In this document: positions 1 to 64,000 of the stretch, piece by piece
Layout of the letters: each line of letters begins with the position of its first letter
Position numbering within the stretch: the stretch's first letter is position 1
DNA from: Pegoplata infirma
Lineage: Eukaryota > Arthropoda > Insecta > Diptera > Anthomyiidae
Length of the DNA: 64,000 nt
Reading direction: 5' to 3'
Assembly (NCBI GenBank): GCA_963921195.1
Contig: OY992536.1
Span: forward strand, 329,919,038 to 329,983,037
Notes under the pieces: generated by a model
What the model was told of the DNA's origin: nothing
What the model saw: only the letters and a program-made list of their open reading frames with translations
Database searches by the model: none
Translations under genes and position numbers: made by a program

Positions 1-506
1 CGAATTACAATTGATCTTTTACGAATTACAATTGATCTTTTACGAATTACAATAGATCTTTTTCGAATTACAATTGATCTTTTTCGAATTACAATTGATC
101 TTTTACGAATTACAATTGATCTTTTACGAATTACAAATGGAATCTTCGAATTACAATTGATCTTTTACGAATTACAATTGATGTTTTACGAATTACAATT
201 GATCTTTTTCGAGTTACAATCGATCTTTTACGAATTACAATTGATCTTTTACGAATTACAATTGATCTTTTTCGAATTACAATTGATCTTTTACGAATTA
301 CAATTGATCTTTTACGAATTACAATTGATCTTTTACGAATTACAACTGGAGTATTCGAATTACAATTGGAATCTTCCAATTACAATTGGAGTATTCGAAT
401 TACAAATGGAATCTTCGAATTACAAATGGAATCTTCGAATTACAAATAGAATCTTCGAATTACAAATAGAATCTTCGAATTACAATTGATCTTTTTCGAA
501 TTACAT
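1..506. repeat. 20/21-bp minisatellite (GAATTACAA unit)
   Basis: About 24 head-to-tail units built on CGAATTACAATTGATCTTTT. Most units are 21 bp; those from about 350 on are 20 bp variants with TGGAATCTT or TGGAGTATT in place of TGATCTTTT. The array runs off the left edge, so its true length is unknown. It translates into long low-complexity frames in both strands (repeats of IRKRSIV and FYELQLI) that are artefacts of the 21-bp period. No gene is proposed here. Confidence 0.95.
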
Positions 507-1052
507 CTGTAAATGGTGTAGATTTTTTAAACCCACAAAAAAAATAATGCTTGCCTATGAGCAGGTTTAACGGCACGGCCGAAACAACTTTAACCTCAAG
601 TTGCAAACACTGTAAATGTCGACGAAAATCTAAATTTTCGCCAGAGCTGTTTTTAAATAAATCGCGGTCAAACGTCAAAAAAATTAAATTTTAAGCCATC
701 TCGAAAACGATGAGAGATATAAAAAATGGCTTAAGATAAAAATTATTCCTCGGAAAAAATGAAATAAAAGTGCAAATTCACATTGTACTTTTAAATTCTG
801 AGCTAAAACTTTGCGTTTTCAGTAAATAAATAACGAATCGTTAATACCGCGATTAAAACTTTCTTAGTAACTTACTTTATTTAAACTTAATCGGGATTGT
901 TGCAAAAAATTGTTTTTTGTAATTTGTTTTATATAAATGTTTAACTGCAACTTTGTGTGTTAATAACTCGAAAAGAAAGTGAGAAAGAAAGGAAGAAATG
1001 ACTCATGACAAAAATTATTAAGATCGCTCACTCACATTTTTTTTCTACGGCT
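507..1052. other. A+T-rich spacer, nothing recognised
   Basis: Between the minisatellite and the LINE fragment I see no reading frame with protein-like composition, no clear terminal inverted repeat and no tandem array. A short frame at 460-678 (minus) begins inside the minisatellite and is rejected. Confidence 0.5.
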
Positions 1053-1351
1053 TCTACGGGAGACCTGTTGGCGTTTCTATCGAAATGTTGGAGTCAGTCC
1101 CTTCTCCATTTTAGTTAGAGTAAAGATGTTGCTCCAGATATTCATAAGGCGTTCGATCGTGTGTGGCACGGGGCACTCGTGACTAAGCTGGTTGTTTCGT
1201 TGTCGGTAATGACTTCTCTCGCTTTATAACAAGATTTCTCAGAGACAGCACTATACGTGTTGTTTCATCAAACGAATTTCAGCTAAATTCAGGGGTACCG
1301 AAAGGTTCTGTTCATTCACTACCATTTTACTTATTTTTACAAATGACCTTC
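1053..1351 (+). pseudogene. Non-LTR retrotransposon (LINE) reverse transcriptase fragment
   Basis: Conceptual translation shows STGDLLAFLSKCWSQSL near 1053-1105, then after a frame change DIHKAFDRVWH at about 1137-1170, then a frame with LNSGVPKGSV near 1284-1313. These match successive blocks of the reverse transcriptase domain of Jockey/CR1-group LINEs: the STGDLL region, the KAFDRVWH block carrying the first catalytic aspartate, and the GVPQGSVLSP block. The NDLL continuation is visible only in another frame. The fragment has at least two frame changes, lacks the YADD block, endonuclease and both element ends, and is a short dead relic. This is a retrotransposon, not a host gene. The clade assignment is from memory of motif wording and is uncertain; that it is a LINE-type RT is quite secure. 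Confidence 0.85.
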
Positions 1352-2170
1352 TCTAAAGTAAAATAATTCTTTAAACCAGAGGTTTCTAGGTTTTTGGTTA
1401 GATTGAATTTGAATAGTTTTTACTGTTTGAAAAATATCTCTTTAAAAATGATCAGGTGTTAATTTTGTTTTTATAAAACTTCCGAAAAGAGTCGGAGAGA
1501 GTTTTTTCAGAATTTATGAAATTATTATCTCCCAAAACCTGAAACTAAATCCGATCACACTAACAATAACTAACAATGAGTAAATAAGTTTTCACTACAA
1601 AAATAGTTCCTTCCTTTTCAGAACAGGCGACAAAATTTAATAAACCAATGCCTGTTTTTGTTATGTCATCATTCGATGGGTTATAATTTTTTTTTGTTTT
1701 TTAATTTATAAACTTTTTATGCATTAATTTATAGTGTCAATCCAAAAATCAAACATATAGGCATCACTTAAATGGCTAACACAAATTATCAAATGTTTTT
1801 TTTTTCATTTATTATAATTGCTTAAAATTTTGTAAAATATGTATTTAAATTGATTGTCAATCATACGCTGTGTTGTACAATTAAATGTTACTCATACGTC
1901 CTGTATGTAATTAATCAATCAGCCATTCAATAGCACACATTGTTAGTTGGTAAATAATACGTATACGTGACGTATGCGGTTTTTTTTTACCTCTATCTAA
2001 TACAAATTTGACATTCCCTGTGGGGAATATCTAATTTGCATTAGACATTCACAAAATTTAAATTATAAAAAGGAAATATTTTCAACAAAAATAAAAAATT
2101 AAAACTTTATTTAAAATCTAATGGAGCTTTCTTTTCTGAAAAAATTTGTTTGCCTTTTTAGGGTATACCT
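1352..2170. other. A+T-rich spacer with CATACG-type short inverted motifs
   Basis: No gene seen. The stretch 1860-1980 contains several CATACGC or GTATGCG-like motifs in both orientations, similar to 6940-6990, 32698-32751 and 61140-61250, and may be a decayed short hairpin repeat. The hexamer pair ATTCCC/GGGAAT at about 2015-2028 forms a small perfect hairpin. Confidence 0.4.
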
Positions 2171-3508
2171 GGGGCATTCCATGTCAAATCGGACACTTTG
2201 AAATTTTTTTTTTTTAGATTTTCCCAATTTTTTACAGTTTTTAGTACCGTTCGAAAACTCCTTCGTGGTAAATTTTCAGATTTTTTTGATGACCCGTTCA
2301 AAAGATATCGAATTTTTAAAATTTGGTAGCTTGTTCCTTTACTCAAACTTCTTTTACTCATAACTTCTTCAGTAATGGTCCAAATTTATTTTTTTTTTCA
2401 AAATATTTGGTTTTTTTACGTACTTTTTAAAAAAAACCTAAAAAATTTTTAAAAGCGCTCTAGAATGCGATTTTTTAAGTTTTTTTGAAATTTTTTTGTG
2501 TAAAACATCTATCGATTCTACAAATTTTGTGCCCAGGAGGATCGTGGGATAACGATTATTACTATATTTTAAAATTTTTTGAAAAAATTTTATTGTAATT
2601 TTCCAATCCTAAAATCATTTCTACTGCTCCAATGGTGCGTCATAGAGGGGTCCTTTATTAGACCGACCCCCATTAATTTTTACATCTTACCATTTCTTTG
2701 GAACAAACTAATATCCCATCTCCAATTTCTAAGAAGGCTCCCACACAAATCGATTTTTTTTTTAAATTTGCTCCAACCGCTCTAACTGCCCTAATAGTGC
2801 CCTTAGAGCAACAAATTGTATGACCGACCCATAAAATTTTTTTAGTCCAAACATTTTCTCTGAACACACCTACCCTCTATCTCTAATTGTTAAGGTGGTC
2901 CCTATACAATTTTTTTTTTTTTTGTAAATTTGTTTATCTTAATTAACTTCTACCGGTCCAATGGTGCGTCCTAGAGGGGTCATTAGTGAGAACGACCCCC
3001 ATTTTTTTTACCCTACCACATTTTCTTAAAACATACCTACGCCCTATATCTACTCCCTTAGTAGGCTCCCATACAAATAACAGTTGGAGCAAATTTTATA
3101 AAAATGTTATTTTGTGTGGGAGCCTACTTAGGGAGTGGAGATAGGGCGTAGGTGTATTTTAAAAAAATGTTGTAGGGTAAAAATAAATGGGGGTCAGTCT
3201 CACTAATGACCCCTCTCGGATGCACCATTGGACCGGTAGAAGCTGATTAAGTAAAACAAATTTACAAAAAATAAAAAAAATTGTATGGGGACTGCCTTAA
3301 CAATTAGAGATAGAGGGTAGGTGAGTTCAGAGAAAATGTTTGGACTAAACAAATGTTGTGGGTCGGTCAAACATTTTGTTGCTCTAAGGGCACTATTAGG
3401 GCAGTTAGAGCGGTTTGTTAACAGTTTTTATGGTACTAAAAACTGTTAACAAATTGGGAAAATTTAAAAAAAAAATTTCAAAGTGTCCGATTTGACATGG
3501 AATGCCCC
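2171..3508. mobile_element. Foldback element, 1.34 kb, ACCT target duplication
   Basis: The ends are inverted copies of GGGGCATTCCATGTCAAATC (2171 on plus, ending 3508 on minus), and the element is flanked by the direct repeat ACCT on both sides. The right arm (about 3105-3508) pairs with left-arm segments 2171-2255 and about 2770-3085, turning over near 3090. The left arm carries about 500 bp that the right arm lacks, and an internal duplication: the block around CCAATGGTGCGTC and GACCCCCAT occurs near 2630 and again near 2960. No transposase frame is visible. The G-rich end resembles those at 4733-6737 and 42378, suggesting one non-autonomous family. Superfamily unknown. Confidence 0.85.
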
Positions 3509-3857
3509 ACCTACATTTTTAAAATGTCTAACTTACACCTTCAAAAAATTTCATTTTATTTAGTTAGTTTTAGTTTTTTTTACACGCATTTTAAGTTGGT
3601 GAACTTTTATTATAATCAGGGAAACCAAAAATATGCTCTAAAAAACACGTTTTATGCGCTTAAAAAATGCCCTTAAAAACGGAAAATATGCTCTAAAAAC
3701 AATAAAAATATGCTCCTCTTTTTCGAGGTTTTTTTTACAATTTTTTAGAGAATAGACCCAAAAAATACCGTAATGTGGGGCTAGTTATAGGATTAATATG
3801 GATTAATGAAGTAAGAATAGCCCAAAGGGTAATCAATCGTCAGAACCGCGTTATTTA

Positions 3858-4534
3858 AAACAAGTAAAAAAGTTAAATTCGGCCTTGCCGAATGTAGTGA
3901 TACCCTCCACAATTTCAAAAAGATTATTGCAAAAAACTTTATTTAAAAGGAAATTACTTCAAAAAAAAAAAAAAAAAATTTTTAAAAAAAATTTCCGCGA
4001 AAAAAAATTTTGGTAAAAAAAAAAATCCGCGATTTTTTTCTTTTCTTGTCAAAAAATATGTTCGTACTTGTTTAAATACCATTTGGTGTATAATTATGTT
4101 CACATATGTCAACCAGAAGCCGAATTAAAGCATTTTGTATTTTTAGGTTATGTTGAATGTACTGACATTTTTGAGGTGTGCTTACATTTTCGTTCATAAC
4201 TTTTGAACCGCTGAACCGATATCGCTCAAATGCAATACCAAACTTCTCGGGAGAACTTCCAATATATATTTTAAGTTTCAGTCATCTCTGTGCAATATTT
4301 TGTCCGCGAGAGCCTTTTCCACAGACAGACAGACAGACGGACAGACGGACAGACGGACAGACGGACAGACGGACAGACGGACAGACGGACAGACGGACAT
4401 CGCTAGAATGTCTTAAAATCGATCGGGCATCATGAATATATATACTTTATGGGGTCCCAGACCGATATTTCGATGAGTTACAAACGGAATGACAAACTTA
4501 TATATACCCTCTATCACTAAGTGGAGGGTATAAA
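3858..4534 (-). mobile_element. mini-me/DINE-type repeat with (GACA/GACG)n core
   Basis: Read on the minus strand it starts near a CCCTCCACTTAGTG hairpin, continues through a flank with GTAACTCATCGAAATATCGG and a (GTCY)n microsatellite (plus coordinates 4322-4399), and ends in GGCCGAATTTAAC...ACTTGTT. This is the layout of dipteran mini-me elements, now generally treated as DINE/Helentron relatives. It lies inside the hAT-type element. The short plus-strand frame through the microsatellite is an artefact. Confidence 0.75.
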
Positions 4535-5334
4535 AAAAACATTAATTTCAATCCACTTACAAAATTAAAAAAAAAAAAACATCCCACAAAAATTTAAAAA
4601 ATTTAAAAATAAGTGTTGTTAAAAAAAATTGGAAAAAAAATGCTCTTAAAAGTGAAAAAATGCTCTAAATACTTAAAAAAATGCTCCAAAAATATGCTCT
4701 TATGTTAAAATATGTTCTTAAGCTTTAAATATGGGCAATTCCATCATGTCGAACGTGACCGTTGCACACATTAAAGTTGAAAAAAAAGTCAAAATAAAAA
4801 GATTTTTTTTCTTGACAAAAGGGCAAACTTATAGCTCTTAACTAGTTCTATAATTATTGCTCAGGTTGATTTTGAAAATTGTTTCAAGCTTTCGAGATAA
4901 TCGCAAAAAAGACAATCATTCGCACGGGACAAAAAACAGAAGTCGTTTTCGCGACTATCAATCAAAACTCTGATTTCAGCGAAACCTGGGGCAATATCAC
5001 AATGCGACTAATTTTGAAATGTTGGCTTATAATGTCTCTTAAAAGTTGAAAAATTTTACCTCAAAATTACTTCTACTTTTTTTTTAATTTAACTTTAATC
5101 ACTGTCGCACGGGACCGTTTTTTTCCATCATTATATTTATGTTTTTTTGTTGTTCTTTTTTAAAAAATTATAAATAAATAAGCTTAGAAAACTTGGCATA
5201 TATATTTTTCGTTCCCCTGGTCTGGTTCGTATTGAATTTCAGCCAAATCGGTTCAGTGGTTCAAAAGTTATTAGCAAATCCGAGAATTTCAGATTAGTTT
5301 CACCTTCAATTCATGTGTTGAAAACCCGTTAAAC

Positions 5335-5600
5335 ATGTTTTTAAAACATTGGTAACTCACGAAACTATTTTACAACGTAATTTTGTCACTCAAAAATTTT
5401 GTAACAAAAAAGTACACTCGAAAAAGTTTTACACTTAAAAAAAATTTTACACTCAAAAAAAATTTAGTAAATTATTTTTTTTTTTCAAAAATTACTTAAA
5501 CAAAAATTTTACATAACATTAAATATTTATAATCCAAAATGCTATTTACTTTCACTTAAAAAGGGCATTGTGGAGGGTATTCATAGATTAACTTAAACTT
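5335..5600 (+). repeat. Dispersed ACACTCAAAAAA-rich repeat, copy 1
   Basis: The copy begins near AACATTGGTAACTCACGAAA, contains several TTTTACACTCAAAAAAAA-like units, and ends in AAAAAGGGCATTGTGGAGGG. Similar sequence occurs at about 10195-10510 and 51460-51760. The end block resembles the GGAGGGTAT terminus of the mini-me copy at 3858-4534, so it may be a sub-family of the same element without the microsatellite. Confidence 0.65.
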
Positions 5601-5699
5601 TTCAACTTGTTTAATTTATTGCCTTGTAATTTCATTTCATCTTCCTTCAACTTTTCTTTCCGCCGTTTGCATCTCTCTTTATTTTTTCGCCGTTTATAA

Positions 5700-6093
5700 G
5701 GTAGAAACAGAACAAGCACGGCACGGGGGACGGTTGCCGTTGCCGGAGAATATATTCCCAAAACAATGACGGAGGACGGTGACGGCAAAAATGTCATTTG
5801 TCTGTTCAGTGGTGCCAACTTTTAATAAAATTAGAGTAATTTTAAGGAAACAAATCGCTTATCACATAGTCAATGTGATTAAGTTGGCACTACTGTACGT
5901 TTGTTACACCATTGTGAATGAACAAATTAAAAATTGTTGTGAAAATGCGGCAATCCTGGAGTGTGAGAGGGAGGGAGATTGAGAGAACCCGGAGTTAAAA
6001 TAAAATAAGTTTTAATTTTTTGTCGTGCCGGTCACGGTTTTTAACTGTCAAATCGTATGGAAAAAGTCGTGCCGGGCTTGTTCTGTTCCTACC
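5700..6093. mobile_element. Short TIR element, 394 bp
   Basis: The ends are inverted copies of GGTAGRAACAGAACAAGC followed by a CGGCACG block. The left copy starts at 5700; the right one ends at 6093. The interior is locally richer in G+C than its surroundings (tracts of GACGGTTGCCGTTGCC) and has no coding frame I trust. No clear target duplication was found. Confidence 0.7.
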
Positions 6094-6905
6094 AATACTC
6101 ATCTATATTTAAATAATTTAAAAAAATGTATTAAAATAAGTAAAGCATTTATTTAAGAAAAAAATATTTTTTCAAAATTTTAAAATCCACACTTACCATG
6201 TCGCACGTGACCAACTTTATATAAGAACCAAGATCACAGATTTTATTATTTTTTAATTATTTTTTTTTTATTTTAATTGTAATAAAAATCTGTGTTTGTT
6301 CTCAATATTTGATGAACTTTCGTCATGTCCACTTGACGCACTAATTACAAATGTTGTTTTTCAATGTCGCACGGGACATCGAAATATGTGATAAAGCATA
6401 GCAAAAACTAACCGTTATTTTTTGAATTGCATAGTTTGTTATGCATTTTTTTAGCTCCTTGTATCTCCAGAAAGATTTTTTAAAAGCAAAAGTCAATAGT
6501 TAATGCTTCTCTTTAAGAACTTTTAACAAAACAAAAGGTACAATAGAAATGTCCCAATGAGAAAAAATTGGCTTGCTCGACTTTACATTCGAATATCTCA
6601 AAATGGGTTATGAATAAATGTAAAATTTGTTCACGTTAGTTAAATTTGATTGTTTTCCTATGAAAATATGTTAAAACAAATTCGTTTCAAGAACTTTTGG
6701 TTTTTTGGTCTTGGTAGACCTTTCGGTGGAAGTGCCCATATGCTAAAATATGCTCTTAAGGCTAAAATATGCAAAAATATGCTCTAACAAATCGATGCGA
6801 GATTCCTTAAAATCTTCTGAAACGGATAAATACCTTACCTATTTATCAATAAAATGGGCAGGAAAAAACATGATACTGCATATTTTTGGTTTCCCTGATT
6901 ATAAT

Positions 6906-8003
6906 TATAATAATAATTGCTTGAAAACTCTATAATTGGCGTATGCTTAATTTTGTAATTGCCTTTAAATAACAATCATACGCAATGGTGCAATGGGGTT
7001 TATTTTTAATAATTTGGCTATTCAGTAAGTAGGTCGAAGTTCATAACGGTTATAGGTAACGTAATTTCGAGCTTGAGTTTGGACGCTGGGGCCCACATGT
7101 CCAATAAGTGCTCCACCAGGGGCCCCCAAACTAGGATAGGCTTAGTACACAAAAACTTTAATTGCTTTAAAATCACCAAATTTAAATGGGTTTAAGAAAA
7201 TCAAGCGCTGAACAAAAAGAAACCCTTGAGGGTTTTGTTAAGTAAAATGTCCTTTACTTTTGGTTTCATCCCATTCCGATTAGAAAAGTTCGAGTTTGTA
7301 TAACTGTGTAATTAGAGCATTTCTGAAGGAATAAAATACAAAAAACTGGAAAATAGTGCAAAATTTCATTTTCAAAACGTGATATTGGGCAGTTTGAAAG
7401 AAAAACAATGTTTCAATTTTTAAATAAAATTTATCAAAGTTGAATGAATTTAAAAAAAATTTTGTAAAACCGGATTAGTTACGTTTGCCTTTAACGATAA
7501 AATTTGTATAGAATGTTTTACACAAATATGTTTTATTTAAAAATTTTCTCATTTTTCACATTTTTTTTATATAAATTTTCTATGTTTATTATTTCAATTT
7601 TAACATGTTATGCTATTGTTAAAATGCACCAATCATTTTTCTTTTTTCTATTTTTTGGTATTTATTTAATCAAATTTCTATGCACAAAAGTATGTACATA
7701 TTTATTTGTTTATTTATTTTATTTCATGTCATAAACGAACTTTTTTTTTAAACCGTAACATGTAAAAGTATGCAACAACTTTAAAATATATATTTTTTTT
7801 TAATTTTTAAATTTTATCGTGCATATAAATGATAAAAATGCATGGTCTGCAAAATAGAAATAAAATTAAAAACGATATACAAGATCATAAAGCAGATGAA
7901 AAAGTTAAAAAAAAAAAATTACAATAAAGACAAAACAAGAACAATACAAATATAAAACAACAAATAAATTTAATAAAGGGTGTTCCACAATGATAATTGT
8001 ACC
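6906..8003. other. A+T-rich spacer, nothing recognised
   Basis: There is a CATACGC motif pair near 6940-6985, as in other short hairpin-like spots in the window, then T-rich and A-rich sequence. Frames such as 7504-7734 are phenylalanine/leucine-rich translations of T runs. No element ends seen. Confidence 0.4.
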
Positions 8004-8005
8004 TA

Positions 8006-8825
8006 CCCAGGCAGAAAAATACAAACGGGAGAGCGCTGGCAAAGTACCTTTTATGGTCGCTTGTGTGGTGGGAAAGCACCACAGTTTAGTACTCTCCCAG
8101 CGTCCAAAATGATAACCACGGTAAACGGTATGCCGTTGCTATTTTAAAGCGCTTTAAAAGCAAAAAATATGGTACTATTATAGCACTTTTAGAACAAAAA
8201 ATGAGACGTATCTAAATTGCATACATAAGTCCATAAGACATAACTTTTTTTGGTGTTTATTTGAATAAAGAAATTTATTAAATTAGGATAAAAAAATTTA
8301 TTGACTCATTTATTAGGATAAAAAAATTTTGAACAAACTTTGAACAGTTTTCTAAGTCCCGGGAAAAAATTGTTTGCAGTTTTCTTTGCGTTTTGGAATA
8401 AAAAATTTATTAAAATGCTTTTAGGAAAAAATTTAGAAAATTCCCGAAAAAAAGAGTTTAAGGGTGATGTATCCGGAGTTTAAGGGTGATGTATCCGAAG
8501 TTTAAGGCACTTCCTCACGAAAGAAACAGGTGTTTTTATATAAAAGGTGTCAAGTTTGTAATATGTAGGTCATTGTGTATAAGTGACATATCACGAGAAC
8601 TATCAAGGACCGGCCACTTATCCTGCAGGGAAATAAAAAATATTCCAATTGTTATGAAAATTAATAAATTTTAATAAAAAGTTTATACTTTGAACGGATT
8701 TAAATAGAAAAACATTGGCAAAGCGCTTGGAAAGCACTTTTTCGAATTCATACTACCTTCTACACAAAAAATGAAGTGCTTTGCCAAGACTTTTTCTTTG
8801 GAACGGTTGGCAGTTTCTGCCTGGG
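8006..8825. mobile_element. CCCAG-ended TA-duplicating element, 820 bp
   Basis: The left end is CCCAGGCAGAAAAATACAA and the right end is TTTCTGCCTGGG, its inverted partner. Each side is flanked by TA (8004-8005; 8826-8827). Same family as 16084-18444 and probably 27294-27811. The interior has AAGCGCTTT-type motifs near both ends (about 8145 and 8725-8780). A TA duplication suggests a Tc1/mariner-like mechanism, but the end sequence is not one I can name. No transposase. Confidence 0.8.
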
Positions 8826-8931
8826 TACTTATCCATACAATAAAAAAATGTTTAAATGTTAAATGTTGTTTTACGAAATTTAAATTTTTAACAAATTCAA
8901 CACTTAGGCACTTCTTGCTAATGAGCAAATT

Positions 8932-9139
8932 CATGGGAAATTTAACTGGCAGAACACCGGTTTGGTTAATTTTTAGTCATTTGATATAGCTTCATGAATG
9001 ATTAAAAACCATCTATATATAATTTTTCTAAGATAAATAATTTGAAAGATATTGGCGTTTTAAAAGACGCTGTTCTTGGCAATATTGACTTTAAGACGGG
9101 AATACGAAAATCGGTGATCCGCCAGTTAAATTTCCCATG
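8932..9139. mobile_element. MITE, about 208 bp
   Basis: The inverted ends share CATGGGAAATTTAACTGGC followed by a short divergent block and CACCG. They start at 8932 and end at 9139. No obvious target duplication. Interior A+T-rich, no coding frame. Confidence 0.75.
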
Positions 9140-9527
9140 GATATGCTCTAATATTAAGAGATTTTAAATTTTGTTTACAAGTTTTGTTGGCATTTTGGTT
9201 ATATACTTCACAGCCTACACGACATCATTTTTAAAGTATATTCGATTTTGGTTTATTTTGTATCACAGTGAAATTAATCTGAAATATCAGGTAACCGTTT
9301 TACGCCACCCTTTAACAACATTTGGCTAATTTAAAATTCTATTTCCACAATATATTTTATGTATACATGTGGAAGATATTAAGAGCACACAAAATATTTT
9401 ACAATAATAATTTTTTTAAGCTAAAATATTTTTACTAATAAGAATTTAGAATATTTTTTAATAAAAATATTGTTTAATAAGAATATTTTTTTCAATATTT
9501 GCTTGTTATTAAGGAACGTTTGTAGTT
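9140..9527. other. A+T-rich spacer, nothing recognised
   Basis: Poly-AATATTTTT-type sequence (9360-9500) without reading frames or clear repeat ends. Confidence 0.4.
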
Positions 9528-10190
9528 TAGGGTGGTTCTAAAATCAAAAGTTGGATTTTTGTGTTGGCCACCCAGAATATATGTATATTAACCCAGCAAA
9601 AAAAGTGCGGAGTACTTCTATTTGGAGTGCTTTAAAACTATAACAAATGTAATGAAATACAACAAAAATAACAAAAAACACAAGAAAAAAACACACAAAC
9701 AGTTTTTTCTACTCCATAAAAAGTTGTTATTCAGCACTTAACTCATTAACTTTCGCGACACTCCCATACAAATGTAAGTAGATATTCAGTAGATAAGAAG
9801 TACTCCGAACTTTCAAACAACTTCTAACTACTTCCACGGAGTAGTTCTTATCTACTGAATATCTACTTACATTTGTATGGAGGTGTCGCGATAGGTAATG
9901 AGTTAAGTGCTGAATATCTATGTTTTCTGGAGTAGAAAAAACTGTTTGTGTGTTTTTGTCTTGTGTTTTTTGTTATTTTTGTTGTATTTCATTACATTTG
10001 TTATAGTTTTAAAGCACTCCACTGAGAAGTGGTAATGACTTTTATTGCAGGGAAGCACCATGAGAAAAAACCACACGTGATTCTTTTTTTTTTTAATTTT
10101 TCATTAAGGTTTGGGGGTTGTGTACAGGGCCCTAAACATTGGGTCTAAAATAAAAGTTCACACAATGAAAAAATTGTAGATTTTTTATGA
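9528..10190. repeat. Dispersed AGGGTGGTTC repeat, copy 1 (interrupted)
   Basis: The flanks of the foldback at 9592-10052 together match 48504-48663: AGGGTGGTTC, AAAGTTGGATTTTTG, then after the insertion CACCATGAGAAAA, CACGTGATT, GGGCCCTAAACATTGGGTCT. The second copy lacks the foldback and serves as an internal empty site. Confidence 0.8.
9592..10052. mobile_element. Foldback, 461 bp, with paralogous empty site
   Basis: Ends are CCCAGCAAAAAAAGT and, inverted, CCCTGCAATAAAAGT. The two halves are near-complete reverse complements: GTAAGTAGATATTCAGTAGA on the left pairs with TCTACTGAATATCTACTTAC on the right, turning over near 9830. The host repeat without this insert is at 48541-48590, and comparing them places AA on both sides. 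No protein frame. Confidence 0.85.
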
Positions 10191-10194
10191 CAAA

Positions 10195-10510
10195 AAGTCT
10201 TTTGAACTTGTTTTAAAATCATTGGTAAGTCACAAAAATATTTTACAACGTATTTCTGTCACTGAAAAATATTTTTATACTAAAAAAAAATACACTTGAA
10301 AAAAATTTAACACTCAAAAATAATTTAGTAAATTATTATTTTTTTTTTTCAAAAATTAGTAAAAAAAAAAGTTGTTTTACACAAAATCAAATATTTCTAA
10401 TCAAAAATGTTTTTTTTTTCACGTTAGAAAACTAACTATCACTTAAAAAGGGCATTGTGGAGGGTATTTATAGATTCGGCCATGTCGAATTTAACTTTAC
10501 TACTTGTATT
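10195..10510 (+). repeat. Dispersed ACACTCAAAAAA-rich repeat, copy 2
   Basis: Same order as copy 1: CATTGGTAAGTCACAAAA, several ACACTYAAAAA units, then AAAAAGGGCATTGTGGAGGG and GATTCGGCC...GTCGAATTTAAC. Confidence 0.65.
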
Positions 10511-11862
10511 TATTTGAAAGATAAATTATTGTAAGAATTTGGTGAACTGAAATTGCCACTCAATTGTAGAATGCTTTTTATACCCTACACCACACTGTGG
10601 TACAGGGTATAATGAGTTTGTGCTGATGTTTGTAACTACCCGAAATATTGGTCCTAGACCCACCTTTAAGTATACCGATCGACTCAGAATCACTTTTTGA
10701 GTCGATTTAGCGATGTCCGTCCGTCCGTCCGTCCGTCCGTCCGTCTGTCCGTCCGTCCGTCCGTCCGTCTGTCTGTCTGTCTGTCCATGTAAACGGTGTA
10801 AACACGATAGAGGTCGCAATTTGTAATCAATTGACTTGAAATTTGAAACTTAAGCCTCTCTTGGCCCAAGGACGAAGCCTATTGAAATTGGAAAAAATTG
10901 GTCCATATTTGGACCTAGCCCCCATACAAAGGTCCTCTTTAGTTTTGGCTCAAATGGCTCTAATAACCGTATTATAACAGGTATCTTTTTGAAATTTGGA
11001 AGGTAAACATGTTTTGTCTTCACAAATCACCATTCCGAATTTCAAAGAAATCGGACCAGTTCTTCTTGTAGCCCCCATACAAACCACCTTCCCGATTTTC
11101 ACATAAATGTCTCAAATTTCATGAAAATAGAAAATATTTAATTAAAATTTTGTTTGTGTATGTTAAACGCGTACTTAAATAACCTTATCAAACCTGATAA
11201 TCATCGGACCAGTTTTGGACTCAGGCCCCTTGTGAAAATTTCCCCCGATATTCAGTTAAAGCGGTTTATTTTCAACAAACAGAAGCCTATTTCACTCAAA
11301 TTTGAATTGTGAGTGTTTTTTACACTTATTAAAGATTTGACAACATATAGATCTAATCGGTCCATGGGACCCATTTTCCGGGAAACTCTGGTGTAGGGTA
11401 TTATATGGTCGGTCTTGACCGACTATAATTTTCTTACTTGTTTTAAAGACAAAATCAGCTGCAGTTGTACAACTAAAGGCACTGGACCGATTTTATTGTT
11501 TTTTTTTGTTTATAGATTATTAAATTCTCTAGTGCCTATGAAATTTTTACCAAATTGTGTATTTTATGAAAGAAGAAAAGTAAATTTTTAATTTTTCATG
11601 TTTGTATTAGAATAATTTTATCAAAAATCAATATTATTCAAAAAAATGGCCACAATAAGTACCAGATAATTTAATAATCTACAAATCAAGAAAAATTTCA
11701 TCAAAACCGGTCCAGTACTTTTAGCTATACAACTGCAGTCGATTTTGTCGTTAAAAAAAGAATTCTACAACTGAGTGGCAACCCTTGCAATTCTTTTTAA
11801 CTAAATTTTGTATTATAAAATTTTAAAAATGAAACAATAATTCGTCTTTCAAATAAAAAACA
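10509..11862. mobile_element. Foldback split by a mini-me insertion
   Basis: TATTTGAAAGATAAATTATTG near 10509 and GCCACTCAATTGTAGAAT near 10554 recur inverted as ATTCTACAACTGAGTGGC near 11761 and TTCGTCTTTCAAATA near 11850. Inside, 11449-11500 (CAGCTGCAGTTGTACAACTA) pairs with 11705-11755. The mini-me copy 10575-11442 sits between the arms. Confidence 0.65.
10575..11442 (+). mobile_element. mini-me/DINE-type repeat with (GTCC)n core
   Basis: Starts with TATACCCTACACCACACTGT hairpin sequence, then GAGTTTGTGCTGATGTTTGT and a (GTCC/GTCT)n microsatellite at about 10713-10784. Ends with GGTGTAGGGTATTATATGGT, the small palindrome GGTCGGTCTTGACCGAC and TTCTTACTTGTTTT. The copy is nearly full length and matches 39175-39867 and the split copy 22378-25267. 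Confidence 0.85.
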
Positions 11863-12754
11863 GATTTAAAAAATATTGCGTATGTCACAAAATCTTTTTT
11901 TAATTTTAACTCAGTGAAACTGAAATAAATGTTTCAAAAAACCGTCAGTTTTTGGAATTTAGAAAAACTGTAAATGCAGTTGTGTAAGCAAGACCTTGAA
12001 CCATCACTGAGCAATGTTTAAGGATTACCCCACTTTATCCGTAACAGTTACAGAGGGTTAAAGTTGAAAAATCGATTAAAATGGCTTGAAATAATCCATA
12101 GTTTTTACTAGTTGAACTAGAGTTGGTAGCTGTTGTAATTCTTAACATTTTGAAATTAATCTCGTTAATGTGCCACGAATAGTTAAGGAGTTTCGGCAGA
12201 TCAAAGTTCGAAAGAAAAAACGTAATTTTTTTAAAATACCAGTTTTTCGCGAGGCACATTCGCGGTTTCATTCGAAATTTGGTGGACTCTTGCGTAAACC
12301 GAGTTTTTTGTGAGTTTACATAAAAAATCACTGGCGGGTTTATAAAAAATAAATTGCAAAAATTTTATGGCATTTTGAAAATTGTGCGAAATTTGCAAAT
12401 CTCTTTCCTATTTTTTTTAGTAGCAATTAATGCATCATGTTCATTTTAATACACCAAAAGAAGTGCCTTAACGAGTAGAACTGATTTGCTTTTTGACTTT
12501 TTACTTTAAGCCATTCTGAGCGGAAAGCGCGATGATTTTATCTAAACCTGTTTTGATCTGGCACATCCAAGGCTTTACACGAAATCGGATGAATGTTTTT
12601 TTTAATGAATGCCAACTTGATGTGTCATCATAAAATCAGAGGAGGGTTAAACAATTTTGATGATTATAGATTTTAAGGACCATATTAAATTTTCTTGTTA
12701 TAAAAAAGCATCACCGAATTTTTTTAACTACTGGTACAATGATCCGATTTTCCG
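11863..12754. other. Unassigned A+T-rich sequence before the gap
   Basis: No trustworthy gene. The frame at 12035-12331 (minus) lacks domain or composition support. GCCAACTTGATGTGTCATCA (about 12610) recurs in diverged form near 13230 as GCCAACTTTCATCGATGTGC, so the gap probably lies within a repeat. Confidence 0.4.
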
Positions 12755-12954
12755 NNNNNNNNNNNNNNNNNNNNNNNNNNNNNNNNNNNNNNNNNNNNNN
12801 NNNNNNNNNNNNNNNNNNNNNNNNNNNNNNNNNNNNNNNNNNNNNNNNNNNNNNNNNNNNNNNNNNNNNNNNNNNNNNNNNNNNNNNNNNNNNNNNNNNN
12901 NNNNNNNNNNNNNNNNNNNNNNNNNNNNNNNNNNNNNNNNNNNNNNNNNNNNNN
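12755..12954. other. Assembly gap (200 N)
   Basis: Exactly 200 undetermined bases. The round number suggests a placeholder length. Reading frames crossing it are meaningless. Confidence 0.99.
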
Positions 12955-13955
12955 ACCGCGAATTAATCGCGATTTTAGGTACTTAGATATTTTTTTCTTA
13001 ATCGTTTGGTCAGTAAAGGGTTAAATTTATATCATATATTTTAGAAGAAATGATATATCCTGGCATGTTTTAATAACGCATGCAACAAATGTGTAGAAAA
13101 AAATCTTTAAAATATTTTTAAGATTTTTAAAACCGCTAAATCTTAAAACCGCCATAATTTTTGACCCCCTTGCGCGATTTAATTGACGCTAACGAATTTC
13201 TTCTTCTTAAACAGCTTCTAATGTTTATGCCAACTTTCATCGATGTGCCATCAAAACAAACATCACATCTTTTTACCTTAAAATTCAAGTCTTAGACGGA
13301 ACTCCTCATGTATATTTTTATAGATGTTTAAAAATTGCTCACGTTAAGACTATTTTTCCCCCTTTAAATCCCCCCCTTAAGTTGATTGTGTTATTTTTAA
13401 AAAAAAAAAAATTTGCATGAGGAATTCTGCAAAAGTTAGACGAGGCTCAGTAGTTATCATTTTAATATAAGAATAATAAAAAGAAGTCCACAATGTGGTT
13501 TAGCAAATACAAAAAGGATCGTTTCTATATACATATTTCGAACATCCTGAATCGAATGGCGTCTATGTTTTTTAAGGTATGGTACAATTTTCTTGCAAAA
13601 TGTCTTTAAAAGTTGTCTGATTTGCAGCTGGTGTTTTATCAAAAAATTTTCCAAAGTTAATGATTTTTTTTAATTTTATGGCATGGAAAACAAAGATAAG
13701 ACCTTTTAGCAGTATCTTAAGCCCTTTTCATCTTAAGCCCTTAAATTTGCGAATTTATAATTTATTCAACACCTAAATTGGTATTTGATAAAAAGCTTGC
13801 TTTTTAGTGGATCATAAAGGCATATCTAACATTACGAAAAAACATTTATGTAATATAGTCCATCATGTTAAAAATCGCGAAAAACTTTTTTTCAGCATCA
13901 TTTTTCGAGAAGATTTTAGGGTCCATCTTTTAGTATATAACCCGTCCAACAAATT
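12955..13955. other. Unassigned A+T-rich sequence after the gap
   Basis: Mostly A/T-rich DNA with CCGC/GCGG-containing spots (AATTAATCGCGATTTTAGG, AAAACCGC), probably decayed repeat. No supported gene, RNA or complete element. Confidence 0.4.
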
Positions 13956-14984
13956 TAAAATTTTGGGTGTACACATGAACCGGACTAAAAAATTCTGAGA
14001 GTACGGCCGAAAATAAAATACCTGTGTCTCCCAGTTTTTTTTTCGCACTATAGAAAAATTCACTCCAGGGGTGAATTTAAAAGTGTTTAAATATTCCACA
14101 AAAATGTTTCGTATCAAATTTTACTAAGGGTTGTCAAAGGCCAAAAGTTCGTAAGATGTTAGCATAGCAAAATGCATAAAAAAGTAAAATTGTACACACA
14201 GAGAAATGTTTAGTTGGAATTCCATTATGAAAACGGAATTTTGATAAATCTTATAAATTTTTAGTTGTTATTGTAAATTTTTTAACACCATACCAAATAA
14301 ATAACAGCAGTAATAATTAATAATCAATCGTGACCGAATGGATGTATCAACAACTAATAATTTTGTAAATATGCCCAAACTAAAAACTAATAAAATTTTT
14401 GAAAAATATTTAGTAAGTACAACCGTTTCTTTTAGTCTTTATTTTCCCTCTCGACCAATAATTATTTGTTTGAAATAATAAATTCCAAAAACATAAGGTA
14501 ATAGTATCAACAACTGAAAATGTTGGTTAACTTAACCAAATTTTCAATAATTTTTCATTTTTGAAAAATTTTACTAAATTATAAATTTGTATTGGTATTC
14601 TTAACTAATAATTGGTCTTTAGGATTTCATTTCGATTACAAAACTAAAACATTAAAAAAATTAAAATAGTAACTAGTTAAAAGAAAAATGTTATTGTGTT
14701 CAGACGTGTTTTAAATCTTTAAATAAAACTCATATAAAATTCAGCGAAAAAAGTTAAAAATTTAGACGGTAAGCTGATACTACTGCCGAAATACAAACAA
14801 TTTAAATAAATAAATCTTATTTTAGACATTTGCACACACAACTTTAATTTTGAGCTAACTTTAAAAACCTATGGAACAGTTTCCAAGAAATCCATAGAGT
14901 CCAAAATGTCGTGGGACTGGTAACAAATTTAAGGTTTATAAATGCCAGAATATTGGAATTAACAAAGGTTCATCCAAGACAATT

Positions 14985-15420
14985 ATCAGAATCTGAGACA
15001 TTTTCTATAGAAAAAATTACTCAAAATCTGAGACTTTTTCTGTAGGAAATATTTCTTAGAACCTAGGACTTTTTCTCCGAATCTGAGACTTTTCTATAGG
15101 AAAAGTTTCAGAATTTGAGACTTTCCTTATTATCTAAGACCTTTTTAATAGGAAAAATTCTCAGATAGTTCTACATTTTTTATTTAAAAGGTATTTTATT
15201 ATATTTTCGAAGATATTCTTTTACAGATTCTGAGATATTTTTTCTGTAAAAAAATCCTCGGATTCTGAGATATGTTTCTATAAAAAAAATCTGGAGATCT
15301 GAGATATTTTTTTAGATTTTTTCATTGACATCTTTTCTTAAGAGATATATTTTGACTTCGAGCTATTTTTGCTCTAGAAAGTCTCACAGATTCTAAGAAA
15401 ATTTTTTTTTTAGAAAAATT
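14985..15420. repeat. 35-bp AATCTGAGACTTTTTC minisatellite, degenerate block
   Basis: Imperfect units of CAGAATCTGAGACTTTTTCT...GGAAAAAT type, the same family as 45270-47640 and a shorter block near 31555-31740. Confidence 0.75.
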
Positions 15421-15513
15421 CTTACAATTAGATTTTAAATTTGTTCTAACAGAATTATCAACTGTAATTTATTTTTTCCATTGTATGTATTTATTTCACT
15501 TTTAAAATTATAA

Positions 15514-15627
15514 GGCATTTATTCATAATACTAAAAGTGTACTTAAAGTAGGTTTATTTGACAAATATTCATGCAATATCAGTCAAATAAACCTACATTA
15601 GATTTAATTTACTCATTATGAATAGCC
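15514..15627. mobile_element. Palindromic MITE, copy 1 (about 113 bp)
   Basis: Outer inverted ends TTATTCATAATACT / ATTATGAATAGCCC with an inner perfect stem GTAGGTTTATTTGAC / GTCAAATAAACCTAC around a ~20-bp loop. A second copy with only a few substitutions is at 32451-32563. The whole repeat can fold into one hairpin. Confidence 0.85.
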
Positions 15628-16734
15628 CAGTAAAAATTTTACTATCAAATAAATTAGTAAAATTGCTTGAAAAAAATATTAAAAATTTTATTTCAAAAGA
15701 AACAGTTTAAAAAAATATTGATTGGTACAACTATATAACGCTTTTTAAAATTCGATCACTCTAACCAATGTCAATTTTAACATAAAAATATTCGGTTCTT
15801 ATAATAGATATTTACCGGTAGAGACAACTGAATTGGCAGTAGTGGCAACTGAATATTGTGATAGTTGGTGCAACCGCAAAAATTCAGTTGGCAAACAATT
15901 CAGTTGCAACAACGGAATCTGTTTTCTGTGTATAAAGTATCATATTTTATTAAATTGCGTTACACCAAAGGTGTAACAAATTATTGGCTTTTGACAACTC
16001 CTAGTGAAATTTGATGCAGACCCAGCAAAAACTTCCATTACCAAGTAATTAACTTTAGGATTTATAACGAAAATAAGTAACTACCCAGGTAGAAAAATAC
16101 AACCGTTAAAACGCTTTAAAAGCGCTTTGTATGGTAGTACGAATGCTCTCAGACCATACTGAAAACCATCATCAGAGCGCTTTCAGACTGTCATAATGAT
16201 AACACCGTTAGACGGTTTATTTGAAGTGTTTTTAAAGTCATTTATAATAATGATTTTAGAACGCTTCGTTATAGCGCTTTTAAAGCATTGCAAAAACCAA
16301 AAATGTATCACTTTTAAAACGGTATGTAAAGCAATTTTAAAGTGCTTTATATGCAAAAAAAAGCAATTTACAAGCATTGCAGATACAAAACCTAAAGTAA
16401 TTTTTCATCAATTTAAAAACCAAATGAAAGTTTATTTTTGTTTTAATTTTTATTGTTTTAAGAAAAGATAAATATATTATTTTTTTTATAAAAAATAACT
16501 TTTTTTTTATACCAAAAACTAATTAGAATTTCGTTTAGTTATTCTCTCTTCCGCTGCCGCTAGCCAGCGGCTTGTTTTGGTCACGATAGACTTGTCGGAC
16601 TCATTTTCAAATTGTAGAAGAATGAGTTTATTAATATAATAGGTATAAAGCATTTCTGATCTGACGAAAACTGCGATGTATTTTTTTTTAAATCTTTTGA
16701 AAAGATCTAGAAATTTGCTTAATTTGATGATTTC

Positions 16735-17955
16735 GCGGTAAGGAAAGCTTCACAAATATCAAAAAAAATGGCCTTATATCATACATGGGAATTTTTAATT
16801 GGCATTGAATTTTCATTGGCATTAGTTAGAACTAATGCCAATGCCAAAAAAGCATTAAAATATATTGCCAATGAAATTTTTTGGCATTGGCATTATTTGT
16901 ACTAATGCCAATGAAACGGCACAAATGCCTAAAAACTATTTACAATTGATAAAAAAAAAAACATTTTTTTACAATAAATATATATTTTTTTTAAAAACTT
17001 TAAATGGCGATATATCGATAACTAAGCCAGATAGAGCAAAATGGAAGGCATTTTTGGTTCTTTGAATCTCCATACTTTCGCTGGTCCTCTTCACATATGT
17101 TTACCCCAATGGGTCCTAACTTTGAATCCAAAAAATTTGGGATTCCGGAAAATTTAAAAATGCTTGTGTCTCGGTAAATATTGGTGACACAACAAAAAGT
17201 CCAAAAGCATTTTTGTAGCTCTTGGTTTCTAGAACTCGTCTGCCAATACTAAAAAACCCTCAGAGCAATAATTTTTTAGTTAGTCAGTTTCTAAAATTCT
17301 CAAGACCCTATTGGGCCCCTAAATTGCAGTACCTGGAAAAAAAAGCAAGATAATGCTAAAGGTATGTGAATTTTTAAACTTTCGGGATTCTAAATTTTGA
17401 CCTATTAGGGTCCACACATGTGAAGAGGACCGGCGAAACTATGGAGATTCTAAGAACCAAAAATCCCCTCCATTTTGCTCTATCTAAATTAGTTTTCGAG
17501 ATATTATGCCTGTTAGTTTACCTAACTACAATCATCTCATTTTTACTACTTTTAATAAAGCTGGAAATTTGTAATACAAAAAGTAAACAAAACTTTACAG
17601 TTGTAGTAAAAAAAGTAAGAAATTTGGGTAAACAAACAGACCTATAGCCATTTTAAGCTTAACCCAAAAAAAAATTTTCAGAACTGGTTGACGGAAATAC
17701 GACTTTTAATATTGCTAATGCTTTGTTTTCATTAAGACATTTAATAATGCCAATGAAATTTTTCATAATTGGCATTACTTATGCTACTAATTCCTTAACG
17801 GGCATTGGCATTGATTGAAACAATGCTAATGCTAAAAATTTCACTGGCATTAGTTTCAATATAATGCCAATGAAATCGTCAATTAATTAGTCCATTTATT
17901 TAAATAGTCCCATGTATGCCTCATATAATGAGTCGGCCTTACATTTTAACCGCAT
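16735..17955. repeat. Foldback rich in TGGCATTGGCATT
   Basis: Left arm about 16735-16920 and right arm about 17735-17955 are inverted and full of AATGCCAATG/CATTGGCATT units. The right arm overlaps exon 2 of the DUF4806-like frame, and the left arm keeps a degraded copy of that exon (GGCCTTATATCATACATGGG). A second palindrome, 17030-17485, lies between the arms. Confidence 0.7.
17030..17485. repeat. Palindrome, 456 bp
   Basis: AGATAGAGCAAAATGG at the left pairs with CCATTTTGCTCTATCT at the right. Further in, GGTCCTCTTCACATATG pairs with CACATGTGAAGAGGACC. Turnover is near 17258. No coding frame. Confidence 0.85.
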
Positions 17956-18154
17956 CAGGTCACGCTGAATAACAAATTAAAAATTAGTAATTTTGATTCA
18001 AATGTAAATATAGAAAAATACATACCAGTGAATTGCAAAATTGCTGATCAGTTTTAACCTTGTTGTCAAACTCCTCAAACTTAACTAAATCTGTTATGGG
18101 GTCGTCTAGAGTTAATTCGCTTTTAATGTCGGCTTTTTGGTCGTCGTAAACCAT
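17896..18154 (-). CDS. Two-exon DUF4806-like small protein carried in a transposon
   Basis: Exon 1 is 18154 down to 18026 (43 codons, ATG start). A 61-nt intron (18025-17965) begins GTATGT and ends ATTCAG. Exon 2 is 17964-17896 and ends in TAA, giving 65 residues. Exon 1 contains DDPITDLVKFEEFDNKV; exon 2 reads RDLMRLKCKADSLYEAY near its start. The pattern of an acidic stretch, PITDL, then an amphipathic FEEFDNKVKTD helix and an N-SLRDL continuation resembles the start of DUF4806 domains, which occur in insect host genes and transposon-associated proteins. That assignment is from memory of the family pattern, and only about half a domain is present. The intron size, splice signals and in-frame junction support a real or recently real gene. 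It sits inside a TA-duplicating element, so it may be a captured host fragment or a remnant of the mobile element's own gene. A degraded copy of exon 2 lies in the opposite arm. Confidence 0.45.
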
Positions 18155-19180
18155 ATTTAAAAAGTAGTGTAAAAAATGTTGTAAAAAAAATTGTATTCCT
18201 AAACCAACATAAATTTGGCGAAAAAGTAATCTCAAAAAGCTTTTTCAAAACGTTCATAAAGCGTTATGAAATAATGCTTTAAAAATGCTTTATTTTTGAT
18301 AAGTCATGACTTTTTTTTTTACCGTCATGAATTTATACTTGGAAGTGCTTTAAAAATGCTATTTTTTTATTACCGTCATGAGTTTCTACTTTGGAGTGCT
18401 TTAAAAACGCTTTTTTTTATAACCGTCATGAATTTCTACTTGGGTAGTTACGTCACAATTTCATTGTTAATTACTTTAGCAAGGCGATGTCATTGGAGGC
18501 AAGGCCTTCTTTGTTCGCTAACGAAAAAGCTAACAAATTCCCATTCCTTGCTCGCTTACGAAAAGTTGAAAAAGTAACTGCATTGTTTGTTTAGTTGCTC
18601 TTATTAAATGAGAGAAAATTTGTTTTTTATTTATTTTTATAAAACTTAACTGGTTTTTAAAATTCAGATTGCTAATCATTTACATCGTAAGTTACAAGTA
18701 AGGCCTTTTTTTGGGGTATAAAGTAACGCAGCGAGTAATTAGTACTCATTACCAGGTAATCCAATTGGAAATGGGTACTCATTACCTAGTTTTTTCTGGG
18801 GATCATTTTTGTAGAACATTTTAAGCCTTAAATGAACGGTTTAATGGTTTTCTAAGAGGGCATTAGAAATGAGGACAAAAATGACCCTTAAAAATGGGAG
18901 ATAGATGGTTAATATATTCAACGAAAAGAACCGTCTTTAAATTTCACTAAAGACATGTTTAAACATTATTTAGCTCACAAGTAGATTTAATAAATTTTTC
19001 GGCTTATTTCACACTACTTAAAAAAAACTAAAATTTTTTTATTGGCGTTATTCGCGAAAAAGCGAATTGAAAAACTGGGAAGAGAAGAGAAAAACTGGGA
19101 GACACGTGTATTTTATTTCAGTCTTACTTTCAGAATTTTTCGGTCTGGTCCATGTGTACAAAAGTCTGTCGGACGGTATA

Positions 19181-20160
19181 ATGTAGAAACCAAAAACAAT
19201 TTAATGACCAAGAATTTGGCAAAAACATTTATTCTCAAAAGCTATCTTAACTTAAACTATTATTTTAGTGTTTGCCCCACAAAAATAGTTTTTGACAACT
19301 TAACTTTTGCAAATTAATTTTTTTTTTTTGACACATTTTTGAACAAAATGATGACATATAATAAAAAGGTATTTTTCACAATTTTCCAAAGTCCGCCATT
19401 AGTATTTCGTAAAAGAAATTTGTTCTTATATGGATATAACACATTAACTATGGATATAACACATTAGCTTCATCTGCTGATTTAAGCAGACACGGTTTGC
19501 TGAACATCTGTCATGATTATTCAGGTGAAATCAGAAGAGAAATCTGTCAAAACAGCAGAGATATCTGCTAAGACATTTTCTAGAAAATTTATGTTTTTAG
19601 AAAATTTTCATTATTAAGGCTTAAATAGTATTTTTTTATTTAATTTAAAAAAAAATAAAAAATAAATGTTTGAAAAATTAGCAACATAATCCACCGATTT
19701 TTTTTTAGTTTTGTCAATTATAAGCCTCAATCGTTTTTATTGTATAAAAATCGAAAAAATGAGCACTTGTTTTGTTTTACTTAAACCAATAATCAGGGGA
19801 TGCCCTCTACTGATGTTGTGCATTGTATTGATCAGGAAAATGAGGTATGGGAAGGAGGAAAGAGGGAGTAGTGTTTGTGGATATTAGACACTTTAGGAAG
19901 TTTTCTTGAAAAAAGGATGACAGCAAACTATTTCTGTAAAATTAAAAAATAATCTTCTAAAAATATGTTCAAAAATATGCTCTAAAATATCGTTATGATT
20001 GCATAAAAAAATAACACTTTCAAAAAATAGCACATTTTCTTGAAAAAATAACAGCATCTGTATAATTAAAAAATAATTTGCTTAAAATATGTTCAAAAAT
20101 ATTTTTAAATTCAGCAAACAGAATTAGTAAAAACGCAGTAAAATTTCTCTTATTTTCTAA
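19181..20160. other. A+T-rich low-copy sequence, no gene seen
   Basis: There is a short direct repeat TATGGATATAACACATTA (19430-19465). At 19480-19600 and 20100-20220 the TCTGCT/AGCAGA motifs recur. Frames here are weak in composition. No element ends identified. Confidence 0.35.
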
Positions 20161-20677
20161 AATTGAATGACAGTGATTTTAGTAAAAATATCTATTATAG
20201 CAGAAAAATCTGCTGAAAGTTTGCTAAATCAAATTGAAAGTCCCTTATTCCTGACACACGTTCAATTATTTTGTGAATATTTTTTTAAAGTTACAACCAT
20301 TTCAATTTCAGTTGCCGATATATACATACATATATTTGTCAAACACGTAATTAAAATTTTAGTTGCTTTTTAGCGTTGAATTTCAATCTATATAAAGTTT
20401 TCAAAATAAAATGTAAACTAAACAATTTATTTAGTTCATTAAAAAAAAAATTGAATTTTAACAAACCATCTGTTTATCAACAAAACAAAATCTTATCTAC
20501 TCGTTAAAATCATTTCATCCACAAAATTAAGTTGCAAAAATTAATATGCAACTGAATCATTAACTAAATTTGAAGTTTTGCGCCACAAAATCTTCATATT
20601 TTCAAAGAAAACGGCTTCAAAATGTCTTCATTAACTCGGTTGAAATAAAAAACAACAAAAAACACAAACGACATGCC

Positions 20678-20848
20678 ATGAACGGAAATGCACAAAACCA
20701 AGAAGAGTTCTGTAATACCATACCTTTTAGAAACGGATTTTCAAGTGATGAAAAACATACTTTAGGTAATGAAGATGTGTTAAGTGAAGAGTGGGAATAC
20801 TTGTGGTGTTGCGATGTTATTACGGATTTGTGTAAAATGCTGTTGTAA
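20678..20848 (+). CDS. Candidate small ORF, 56 residues
   Basis: From the ATG at 20678 (GCC before it, a fair start context) the frame runs to TAA at 20848. The composition is unlike the window's low-complexity frames: it is acidic and polar (NQEEFCN, SSDEKHTLGNED, LSEEWEYLW) with a cysteine- and leucine-rich tail (CCDVITDLCKMLL). The same frame is open upstream to 20570. I do not recognise a family. It overlaps, in another frame, the spliced candidate at 20814-21125. It could be an upstream ORF of that transcript, an exon with an unrecognised splice, or chance. Confidence 0.3.
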   Translation: MNGNAQNQEEFCNTIPFRNGFSSDEKHTLGNEDVLSEEWEYLWCCDVITDLCKMLL

Positions 20849-21125
20849 ATGGGTGGCTGCAAACAAGTAAGTACTTTTAATTGCCACAGGCAGTTTGTTT
20901 TTTGTTTTTTTTTTTTGTATGAACAGCATTAGATACAGTCTACATGAACGACGACTAGAAGAGCAGAGAAAACTTGAGCGTTTAAGAAATAGCGACAACA
21001 AAAAATTTTCAAAGATGATGAAACCAGTACGAAATGACTGTCTGACACACTCCTTCAACTATTCACTGACTAACTGCTCAAATTCATACACACACACATA
21101 TACATCTATAGCTTGCGGTGACTAA
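20814..21125 (+). CDS. Candidate two-exon small cysteine-rich protein, 83 residues
   Basis: Exon 1 (20814-20866) encodes an N-terminus MLLRICVKCCCKWVAAN. A GTAAGT donor at 20867 and a polypyrimidine-AACAG acceptor ending at 20926 define a 60-nt intron, the typical size in flies. Exon 2 (20927-21125) continues in frame with RYSLHERRLEEQRKLERLRN, a charged helix, and ends in a serine/threonine/tyrosine-rich tail with TAA at 21123. A short hydrophobic, cysteine-clustered N-terminus next to a basic/acidic helix would suit a palmitoylated membrane-associated micropeptide. That is inference; no family is recognised. The start is uncertain because the frame is open back to 20784. The surrounding 20.2-22.4 kb lacks the repeats seen elsewhere, which favours host DNA. 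Confidence 0.35.
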
Positions 21126-22377
21126 AGCATCAGTGAGCAATTATCGCATATTCGTTTAGTACCAAGTACTGTTTTTATAGAACTAAAAAAACATTAAGAT
21201 TCTATACTGCTGCAGCAAGCAGTATGTTGTGTAGTACCCACTATTTTCATAGAGTTATTAGTGTGTAAACCTACGAAACCCCCTACACAAGCAGCAGAAC
21301 TAACAAAAAAAAAGAGACTAAAACAGAAAAAAGAAACAGACAAAGTCCTTGTGGTAACACCTCTATGAAAGCATAGTTAAGAAAAGTTTCTGTTGTTAGC
21401 ATTAAACTAAATTTAAGGCAACAGCTGGTGGCTTTAGAGAGTACTCTAAAACTTGTCTGTCCGTCGTTTTAATTGCTTTTCGCCTGTTTGCTCGTTTAGA
21501 ATAACGAGACAAAAAATAAAAAAATAACACACTAATGTTGTGCATCTCTTCCTGGTATGCCGTTTTTTTTTTTTTTTTTGTATGCTCCAGCATAGTTTCT
21601 TTCTTTTTTTTTCTTGTGTGCCATTTATTCAAGGGAAAACTAAAAGAAAATCGATGTAAACTTTAGCATAAAAGGTGAAATTGTTTCTGACACTTAGACC
21701 CTAAAGTGAGTAAGGAAGATGTTGAGGAAGATTTACATAAGAAGATACACTTTAAAAAAATCCATGTAAAAATATAACAATCAAGTGAATAAAAATGTAA
21801 GTAAATAGCACACAACGCCTTAAATTAGACACAAAGTGTTTAAAAATTTTATTTCGCACACAAAAACTGAACAATTTTTAACATTATTAACATTGATGTT
21901 ATTAACACATGATGTTTAATAGTACACGTTATGTTTTAAGTTTTATATAAAAAATCTTGACAAAAAATTTAATTTTTTCCCCCTTACTTTTACCTCAAGA
22001 GCGCTCTTTGGATGCACTGCGGTATGCTATAAAAAGATGCTATGTCGCAAAAATTTCGATTTATTTTTGGTGGGGAGTTAAAGAGTCAATAGTTTTCATA
22101 AAAATATTTGCTTAATGTTTTCTACATAGTTGCTGAACATACCCTACACCTCAGATGTAAAAAAACATAGCTTCATATACCGATATCCTGCAAGAAAAGT
22201 TCAAATATGGCAAATTTTAACCCCCCCCCCCCTTAAAATAAAATTCCGATGTGGTCTTTCAAAACGCCGTTAAACATATATGTTTTTTTTTGCTTTCTTT
22301 AACAGATTCAATAGTCAGAACCACGTAATTTTGTCTAGTTGTTATTTTTATTTTATTTCTTTAAATGAATTTTAATT
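21126..22377. other. Low-copy region downstream of the candidate gene
   Basis: There are no element ends or copies elsewhere in the window. Features seen are a CTGCTGCAGCAAGCAG imperfect palindrome near 21208 and T-runs at about 21560 and 21610. It could be 3' untranslated or intronic sequence of a host gene, but nothing proves it. Confidence 0.35.
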
Positions 22378-22994
22378 AAACAAGTAAGAAAGTTATAGTC
22401 GGTCATGTCCGACCTTATGGTACTGTAACGACTTGTTTTGCTAGGGTAAAATACTCAGCCTTTGTCCAGGTTCCGCTACAAGAAAATAATGTACACGTGC
22501 TCGTTTTGGTTTTTAGATATCACTCTCGGTTTTATTTATCATTCTAAAAATATATTTCATTTAAAGATATCGTATTAATTGCTTCGTTCCTCTTCGGATC
22601 CTCTTCGGCAATCCTCGTTGGGCCACCTCCTTGGCTTCCTGTGGCCGGTTCTTTGATCTGGGTATCCTACTGGAACAGATTATATCCTAGGGATACCATT
22701 CGGGTTCCTCGTTATACTCGTTATCCTTCGGCTTTGGTCGGGTCACCTCGCTCGTGCTTCGATAATTATACGGGGTTGTTCACTGGTCGTGCTAGAAAAC
22801 CACTCCCAGTCTCCAACCCAGTTGCCTTCACAAATCGTCTGCCCAGTGGTCCACTCGTGTTCGGTAACCACTCGTGAACCCTCGTACATCCGATCCGTGA
22901 TCACTGGCCAACGTTTCCCGCACAATCCTACGCCAAAATTTCTTCTCGGGTGTTAAACCTGACGGAACTCACTTGTCCTGATACTTGGAACACC

Positions 22995-24257
22995 TTCGGT
23001 AGCTGCTCGGTTAACCAGCAGCCGCACCTGAAAGCTGGAACGATTACTACGCTACCTTTCACCACACGTCCCTCGGAATCTGACTTCCACGGGTGCTCGC
23101 TAACCACCCGGTGAAGTGTTCCTTGGTTCGTCTACTTTCTAACCTTCGCCTGGTGCTCGGTAACCACCAGCCGAAGGGGATACTTATTTCCTGAAAAGGT
23201 GAGATTATTCCATCCGGTGCTCGGTAACCACCGGGTGGAATAGTTTCTACACTCAAAATAATCACTCTGTTAAATTACAGAGATACTCTGCTGAGCCAGC
23301 AGAAAATACCATAGATTTCCATTTTACAAAGAAAACTCTGTAAAATGATTTCGATAAAAAAAACTGTAAATTTACAGAATTATCTGTAAAATATTGATAA
23401 AAGCGACCAGAATTTGACTATTTTATTTACTATTTGATTTCTGGTCAAATAGCCAATCTGGTGTTGACAATTGAAAAATGCCATCGAGTAAATTTGCCCG
23501 CTTTAATGCTTAAAAATTGTAAATTTACTTTTTTTTATTTTTGTGAAAGTTTTTTACGAGTACCTCCAATTTTACACGACATCCTCGTAAAATTTTCCAG
23601 GGTTTATAATTACAGAGCAATAAATAAAAATACAGTTGAAATTTTGTATTTTGGTTACGAGAAAAAACATAAGTATTTTATAAAATCTGTATTTTAACAA
23701 AAAACTCTGTTTATTATCTCTAAAATAGAGATTACAAAGTAAAAAGTAAAATTACAGATAAAATTTTGTTTTTCGGTTACAAGAAAATACAAAGTATATT
23801 ATTAAAATCTGTATTTCGACAGATAACTTTGTCAAATAACTGTCGAATTGAGATTACAGTCATTTTACAGAGTTTTTAACAGAGTAATTATTTTGAGTGT
23901 AGACTACGGATTAATCTAATACCCTCCGGTGCTCGCTAACCACCTTCGGGAATGCTCGTTTAATCGAAAACTTATGACTATCTTCATCCAGTGTTCGGTA
24001 ACCACCGGCTGAAGTGTGCTACTCACTACTGACAACCCACTAGTGTCCTCGGGTGCTCGCTAACCACCGTCGGAGGGTTATCCTACCATTATCCAAACTT
24101 CGGCCTGGTGCTCGCTAACCACCAGTCGAAGCATATACTTAACTTAGATTTGGATTTACTACGTCTTTCCCTGGTGCTCGATAACCACCAGTGAAAGTTC
24201 ACTACTACTTATAGTAACTATAACTTCATAAGGTGTTCGCTAACCACCGAATAAAGT
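22995..24257 (-). repeat. Array of about ten hairpins with a constant loop
   Basis: The core GGTGCTCGSTAACCACC recurs at 23084-23116, 23143-23177, 23206-23242, 23922-23950, 23982-24014, 24047-24076, 24098-24131, 24165-24197 and 24223-24257, about 60-65 bp apart once the 650-bp MITE is discounted. A variant with GCTG...CAGC is at 23001-23022. The loop CTCGSTAAC stays constant while the outer stems differ and remain complementary: CTTCGGCCTGGTG with CACCAGTCGAAG, ATTCCATCCGGTG with CACCGGGTGGAAT, CTTTCCCTGGTG with CACCAGTGAAAG. The sequence between hairpins is not conserved. Confidence 0.9.
23250..23899. mobile_element. TA-duplicating MITE, 650 bp (Tc1/mariner-like)
   Basis: Inverted ends CACTCAAAATAATYACTCTG flanked by TA (23248-23249; 23900-23901). 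Removing it joins two halves of the hairpin array in register. The interior has TCTGTAAAATTACAGA-like short palindromes. No transposase. Confidence 0.88.
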
Positions 24258-24307
24258 GTCTACCTTAAAATAATTACCAGAACTTACACACAGAATTGCT
24301 GATCAAA

Positions 24308-24344
24308 GAATGAGACCGTTTTGTTAAAACACGCGTCTTTTATA
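24308..24344 (-). promoter_or_regulatory. TATA box and initiator of the LTR-like element
   Basis: On the minus strand TATAAAAG (24344-24337) is followed about 30 nt later by TCATTC (24313-24308), matching the spacing of fly core promoters with an arthropod TCA+G/T-type initiator. A transcript from here would enter the hairpin array after about 55 nt. Confidence 0.6.
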
Positions 24345-25267
24345 CAAATCTAAGCTTGTGTGTTGTTTTTATTTACCTAACGGTCAATATTAAAAACAAG
24401 TCCCTATATTTTGTTGCTACTTGGTTACTTGTTTATTACAAAAATAAAAGCCCACTGTATGTTGTTGCTACTTGTTTGTTACAAAATATTTCTACTGTTG
24501 GGTTCTGTTGCTTGTGTGCCTGCTATTTTAAAACTGTGTTGTTATTGTTATTTCATTAATCAGGTATTTGTACACTGTGTACGGTAAGTATACGGACACT
24601 GTCTGTGACACAAGTTTGCAAGCAAACTTGTCGTCACAGTACCCTACACCAGTGTTTTTGGAAAATGGGTCCAAAGTCCAAACATGGACCGATTTAATCT
24701 ATCTTGTGTTAGATATTTAATTAGTGTAAAAAACATATATGTACAAACACACCAAATTTTAATGGAATTGGTTTATTTTTGTTGCGATTAGAGCGATTTA
24801 ACTAAATATCGTTCGAAATTTTGATATATATATATTCAGATTTGAATACGAAAGTATACGTTTAACACCTTGAAATAAAATTTGAATAAATTATTTTGCA
24901 CTTTTATGAATTTTGAGAGAATTATATAAATATCGGGAGTGTGATTTGTATGGGGACTACAAGAAGTTCTAATCCGATTCTTTCAAAATTTAGAATAGTG
25001 ATTTGTGCATACAAAATTTGTGTGGGGGCAAGATCTTAACGGGGACCGATTTTTTACATTTTTAATAATCTTCGACTTTGAACCAAAGTATGTTTAAGTT
25101 TTAATTTTCAAGTCAACCTATTGTTCCATCGACCGTTTACATGGACAGACGGACGGACAGACGTACATATATCGCTAAATAGAATCAAATAATTATTCTA
25201 AGTCGATCAAACATCAAGTTACAAACATCAGCACAAACTCATTATATGCACACTCTGTGGTATAAAA

Positions 25268-26885
25268 ATGTAACATGTAATTTCAAACATTTTAAATGCA
25301 TTTTTGCACACATTGTAATGCTTTTTTAAGCACAAATATATTAAAATTAAACACTGTTTGTTTATTAATTGAAAATTTATTAAGCGGCAAACATGTAGGC
25401 GTTTACACAAAATGTTTATGAGTTTTACACATTTTGTGTGTAACCGTTGAGATTTGAACACATAAAGTATTTTTACCTACTTTATTATGGAAGAACAGTT
25501 ACCTACAATAAATTATGTAAATTTCAACAAAAATTTATTAGAGTGTATACATATATATGTAAACATATATTGGTGTTGATGGGTGAGAGTTGGGTAAGTG
25601 TATGAAAACAGTAATGGAATTCACGTCAGAAATTTTAGTCTTGCAAAATTGCGCAATGTCGAAATTGCACCTTTTTTTGCTTGTTTCTTTGTGAATAAAA
25701 GCAATTTTATTTGTATTAAAATAAATTGCAAATCTTTTCTTGCAACTACGCATCATAAAAAAGGTAATAGAAAAATAAAAATTTTATTAAAATTTTTTAA
25801 AAAAAAAAAATATTGCAATATTGCACTGTTGCAAGGGTCAAAAAATTCTGAAGTGAATACCCTGAGTAAATTGAAATATTTTAAGTAATCATTTGCAACA
25901 GCATTGCTTATATTAGTAGTAGTTGCGGTTGTAGTTGTAGTAGTATATTTATGTACGTGTATATGTAATAGTTTTTAAACGATCATTAGCGTCTACAGCA
26001 GTCATAATTTGCCGCGAAGGTTGCAACTTTAAAAGGCCGCGGATTACGACCAGAATATGCAACCTCAACCATCAGGAGTATAAATGAAACTTTGCTTGAA
26101 TTTTTAACCCCGTGCCTAAAGTGTATACAAAAACAAAAAAAGAAACAAAAATTGTAAAATTGCTTTTACATTTTGTTCCTTAAAGCTAAATGCTAAATGC
26201 ATATACTATAAACTGCTAATGCAAAACTAAATCAAGCGGATGATGCACACACATACATAGACATTCAAACATACATACACATTTAAGAGTTCGAGGTTAT
26301 CTAATGGTTGCCGTTTTGCATTTTAATAAATATACTATTTTTATTTTATTTTTTGTTAAACCTTTAATTTACGCCAAACAATTTGTTGATTAAATTTTTA
26401 ATATACTAGTGCGTTGCTAAACCAAAAATGTTTAATAAAATTATTCAATTAGCATAAAAGTTTTTCGACTTATTTAGCAAATAACATCACAGATTACAGA
26501 AACAACGAAAATAGAAAACCTCAAGTATAAAAATACAAAGACGTTTAATAGATTCACTTGCCAAAACATTCAACACAAAAATAAAGTTTTTTTGATTTTT
26601 TATTGAAATGAGTTGCTTTAAGTTCTTTCAAGTAAAGATTTCTACTTGCTAACAAAGCCAAAAAGAAAACAACGCACTATCTTTGATTTTGTAGTAGTTG
26701 GTGGTGTACCGTGGGCTATGTGTCGCTTACAAATTACAAAGTTGAATTGGTAAACTTTTGTGAAACTACGGAAATTTTATCTACTTTGTGATATATTAAA
26801 CAAATTTAGTAATTTTTAGCACTTCGAATAGATTTTTAGTTTAATTGTGTAAAGAAAAACGACCTCGAGTTAATATAAACCTACC
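25268..26885. other. A+T-rich low-copy sequence, no gene seen
   Basis: The stretch 25268-25450 has repeated ACAAATG/TGTAAC-like motifs without clear ends. 25900-26880 looks low-copy and includes a (GTAGTT)n-like run near 25915 and a G+C-richer spot (CCGCGAAGG ... GGCCGCGG) at about 26010-26045. No convincing reading frame. Confidence 0.35.
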
Positions 26886-26894
26886 CTAAAAAAA

Positions 26895-27240
26895 AACTTT
26901 GTAAAATTACAAGAAAAGTTTGTAACATTTTTTTTGCTACCTCCTATTTGACAAGAATTCCTAGTAACTTTACAAGCTTCTTACTAATAATTTTGTAATT
27001 TTACAAGGTTTTTACCAATAAAATTGTAAATTTACAAATTTTTTGACACGATAAAATTTACAAGGAGATTCGTAACTTTACTAGATTTTTTGCTACCTTT
27101 AATTTTACGAGAATTCCTAGTAATTTTACAGGCTTTTTACTAATAATTCTGTAATTTTACAAGTTTTTTATCAATAAAATTGTAAATTTACAGTTTTTTT
27201 TGCGCAATAAAATTTACAAGGTATTCTCATGAATTTACAA
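26895..27240. repeat. Direct duplication of about 170 bp, two units
   Basis: Unit order TTGTAACATTTTTTTTGCTA ... GAATTCCTAGTAA ... ATTGTAAATTTACA occurs twice (about 26895-27065 and 27070-27240), with substitutions. The sequence is dense in TTTACAA/TTGTAAA and resembles 55790-55970, which carries a TTTTGAGTGTA end like the MITE at 23250. Confidence 0.7.
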
Positions 27241-27293
27241 TTTTTTTTTTTTTTTGTAAAATATGAAGTTAAAAATAAAATTGGTCATAACCA

Positions 27294-27811
27294 CCCAGTA
27301 AGAAAAATACAAACGGGCCAACGTTGGAATGAAGTTGGCGGCGACGGTACCAACGTTGGCGAATCATACCCGTTTCTAAGTCTACGACGTCATTCCGAGG
27401 TTGAAATGATAACAGTGGTCAACGATCGCTCGACTTTTGTTTTAACGTTGGGTTAACATTGATTTTACAAATTTACGACATTGGATTTAACTTTTGCTTA
27501 GGGATGTATTGAAAATCTCGGTGTCGTGCTTTTTAGTTACCATTTTGTACAAATTGGTTGAAAAAGCAACTACTTAAGTGTTCACTTAGATTAAAGAGTT
27601 GAGGTCTATGTAAATCGAAAACTTTTTAAAAAAATAAAAATGTTAAACTTTTAAATTATAATCTATAGTGTAGTGTTTTATGTAAACACAAAGTTGTGCC
27701 AACACAATATTTTTAGTAAAACAGTTTTACATTATACAATGTTGTATTTTTGGCTAGCCCGATATTGTACCAACACAAAATTTTTGGTACGGTTGGCAAT
27801 TTCTGACTGGG
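27294..27811. mobile_element. CCCAG-ended element, 518 bp
   Basis: Left end CCCAGTAAGAAAAATACAAA, right end TTTCTGACTGGG. Same end design as 8006-8825 and 16084-18444. Flanks are CA/CA rather than TA/TA; a longer apparent duplication GTCATAAC also exists but that motif recurs locally. Interior contains ACGTTGG repeats (about 27318-27360) of higher G+C. No transposase; the short plus frame across the left end is rejected. Confidence 0.7.
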
Positions 27812-29161
27812 CAGTCATAACTGTGAATACGCCTGTTTATTTAAAAAGTTAAACAATTAAATAGCTGATAGCCAGACAATCTTTAAATTGACAAATAATT
27901 TTGAATTTTGAGACCTTTATGATTGTGTTTACAACAAACACAGAAAATATGAAGTATAGAAAAAAAAAAAAATTCATAACTGGTCATAACTGTGAACAGG
28001 CCTGTTAAAGACCATTTGGTTAGAAAGTCCTTGATTTTTTTTTGAAATTTTCAAACAAAATTTGAACTTTTTTATGAATTTTTATAACAAACACATGAAA
28101 AAAATTGACTAATGTTTGAGTTATGACTATTTTCTATGAATCGGCCCATTAATTGCTTTTATTCAGAGAAAAATATTATATAGAATTGAAAAAATATTTT
28201 TTTTTAAATAAGTAAAAATTTTCTTAAACTTAAGGGCTATTTGGACCATATGTGGTCCGTGGACCATGTATGGTCACTAGTGATTTTGACCCAAACTTTT
28301 GGTCAGTTTAACCTTGCTTAGTTTTCGAGATAAGGGATGCGGTCTTGAGAAATTTGATCACGAAATAACACAAAAACTATAACCCTGTGGGGCTTTGGGT
28401 ATGTAAATGCCTTTGGACTTTTTTTGTATGTATCTATTAAAAAAAAATGTGAGTGAGGGATTTTATAACAAAGACCTGTAAAGTTAGAGCTTTGGTCAGA
28501 AACAGAAATGTGAGAAGGTTGTTCAGAAAAAATCGGTCTGGGGGAAAAAAGTTTAACCTTGAAAAAACAATATATAACGAACAATTGTTTGGAAGTGGAT
28601 TTATTCAAATAATTACAAAAAATTATAGCTTAAGTGGAAAAAGCATAATGAATGATTTGGTAGAATTTATCGCGAGGGGAAAAGAGTCCAAGACGAACTT
28701 GTGGAAAAATCTATTTTTTAAATTTTTTTACATATTTTAAATATTCTGCACAAACAAATTTACAGCTCTTGTTTGTTATTTCTGAAAACTGCTTCTCATA
28801 GTCCAGGTTTTCAGATTTTAAACCCATCATATACATATAGCCATATACGATATTAAATATTGAAAGTGAATACCTTTTTAAAATTCAAAATTTTATTTTA
28901 TTATTAGTTTTTTACAATGGGTAAAAAGCATTAAAATGGCATTACTATGGAACGGTAAGAGCGAATTAAATATTATTGTTTCTAAATTTTAAAGAATTAA
29001 TTGATCTTTCAAACTGCAACTTTCATAGAAATTTTATGGAAAAAATTTAATGAGCAAAAGCGTTTCCAAAACTTATAGTTTATGCATACAGAACTAAACT
29101 TTGGACATTTTTCTTTAAAAATGTTACCTCAATAATGAAGAAACTCGTGGTTATTGACGAA
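27812..29161. other. A+T-rich sequence, no gene seen
   Basis: GTCATAACTGTGAA...GCCTGTT occurs at 27815 and again at 27985, a partial direct repeat. A GGTCCGTGGACC palindrome lies near 28254. The frames 28318-28608 (minus) and 28453-28740 (plus) overlap each other and show no recognisable domain. Confidence 0.35.
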
Positions 29162-30402
29162 TCTATATAAATAAAAATCAATTGTCGTTCGTTGGTAACC
29201 GCATCAGTTGAGAACGGCTGGACCGATTTGGACAATTTTTTTTTTTTTGAAATGTACTCATAGTTAAACTTAGGTTTTTATGTAATGAAAAATTAACCAC
29301 GACCACTTTTACGCCCACTTTTTTCGATTTGACTGATTTGAGTATTTTTTTATTTAAATGTTCGTAGTAACCCAATTTAAGTTTTTACTGAAAGAAAAAT
29401 CAACCACTCCCACTTTTTTAATTTATCTAAAATCTGATAATGACTGGACCGATTTGTTTAAATTTATTTTAAAATTAATTTTCATCATATTCAAACTTTG
29501 GTTTTAACGAAAAAAGAAATTTACTACGCCCAATTTGGATAATTTTTGTTAAAAATGTTCGTCATAATTCAACTATGGTTTTTACGGATAGTAAAATTTC
29601 CCACGCCCACTTTTTTCTATGTATCGAAAGAACTATAACGGCTATACCGATTTGGTTATAGTCCGCAGAAGATTTTTAAGGAAAGACAAATTATCCACGC
29701 CTACTTTTACGCTCACTTTTCCCGATATATTTTAAACCATGGAATGTCTGGATCAATTTGTCTAATTTTGTTTTTATTGTTCGTCACAATAGGTTTTACG
29801 GAAAGAAAAATTTTTTCATTTCTACGACCACTTTTGGACATCAGTTGTCGACTCACTCTTTTTTCGATATAAAAATTTATTTAGAAAAATAAAATATAGT
29901 ATAATAAAGTATAAACAAAAATTAAATGTTCGTTGGTAAACGCATCACTTGACCGATGGATAAAATTCTTTTTAAACGTTCGGCTTATTTTTTTTTTATA
30001 TTCATATTGAGATTTTTCGGAAAACAAATTAACAAACGCTCACTTTTACTACTCCTTTTTCGATATATCTAAAATCGGAAAACGGCTGGATCGAATTGAC
30101 TTAACTTTTTTTTAAATGTTTTTTTGTTTTAAATGATTAGTCCATATTGTTGTTCGGAGAGAAAACTTTTCCTCGCCACATTTTTTTTGATATATCTAAC
30201 ATTTATTTTTACTCTAATTCGATCTATTAAAAAAAATATTTCTTAATAAATTCCGCTTTAACTTGATACAAATGATTTTGAATCCTTGGGTATTGCTACA
30301 ATATGTACAAGTTTAACTTACCACACAAATTTTAACGCCCACTTTTGTCTAAATATGTCGACTACTTATATTTGGGCCAGCAACGCGGACCGGGCCAGCT
30401 AG
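29162..30402 (+). mobile_element. Helitron-like element, 1.24 kb
   Basis: Begins TCTATATAAATAAAAATC after an A and ends GGGCCAGCTAG before a T, i.e. 5' TC, 3' CTAG, inserted between A and T as Helitrons do. A second 5'-like block (CGTTGGTAAACGCATCA) lies near 29937. The body is about ten degenerate ~125-bp units: GCTGGACCGATTTG ... TTTTACGGAAAGAAAAAT ... CACGCCCACTTTT. Non-autonomous; no Rep/helicase frame. Confidence 0.8.
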
Positions 30403-30583
30403 TTTATAAAAAAAGGTTAACAAAAAGGTGGGAAAAGCCAATTTTTAGTAAAAAAATCGAGCATTGCTTCCAATGACATCGCCTTGTTGATGTAAATAAC
30501 ATTTAACTTGGGACGTAACTAGTTACAAATTTTCGTTATAAACCCTAAAATTAATTACTTGGTAATGGAAGTTTTTGCTGGGT
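30403..30583 (-). mobile_element. Partial CCCAGCAAAAACT element (empty-site paralog)
   Basis: On the minus strand it starts CCCAGCAAAAACTTCCATTA and matches 16021-16083 joined directly to 18445-18540, including AAGGCGATGTCATTGGA. The other end is cut off at the Helitron terminus. Confidence 0.85.
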
Positions 30584-32040
30584 AACTTAATTTTTCTGAA
30601 ATCTTTAGAATTTTTTAGAGTTTTATTTTCGATTTGTTTTCAGTTTTCCAGAAATATTTCTATCATTTCAGAATTGGTATTAGTTTTTCTGATTTATTTT
30701 TTTTTTATTTTCTTAACGTATTTTGAGTTGTATGATTTTTTTTTTAATTTCCTGAAACATTTTTAAACTTCTGCCCACTGTGCAATATGATGAGTTGAGA
30801 TGTGATGTAGACAGACACATTGAAGCAGACTGACGACGGAAACAACAAAAAACCCATTTATTTTATGATAATATAGCAGCCAGTGTCTCTTCATTCGGTT
30901 TCTTTATCAACTTCTTGTTGGTTTTTTACTTATAATAAACTAAAACCATCGATTTCAATAAACATAACGTTGTACAATGTTCGTACATACATACAGTTTA
31001 ATATTTTCAAGATGGAGTGAATAAAATAAATGCTAGCTATTTCCTAATGGTAAATAAATTAAATTGTTTCAAAATATGTTTTCTTTTTGTTTAACAGTTT
31101 TCTAGAATTTCCGTTTGCTAACGATATTGGACATTTACTTAAATAATTTTCTTTATTCAAAATTGAATGGCATCAATGAGAAAAACATATTTTAGCAGTT
31201 TTATAATTTCAATAATGTTCCGTTTATGACAATTCTAACAAAGAGTTGAAAACAAAATTTAATATGCTAATGTTAGAGTTTTTTAACATGACTTATTGTG
31301 AATAAGAAATGTTTTTCGTAAAACTTGTTATTTTCATACGTTTATAAGAAAACTAACTGGTTTTTTTATTAAGACCACATGAATGTTATAACATCAGTAC
31401 TTTAATAGGCTTATTATTTTGAATAGACTTTAATTTAAGAGTAAGAGTTTCAATTAAAAAATTTATTGAAAGTGAGTTTTTTGTGATTGAAATCCGTTTT
31501 CATTTCATTCTGTGTAATATTTTTGTTGGTCGCACTTTAAGGTTTAATATTGTTTCCAAAAAACTTGGAAAAAAAATTCCCCTAATATGAAATCCTCAGA
31601 TTCTGTTACATTTTTTTCTGTAGAACAATTTTCTGTTCCTGTTACATTTTTTCTACAAAAAAAATTTGAAATATTTTCTAATGAATAATTCTTTAATTCT
31701 GAGATATTTTGTAAAGAGAAAAGTTCTGAGTTTTTTTTTGCATTTTTTATTGAAAACTTCTGATTGCCACAAACTCTAGCAATTCTGATGTACAAGTGTA
31801 AATAAAGATGCATTTATAGTTTTTTGTTCGTTTGTTTTTGTGTTTTATATGCTCTCTACTTACAAGGAAGGTATTCCATAGGCAACACTCAGATTGTTTA
31901 GAAATGCACAATGTACATTTCACATATGTTGTAGATTTACATGTTTTTGTTTGGGGGATATCTTGGTAGGTAAAGAGGGAAAATTAGAGGAAGAAAAGCG
32001 TAATTTATTTATATTTTTCGGAGTTTTCATATTTCTTTAA
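30584..32040. other. A+T-rich sequence with a fragment of the 35-bp minisatellite
   Basis: 30780-31500 looks low-copy without a gene. 31555-31740 holds a few degraded units of the CTGAGA-TTTTTCT minisatellite, which produce the minus frame 31544-31813. Nothing else recognised. Confidence 0.4.
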
Positions 32041-32450
32041 AAGGAACTATGAGGCATTTCACACCAAATGTCCAGCGAAAAATTAAGTGTCCTCTGAATG
32101 TAGGAATAGGTGGTATGGATAGCCCTATAGGAACCTAAGAAAATCGCGTTTTTGGTTTTTCAATTTTTTAAAACCGAGCTAAGGAGGGGTTGTTAAATAT
32201 TGGAAAAACGGTAAAATTTTGTCAAGTTCCCTAGATTAAATATTTATTAAATTAAAACAAAATGCACAACAATCTAAAAAATTTGCATTCTTATATATTT
32301 TTTTATGAGCTATCAAATATTGTTTTTTTTTTTTGGAAAATTTTCAGAACCCGTTCTAAAATTTTTAATTTTTTTAAAAAGTCCTTTTGATAAATGTCCT
32401 TTTGATAAATTCAGTTTTTCCTTTTTTAATTTTTTTTTTTAAGTCTAAGG

Positions 32451-32563
32451 GGGTTATTCGTAATACTTAAAGTGTACTTAAAGTATGTTTATTTGACAAA
32501 TGTTCATGCAATATCAGTCAAATAATCCTACATTAGATTTAATTTACTTATTATGAATAGCCC
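32451..32563. mobile_element. Palindromic MITE, copy 2
   Basis: Second copy of the 15514-15627 hairpin repeat. The ends GGGTTATTCGTAAT / ATTATGAATAGCCC are inverted. The inner stem is slightly impaired (TCAAATAATCC instead of TCAAATAAACC). Confidence 0.85.
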
Positions 32564-32697
32564 AGTAATTGTTTGTCTATCCACACAAAAAACTTTAGGA
32601 GGCATTCTTCGTATTTTTCGAGAAAACCGCATTTGAATTTATTCAAATGTACCGCATAAAAATTATTTAACTCACTTCCACTTAATTGTGACTACAC

Positions 32698-32751
32698 TGC
32701 GTATGAGTAACGAAAATTCGTTGGTTTCCCAAATGTTCGTTACTCATACGC
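32698..32751. repeat. Short perfect hairpin GCGTATGAGTAACGAA
   Basis: GCGTATGAGTAACGAA and TTCGTTACTCATACGC flank a ~20-bp loop. CATACG motifs of this kind recur at about 1870-1975, 6945-6985 and 61150-61250. Confidence 0.7.
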
Positions 32752-32884
32752 GGTGTTGACACAATAAAATTCAAGAGAATTACAGAAATTTTATGAAATT
32801 CAATACCCGAGTAAAAAAAAGTTGTATGGTAAAACATGTTATCTTATAAAATTATATATAATTTATTGGATCTGATTTTGCTAA

Positions 32885-33235
32885 ATTTCATCCGAAAATT
32901 GGCCGCGCCAAAGTTATCTCATAACATCTTATAATATATGATGTTACAGTTTAATATTTGATTGTATGTGATTTCATCCGGAAATTGGCCGCGCCAAAGT
33001 TATCCCAAATTATCTCTTATCATGATTTTGTATTAAATATGATATAATATGATGTAATTTCATCCGGAAATTGGCCGCGCCAAAGTTATCTTAAAATATC
33101 CAATATCATGATTTTATATTAAATTGGATATTATATAATGTAATTTCATCCGAAATTTGGCCGCGCCAAAGTTATCTTATAATATCTGATATCTTGATTT
33201 TATAAAAAAATTATTGGATACATTTTTATCCAAAA
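32885..33235. repeat. 86-bp tandem array, four units
   Basis: TTGGCCGCGCCAAAGTTATC recurs with GGCC at 32901, 32987, 33073 and 33159, exactly 86 bp apart. The conserved G+C-rich box (TTGGCCGCGCCAA is itself palindromic) stands in otherwise A+T-only DNA, so it may be a protein-binding site. Confidence 0.9.
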
Positions 33236-33311
33236 AATGTTTCTGTTTTTAGATTTATTTTTAGATATAATAATGTCAAACTGAAAATTAATAAAAAAAA
33301 AAAAAAAAAAA

Positions 33312-33392
33312 CTTCGAACTGACGGGGATTAGAACCACAAGTCTTCCGTTTTGTAATCGCAATCTCTACCCTCTAGACCAGCGGACGTTGTT
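33312..33392 (-). pseudogene. tRNA-like sequence followed by a T run
   Basis: On the minus strand an A-box-like TGGTCTAGAGGG (33380-33369) and a B-box-like GGTTCTAATCC (33336-33326) are about 35 nt apart, as in tRNA genes. The 3' end runs directly into about 20 Ts, a Pol III terminator. Acceptor and anticodon stems do not pair well by eye, so this is a tRNA relic or tRNA-derived sequence rather than a working tRNA. Confidence 0.55.
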
Positions 33393-33740
33393 AGCAAATA
33401 ACAACTTTAAAAGACTTAGTTTTAAATAAATTGATCGTATCTAATTATATCAAATTGATCTAACAATTAGTAATATATGATTATATCCAATTAAATATGT
33501 TATTCACTTGCACACAATTTTCAAAAAGACTTAGAAAATTTTTGATAAAATTTGCAAAAAAAAAAAAAAAAATGGTATGACGTACAGCGCTATTAGGAGC
33601 TTCCATGGTAAGCTTAAACAATAATTTTAATGTAGCGGTATGCATTATTTCCAAGTCATATGCTTCCAAAGTGAAATAAGACTTTGGCTTATAAATTTGA
33701 AATTTTTCAAGGAATCAGGAAATCAGAATTTTATTTGAGA

Positions 33741-34205
33741 TCGGGTTCCAAAAATCATTTATAATTTGATAATTTAAACCAAATATAGCTATTATTAACT
33801 ATATAAATGCAATATAAATTTTTAAAAATGATTGCAAAAATTCAAAAAGTTAAATTTTTTAAGTTCTAAAAAAATAAATGCAATAAAAAAATGTTTTCTA
33901 TTTAAAAAAAAATAAAAAAAATATATTTTTTTTTGGAATCGAACTCGGGTTCCCAAAAATGATAGATAATTTTATAATAAATTAAATATAGTTATATATA
34001 ACTATATAACAGCAATATAATTTTTTAAAAATGATTGCAAAAATTCAAAAAAAGAAAAATTTTTAGTTCTAAAAAAAATAAATGCAATAAAAATGTGTTT
34101 TCTATTTAAAAAAAATAAAAAAAAAATATTTTTTTTCTGGAATTGAACTCGGGTTCCCAAAAATTATAGATAATTTTATAATAAATCAAATATAGTTATA
34201 TATAA
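33741..34205 (-). repeat. ~204-bp tandem array with tRNA-like B boxes, left part
   Basis: GGGTTCCAAAAAT at 33744, GGGTTCCCAAAAATGATAG at 33947 and GGGTTCCCAAAAATTATAG at 34151 mark units about 204 bp apart. On the minus strand two of them carry the B-box GAGTTCGATTCC or GAGTTCAATTCC followed by T runs. The last unit is cut by the Helitron at 34206 and resumes at 37053. Confidence 0.85.
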
Positions 34206-37052
34206 TCCTTATCCTTATATATATATAAAAATGACATGTTAGTTTGTTTGTTTGTTTGTTTGTATGTTTGTTTGTTTGTGTCGCTTTCAGAAAAAAACTA
34301 CTGAACCGATTCAAATGAAATTTGGCATGTAGATAGAGAATTTTCTGGAATGAAAAATGCGACCAATGGCATCTCGATTGGATGCCCCGCCCCCTTTTAC
34401 GCCCACTTTTTGTGAATTTCAGATTTTTTAATATATTTGGATGTTTGTTACTGTATTTGGATGTTTGTTACTATATTTGAATGTTTCTTACCGATTACCA
34501 TGAAATTTGCTATCCCGCATCTTGATTGGAAGCCACGCCTCTTTTACGCCCACTTTTGTAAATTCAAGGCTTTTCAATACATTTGCCTGTTTGTTACAAT
34601 ATTTGGTTGATTGTTACCAATTCACATGGGATACATATAGCAATTTTTGTGGAAGTGAATATAGGCCTTACCGCATTCGGATTCGATGCCCCGCCTTTTT
34701 TACGCCCACTTTTTTTTAGTTTATGCCGTTTTCACGCCAAAACGATGTAACGAATTCAAAAGGAATTTGGCATACAGTGAGTTTTCTGGAGTGCAATAGT
34801 GGCTTTACGCCCACCTTTTTTATAAATTCGACATTTTACAATATATTGGTTGTTTGTTTTCTTTAACATTCCACTTTATATATTTAAAATATCTTTCTTG
34901 AATTATCCTTATCCTTATATATATATAAAAATGACATGTTAGTTTGTTTGTTTGTTTGTTTGTTTGTTTGTTTGTTTGTGTCGCTTTCAGAAAAAAACTA
35001 CTGAACCGATTCAAATGAAATTTGGCATGTAGATAGTACGTTTCCTGGAATGAAAACTGGCACCAATGGCATCTCGATTGGATGCCCCGCCTCCTTTTAC
35101 GCCCACTTTTTGTGAATTTCCGATTTTTCAATATATTTGGTTGTTGTACTATATTTGGATGTTTGTTACCGATAAACATGCAATTTGGCATACTAATAGG
35201 GCGTTTTTGCAAGGAAATATATGCCATCCCGCATCTTGATTGGATGCCACGCCTCTTTTTACACCCACTTTTTGTAAATATATGATCCTTGCAAAGGGGC
35301 GTGGCATTCTTTGGTTTTTCTGTCTGTCTGTACCGATTTACATTAAATCTTCACCACAGATAGTACTAACCGAGACGGGAACTATAGGCCATAAGAGAGA
35401 CCGATCTGCCAAGTGGGCGTAAAATGCCACGCCCCTTTGTATTATATTGAACATTATTTCTGCCTTTTCAGCAATTACACTTAAACGGCTGAACCGATTT
35501 TAAAAAAATTTTCACCACATACTACTAATCCAAGCGGGAAATATAATTCATAATAGGGCGGCGATCACACAAAGAGGCGAAAATGCCACGCCCCTTTGTA
35601 CTTCATTGAAAGGTATTTCTATCTGTTCCGTAATCACGCTTAAACGTCTGAACCGATTTTAATGAAAATTTCACCACACATAGTACTAACCCAGACGGGC
35701 ACTATAGGTTATAATAGGAGGGCGCTATGACGGATGGGCGTAAAAGTCCACGCCCCTTTGTATTACATTGAAAGTTATTTCTGCCAGTTCCGTAATTACT
35801 CTTAAACGTCTGAACAGATTTTATATTATATTTATTCATTTGTGTCTGCAATTCCAGATCATGTTGGTAACCCTTGCGAAATAATGTAAGAGACAAAAAA
35901 GATTTTATTGCAATTTTCAACACAGATAGTACTAACCGAAGCGGGAACAATATGCCATATCAGCACGTTATTGGGCAAACGCGTTTGAAAATGTCGCTCT
36001 TTGTATTAATTTCAAATTATTTTTGACTGCCATAATAAAGCGCGTTTGGACAAAGAGGCATTAGTTGCATCGCTCTTTTGTACTATACTAAAAGTTGTTT
36101 CTGTTAGTTCCGCAATTACTCATCAACGGCTGAATCAATTAAGATGAAATTTTCGTCACAGATAGTACTAAACGAGGCGGGAACTATAGAACATAAAATG
36201 AGCGATCGGACAAAGGGGCATAAAATAACACGCCCTGTTAAATTTATTGCACCTCCTTTCTGCCTTTTTCGCAATCACGCTTATTCGGCTTAACTGATTT
36301 TGAAGAAATTTCCACAGCAGATTGTACTAACCGAGGCAGGAACTATAGGCCACAAAAGAGTGTGGTTTGACAAAGGGGACCCACGCTATTTTGTATTACA
36401 TTGAAAGTTATTTCTGCCTGTTCCACAATCAAGCTTAAACGGCTTAACCAATTTTAATGGATTTTTCACCACATATAGTACTTTCGAAACGGGAATAATA
36501 AACCATAATAGAGCGTGTTTAGACCACGGGGCGTAAGTTGTCACGCCCCTTTGCACCACACTGAAAGTTATTTTCTGTCTGTTCCTTAATTACGCTTAAT
36601 CGCCTTAACTGATTTTAACAAAATTTCAACACATATAGTACTTACTAACCGAGGCGGGAACAATATGCCATATTAGCGCGTGATTGGGCAAAGGCGTGTA
36701 TTTTTGCCAGTTCCGCAATCACGCAAAAACGGCTGAGCCAATTTTTAATAAATGACTAACAGATGCGGGCCCATATCAGTGTGCGATCGAACAAAGGGAC
36801 GTAAATTTCCACACCCATTTATAATATATTGAAATATATTTCTGCCTATTCGTTTATCACGCTTAAACGTCGAGTACTAAATAAGGCGGGAATAAAGGGT
36901 CATATCAGCGCGCGATCGGGCAGAGGTGGTGTAAAGTAATGCGAAATTGAAATTTTCACCAGATGGAGTGCTAACCGAGAATGCATTACAAACTGTTATT
37001 CATTATATAATATTTTTTTCAACCCGGGCAACGCCGGGTGCGAAACAGCTAG
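34206..37052 (+). mobile_element. Helitron-like element, 2.85 kb, with diagnostic 3' hairpin
   Basis: Starts TCCTTATCCTTATATATATA after an A. It ends in a perfect hairpin ACCCGG-GCAACG-CCGGGT followed nine bases later by CTAG, then T. These are the hallmarks of a Helitron. A second almost identical 5' segment starts at about 34909 (a ~700-bp partial duplication with a (GTTT)n run). The remainder is a degenerate tandem array. No Rep/helicase coding; non-autonomous. Confidence 0.9.
35280..36980. repeat. Degenerate ~165-bp tandem array inside the Helitron
   Basis: About ten units of the order CCACGCCCCTTTGTA ... GTTATTTCTGCC ... CACGCTTAAACGGCTGAACC ... TTCACCACA.ATAGTACTAA ... GCGGGAACTATAGG. 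Units diverge more toward the right. Confidence 0.85.
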
Positions 37053-37225
37053 TAACTGTATAAAAGAAAAACATTTTTTTAAAAATGATTGCAAAAATTC
37101 CAAAAATGAAAATTTTTTAGTTCTAAAAAAATTAAACGCAATAAAAAAGTGTTTTCTATTTAAAAAAAAATTAAAAAAAAACTTTTTTTTCTCGACTGGG
37201 CCGGGAATCGAACTCGGGTTCCCAA
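37053..37225 (-). repeat. B-box tandem array, right part
   Basis: Continuation of the unit interrupted at 34205. On the minus strand GGGAACCCGAGTTCGATTCC (37223-37204) followed by CGGCCCAGTCGAG is the most tRNA-like T-arm and acceptor half of the array. Confidence 0.75.
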
Positions 37226-38290
37226 AAATCATATGTAATCTTATATGAAATAAAAAGTTTTGTATAACCATATATGTTGACATACAAAAATAAATTTTGA
37301 AATACTGGCATATATAATTATATATAGCTAGTTGTTTGGTCAAAAAAATATTTTTTTTATACATGATTATATCAAAATATATATTCCATTACATATGCGA
37401 CCATTTATAAATATATATTGAGTTTAGACGAAATTTGCGTATATATAGTACCATACAAACACAGATATGTTATCGTTTAAGACACATAATTATATCTATT
37501 ATTTTTGTTGTAAATTTTTTTAGTATGGAACCATATATAGTTTTAAATGGTATTATATTAGTCATATATAATTATACATAAATTGATACTGGATTTTTTG
37601 TTTAGTAAAGTCCTATACATAATTAGATATAAAGTCAAGTATAATAATGTATGAAATCGGATTAAGTTTTATGTGCAACGTATGATTACATCTACCATAT
37701 ATATTAATATATTATGAACAATATAATTAGATATGATTTTATATGACATCATTTAAAAAAATTGGAAAATTTCAAAGTGAGATATAATTTTATACTTTGA
37801 CTCATATAGTTGTATATGGTTTTATGAAAACATATAAAATAATATACATTTATATAAATTCCTTTTTACTCGGGTATTCAAATGTGATTTTCTCGAAAAA
37901 TACGAAAAATGATCTTCTGATTTTTTTTTGGTGTGGATAGACAAACATCTGAACTTTTTTGATAAATTGACTTTTATTAAAAATGAAAAATACCAAAACA
38001 GGTTCTTAAAATTTTTCAAAAAAAAAAAAAAATTTTAATCGATAGCCCATAAAAAAATATAAAAGAATGTAAAATTTTTTAAATTGTAGTGGATTCCGGT
38101 ATTATTTGATAAATATTTAATCAAGGGAACTCGACACAAATTTTACCATTTTTTCAATATTTAACCACGCCTCCTTAGCCCAGTTTTTTTTTTAATTTAA
38201 CAACCAAAAACATAACTTTCTTAGTTTCATATAGTGCAATCCATACTACCCATTTGGTAAGGAATACCTCCTATATGTTTATATTATATG

Positions 38291-39174
38291 GATGAAAAGT
38301 TTTTTTTAATGCCCATTCCATGTTTTGTCGAACTTATAGAAATTATGTTTTGTTAAGTTGTTTTCTCTCAAAAATTTGTAAGTGTTGAGGTACTTTATAT
38401 GAAGAAGTACACACGTACGACCCCCAAATTCATATACGTGTTTTTTTCTTATGCCGAATTTCCAATTAGTTCAGCTTTTATTTAGATTTTTCTGAAAGGC
38501 AATAATTTTTTTAAGAGGGTAACCCTTTTTTAAACCACCAATATAGCCCCAAACCTGAACATTTAACCTAAACATTTAAAAATTGCAGAACATGAGGAGT
38601 GCAAGATACACTCAAAATATTTTGTAGGCAAAAACAAATGAAAAACGCATTTAAAACAAGTGATAAAACAATTGAAAACCATCCCAGTTGTTATTCATTT
38701 GTTTTAACAAACATCAACATTTATTTTGTTACTCTTCATACAATTTTCTAAAATAAATAACATTGAACATTAAAAAATAATGTCTCTTTCATATTTTTTT
38801 TACCAACAAACTCAAAAAAAAAAAAAAAAAAAACCTACGTAAAAATTAAAAATTAATGATTGATGTGTTATTTTTACCAACAAATTAAAAAAAGAATCAT
38901 CTACATTCGGGCTAGACACTCTACCCATCGTGCCAAAGTCACTTCATACAATCATGTTTTTATATTTCTATAAATAATTTTTTAAATTTTTTTTTTTACA
39001 AAAAAATAACCCACACAATTTGGAAAAAAAACTAATGATTTATCTTTAAAAATGCCAACAATTAAAAAAAAAATGTACACAAATCATTAAAAATTAAGGA
39101 AGAATCACTTATTTTTACTTACAGAACAAAAATAAATGATTTTAAAACTTGAATGCTAAAGAAAGTCTTTATTT
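38291..39174. other. A+T-rich sequence, no gene seen
   Basis: Long A and T runs (about 38816-38835, 38988-39005). ACATTTATTTTGTT- and AATGATTTA-like phrases repeat loosely. No coding frame. Confidence 0.4.
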
Positions 39175-39867
39175 TTATACCCTACACCACTATGTGGTAC
39201 AGGGTATATTGAGTTTGTGCTGATGTTTGTAACTACCCGAAATATTGGTTCTAGACATACCTTCAAGTATACCGATCGACTCATAATTACTTTTTGAGTC
39301 GATTTAGCGATGTCCGTCCGTCCGTCTGTCCGTCTGTCCGTCCGTCCGTCTGTCCGTCTATCATAATGACTCTAATGACGGTATTATAATAAATAAATAT
39401 CGCTTTGAAATTTAGCAGGTAATCAAATTTTGTATGCACGAATCGTCATTCAAAATTTCAAAGGAATCGGATCAGTCCTTCTGGTAGTCCCCATACAAAC
39501 CACTCTCCCGATATTCACATAATTCCCTCAAAATTCATAAAAATTGAAATATTTGATAAAAATTGTATTTTTAGGTGTTAAACGTGTACTTAAGTAACCT
39601 AATCAAATCGGAATATAATTGCACCATTTTTGGACTAAGTCCCCCTAATATAATTTCGACCGATATTCAGGTGAATCGGTCTACTAACAAAAAAAATAAA
39701 CCAATTTCACTAAAATTTGATCTGTGTGTGTTTTCTACACTAAATAAAGATCTTACAAAAGACAGATCCAGTCGGTCCATATTTGGACTTGGGACGCATT
39801 TTCCGATAAACACTGGTGTAGGGTATCACATGGTCGGTCTTGACCGACTATAACTTTCTTACTTGTT
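39175..39867 (+). mobile_element. mini-me/DINE-type repeat, (GTCC/GTCT)n core
   Basis: Same order as 10575-11442: TATACCCTACACCACTATGT, GAGTTTGTGCTGATGTTTGT, microsatellite at about 39313-39358, then GGTGTAGGGTATCACATGGT, GGTCGGTCTTGACCGAC and CTTACTTGTT. Shorter internal segment than the other copy. Confidence 0.85.
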
Positions 39868-39981
39868 TATGTTGTTTTTATTTTAAAACAAAGAACAGAA
39901 ATAGTCATTAAAAAAAAATTAACATTAAACAAATGGTTTTTCTTTTAAAAACGACAAAACGTAAAACTTTTTAAATAACCT

Positions 39982-40495
39982 CCCGGTGAAAAATGTGCAT
40001 ATATGGATACATATATGTAAATATATGGATGCATATATGTAAATATATGAGCATATATGGTCATATATGAAATTGTATGCAGTCATATATGATCATATTT
40101 GCAACATATATGTCCATATACGTAAAATGAGGGCATATGCCCATATAAGTATGACATTTGTGGACATATATGGAGCATATATGTCATATATGTTCAATGA
40201 ACCTTTTTTGACGCGGTTTAGCTCACGGGAGATTATCGCTAGAGCCCAAATATTTTGGGAATCTTCATAAAACATGTCAAAGTTAATTTTGAGGGGGGTA
40301 CATCATCAACTTTTTTTTTTTGAGTCACTCTAATGTTCATATGCCCTCATTTTACGTATATGGACATATATGTTGCAAATATGATCATATATGCCTTCAT
40401 ACAGTATCATATATATTCATATATGCTACATATATGGACATATATGAAGCTGTATGAACGCGTATATGACCATATTTGTACCATTTTTCACCGGG
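39982..40495. mobile_element. CATATATG-rich palindrome, 514 bp
   Basis: Ends CCCGGTGAAAAATG / CATTTTTCACCGGG are inverted. Arms match through TGAGGGCATATG / CATATGCCCTCA with many CATATATG octamers. The centre (about 40200-40330) is a non-palindromic insert with GGTTTAGCTCACGGGAG. Related CATATATG sequence at 49050-49320 also carries a TTTTCACCCGGG end. Confidence 0.85.
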
Positions 40496-40542
40496 CTACA
40501 AACAGTTAAGACATAATTTTTTCAGTGTGTGGGGTACCTTTA

Positions 40543-40840
40543 TTGTAAATAGTTGAGGGTGTATAGAAGTTTGTCAATTCTTATGTAACTCATCGAAATA
40601 TCAGTGATAGCTTCCAAGACATTCGAGCAATGTCCGTTGAAATGACAATTATGGCTTTAATATTTTACAGATATAACTGATGTTGTCCTTTGAAGTGTGG
40701 TATTGCATTTGAGCGATATTGGTTAATCGGTTTAGAAGTTATAAACTAACATGAACGGACACCAAAATGTTTACTTACATTGTGGAAGGTAGAAATATAT
40801 TCGGCAAGGCGGAATTTAACTTTTTCTGCTAGTTTTTTTT
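40543..40840 (+). mobile_element. Degraded mini-me-type copy without microsatellite
   Basis: GTAACTCATCGAAATATCAG and CATTCGAGCAATGTCCGT match the flank of the 3858-4534 copy. The end TACATTGTGGAAGGTAG...CGGCAAGGCGGAATTTAAC matches its other terminus. Confidence 0.6.
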
Positions 40841-42377
40841 TTTTTTTTTGCCTTGGCTCTTGGTACTCGTTAAATTTATTTTTTATGTTTTGTCATTATT
40901 GTTGTACGAGTGTAGCATGTGAATGTTCATTTTTTTTTTTGGCGTTTTTGTTTTTCTCTTACGTATTGTTGTTGTATATCCAAGTGTTAATTTTTTACTG
41001 TAACACAGTCGAGCACTTTTTTTGTTGTTCTTGTGCTGATTTTCTTTTTAGTTATTTATCACACACAATATTTTAAGGATGTAAAAGGTAATACGACCAT
41101 GCATGTATAAGAGGATGTGTGGTAAAATTGGTGCAAGAAGAGAGTAATTTTTGTATTTTTATTATTTTGTTGTGCTTTTTTTAGCAGCTGAAATAATTTA
41201 AGTTGTGCACCGAAATTCAGTTTCAATGACTTAAACTTGATGCGAAAGCATGGCTGACCCAAATTTTGTCAAATTGGCGAAATATTTTCAGTCTTTCTTT
41301 TTCTATCTTTTCTTGTGTTTTTTTTTGCTTTTTCAATTCCTCGACACAATTTATTTTTTTTTATTATTATTTATTTATCACTTTTTTTGTTTTTGTTTAA
41401 AATTTTAGTGAATGCTCTTGTTTAATATCTGCTCTGTTGTAAAATGCCAAGGATGGCATGATGATGGTGATATTAATATCAAACCATGAATAGTGACTAA
41501 TATCTTTTTCTGTTTTTGTTTGTCAAAAAATTTTAAAACGAAAATAAAGAAACGTGGTTTTTTTTTCTCTATATCTCCTAAATTGAATCATTCAGTTTTA
41601 TTCTGGTTGTGCTGTTTTTCCCATTCATATTTTGTTATTGTTGTTGTGTTTTTTTTTTTTTTTGTTGTCTGCAGCCAAATTACTGCTAGTATATGTATGT
41701 AGAGTCTGTTTTAGCCTTCAGAGTCTGTCCGTACAAGTAGCATGCTTGCTAGCAAAAGCTATTTGACTTGACAGGAGTCATGTCGCCTTTAGCTTAAAAT
41801 CATGATTTACGATCAAAGACAAGTGGTAATTTTTAAATGTTTTTTCTTCTTCTTTTTCATTTTTTGTTTTTTTTTTTATCTTTTTGCTGTGTGTATTACA
41901 AAAGTGCTCATTCAGATTTTTTTTTTTTTTTGCTTATTTCTATATAGAAACAACAACAACGAAAATAAAATTATTTTAAACATAAGCAATCTAAATAATC
42001 AGATTTAATTAAGTTTTATACTATAATACGAAAAAAAACACATACTCGCGCAAACATACGAACATACACAGATATCGTTACAATAAATTCAAAAGGACAT
42101 TTTAACAGACCGTGTATTTGGGAAAATGGATTTAAAAAAGTTATATGCTATTTTCGGTTTCGATAAATTTTTAAATACCCTCCAGAATGATAACCAAAGA
42201 ATAATTAAAAAAAAATTGGACTCGGAAATCAAAATATTTGGTGTTGACTTTCTGACATTAACTCGTCTATTCTAAGAAAATTGTCATCTATAACAAATAA
42301 CAAAATTGTAACAAGGCTAATTTTCTACGTAAGGGGCTTCACCGTTATCGAATTATGTTGAATTATGTTGGGCATTA
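40841..42377. other. T-rich low-copy sequence, no gene seen
   Basis: Many long T runs and low-complexity F/L/C-rich frames (40780-41076, 41493-41702, 41802-42008). It might be intronic host DNA; no splice-supported exon found. Confidence 0.4.
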
Positions 42378-45233
42378 AGTATATGGGGCATTCCATGCCA
42401 AATCGCACACTTTCGGACACGACCCCATTTGATTTCGACAAAAAATGCCGCCCGTATTCCTTAAGAGTTAAAACACCTCAATTCAACCGAAAAAAGTAGT
42501 ATTTTTGACCTTACCCCTTTCGAATTTTATGAAACTTGGAATATAGTTGGGCCCTTACAAAAAAATAATTGTGCCAAAATTTTGGACTTCTGGTAGTTTT
42601 TCTTCCCGAGATATGGGGTCTTGAAAATTGGAAAAATCGTATATATATCACAAAATCCACCAGAAAACACACAAAAAATGCTATTTTCTGACCTAAGGTC
42701 TTTCGATTTTCTTTATATTGACGGTATGCATTCTCAATGAAGCCAATAAAACATATCCATTTTCAGTTTTTTTAATTTTAAAAAAATCGCGATTTTTTCG
42801 CGAATTTAATTTTCTTCAAAAATTTAAAAAATCGAAAAAGTATGTTAATTTGAAAAGCCATATCTTCTAAAGTATCTATCGGATTTCTACGATTCAAAAA
42901 GCATTTGATTCAAACGTTCGTCCTTTTTTATACCATTGGAATAAAAAAAAAGTTTTTCCAAAAAAAGTGCATTTTTGATGCAAATGCAATTTTTGGATGC
43001 ATTTTTCAAAACTTTCTCCCCCTTCAATTTTTTTGAAACCTGCATAATTCGAAAATATGGCATTTTTTACACAAAATTGAGTACCGTTTTTTTTGTGACA
43101 GCTTTTCAAAAAATTTTCGTGATTTTTTTAAAACTACTTATTTGATTTTTTCCATACAAAAAATCAATTTAATGTTTATTTTGCAATTTTATCAAAAAAG
43201 TATGTAACTTTAAAAAGCCATTTCTTCGAAAGTATTAATCGGATTTCTACGACTCAAAAAGCATTCGATTCAACTGATTATCCGTTTTTATACCAATGCA
43301 CTAACAAAAAATATTTTTAAAAAAAAAATGCATTTTTGATGCAAATGCAATTTTTGGATGCATTTTTTAAAACTTTCTCCCCCTTCAATTTGTTTGAAAC
43401 CTGCATAAATCGAAAATATAACATTTTTTACATAAAATTGGGTACATTTTTTTTTGTGATGGCGTTTCACAAAATTTTCGTGATTTTTTAAAAAAATGCT
43501 TTTGTAGATTTTCCTTAGACTAAAATTTTTTTTTGTTATTTTATGAACTTTATGAAAAAATTGTATGGAAAAACCAATAAGGTATTTTTAAAAAAATTAC
43601 AAAATTTTTACGAAACTCCGTCACAAAAAAAGCGGTACGCAATTTTGTGTAAAAAATGCCATATTTTCGATTTATGTAGGTTTAAAAAAAATTGAAGGGG
43701 GAGAAAGTTTTAAAAAATGCATCCAAAAAATGCATTTGCATCAAAAATGCACTTTTTTTAAAAATATTTTTTTTTATTACATTAATAAAAAGTAAGACTA
43801 TCGTCTGAATCGAATGCTTTTTGAATTGAAGAAATCCGATAGATACTTCCGAAGATATGGCTATTGAAAGTAGCATACTTTTTTGATTTTTTCAATTTTT
43901 GAAGAAAATTAAATTCGCGAAAAAATCGCGATTTTTTTTAAATATAAAAAACTGAAAATGGATATGTTTAATTGGCTCTATAGAGCACATGTGTACAAAA
44001 AATTAGATAAATTTGAAGACCCTCGGTCAGATTTTATAAAATCTTTGCTGGATTTCATGATATGACAAAAGTGTTCTGAGATAAATAAAAATAACTCGAA
44101 AAGTAATAAAAATACAGGTCTCAGTCAGGTTGCAAATAATAGGTAATGAGACAGCCTTTAAAATGGCATTCCCCAAGATTTTTTTTGAAAAAGGTCAAAG
44201 GTCATTGGTTTTAACCTTAATTTTTGGAGAGCTATATCTCAAAAAACGATATTTTTAAAATTTTGGAAAAAATATATGTTATTAAGGGTCACCTATAGTA
44301 CTTAAGTTTAAATTTTCAGGATGGAGACTTCATTGGAACTTTTAATATTACTAGAAACATAGTGACAGGAAATAAAAAGTGGTGTATTTTCTCTTAGAAA
44401 AAAAAACTTTTTTTTTTTGTTTTTGAGATTCTGGTACCAAAGTTTACGTTTTTGAATGTTTTTGACGTGCTGAGTCCATTTATGACCTTAGAACTGGCCT
44501 ATCGCTATTTGTTTTCGAGATATCTGCACATAAATGTGTGAAAATTGCTGAAATGCTATTGCTCTGTTTTTTTGAACATTTAGGTGCATATATCTTGAAA
44601 AGTAATAGCGATAGGCCAGTTCAAAGGTCATATTTGGACTCAGCACGTCAAAAACATTCAGAAAAATGAATTTTGATACCAGAATTTCAAAGACAAAAAA
44701 AATATTTTTTTTTTCTAAGGGAAATTACACCGCTTTTTCTTTCCTGTCACAATGTTTCTATTAATATTAAAAGTTCCAATGAAGTCTCCATCCTGAAAAT
44801 TTAAATTAAGGTAGTATAGGTGATTCTTAACAACATATATTTTTTCCAAAATTTTAAAAATATCGTTTTTTGAGATATAGTTCTCCAAAAATTAAGGTTA
44901 AAACCAATGACCTTTGACCTTGTTCAAAAAAAATCTTGGGGAAAGCCATTTTAAAGGCTGTCTCATTACCTATTATTTGAAACCCAAATGAGACCTGTAT
45001 TATTATTACTTTTCGAGATATCTTTATTTATGTCATAACACTTTTATCAAATATATACGATTTTATTAATTTTCAAGACCGCATATCTCGAATACTGGAA
45101 TGACCAGAAGCCTGAAAAATTGGCAAAATCTCTTTTTTGTTAAAGTAAACCCCAGTACTTAATTTCATTAAATTTGGAAAGGGTGCGGTCAACTCGTCGG
45201 TTGAATTGAGGTGTTTTAGCTCTTAATCAAGTG
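42378..45233. mobile_element. Nested foldback, about 2.9 kb
   Basis: Left end GGGGCATTCCATGCCAAATC resembles the 2171 element. Outer arms: AAAACACCTCAATTCAACCG (about 42472) / CGGTTGAATTGAGGTGTTTT (about 45205), and a long core 44040-44555 / 44565-45060 (CCTATCGCTATT / AATAGCGATAGG near the turn). The left arm contains a second complete palindrome, 42640-44060. The matching right terminal GGGGCATT is missing. Confidence 0.85.
42640..44060. repeat. Inner palindrome with duplicated ~330-bp arm
   Basis: AAACATATCCATTTTCAGTT (about 42750) pairs with AACTGAAAATGGATATGTTT (about 43950), and AAATCGCGATTTTTTCGCG with its inverse. Within the left arm GGATTTCTACGATTCAAAAA near 42880 recurs near 43243, so the arm holds a direct duplication that the right arm has once. 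Confidence 0.8.
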
Positions 45234-45934
45234 GTTAAAAAATTGAAAAACATTAAGAATCTAAAATTTTTTGAAGACAAATGTTTTGAAACTAAAAATT
45301 TTTCCTGTTAAAAGAATCTCAAAATCTGAAAATTTTTTCTTAGAATATGAAACTTTTCAACTTAAGATTCTAATGAAAAATATCTTAGATCCTGAAGTTT
45401 TATGTACACAAAAAATGGACCTAATTGTAAGTAAAATGTAATCAAATCTTAAAAAACAATGTCTCAGAATCATACTGTTTTCTAAAAAAAAAATTCTCAG
45501 AATCTAAAACATTCTATAAGAAAAATGTCTGAGAATCGAAGACTTTTTTATAATAATAATGTCTTAAATATTTTTGCCTTTTTCTCAGAATCTATGACTT
45601 TTTCTATAGGAAAAATGTCTCAGAATCTGAGACTTTTTCTATAAAGAATTCTCAGAATCTAAGGCTTTCCTATATGAAAAATGTTTCAGAATCTGAGAAC
45701 ACAGAAAAAAAAATATTTAAGAAAATTTTAATAAACACGTTTATTAAAAATAAAAATATTTTTAATAAAATTTTTTATTGTATCAATAAAAAAATTTACT
45801 GAAATTAAAAAAAAAACTATGTTCAACTCATTCCGTCGGCAAGTTTTGTTGTGTTTCTTTTTTTCACACATAGTAATTTCAAAAAAAGAAATAACATAAA
45901 AAAAAAACAAAAAATATTAAAAAAAAAAAAAAAA

Positions 45935-46025
45935 GTTGGGTCTGATGGGGATTCGAACCAACGACCCAAAAAAAAAAAAGTAATAAGTTTATCCACCGCT
46001 TAACGCATAACGCCAAAACAGTGTT
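45935..46025 (-). pseudogene. tRNA-like sequence with a perfect B box
   Basis: Minus strand: TGGTTCGAATCCCC (45960-45947) fits the B box exactly and sits in a short TCATCAGACCCAAC-type 3' end followed by about 15 Ts. Upstream GCGTTAAGCGGTGGATAAAC takes the A-box place but deviates. A T run replaces the anticodon region. Confidence 0.5.
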
Positions 46026-46324
46026 ATAGTTTTGACGGCTAAATTCTGTCATCTGCTTACAAGCAAGAACAAAAAAGAAATAAAAGCACAATTTGTTTGT
46101 GAATGCGTGTGTGTGTGTATAGTTGTGTGTTAAATATTTTTACTGTTATAAGTTAGAGAATGAAAGTGATGCACTCAACTAAATTTGTCAGTATTTTTTT
46201 TTTGTTTTAATTTCAACTGATAATTTCTTCTGTTACCATTACTGACAAAATTAAGTGAGTGTTCCACAATTCTTGTTTACTTTTATTTAAAAACAAAATG
46301 ATTTTATGCGTAGTAACTTGTTGA

Positions 46325-46405
46325 CATGTTGTAGCTCAGTTGGATAAACGGCAAGCATTGTAAGCAGGAGGTATGCTGTTCAAAGCTTGTTGGAAACAAT
46401 GACAA
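46325..46405 (+). pseudogene. tRNA-like sequence with a perfect A box
   Basis: TAGCTCAGTTGG (46332-46343) matches the A-box consensus, followed by ATAAACGGCAAGCATTGTAA. The B-box position CTGTTCAAAGCTT is degraded. With 45935-46025 it forms the two arms of the host element, each preserving a different half of the tRNA promoter. Confidence 0.5.
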
Positions 46406-47870
46406 TTAAGAAAAGTATAATAAATAAAAGAATTAAATAATAAAATAAAAATAAATAAAACAAAAAATATTTTTTTTCTTTAATTCTAAAAATATAAAAA
46501 AAAAAATATAAATCAATAAACTTTTTTATTGAATCTTGAAATCCCTTCATTGAAATTATTTTCAGCAAACGACTTACAAATGCGTTTATTGAATTCGTGA
46601 AAATCTTCACCACGGCTTTTTTAGTTAATTTATTTATTGAATTCGTGAATTTTTTTATTGAAATTGAAATTTTTTTTTTTGTGTGAACTTTCTATAGGAA
46701 TAATGTCTCTGAATCTGAAAAATGTTTAAAAATCTGAGATTTTTTCTATAAAAAAAATTCTTAGAATCTGAGGCTATTCTTTATGAAAAATGTTTTAGAA
46801 TTTGAAAACTTTCTGTAGGAAAATTTCTCAGAATTTTTCCTACAATCTTGGAAAATGTCTCTGAATTTTATACACTTTTTACGAAAAATGTCTCAGAATC
46901 AACGAATTTTTCTTAAGGAAAATTATCCCTAAATCTAAGATTTTGTGTATAGGAAAAATGTCTCATTGTCAGAGACATAAGCTGAGACTTTTGGTACAGA
47001 AAAATGCTCAAAATCTAAGACTTTTTCTATTGTAAAAATATACTTTTCTATAAGAATAATGTCTCAGAATCTAAGTAATTTTCTATGGGAAAAATATTTC
47101 AGAATCTGAGACTTTTTCTTTAGGAAAATTATCTTAGAGTCCGAAGCTTTTTCTATATGAAAAATGTTTCATAATCTGACAATTTCATATATGCAAAATT
47201 TCTCAGAATCTGAGACTTGTTCTATAGGAAAATGTCTAAGAATTTGAAAAATTTTCTATAGGACAAGTGTTTAAGCATCTGAGACTTTTTCGAAAAAAAT
47301 GTCTCAAAATCTAAGGAATTTTCAGTAGAAAAAATGTCTGAGAATCTAAGATATTTTCTATAGGAAAAATGTCGAAGAATCTGAGACTTTTTCTATAGGA
47401 AAAATGTCTTAGAATTTAAGACTTTTTCTATAAGAAAATTTTCTCAGAATCCGAGAGTTTTTCTTTAGGAAAAAGGTTTTAGAATCTAGGTCTCAGATTC
47501 TGAATTATTTTTCTTATAGAAAAAGCGAAGATATTCTCAGAATCTAAAACTTTTTGTGTATAATGTTTCAGAATCTGAGTAAATGTGCTAGACTAGAAAT
47601 ATTTCAGATTCTGGGAAAATGTCTCACAATCGGAGTCTTTTCTTTTGGAAAATTATTTTATGAATATGTTTACAGAATCATTTTTTCAAGAGAAACGTTT
47701 TCCATTGGAAATATGATTTAGAGTCTTTGACTTTTTCTATAACAAAAACTGTATTAACTGGAAATTGTCATAAAATCTTAGACTATTCTTTGAAAAAAAA
47801 TTCAGATGCTGATAATCTATTTTGTTAAAATGTATCAGCATCTGATACAATTCACATTTTAAGAAAAGGC

Positions 47871-48902
47871 TTAAGTCTCTCAAAAAATTTTAAAATATTA
47901 AAAAAATTTAAATTTTTTTTCCAGTTTAAACTTACGCAAAAATGAAGAATCTGATCATTCAATTCAAGGAAAAGATCGACAAAAATTCTTAAATAAAATC
48001 CTGGAATACGCCCCTTGGTCCGCCACAAGTTATATGCTTGGGGAGGTTGTTTTAACTTTGGTGATTTTCAACCGATTTTATTTTCTAGTACCTTGATTGG
48101 GAAACATTTTACTCCAAATCACAATCCTGAAACAACTTGAGTTCAAACTTAACTCAAAATATCGAAAAAAAAAAATTAGAAAATTAATAGAAAGACATAT
48201 TTTGACCGACCCCCAACTGTTTTTCAATCCCAAAATTTTTTCAGAACATACCCAGGAAAATTTTTTGGAACAAATTCCTGGTTCAATAAATCCTTCAATA
48301 TATTCTATGGTAATTACAACAAAATTTTCTATGTAAAATTATTTTTCAAAAAAACTACTTGCTCTAAAAAACGATTGCTTTCGGGACAATTTCAAACAAA
48401 AATCATTGATTCTGGAATGTTAAGTTGAACCGGTTGCAGGGTAGTTTAATACGTTTTGGAACCGATTATTTGGAATAAAAAAATTTGCTGGGTACTTACT
48501 AGGGTGGTTCATAAAAACGAAAGTTGGATTTTTGCATTGACCACCAAAAATATATATTAAACACCGTGAGAAAATAACACGTGATTTTGTTCAAAATTTT
48601 TCATCAAGGTTTAGGGGTCTCTACCGGGCCCTAAACATTGGGTCTAAAAAAAAGGTCACACAATCCCAGGAAAATTTTTTGGAACAAATCCTGGTTCAAT
48701 AGATTCTTGAATATATTCTACGGTAATCACAACAAAATTTTCTATGTAAAATTATTTTTCAAAAAAACTACTTGCTCTAAAAACGATTGCTTTCGGGACA
48801 ATTTCAAACAAAAATCATTGATTCTGGAATGTTAAGTAGAACCGGTTGCAGGGTAGTTTGATGCGTTCTGGAACCGATTATTTGGAACAGAAAATTTTGC
48901 TG
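47871..48902. repeat. Direct repeat pair flanking a dispersed repeat
   Basis: 48248-48498 and 48664-48902 are about 95% alike (CCCAGGAAAATTTTTTGGAA ... GAACCGGTTGCAGGGTAGTT ... TTTGCTG). Between them is 48504-48663, the AGGGTGGTTC repeat also seen at 9528-10190. The frames 48097-48336 and 48638-48835 come from this duplication and have no domain. Confidence 0.85.
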
Positions 48903-49317
48903 TGATGAAAAAAAAATTAGATTTTAATTTTTTATTTATAATTTAGCTTTATTAGCTTATTAATGACAAAAAGTTTCATTTTGGTCGGACAAGTATTTCA
49001 GTTCCAAAAGTGACCATGAAAAAAAATTGGCTGGTTGGGGTCTTACTCTAAAAATTACATCCATATATGAACATACATGGTCATTTTCACCCGGGATGTT
49101 TTAAAAACATTGGTAACCCGGCTAAAAATAATGTATACAAGCTCATGTACGATCATATATGATAATTTATGTTAAGGGTGGGCCAATATATGATCGCATA
49201 TTATCATATGTTTTACCATATATGGTCATATATTGAATAAGCGCCAATTTTAATATATGTTCATATCTGATCATATATGTTTTCGAATTAATGATGTATG
49301 GTCAGATGTGTTCATAT
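48903..49317. repeat. CATATATG-type repeat, left of the 2.1-kb palindrome
   Basis: Many CATATATG/ATGATCATATA motifs and a TTTTCACCCGGGATG end as in 39982-40495. It is interrupted by the palindrome at 49326 and continues for a short way after 51446 (CATATACAATTCATTTTTAG). Confidence 0.7.
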
Positions 49318-49325
49318 ATGCTCAT

Positions 49326-51437
49326 TAGAGTGGCACTTAAAAATTAAATTTTCGAATTTTAAAATGCGCGGGTCGGAATATTGTGTAATTGCGTCTAAAA
49401 ATTATTGTGTAAAAATTTCAGGAAAATCGAATAACTTTAACCCGTGCCGCTTTGAGGTCAAAGTTTCGGGTTTTTGGGGAAAAAGGACGATGATTTGAAA
49501 AAAAAAATAAAATTTTTTTTTTATGAAATTAATTAAAATAATTTTTTTTTATTTAGCTTTTACTCAAAACTACTTGAAAAAAATTATGTCAACTTTGTAT
49601 GACATCATTAACCAGTTAAAAATTTTAAGCTAAAAATTACCATGAATTTAGGGGGGTACTTCAAATGAGTATTTTCGATTTTTTAAAAATTTTATTAAAC
49701 AAAATTTTTAAATTCAACATTTCTATACAAGTCACTTATAAAAAACATCCTAAAGATTAAATATTAAAAAAATTGGGGATATACACCGACTCAATTTGTT
49801 TTTGGAGCCGTTTGATTTTTGTGGATTTCAAGGAAATTAGAATTTTGTGTAAATTTTTTTTTATGAAAATCGATTTTCAAATAAACTGACCAAATTTAAA
49901 TTTTTTGTTGCTTCTTTTGATCAAATTAATTCAGTTAAGAACTATTAACTTTATTAGACATCGTTAACCCATATTGGCAGGGGACAAATGTGACCCAAGC
50001 AGCAAATTTAAAGTTTGTTTCTAGAATTTTAAGAATTTTATGGTTTCAAAATCATTTTTGTGGTCTATTACATACTAATTTATAGTGTCCGACCAAATAT
50101 TTGGCTTCGGCATTGGCCAAAGAGCAGCACTCGGCCAGTATTCGGCTTCAGCTACATTTTTGGCCAAATATGGCCTTATACCGAATAATTATATAAAACT
50201 TGTACGAACGTGTAAAAAAATGTTTTTGTGGAAAAACAAACACTAAAAAAAAGTCTTGTACTCAAAAAAAAATTTTTACTCAAAACAGGTTTTACACTCG
50301 AAAAAATGTGCACTCAAAAAAAAAACTATTTTTACAAAAATTACTAAAAAAAACATTTATGGATTCGGTCAAATTTAACTTTTTTATTTGTTTTTACTAT
50401 TTAAATATATTTTGACCGAATCCATAAATGTTTTTTTTTTATTATTTTTTGTAAAAATAATTTTTTTTTGAGTGCACATTTTTTCGAGTGTGAAACCTGA
50501 AAGACTTTTTTTAGTGTTTGTTTTTCCACAAAAACATTTTTTTACACGTTCGTACAAGTTTTATATAATTATTCGGTATAAGGCCATATTTGGCCAAAAA
50601 TGTAGCTGAAGCCGAATACTGGCCGAGTGCTGCTCTTTGGCCAATGCCGAAGCCAAATATTCGGTCGGACACTATTAATTAGTATGTAATAGACCACCAA
50701 AATGATTTTGAAACCATAAAATTCTTAAAATTCTAGAAACAGACTTTAAATTTGCTGCTTGGGTCACATTTGTCCCCTGCCAATATGGGTTAACGATGTC
50801 TAATAAAGTTAATAGTTCTTAACTGAATTAATTTGATCAAAAGAAGCAACAAAAAATTTAAATTTGGTCAGTTTATTTGAAAATCGATTTTCATAAAAAA
50901 AAATTTACACAAAATACTAATTTCCTTGAAATCCACAAAAATCAAACGGCTCCAAAAACAAATTGAGTCGGTGTATATCCCCAATTTTTTTAATATTTAA
51001 TCTTTAGGATGTTTTTTATAAGTGACTTGTATAGAAATGTTGAATTTAAAAATTTTGTTTAATAAAATTTTTAAAAAATCGAAAATACTCATTTGAAGTA
51101 CCCCCCTAAATTCATGGTAATTTTTAGCTTAAAATTTTTAACGGGTTAATGATGTCATACAAAGTTGACATAATTTTTTTCAAGTAGTTTTGAGTAAAAG
51201 CTAAATAACAAAAAAAAATATTTTAATTAATTTCATAAAAAAAAAATTTTTTTTTTTTTTTTTTTCAAATCATCGTCCTTTTTCCCCAAAAACCCGAAAC
51301 TTTGACCTCAAAGCGGCACGGGTTAAATTTATTCGATTTTCCTGAAATTTTTACACAATCATTTTTAGACGTAATTACACAATATTCCGACCCGCGCTTT
51401 TTGAAATTCGAAAATTTAATTTTTAAGTGCCACTCTA
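49326..51437. mobile_element. Nearly perfect 2.1-kb palindrome with 8-bp duplication
   Basis: Ends TAGAGTGGCACTTAAAAATT and its inverse, flanked by the identical octamer ATGCTCAT (49318-49325; 51438-51445). An 8-bp duplication and TAG-type ends fit hAT. Arms of about 1.05 kb are near identical over their whole length, turning over at about 50392 with a ~37-bp loop (ATTCGGTC/GACCGAAT at the loop base). No transposase frame. A lone end (GTGCCACTCTAATA) is at about 53843. Confidence 0.93.
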
Positions 51438-51459
51438 ATGCTCATATACAATTCATTTT

Positions 51460-51760
51460 TAGCCGGGAAGTCACAAAAATATTTTGAACGTATTTTTGTC
51501 ACTCAAAAATATTTTTACACTAAAAAAAAATACACTCGAAAAAAATCTTACACTCAAAAAAAAATTTACACTCAAAAAAATTTCAGTAATTTATTTTTTT
51601 TTTTGTTCAAAAATTACTTAAAAAAAGTATTTTACACAAAATAAAATATTTCTGATCAAAAATATTATATTTTTCACGTTTGAAAATTTACTATCACTTA
51701 AAAAGGGCATTGTGGAGGGTATTCATAGATTCGGCCAAGTCGAATTTAATTTTTCTATTT
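51460..51760 (+). repeat. Dispersed ACACTCAAAAAA-rich repeat, copy 3
   Basis: AAGTCACAAAAATATTTTGA, several ACACTCAAAAAAAA units, then AAAAAGGGCATTGTGGAGGG and ATTCGGCCAAGTCGAATTTA. Matches copies at 5335 and 10195. Confidence 0.65.
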
Positions 51761-54560
51761 GTTTTTTGTTATTTTTGTAAATAATGGGATATTTCATGTA
51801 CATTTTTAATTTTTAGTTACTGTACTTTTTTAAAACTTTCCTAAGAAAAAAAGAATATTCGAAAAAGAAAAGCCTGGGGAGTTACTGCGTAATTCAGTTT
51901 GAAAGGAGAATGCTTTTGAATCGGAATTTCTATTCGCAAATAATTCAAAAGAAAATAATTTCTTAGGCATGAAATTATTTAGAGCTTGTCAGCTCTTCTC
52001 TAAGTTATGCAACAATAAAAACAATTACTAACTTAATATTAGGCAAGAGAATATTTATCCCGAATTATTATTTTTAGGCTTGGCCCGCCAAAACATGCCC
52101 TAATCAGACGCTTTTATGGAAAAAATAACGAAACCAAATCTTGGTCACAAAGTTAGTTCTCTTCCAGCCTCAAGAGATTGTAATCTCAGTGCACTTTAAA
52201 CAAAAAAATTTGTATATAATCCGGAAAATTTATTCATAAAATTGCCATGGAGTAATTTTGACCAAGCATTGCATAAAAACAGAAGAAAGAAGTGTTTTTA
52301 ATTTTGTTTTTTTTTTTTTTATCTAAAAGGTTTTTGACAATTTGTTTTCTTATTTTTCTCGTAAAAGAGCCCTAATTGCGTAGGGGGACGAATTTTCGAA
52401 TTCGAAATAGCCGAATTCGAAACGCGCTAACTTACATATTAGTAAATATTTACGTACATATAAACATTTTAAAAAAGAGGACTGAATTTTTAGTTTTTTT
52501 ATGAATAAATATTAAAATAATCCAATTTTAAAATGCATATTTTTCTAATTTTTACTGCATATTTTTTAATTTTTGATACACAAAAATTAAAAAATATGCA
52601 GTAAAGGGTCACTAAGATTATTTTATTATAGTTTTTGTAATACTTCTACTAAAGTGACAAATATCATTTTGATTTTAAATTAAAGACCTATCTAACGGAA
52701 TCAACATTAAGTTCATACATTGCATATTTCTCAAATTATTGGGGTTAGAATAGGGGAAATTCTGAATTTTTACTTTAAAGGTCATCTTAGTGAACCTGGA
52801 ACTTATAATTTTGACCGCGAATATTTTATTTAAGAGGCTAACAACATTTAGAAGTAATGTATCAGGTTTTCTTAAAAAAAATATAAAAAATATAAAATAT
52901 AAAAAATATAAAAAACTTATGTTTAATAACCCGATTTTTATGATAAAATCGATTTGAGCTAATTCCAACCTTCCAAAAATCTCAAAAATCTTTTAGGCCA
53001 TACGAATTCATATTCCGCTTTAAGAGTTGCAAAAATAAAAAAATAAAAGTTTTTGATGAAACGCCTTAATATACACAAATAAAAAGGACGTGAAAAAACC
53101 TCAATAAAAAACAATTGTGTATTTATTGATCACTAACAAAACAATCTACTGTTTTTGTGAGGGTTCCCAGGAAAACTTAGATCACCAAATAAGGTATAAA
53201 ATAAGGTATAGGATTGCTTATTTTATACATTGCAGCATTGATGATTTTAGTAGGGGATGAGACTCAAAGTAATGCATACGAGTAAGGTATATAATACTTA
53301 TAGCATACCAGAACGTAATATATAAGGTGTTACGAGTAGTGAAAAAGTAATTTTGTATTAAATTTACTCACGTGATTGTAAGTGAGTGTAAGTAGATAAA
53401 ATATGCTCGTGACTGAGTGTGTGTCATTAGAAAATTCCTGTCGTGAGCCCATCTCTAGTTTGAACTTATGCATTTTTTTTATAAAATATTTATTTCTTAT
53501 GTTATTGTAATGCATTATGCATCCAATTATAAATAATGCATTATTTCAAACTATGAAATAATACATAATGTAACCAAATATAAGTCATCCATGATTTAAT
53601 GTTTAGAAATAATAAATATGAAATACATTTTTTTCAATAATCATGAATAACGTAACAAATTATTAGTAAAGCATTATTTTTCACTTTAAAATAATACGTT
53701 GTGGAATAAATTGTAACGTAGCAAACCGACTTCTTTATTGCTACATACATAATTTCCGAGCCCATTGTTAATTGCACACACTTACTATACAAGATTTTAT
53801 TGAATTCGGGTTAAATAGTAATGTTAACCCTGGTATATAAGTGCCACTCTAATATACCACGACACTATATTTACCGCCCTAATATTGGCCCAGGGTAGCA
53901 GTTACATTATATTTACTAAATGCATCGACACCAGAGACCATAACCGTTATGAGATTTATTGAAAAAACTAAAATTTAACTGTTCAAAAATATTATTTAAA
54001 AATATAAATTTAAAATAACAGTTTGAAAAAATTTATATAAATATCTGTCCAAAATAACAGAAATAAAAAACTTTTATTTTTTTCAACTGTTATCAAATAC
54101 TCTTTGAGCCTTATAAAATTTGATATATTTAAGTAAAACTAAAATAAACGCATACAAAAGAATCCTATTGATAGCTAATACCTTAATTATTGATTTGAAA
54201 ATTAGAACTTTGATTGATTTGAATACAAATAACTGTTATAACAGTTATTTAAAATAAATAAATGTTATTTTAAACTTTTTGAACAAAAAGTTTTTAATAA
54301 CTGTTATTTTATACTTTTATTGATAAAAATCAAAAAATAAAAGTTATTGCAAATTTTAACACGGGACATCTCTAGAAGTCTTTCCATATATATAATGCAT
54401 ATTTTGGACAACATTCGTTTAATGATTTTTTTAAAGCAAAATAACACATATAACTGTTTTATTTGGTCTCTGATCGACACACATGTGAATAATGGCCACC
54501 CTATTAATTTCACCTACGGTATATACGTGTAACCCTAATTTTCGTGTGTATGGATTCACA
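51761..54560. other. A+T-rich sequence with a diverged hAT-like relic
   Basis: 52085-52435 (GGCCCGCCAAAACATGCCC ... GAGATTGTAATCTCAGTGCA ... GCCATGGAGTAATTTTGACC ... CGAAACGCGCTAAC) is a diverged, non-palindromic relative of an arm of 57598-58319. 53330-53720 has repeated ATAATGCATTAT-like motifs. 54000-54350 is rich in AACTGTTAT/ATAACAGTT. No gene supported. Confidence 0.45.
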
Positions 54561-55640
54561 GCATACATCATAGTGAGTTGTGGCACTTGTATGTTCTTAA
54601 TTCTCATTCTGTTCATTTTGTATTTCATATGAATGGTGAAGGTTGTGACCACCAAAGGCAGTTCACCAGTGGTGGACAAACCAGTTAGGTACGATCAAGT
54701 ACTTGTTCAACAGAACAGGATGTTGAGTGTATCTCCTAAATAAAAGGAACCTGACTGAAGCTTTGGTGGACGATCGATATCGATTGTCCTAATAAATAAA
54801 TACTCCTTGGGCTTCGGCTGACAGCTTTACTACTCCTGCGGCTTCGGCTGACTGCTTTACTACTCCTGCGGCTTCGGCTGACAGCTTTAATACTCCTGCG
54901 GCTTCGGTTGACAGCTTTCCTACTCCTGCGGCTTCGGCTGACAACTTTACTACTCCTGCGGCTTCGGCTGACAGCTTTACTACTCCTGCGGCTTCGGCTG
55001 ACAGCTTTACTACTCCTGCGGCTTCGGCTGACAGATTTACTACTCCTGCCGCTTCGGCTGACAGCTTTACTACTCCTGCGGCTTCGGCTGACAGCTTTGC
55101 TAATTTTTAGTAAATTTACAGGAGCTGTACCTCCGCCACAGAGGGGCTGCCAACAGAGAGTTGTAACGATTACCACCGCCTCCTGATCTAGACACAATCG
55201 GCCGATACATATACCTGCCATCGCACCAGCCGACATACCGAATCATACATCCTGATTATCACCACATGAACACCGTAACCATCGTAATAACCCGAACAAA
55301 ACCTGTCAAAGTACACACCGGCCGACGCACCGCAGTCATACCGAAACATCCAGCCTGATTATCACTATCCGAGTACCATAACCCGCATTTCGTAATAAAC
55401 CGAGTGAGAAAGAGTGGAGACGAAAGAACTGCGTTGCCAATAAATACATCGTGAAAACATATATACATATATGCATTGTGAATATTAAATATTAATTTTT
55501 AATAAAGAATATTTATTGTTAAACCCCAAAAAAGGGTAAATAACTGTGTTCTCATTACTAAAGGTTCGAGGGTCCTTAAGTAGATCCTGGCACGAGACTG
55601 AGCTACCTCAGCCACGACAAACCCCCCGTTATAAAATGTT
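54561..55640. other. G+C-richer segment around the 30-bp array, unclassified
   Basis: Contains AATAAA signals (54787, 55501), the 30-bp array and the ATACCGAA...CATCCTGATTATCAC duplication, and ends abruptly at CACGACAAACCCCCC (about 55626). Composition and structure recall a retrotransposon terminal or leader region, but no TG/CA ends, duplication or polyprotein is visible. Confidence 0.4.
54801..55100. repeat. 30-bp minisatellite, ten units, CUUCGG hairpin in each
   Basis: Ten units of TACTCCTGCGGCTTCGGCTG followed by ACAGCTTTAC, exactly 30 bp each. Because the period is a multiple of three, long frames arise on both strands: SRSRRSSKAV decapeptides on the minus strand (54736-55236) and LLLLRLRLTA on the plus strand. 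On the plus strand each unit holds CGGC-TTCG-GCTG, able to form a cUUCGg-loop hairpin. The surrounding 54560-55640 is richer in G+C than the window and contains two diverged copies of an ATACCGAA-CATCCTGATTATCAC block (about 55234 and 55350). Confidence 0.92.
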
Positions 55641-57218
55641 TGGAAAGACATCCTAAAATAATGCTACAAATAATATATACATTACCTGGTAATGTGTTAT
55701 ATAATCACCACCCATTACCAAAGTTTTTCTGGGTTGTTTTGGTTATTTTTATTTTTTTTTCTATGAATGTGTAAATGTTCTACTAAAATTTTACTAAATT
55801 TTGTTGTAATAACTACAGTTTTTTTGTTGCTAATTTCAGTTAACTTATTATTAGCAAATCATTTTTTCTAATTTTACCAAAGAAATTGTGGATTTAAAAT
55901 CAGCAAATTTTCTGGTAAATTTACAAGCTTTTTTTGCTATCATTACAGTTTATTTTTTTTGAGTGTACCATCCAAAACCGTCATCTAAAATATTGTAGTT
56001 TGTTTCATGTTAGTCGTGTTTAAAAATGTCTCCAATTTCGTACCACACAGAATACATTCAAAATTGATTATTTTTAGAACATTTTAATACTATAATCTAA
56101 ATTTTCAAGTGTTTTATATAAATGCATTTTTTCTGAAAAATATTTTTGGTATTAAGTGTTTTTTTTTTTTTTTGATATCTCAAATAAATTTCGAGAAAAT
56201 TTGAAAATTGTAAGTTTTTGCAATTCAACCGCGATTTCTGAAAAAGGTGCTGGATCGAATATTTTAATTTTTGTTGCAAAAATTTTCTTAGACCTCCCAA
56301 ATACTTATTCAAAAAAATATTTATGGTATACGCACTTTAAGGTTACGGCTTGTTTGGTCAAGATGTGCTTCCTAGATAGTGTTTTTATAACTTTTTGGAT
56401 TTGCGCAAAGAATATCGCATACAGTATAAATTCTTTCATAATTTCAAAGTGATAAAAACAAGCATGTTTATTAAAACATTTTAAGATAAAACAAAAAATT
56501 CCTTTAATATTTAACAATAAATACATATCTTAGATTGTTTATGCACTACATGGATAGATATCCCTTTTGAGCTTATTAAAATTTTACTTTCACTAATGTT
56601 GTGTTTAAAATTTCTTTAGCCAAACCATTTGCAATGACACGGCATGTCAAATTGTTTTGCGTGTTTTGCTAACAGTGAAAGCATCACGTTCGGAGTTTGA
56701 ATTTTATTAAAGCTCTTAGTTTAAATGTTTAGCAAAAATATACATGTGTATATTATGTTACTTATCAGGTATATCTCTTATTTTTTTTTTATTTTTTTGT
56801 TTACTTGTCACGTGTGAATCTAGTGGTTTTGGGCTTTTCATGTATTTTTTAACATTTGTTTAAGTGTTTTGAAGAAAAAAAATTTATGTACAAACCCATT
56901 AGAAGATTTTCTTGAAATATTTATCAACCCAATAATTTGTATAGAATGACACGCAAAGAGATTAAGAAACATCATATTCGCTAATGTATTTGTCTATAAA
57001 AAAAGCTAAGGTGGTAAATTACCGAAACCATTACGCCTGATGTTTTTATTTTTCGTTTTGCTCGTTTTCTTTTCTTATTTGATATGTAACATACTGAGCA
57101 AACAAAAAAAAAAAAAACTTAATTGAAACATTTACAACAATATTTTTTGGATAAAAATAAATTATTTAAGAAGCAGTAGTGAAAATTTTATTTGTAGAAA
57201 AATGGTGACACGAAATAA
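55641..57218. other. A+T-rich sequence, no gene seen
   Basis: 55790-55970 resembles the TTTACAAG...TTTTGAGTGTA sequence of the MITE families at 23250 and 26895. The remainder, 56000-57200, looks low-copy; frames 56156-56452 and 56305-56526 overlap on opposite strands without domains. Confidence 0.35.
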
Positions 57219-57597
57219 TGGCACTGCGAAATAACTCACAAATGAAATAAGTCCCAATGAAATAAATCCCAATGAAATAAGTTCCAATAAAAATTAATTA
57301 ACTCCACACTTTAAAAAATTAAATAACTCCCAAAGAAAAAATGAAATATGTCTAAATATTTGGGAGTTATTTAAAATAAAAATAATAACTCCCAAAAAAA
57401 AAAAATGAAAGAACTCCCAATGAAATAAGTGCCAAAGAAAATGAAATAAGTTCCCATTACAGGAATTATGTCTACATGTTCATAGTCCAAAAATTATGAA
57501 AACAATATCGTCACCTAACATGCAAAACGCCCTAACTAACAAAAAATTCAAAAACGGTATTTTGATTGATTCTTGTGTATTTTATTAAACTACACGT

Positions 57598-58319
57598 TAG
57601 CGCGTCCCGAATTCGGCTTTTTTTCGAATTTGAAAATGCTTGCCCCCTCAATAGATGGGGTTTTAGGACCCTTTTACGGGAAAAATAACAAAAAAAGTTT
57701 TGGACAAAAAACCAGTTGGCTACCAGCGGATAAAGATTGCAGTCTTAGTGCATTTTGAAAAAAAAACATTTTTTTTGTTTTTAAAAAATGTGTGCCAAAA
57801 GTTGCGCAATATACAGTACATTCCTGGAAAAATATTAATAAAATTTCCATGGAGTAATTTTGGTGCAGCGTTGCATCTTAAAGATGAAAAGTGTGACTTA
57901 ATTTTTTTTTTTTTTTTTTTTAAGCTAAATTGGTCTCAAAACCTGCGCAAAAGAGCTCACATTCGTTAAAACTGTGTCAAAGCATATTTTGAGACTAATT
58001 TAGCTTAAAAGAAAGAAAAAGTAAAAATTAAGTACACCTTTTGATCTTTAAGATGCAACGCTGCACCAAAATTACTCCATGGAAACTTTATTAATATTTT
58101 TCCTCAAATGTACTCTATATTGCGCAACTTTTGGCGTCAAATTTTTGGACAACAAAAAAAAAAAGTTTTTTCAAAATGCACTAAGATTGCAATCTTTAGT
58201 TGCTGGTAGCCAACTGGTTTTTTGTCCAAAAATTTTTTTGTTATTTTTCCCGTAAAAGGGTCCTAAATCCCCATCGTTTGGGGGGGCAAGCTAAAAATAT
58301 TTGAATTCGGGACGCGCTA
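57598..58319. mobile_element. hAT-type palindrome, 722 bp, 8-bp duplication
   Basis: Ends TAGCGCGTCCCGAATTC and inverse, flanked by CTACACGT (57590-57597; 58320-58327). Arms pair through GGGACCCTTT-like blocks, TTACTCCATGG and TTGCGCAA, turning over near 57960. The minus and plus frames inside (57573-57758, 57700-57969) are arm translations. Confidence 0.9.
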
Positions 58320-58474
58320 CTACACGTCCTTAAAAAAAATTAGAATCAAATTAATAAAACGATTAACGATTAACGATTTTATAGACAATTAAAGACATGT
58401 GAATTGGGAAAATGCCAATGAACGCAACTAGAAATATTGTTTTTTTTTAACACAAAATTTTAAAGTTTTTATGA

Positions 58475-58687
58475 GTAGAGGCCTTCGGCCGGGCTTAGGG
58501 ATTACAAAATCCATGCATTAAACCCACCCTCTCCGCAAAGTAAAGTTTTCTAGGGTAGCAGGCCTTTACGCTATCAAATTTGTTACACCTTAAAAAGGCC
58601 TGATATCCAAAATAGCTTTGGTTTACAGAGAGGGTGGGTTTACTACATGGAGTATGTAATCCCTAAGCCCGGCCCACGGCCGGCTAC
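58475..58687. mobile_element. G+C-rich foldback, 213 bp
   Basis: Ends GTAGAGGCCTTCGGCCGGGC / GGCCCACGGCCGGCTAC, then CTTAGGGATTA / TAATCCCTAAG and AACCCACCCTCTC / GAGAGGGTGGGTT. Compact and well preserved. Confidence 0.85.
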
Positions 58688-59071
58688 GCAGAAAACCTTT
58701 ATTACAAAAAAACAAATCATAGAAGTCATAATTTCGACATTTACGGTTTTGGGCGATAAGACCTTGGACGCTATGTCCGTACGCCATGTATTGTTTTCAA
58801 TTAAAATCAAATAAGTCCCACCATTTATGAAATAACTCCCAATGCTTAAAAAGAAATGAAATAACTCCCAAACTATTTTTTGTTGGGGTTTTTTTCGTTT
58901 GGAAGTTATTTCATAATAAAATAAATCCCAACAAAATTTGTTCAATAAGTCCCACTACACTGGGACTAATTTCATAATGAAATAAATCCCAAATCGTATG
59001 TAAAATTTTTGGTAGTTGTTTAATTTTTTTTGGGAGTTATTTCATTTGGGAGTTATTGCGCAGTACCAATA

Positions 59072-60425
59072 ACGGTACTGCGCAATAACTCCCAAATGAA
59101 ATAAGTCCCAATGGAGAAAAAAGTGTAATAAGTCCCAACTACAATGAAATAACTTCCACCTACAAAATAAAATAAGTGCCAAAAAAATAAGAAGTCTCAA
59201 CAAAAGAAGTCAAACAAAAAAATATATCAGTTAAGTCGAGCATGAGGATCCTGGTCTTACTTTCGGTACAATACAAACATGTTTTAATAACTGCCGAATG
59301 TGAAGTTGAAGGCTTATTTTTTTCAGAGTTTTTCGATAACATGAAAAAGTACATTGAGTGTTCTATTTGACTTCTTTCGGTTACATACAAACGTCGCGCA
59401 ATGTTTTGCACCAAATATTCAGTAACATACAAACACTTTTTAAAAAGCTCCGTTGTCGAAAAAATTGAGGCGATTTTTGTTATAAAATTTTCGGTAACAT
59501 ACACAATCGTCGCAAAAAGCGTCGCAGGCAAAAATTTGGTCCAAAAATCGCCGCGATTTTTAAAGTAAAATTGTAAAAAGTATCTTTAATAAAATATGAT
59601 ACTCTACAATTTAATTTTTTTACGCATTTTGCTTACATCGCACGAACTATTAGCCTTTGACAACCCCTAGTGAAATTTTATGGAGAAAATGTTTTTGGAA
59701 CATTTTTTTACCCCTTTAAATACATCTTTTAATGGTTTTTTATGATAATTGTTTTTAAAACCTAAGAAACACGAGAACAATATTTTTATCTCCACTATCT
59801 GACAAGAGAGAATTTTTCTATATTACAAAAAACAATTTTTTGGAATTTTTCGAAATCTCGAATTGATGTAGAAACACTGGTATTTTATTTTTATTTTTTT
59901 GCCCAACTGTCAGAATTTTTTGTTCCGGTTTTCCGGCGTTGAAATAACCGATACTCATATTTTATTAATTTCACTTTGGCTTTCTGAATTTTTGTTTATT
60001 TTTTTGGGGTTTTTTAAATTTCAATTAATCACTTCTTAATTTCAATTTGAATTTCTGAATTTTCAATGTTTTTTTTTTTTTTTTTTTAATAAAATTTCAG
60101 AACTTCAAAAATGTTTTCTGTTTTTAAATTTGGGTTCTTAATTTAAATTGATTTCTCAATTTCAATTACATTTTTCTGAATTTCGACTGGGTTTTCCAAA
60201 CTTTAATTGGATTTTCCGAATTTCAATTGGAATTTTTGAATTTAAATTAATATTTTGTTAATTTCAATTTGGATTTCTGAATTTCGACTAAATTTTCTAA
60301 ACTTTAACTGGGATTTCTAAATTCCAATTAATATTTTCTTAATTTAATGGGATTCCTGAATTTTAGTAAGTCCCGAGAAAAATAAAATTAAATAAGGCAC
60401 AAGAAATGACTCCCAACAATTTGAC
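59072..60425. mobile_element. Second GGTACTGCG end abutting the first
   Basis: 59072 onward repeats the end of the previous element in opposite orientation: GGTACTGCGCAATAACTCCC and ATGAAATAAGTCCCA units, so the two ends form a palindrome around AATAAC. A loose partner (AAATAAGGCACAAGAAATGA, about 60390) may be the far end. The middle has ~65-bp units with TTCGGTAACATACAAAC (59265-59510), which create a minus-strand frame with YVTE repeats, and a relic of the GACAACCCCTAGTGAAATTT block (about 59660). Confidence 0.5.
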
Positions 60426-60629
60426 AATGAATTATGAATATAGAAATTGTTTACATGGAAATTATTTAATTATTGTGCAAATAAATGTAGAAGAATCATT
60501 ATTCAGAAGAACAACAATGTCAATTAATATCAGTAAAAAATATTACGTTTGTCGCAAGGCGAGTTTTTGTTAAAAATGTCGAGTTCTTCAAACAATAGTT
60601 TTTATTGACAGCTCTTCTCACTTATAAAA
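59700..60629. repeat. AATTTCAATTGGATTTTCTG-type degenerate repeats
   Basis: Loosely periodic TTTCAATT-TTTCTGAAT units of about 30 bp at 59985-60370. No gene. Confidence 0.55.
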
Positions 60630-61097
60630 TTTTTGTATGTAGGCAAGTCTTTTCTTTTGAAGAGAATCTTTTGAAGGGATTTGAAAACATATGAGAGACT
60701 TTAACAAAAATATTAAAATGTTGAAAAAAAATGCTAAAAAAAATTTAAAACAGTGCTAGTCTAGCACTTCCAAAACTTTAGTGCTAAAGGGAGGCATACA
60801 CGGTACTGCATGCAGTACAATTTGCTGGATGGACTAGTGGATTTTGTTTTTGTAATGGTCGTCCAACAAGCCCATACACGATCAAAATCGCATTTTCATT
60901 CAGCAAATTGTACAGCATGCAGTACCGTGTATGCCCCCCTTTAGCACTAAAGTTTGGAAGTGCTAGAGTAGCACTTTTTTAAATTTGTTTAGCATTTTTT
61001 TTCAACATTTTAATATTTTTGTTAAAGTCTCTCATATGTTTTCAAATCCCTTCAAAGATTCTCTTCAAAAGAAAAGACTTGAATACATACAAAAAAA
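60630..61097. mobile_element. Palindrome, 468 bp
   Basis: TTTTTGTATGTAGGCAAGTC (left) pairs with the right end GACTTGAATACATACAAAA; GGCATACACGGTACTGCATG pairs with CATGCAGTACCGTGTATGCC. Arms match for about 200 bp and turn over near 60865. Confidence 0.9.
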
Positions 61098-61557
61098 TTG
61101 CTAGATCTAGCATCACTGTTATGATTGCATTATTAAATCTCATAGTACGTATGAGCAATATTTAATAAAATATATATGTGCATCATACGCCTAGTTGGAC
61201 AAATAGTAAATAAAAAAATATACATCATACGCCTTGTTTCACCAAATAACAGACATTTTTATACAGTCAACAAAATATCAAAAACCCAGCATTTTAATTA
61301 TATTTCCAGACAAAAATTCCGCTGAAAAAAAATCTGTTTCAGTACTCTTATAGTAACTCTTATTCTTCTACTTCATATTCTAAAATCTAAACATAATTTT
61401 TTTAAATATCCCACCGAGAAAACTGTTTTAGTTTTCTTTTTTTGGAAATTTTTTTTAATTTAAAAAATTTGTTTTGATTACCATCAATATATTTTATAAC
61501 CTGTTTTACTAGAAATCTGTTTTAAAAAAAAATGTCCTTGGTTTCACAAGAATCATA
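61098..61557. other. A+T-rich spacer with CATACGCC motifs
   Basis: CATCATACGCC appears at about 61182 and 61231 and GTACGTATGAG at 61147, like the short hairpin family elsewhere. No gene. Confidence 0.4.
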
Positions 61558-62217
61558 CCCTGCAAACAATAGGGCGATATATCGCCGAAAAGATATTGCG
61601 GCGATACGAAAATTTATCATTTCAATAAAAAATCAAAGTAGTATTTTTATTATATCGCCGTTTTCTCATACGAACGATATTTTGGCGATAAACAAAATAA
61701 AAAATATTTAAAATTTTTATTTCATTGTCAATATAAAATAAAATAATTTATCAAGCACAAAAAGAAATCTTTGAAAGAATATGTATAAATTTGGCCGAAA
61801 ACCACAAATGTGATTTTAATAAAAAATTCAGCGAATGTTGCGGATATATTTTTCAGGTGGATGCAAATGTTTTTAGTCTTGTTAACATGACCAAAATATG
61901 AATGAAACAAATAATGTCTATTTTCAGCTTCAGGGAATCGATATAGCTGTATCGCCGGTTTATCATTTAGGTGATATTCCAGCGATACATACAAATCAAT
62001 TTTTTTTTTTTTTTTCATTTATATGAATATCTGGCGATATTGCCCTTTTATCGCCAAGACGAATCGTTTTCGTATCGCCGGGATGTATTGCCGTCGGGTA
62101 ACAGTTTCTCCCGAAAGGTGTATCGCCGGCAATACGAATTCGATAATTGCCGCAATAACATTTATCGTATCGGCAATACAACCGGCGAATCGATGTCGTA
62201 TCGTTTTGTTTGCAGGG
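61558..62217. mobile_element. CCCTGCAAACA-ended transposon, first of a tandem pair
   Basis: Left end CCCTGCAAACAATAGGGCGA, right end TTTTGTTTGCAGGG. About ten GGCGAT/ATCGCC hexamers lie mostly near the ends (GGCGATATATCGCC at the left end; TATCGCC near 61950, 62049, 62077 and 62120). Interior A+T-rich without a transposase. The plus and minus frames in the right third (61971-62369, 61996-62226, 62023-62289) translate the ATCGCC repeats. Confidence 0.85.
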
Positions 62218-62218
62218 T

Positions 62219-62872
62219 CCCTGCAAACAATAGGGCGATATATTGCCGAAAAGATATTGCGGCGATACGAAAATTTATCATTTCAATAAAAAATCAAAGT
62301 AGTATTTTTATTATATCGCCGTTTTCTCATATGAACGATATTTTTGCGATAAACAAAAAAAAATATTGAAAATTTTTATTTCTTTGTCAATTTAAAATAA
62401 AATATTTTACTAAGCACAACAAGAAATCTTTGAAAGAATATAAATTTGGCCGAAAAACACAAATGTGCATTCCAAGATAAAATAAATAATTCAGCGAATG
62501 TTGCGGATATGTTTTTCAGGTGAATGCAAATGTGTTTAGTCCTGTTAACATGACCAAAATATGAATGAAAAAAATAATGTCTATTTTCAGCTTCAGAGAA
62601 TCGATATAGCTGTATCGCCGGTTTATCATTTTGGTGATATTCCGGCGATACATACAAATCTATTATTTTTTGTTTATACTATTATCTGGCGATATTGCCC
62701 TTTTATCGCCAAGACGAATCGTTTTCGTATCGCCGGGATGTATTGCCGTCGAGTAACAGTTTCTCCCGAAAGGTGTATCGCCGGCGATACGAATTCGATA
62801 ATTGCCGCAATAACATTTATCGTATCGGCAATACAACCGGTGAATCGATGTCGTATCGTTTTGTTTGCAGGG
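62219..62872. mobile_element. CCCTGCAAACA-ended transposon, second of a tandem pair
   Basis: Same orientation as the first copy, separated from it by a single T, and about 95% alike by eye, with small indels (for example near 62470-62480). Ends CCCTGCAAACAATAGGGCGA / TTTTGTTTGCAGGG. Confidence 0.85.
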
Positions 62873-64000
62873 GTATAATTGATTTTATTTTTTATTCAAA
62901 CACACACACACGATTTTTTCATATTACACATTTATAATAAAAATAAAATATTTATTTATGTCTCAGTGTTGACATGCTCTTAAATCCCAATCATAATTTT
63001 AACAATTAATTTAAATCTGTTTCATTACATTCGAATACATGTTTACATAAGAAATTGTAATAAACGATACAAATAAAAAAGCAAATGAAGAAAAACAAAT
63101 TATGAGATGTAATTATATATTATAAATAACTTGGGGAAGTGTTTAACGTAAATACACCGAACAAAAAGTAAATGTAATAAAAATTGCTACAGTTTTTTTT
63201 GTTATGTGATACTGATAGGTTTTTTTGTTTTTCTTTTCTTTTTTGCCAGAAAATAAATGATGATAAATAATTTGTTGTATGTATGTGTGTATGTATGTGT
63301 GTTTTATAATACAACACACACTTGTGCACTCACAAGAAAACAATATTTCACCTGTGTGAGAATGCAGACAACAAACAATACAATCGTAAATAAATAAATA
63401 AACACTTGAAAAAAGTGCGTATTTTCTTTTATATAGAGATTTACTATTCCATACACAAATAAACGCACATACATACTTTGTAACAAAAATTATATAGGTA
63501 TACCTATAGATGATAAACACAAAACCACCCGTAGCAAACAAAAAATCCCAAATACACATATACCATAATGTTTCTTTCAACAAATAATAATAATGATGAT
63601 GATGGTGTTGTTGGTGGTGGTGTTGGTTTTTTTTTTTTTGGTTGTTTCGCTTTTTGTTGTTTTTCATTGCTTGCTAGTAGTATTTTCTATGTATTATGTA
63701 CACACAGGGAAAAAATTATTTGGAACTCAGTTAAAACTCCTCAAATTTGGTTTCAGATTATAAGTTTTAGTTACAACTATTTAAATTCAATTACCATGAT
63801 TCAAAAAACAAATTTTAAACCAAATATCAGAACAAATTATCAAAAAACAGTCACATTTTCAAAAAATATTGGTTGCAGTTATCAATTTGAAAAAAATATT
63901 ATTTCAAAAACCTTCATAATAACCCGAACTATTCATTTATATTTTGTTTTTTAATGCAATAAATTTTTAATAACAAGCACAGAATATTAGTTTAGTATTA
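62873..64000. other. A+T-rich right flank, no gene seen
   Basis: Simple-sequence tracts: TGTATGTGTGTATGTATG (about 63277-63300), a GATGATGATGG/TGGTGGTGG run (63594-63624) that gives a poly-His/Asn frame on the minus strand (63143-63667), and T runs. ACACACAGGGAAAAAATTAT at 63700 may open another ACACAG-type element that leaves the window. Confidence 0.4.

What the first reader, a model, noticed from the sequence alone, without database searches (positions are those of the whole stretch)
22995..24257. Hairpin comb with invariant loop and covarying stems
About ten hairpins spaced 60-65 bp share the core GGTGCTCGSTAACCACC, while their outer stems differ in sequence yet stay complementary (CTTCGGCC../..GTCGAAG, ATTCCAT../..GTGGAAT, CTTTCC../..GAAAG). 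One unit swaps the inner stem to GCTG/CAGC. Different stems kept paired around a fixed loop are a classic sign of selection on structure rather than sequence. It lies just downstream of a promoter in an LTR-like element, so it would form a long structured RNA leader. I know of no described element with this design.
Basis: partly seen in the sequence, partly recalled or inferred. Interest (0 to 1): 0.92.

Follow-up and report, generated by a model that had tools for sequence, protein, structure and literature searches.

The report
Hairpin-comb leader RNA in LTR retrotransposons
A family of jumping genes carries a row of about a dozen small RNA hairpins near the start of its transcript, whose stems change in matched pairs while the loops stay nearly constant, and related families carry other versions; this suggests a docking array for a protein, possibly the element's own coat protein.

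Summary
Window 22424-24638 is a solo LTR (TSD GTAC) of a recently mobile Ty3/gypsy element, read on the minus strand and split by a 650-bp TA-flanked insertion. Between the TATA box and the last AATAAA lie 12 hairpins: nine GGTG[GUUANCGAR]CACC, one GCTG/CAGC variant, two GTG/CAC flanked by GA/GA.

Arms fit their own partner better than swapped arms (0-2 of 20,000 permutations, sense strand); other palindromic tandem repeats of the window show no such excess. Stem variants shared by three or more elements keep pairing in 9 of 11 cases, private ones in 22 of 78; shared transitions go to G-U, not A-C (8:0; private 18:20). This points to selection on the sense RNA.

Related families in the same genome carry different arrays at the same place (27 of 29 stretches examined). 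One has a fixed U[UCA]ACA loop with unrelated covarying stems. Arm-swap support is strong in three of eight families, borderline in three, absent in two.

Best guess: an R-region docking array for an RNA-binding protein, most likely the element's own zinc-knuckle Gag. The structure is well supported; the partner is inferred. Ten literature searches listed no description.

The parts
22424..24638 (-). Solo LTR of a Ty3/gypsy element (sense on the minus strand), with the insertion 2215 bp; sister LTRs about 1.59 kb
   Evidence: TGTGACGAC...GTCGTTACA ends flanked by GTAC (22420-22423, 24639-24642); sister LTR pairs
24337..24344 (-). TATA-box-like TATAAAAG
   Evidence: sequence
24308..24313 (-). 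Initiator-like TCATTC, presumed transcription start
   Evidence: sequence; no RNA data
24223..24257 (-). Hairpin 1, loop GTTAGCGAA, 11 pairs
   Evidence: fold and core match
24165..24197 (-). Hairpin 2, loop GTTATCGAG, 11 pairs
24097..24132 (-). Hairpin 3, loop GTTAGCGAG, 12 pairs
24036..24077 (-). Hairpin 4, loop GTTAGCGAG, 10 pairs; outer register uncertain
23982..24014 (-). Hairpin 5, loop GTTACCGAA, 11 pairs
23922..23950 (-). Hairpin 6, loop GTTAGCGAG, 7 pairs
23250..23899 (.). MITE-like insertion with inverted ends CACTCAAAATAAT, TA on both sides; splits the comb, not part of it
   Evidence: inverted repeat; flanks; the gap is absent from L002-L010
23206..23242 (-). Hairpin 7, loop GTTACCGAG, 13 pairs
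23143..23177 (-). Hairpin 8, loop GTTACCGAG, 12 pairs
23083..23117 (-). Hairpin 9, loop GTTAGCGAG, 11 pairs
22998..23028 (-). Variant hairpin with GCTG/CAGC inner stem; TAATT/AATTA in the sister subfamily
22840..22888 (-). Hairpin with GTG/CAC inner stem flanked by GA/GA, loop GTTACCGAA
22773..22819 (-). Hairpin with GTG/CAC inner stem flanked by GA/GA, loop GTTTTCTAG
22531..22536 (-). AATAAA, presumed poly(A) signal, so the comb would lie in R
   Evidence: sequence; no RNA data

Best explanation
The comb is an R-region RNA element of a recently active Ty3/gypsy LTR retrotransposon. The sense RNA folds into a row of 12 hairpins: an outer stem free to change as long as it pairs, a small internal loop, a short inner stem and a nearly constant 9-nt loop. 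If it lies in R it is present at both ends of the genomic RNA. I think it works as a multivalent docking array: many like loops on one RNA recruit many copies of one RNA-binding protein. The most likely partner is the element's own Gag, whose zinc knuckle and second Cys-rich module would nucleate on the array, mark the RNA for encapsidation and possibly help strand transfer in R. Shown by sequence: the LTR and its context, the hairpins, covariation, sense-strand bias, and other arrays at the same place in related families. Inferred: transcription start and R borders, protein docking, the identity of the protein, and the role in packaging. I put selection on RNA structure at about 0.9 and Gag docking at about 0.45.
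For: Arm-swap test in family A: 0-2 of 20,000 sense, four copies. Control repeats: no excess, four regions. Variants in three or more elements keep pairs in 9 of 11 cases, private ones in 22 of 78; shared transitions G-U 8, A-C 0, private 18 and 20; six single-copy structures give p 0.0003-0.047. Diversity: inner stems about 0.01, loop 0.022, arms 0.04-0.06, spacer 0.09, upstream 0.16 (39 copies). The variant stem GCTG/CAGC is TAATT/AATTA in the sister subfamily. Family C has a fixed U[UCA]ACA loop with different stems, 4 of 40,320 swaps. 27 of 29 upstream stretches of Gag relatives carry an array before the PBS. Gag has a CCHC knuckle, invariant in the nine aligned sequences. Loops differ between families in one host, which speaks against one fixed host factor.
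Against: No binding, structure-probing or RNA data. The knuckles of families with different loops are much alike, and family A' pairs a nearly identical comb LTR (93.5%) with a Gag of 63% identity, so a strict loop-Gag match is not shown; A and F share GUUANCGA loops. Arrays D, E and F do not fold more stably than shuffles (z +4.0, +1.0, -0.7), and parts of U3 are also structured (z -2.0, -3.1 in A, -3.3 in C). G and H show no arm-swap excess. In F the antisense strand scores as well as the sense. Two-element variants do not favour pairing (3 of 8 kept), and with L194 as structure source shared variants split 11 kept, 12 broken. In HIV-1 the TAR-poly(A) hairpins of the R region bind NC only weakly (PMC7395439, passages), and in Ty1 the R region is dispensable for RNA localisation to retrosomes (PMC4974528, passages).
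Confidence: 0.45

Rival explanations
1. The comb binds a host RNA-binding protein and serves nuclear export, localisation or stability of the unspliced RNA, in the manner of constitutive transport or localisation elements.
For: Repeated hairpins with a constant loop suit a host adaptor as well as Gag; A and F share GUUANCGA, and E and H share CGUUA, as a common partner would ask.
Against: Families B, C, D and G in the same genome have other loops.
Confidence: 0.2
2. The comb is a translation or reverse-transcription device: a structured leader that forces internal entry or shunting past the upstream AUGs, or pause sites that help minus-strand transfer in a long R.
For: The leader is about 1.2 kb to the LTR end with several AUGs; place between TATA and AATAAA.
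Against: Neither role needs a constant loop or covarying stems in ten to twelve separate hairpins.
Confidence: 0.15
3. The units are DNA sites: a tandem enhancer or insulator for a DNA-binding protein, or cruciforms.
For: A conserved 17-bp core repeated at 55-66 bp; insulator-like arrays in insect LTR-element leaders are known (recalled).
Against: Outer arms covary although their sequence is free, and shared changes go to G-U on the sense strand, 8 to 0, which DNA recognition does not predict.
Confidence: 0.08
4. The hairpins are a neutral by-product of tandem duplication of a palindromic unit.
For: Arrays D and E are homogenised tandem repeats (16.6 copies at 94%, 24.1 copies at 93%) with weak or no covariation support.
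Against: Own-arm excess in A, C and F with none in other palindromic repeats of the window; shared against private variant contrast.
Confidence: 0.07

Closest known systems
Retroviral leader packaging signals (HIV-1 psi; PMC7395439, passages seen)
   Same: Structured 5' leader with many nucleocapsid sites; Gag with a zinc knuckle
   Different: HIV-1 sites are heterogeneous; here one hairpin design is repeated about twelve times with a nearly constant loop, and it sits in the presumed R region
Ty3 genomic RNA leader (PMC11381356 and PMC4974528, passages seen)
   Same: Ty3/gypsy element; Gag knuckle needed for packaging; UTRs or POL sequences implicated
   Different: The passages describe no repeated hairpins; packaging sites are said not to be precisely defined
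Osvaldo/Ulysses/Isis group of fly Ty3/gypsy elements (PMC5408442 and PMC3630058, passages seen)
   Same: Long LTRs and 4-bp TSDs, as in the Calliphora Isis-like element (2.6-kb LTRs)
   Different: Membership not tested by a pol tree; the passages mention no hairpin array
gypsy insulator array of Su(Hw) sites (recalled, no paper read)
   Same: About a dozen repeated sites in the leader of an insect LTR element
   Different: Those are DNA sites for a zinc-finger protein without covarying stems (recalled)

Membership tests
Ty3/gypsy LTR retrotransposon (bearer of the comb) | LTRs with TG...CA ends and a 4-6 bp target duplication | tested here: met
   window GTAC on both sides; 4-bp duplications in 9 of 9 LTR pairs whose flanks were printed, of 10 pairs compared
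Ty3/gypsy LTR retrotransposon (bearer of the comb) | PBS after the 5' LTR and polypurine tract before the 3' LTR | tested here: met
   AGTGGCGC and GGGGGGAA in the nine printed pairs; TGGCGCCCGAGCA in all eight families
Ty3/gypsy LTR retrotransposon (bearer of the comb) | Gene order gag, protease, RT, RNase H, integrase | tested here: met
   Pfam matches in three consecutive pieces of L042
Osvaldo/Ulysses/Isis clade | Place in a pol tree | not tested
   no reference pol sequences were aligned
Retroviral-type packaging signal | Lies in the genomic RNA leader and is structured | tested here: met
   position and folding/covariation; transcription itself not shown
Retroviral-type packaging signal | Bound by Gag/NC and needed for encapsidation | not testable with these tools
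   needs binding and packaging assays
Known Rfam RNA family | Match at the gathering score | tested here: not met
   0 matches in the window and in nine loci of families A-H

The most novel reading that the evidence does not exclude
A whole lineage of Ty3/gypsy elements carries, in R, a fast-evolving comb of hairpins whose loop is nearly constant within a family and differs between families, so that each family marks its own RNA with a multivalent 'address' read by its own Gag. New families would arise partly by changing or swapping the address, as in A', where a nearly identical comb LTR sits on a diverged gag.
Probability: 0.25. Interest if true: 0.87.

Novelty: new variant of a known kind. 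Interest (0 to 1): 0.74.

Why it matters
For LTR retrotransposons the signal that tells Gag which RNA to package is poorly defined; both Ty3 papers whose passages I read say so. A repeated hairpin with a nearly constant loop, with different versions in families sharing one genome, gives a ready set of natural mutants to test recognition. It is also a clear example of RNA-structure selection inside mobile elements: variants that spread mostly keep pairing, variants private to one copy mostly do not.

Tried and rejected
Known RNA or tRNA: 0 Rfam matches, 0 tRNAs; relaxed matches were mir-29 and MIR168 far below their thresholds. Recent tandem duplication: rejected for A and C because units differ widely while pairing; not rejected for D and E. 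A strict correspondence of Gag knuckle and loop: looked at (10 of 11 gag stretches gave a CCHC match), not supported, since knuckles are alike. Not run: a control on unrelated LTR lineages of this genome, so lineage specificity is untested; a pol tree; family H was not put through the shuffle test. In one search the anchor pattern caught only 2 units of L202, so family C was tested on L203, L229 and L231. One of ten extra copies (L240) gave no unit. The tree left out L001, L039, L046 and L050 and was not used for any count; the diversity figures left out L001.

Full report
WHAT IT IS. Window 22424-24638 is a solo LTR read on the minus strand: TGTGACGAC...GTCGTTACA with GTAC on both sides. The genome (1.38 Gb, 813 contigs, unnamed) holds many copies. 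Ten LTR pairs were compared and are 99.87-100% identical (one pair, L049/L050, over 956 bp only), so the family moved recently. In the nine pairs whose flanks were printed, 9 of 9 have a 4-bp duplication, the 3' LTR is preceded by GGGGGGAA and the 5' LTR followed by AGTGGCGC. The about 4.2-kb interior encodes Gag, protease, RT, RNase H and integrase: a Ty3/gypsy element. Intact copies exist. One of eight Gag homologues found carries the name of the blow fly Lucilia sericata, so the host is probably a fly (inference).

THE COMB. On the sense strand (minus in the window) the order is TATA, initiator-like TCATTC, twelve hairpins, AATAAA, LTR end. The window copy is split between hairpins 6 and 7 by a 650-bp insertion with TA on both sides; copies L002-L010 lack this gap, while L044, L047, L048 and L050 have other gaps. 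Nine hairpins have a GGTG/CACC inner stem (CACT once) and a 9-nt loop GUUANCGAR; one has GCTG/CAGC; two have GTG/CAC flanked by GA/GA. Loop variants are few: u5, for example, has GTTACCGAA in 42 and GTTACCGAG in 11 of 53 copies; a sister subfamily has GTTGGCGAT in u6, in 8 of 53 copies.

MORE THAN CHANCE. The core pattern occurs 1053 times in the genome and its reversed control never. The comb of copy L018 folds at z -4.9 (sense) and -3.7 (antisense) against dinucleotide shuffles, the upstream part at -0.7 and the part after the comb at -0.9 sense. For the covariation test I kept the 5' arm and core of each unit and swapped 3' arms between units. Own arms were matched or beaten in 0-2 of 20,000 permutations on the sense strand and 0-11 on the antisense strand, in four copies and three arm lengths. 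A cruder local duplex score gave 7 of 20,000 for all 11 units and 400 of 20,000 for the first nine, with the own arm best in 3 of 11 rows. The same swap test on other palindromic tandem repeats of this window (four regions, 3-9 units) gave z between -1.2 and +0.7.

SELECTION ON THE SENSE RNA. Stem variants were tallied over 66 copies counted as 56 elements (ten LTR pairs merged; one copy gave no unit). Variants found in three or more elements keep the pair in 9 of 11 cases, those in two elements in 3 of 8, private ones in 22 of 78; Fisher p 0.001 for three-or-more against private. A transition in a Watson-Crick pair gives G-U or A-C on the sense strand with equal chance if unselected. Private: 18 and 20. 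Two elements: 3 and 3. Three or more: 8 and 0. Because those structures had been drawn from folds of several copies, I repeated the count with the structure of one copy at a time (L018, L001, L045, L016, L194, L024): p was 0.002, 0.006, 0.0005, 0.002, 0.047 and 0.0003; shared kept to broken 12:6, 10:5, 12:5, 15:10, 11:12 and 17:10; shared G-U to A-C 9:2, 6:0, 9:1, 10:3, 6:2 and 10:3. An earlier count on 53 copies gave 9:6 against 23:52, p 0.04, counting two or more elements as shared. So variants that spread with active copies tend to respect pairing of the sense RNA and private variants do not. The number of shared events is small and related copies are not independent. Diversity over 39 copies follows the same order: inner stems about 0.01, loop 0.022, arms 0.04-0.06, spacer 0.09, after the comb 0.12, upstream 0.16. 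The GCTG/CAGC hairpin of the window subfamily reads TAATT/AATTA in the sister subfamily, a replaced stem, and looks partly unpaired in L018-L023, which seem to be recombinants of the two.

RELATED FAMILIES. A Gag search of the genome gave 138 matches (115 of 1111 candidates scored), with identities down to 41%. I fetched 29 stretches upstream of Gag relatives other than the window family proper (20, 9 of the 20). 27 of 29 carry a tandem or hairpin array upstream of the PBS, by reading or by alignment to one that was read; L199 and L207 do not. A' (63% Gag) has a comb LTR 93.5% identical while its gag DNA is about 70% identical, so the leader has probably been exchanged. B has AGTGA[UU...AG]UCACGA. 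C has a U[UCA]ACA loop with stems GUUUGG/CCAAAC, CCUGAU/AUCAGG, CCUGGU/ACCGGG, UCCGGA/UCCGGA, GACGGGA/UCCUGUC and others. D and E are 54- and 43-bp tandem repeats with GGG...CCC hairpins. F alternates two hairpins with GUUANCGA-type loops. G and H have CCU/AGG hairpins. Swap test, sense: C 4 of 40,320, 4 of 5,040, 5 of 5,040; F 3 of 20,000, 12 of 720, 144 of 40,320; B 100 of 5,040, 1,106 of 40,320; E 1,200 of 40,320, 4,278 of 50,000, 3,286 of 50,000 (with a narrower anchor 720 of 720); D 2 of 120, 4 of 24, 1 of 6, 1 of 2 (with another anchor 2 of 2); G 4,848 of 40,320; H 235 of 720. The antisense strand scores about as well in C, D and F. Span-limited folding against shuffles, sense: A -5.1 and -4.7, B -4.0 and -2.4, C -4.0, G -2.6, F -0.7, E +1.0, D +4.0; upstream (U3) stretches -2.0 and -3.1 in A and -3.3 in C, otherwise -0.9 to -1.5; H not run. 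So covariation is strong in A, C and F, borderline in B, D and E, and not seen in G and H. All eight families share the PBS core TGGCGCCCGAGCA; that this resembles a lysine-tRNA primer site is recalled.

HOW IT MAY WORK. A nearly constant loop, stems free to change but paired, many copies in a row and a place in the presumed R region are what one expects of a multivalent docking array for an RNA-binding protein. Gag is the natural candidate: it has a CCHC knuckle invariant in the nine aligned sequences and a second Cys-rich module (P0009 ends before that module), present with changes in 10 of 11 gag stretches of relatives here. The loops differ between families sharing one host, which disfavours a single host factor; but A and F share GUUANCGA, E and H CGUUA, and the knuckles are much alike, so a common partner remains possible. 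In Ty3 the zinc finger of Gag is critical for packaging while packaging sites are 'not precisely defined' (PMC4974528, PMC11381356, passages); [quoted passage not shown]

KNOWN OR NEW. Ten searches of one open-access library listed no paper on a hairpin comb in an LTR; I judged from titles, the beginnings of abstracts and passages of five papers. Structured leaders of LTR elements are a known kind; the repeated hairpin with nearly constant loop and covarying stems, with different versions in sister families, looks like a new variant.

Noticed in passing
window 23250-23899: MITE-like insertion with inverted ends CACTCAAAATAAT... and TA on both sides, holding two 122-bp tandem units; tandem runs of a similar CACTCAAAAAAAATTT motif lie at 5413, 10260, 50241 and 51500.
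   Followed up: partly
L018 LTR positions 1-35 (window about 24604-24638): The start of the LTR is itself a palindrome (TGTGACGACAAGTTTGC...AAACTTGTGTCACA), z about -3 on both strands, in U3 and outside the comb.
   Followed up: no
L194-L196: Elements with a comb LTR 93.5% identical to the window family but gag DNA only about 70% identical: LTR and leader seem to have been exchanged between lineages.
   Followed up: partly
L207 (G000:C1:168062200-168065700): A Gag-like open frame (454 aa reported) without LTR, PBS or array upstream; perhaps a host-adopted gag.
   Followed up: no
window 45450-45698, 47044-47487, 14981-15312: Palindromic tandem repeats (TCTCAGAATCTGAGA type), used here as negative control for the arm-swap test.
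   Followed up: partly
window 54736-55236, minus strand: 166-aa open frame made largely of ten 30-bp repeats (SKAVSRSRRS); no Pfam match.
   Followed up: partly
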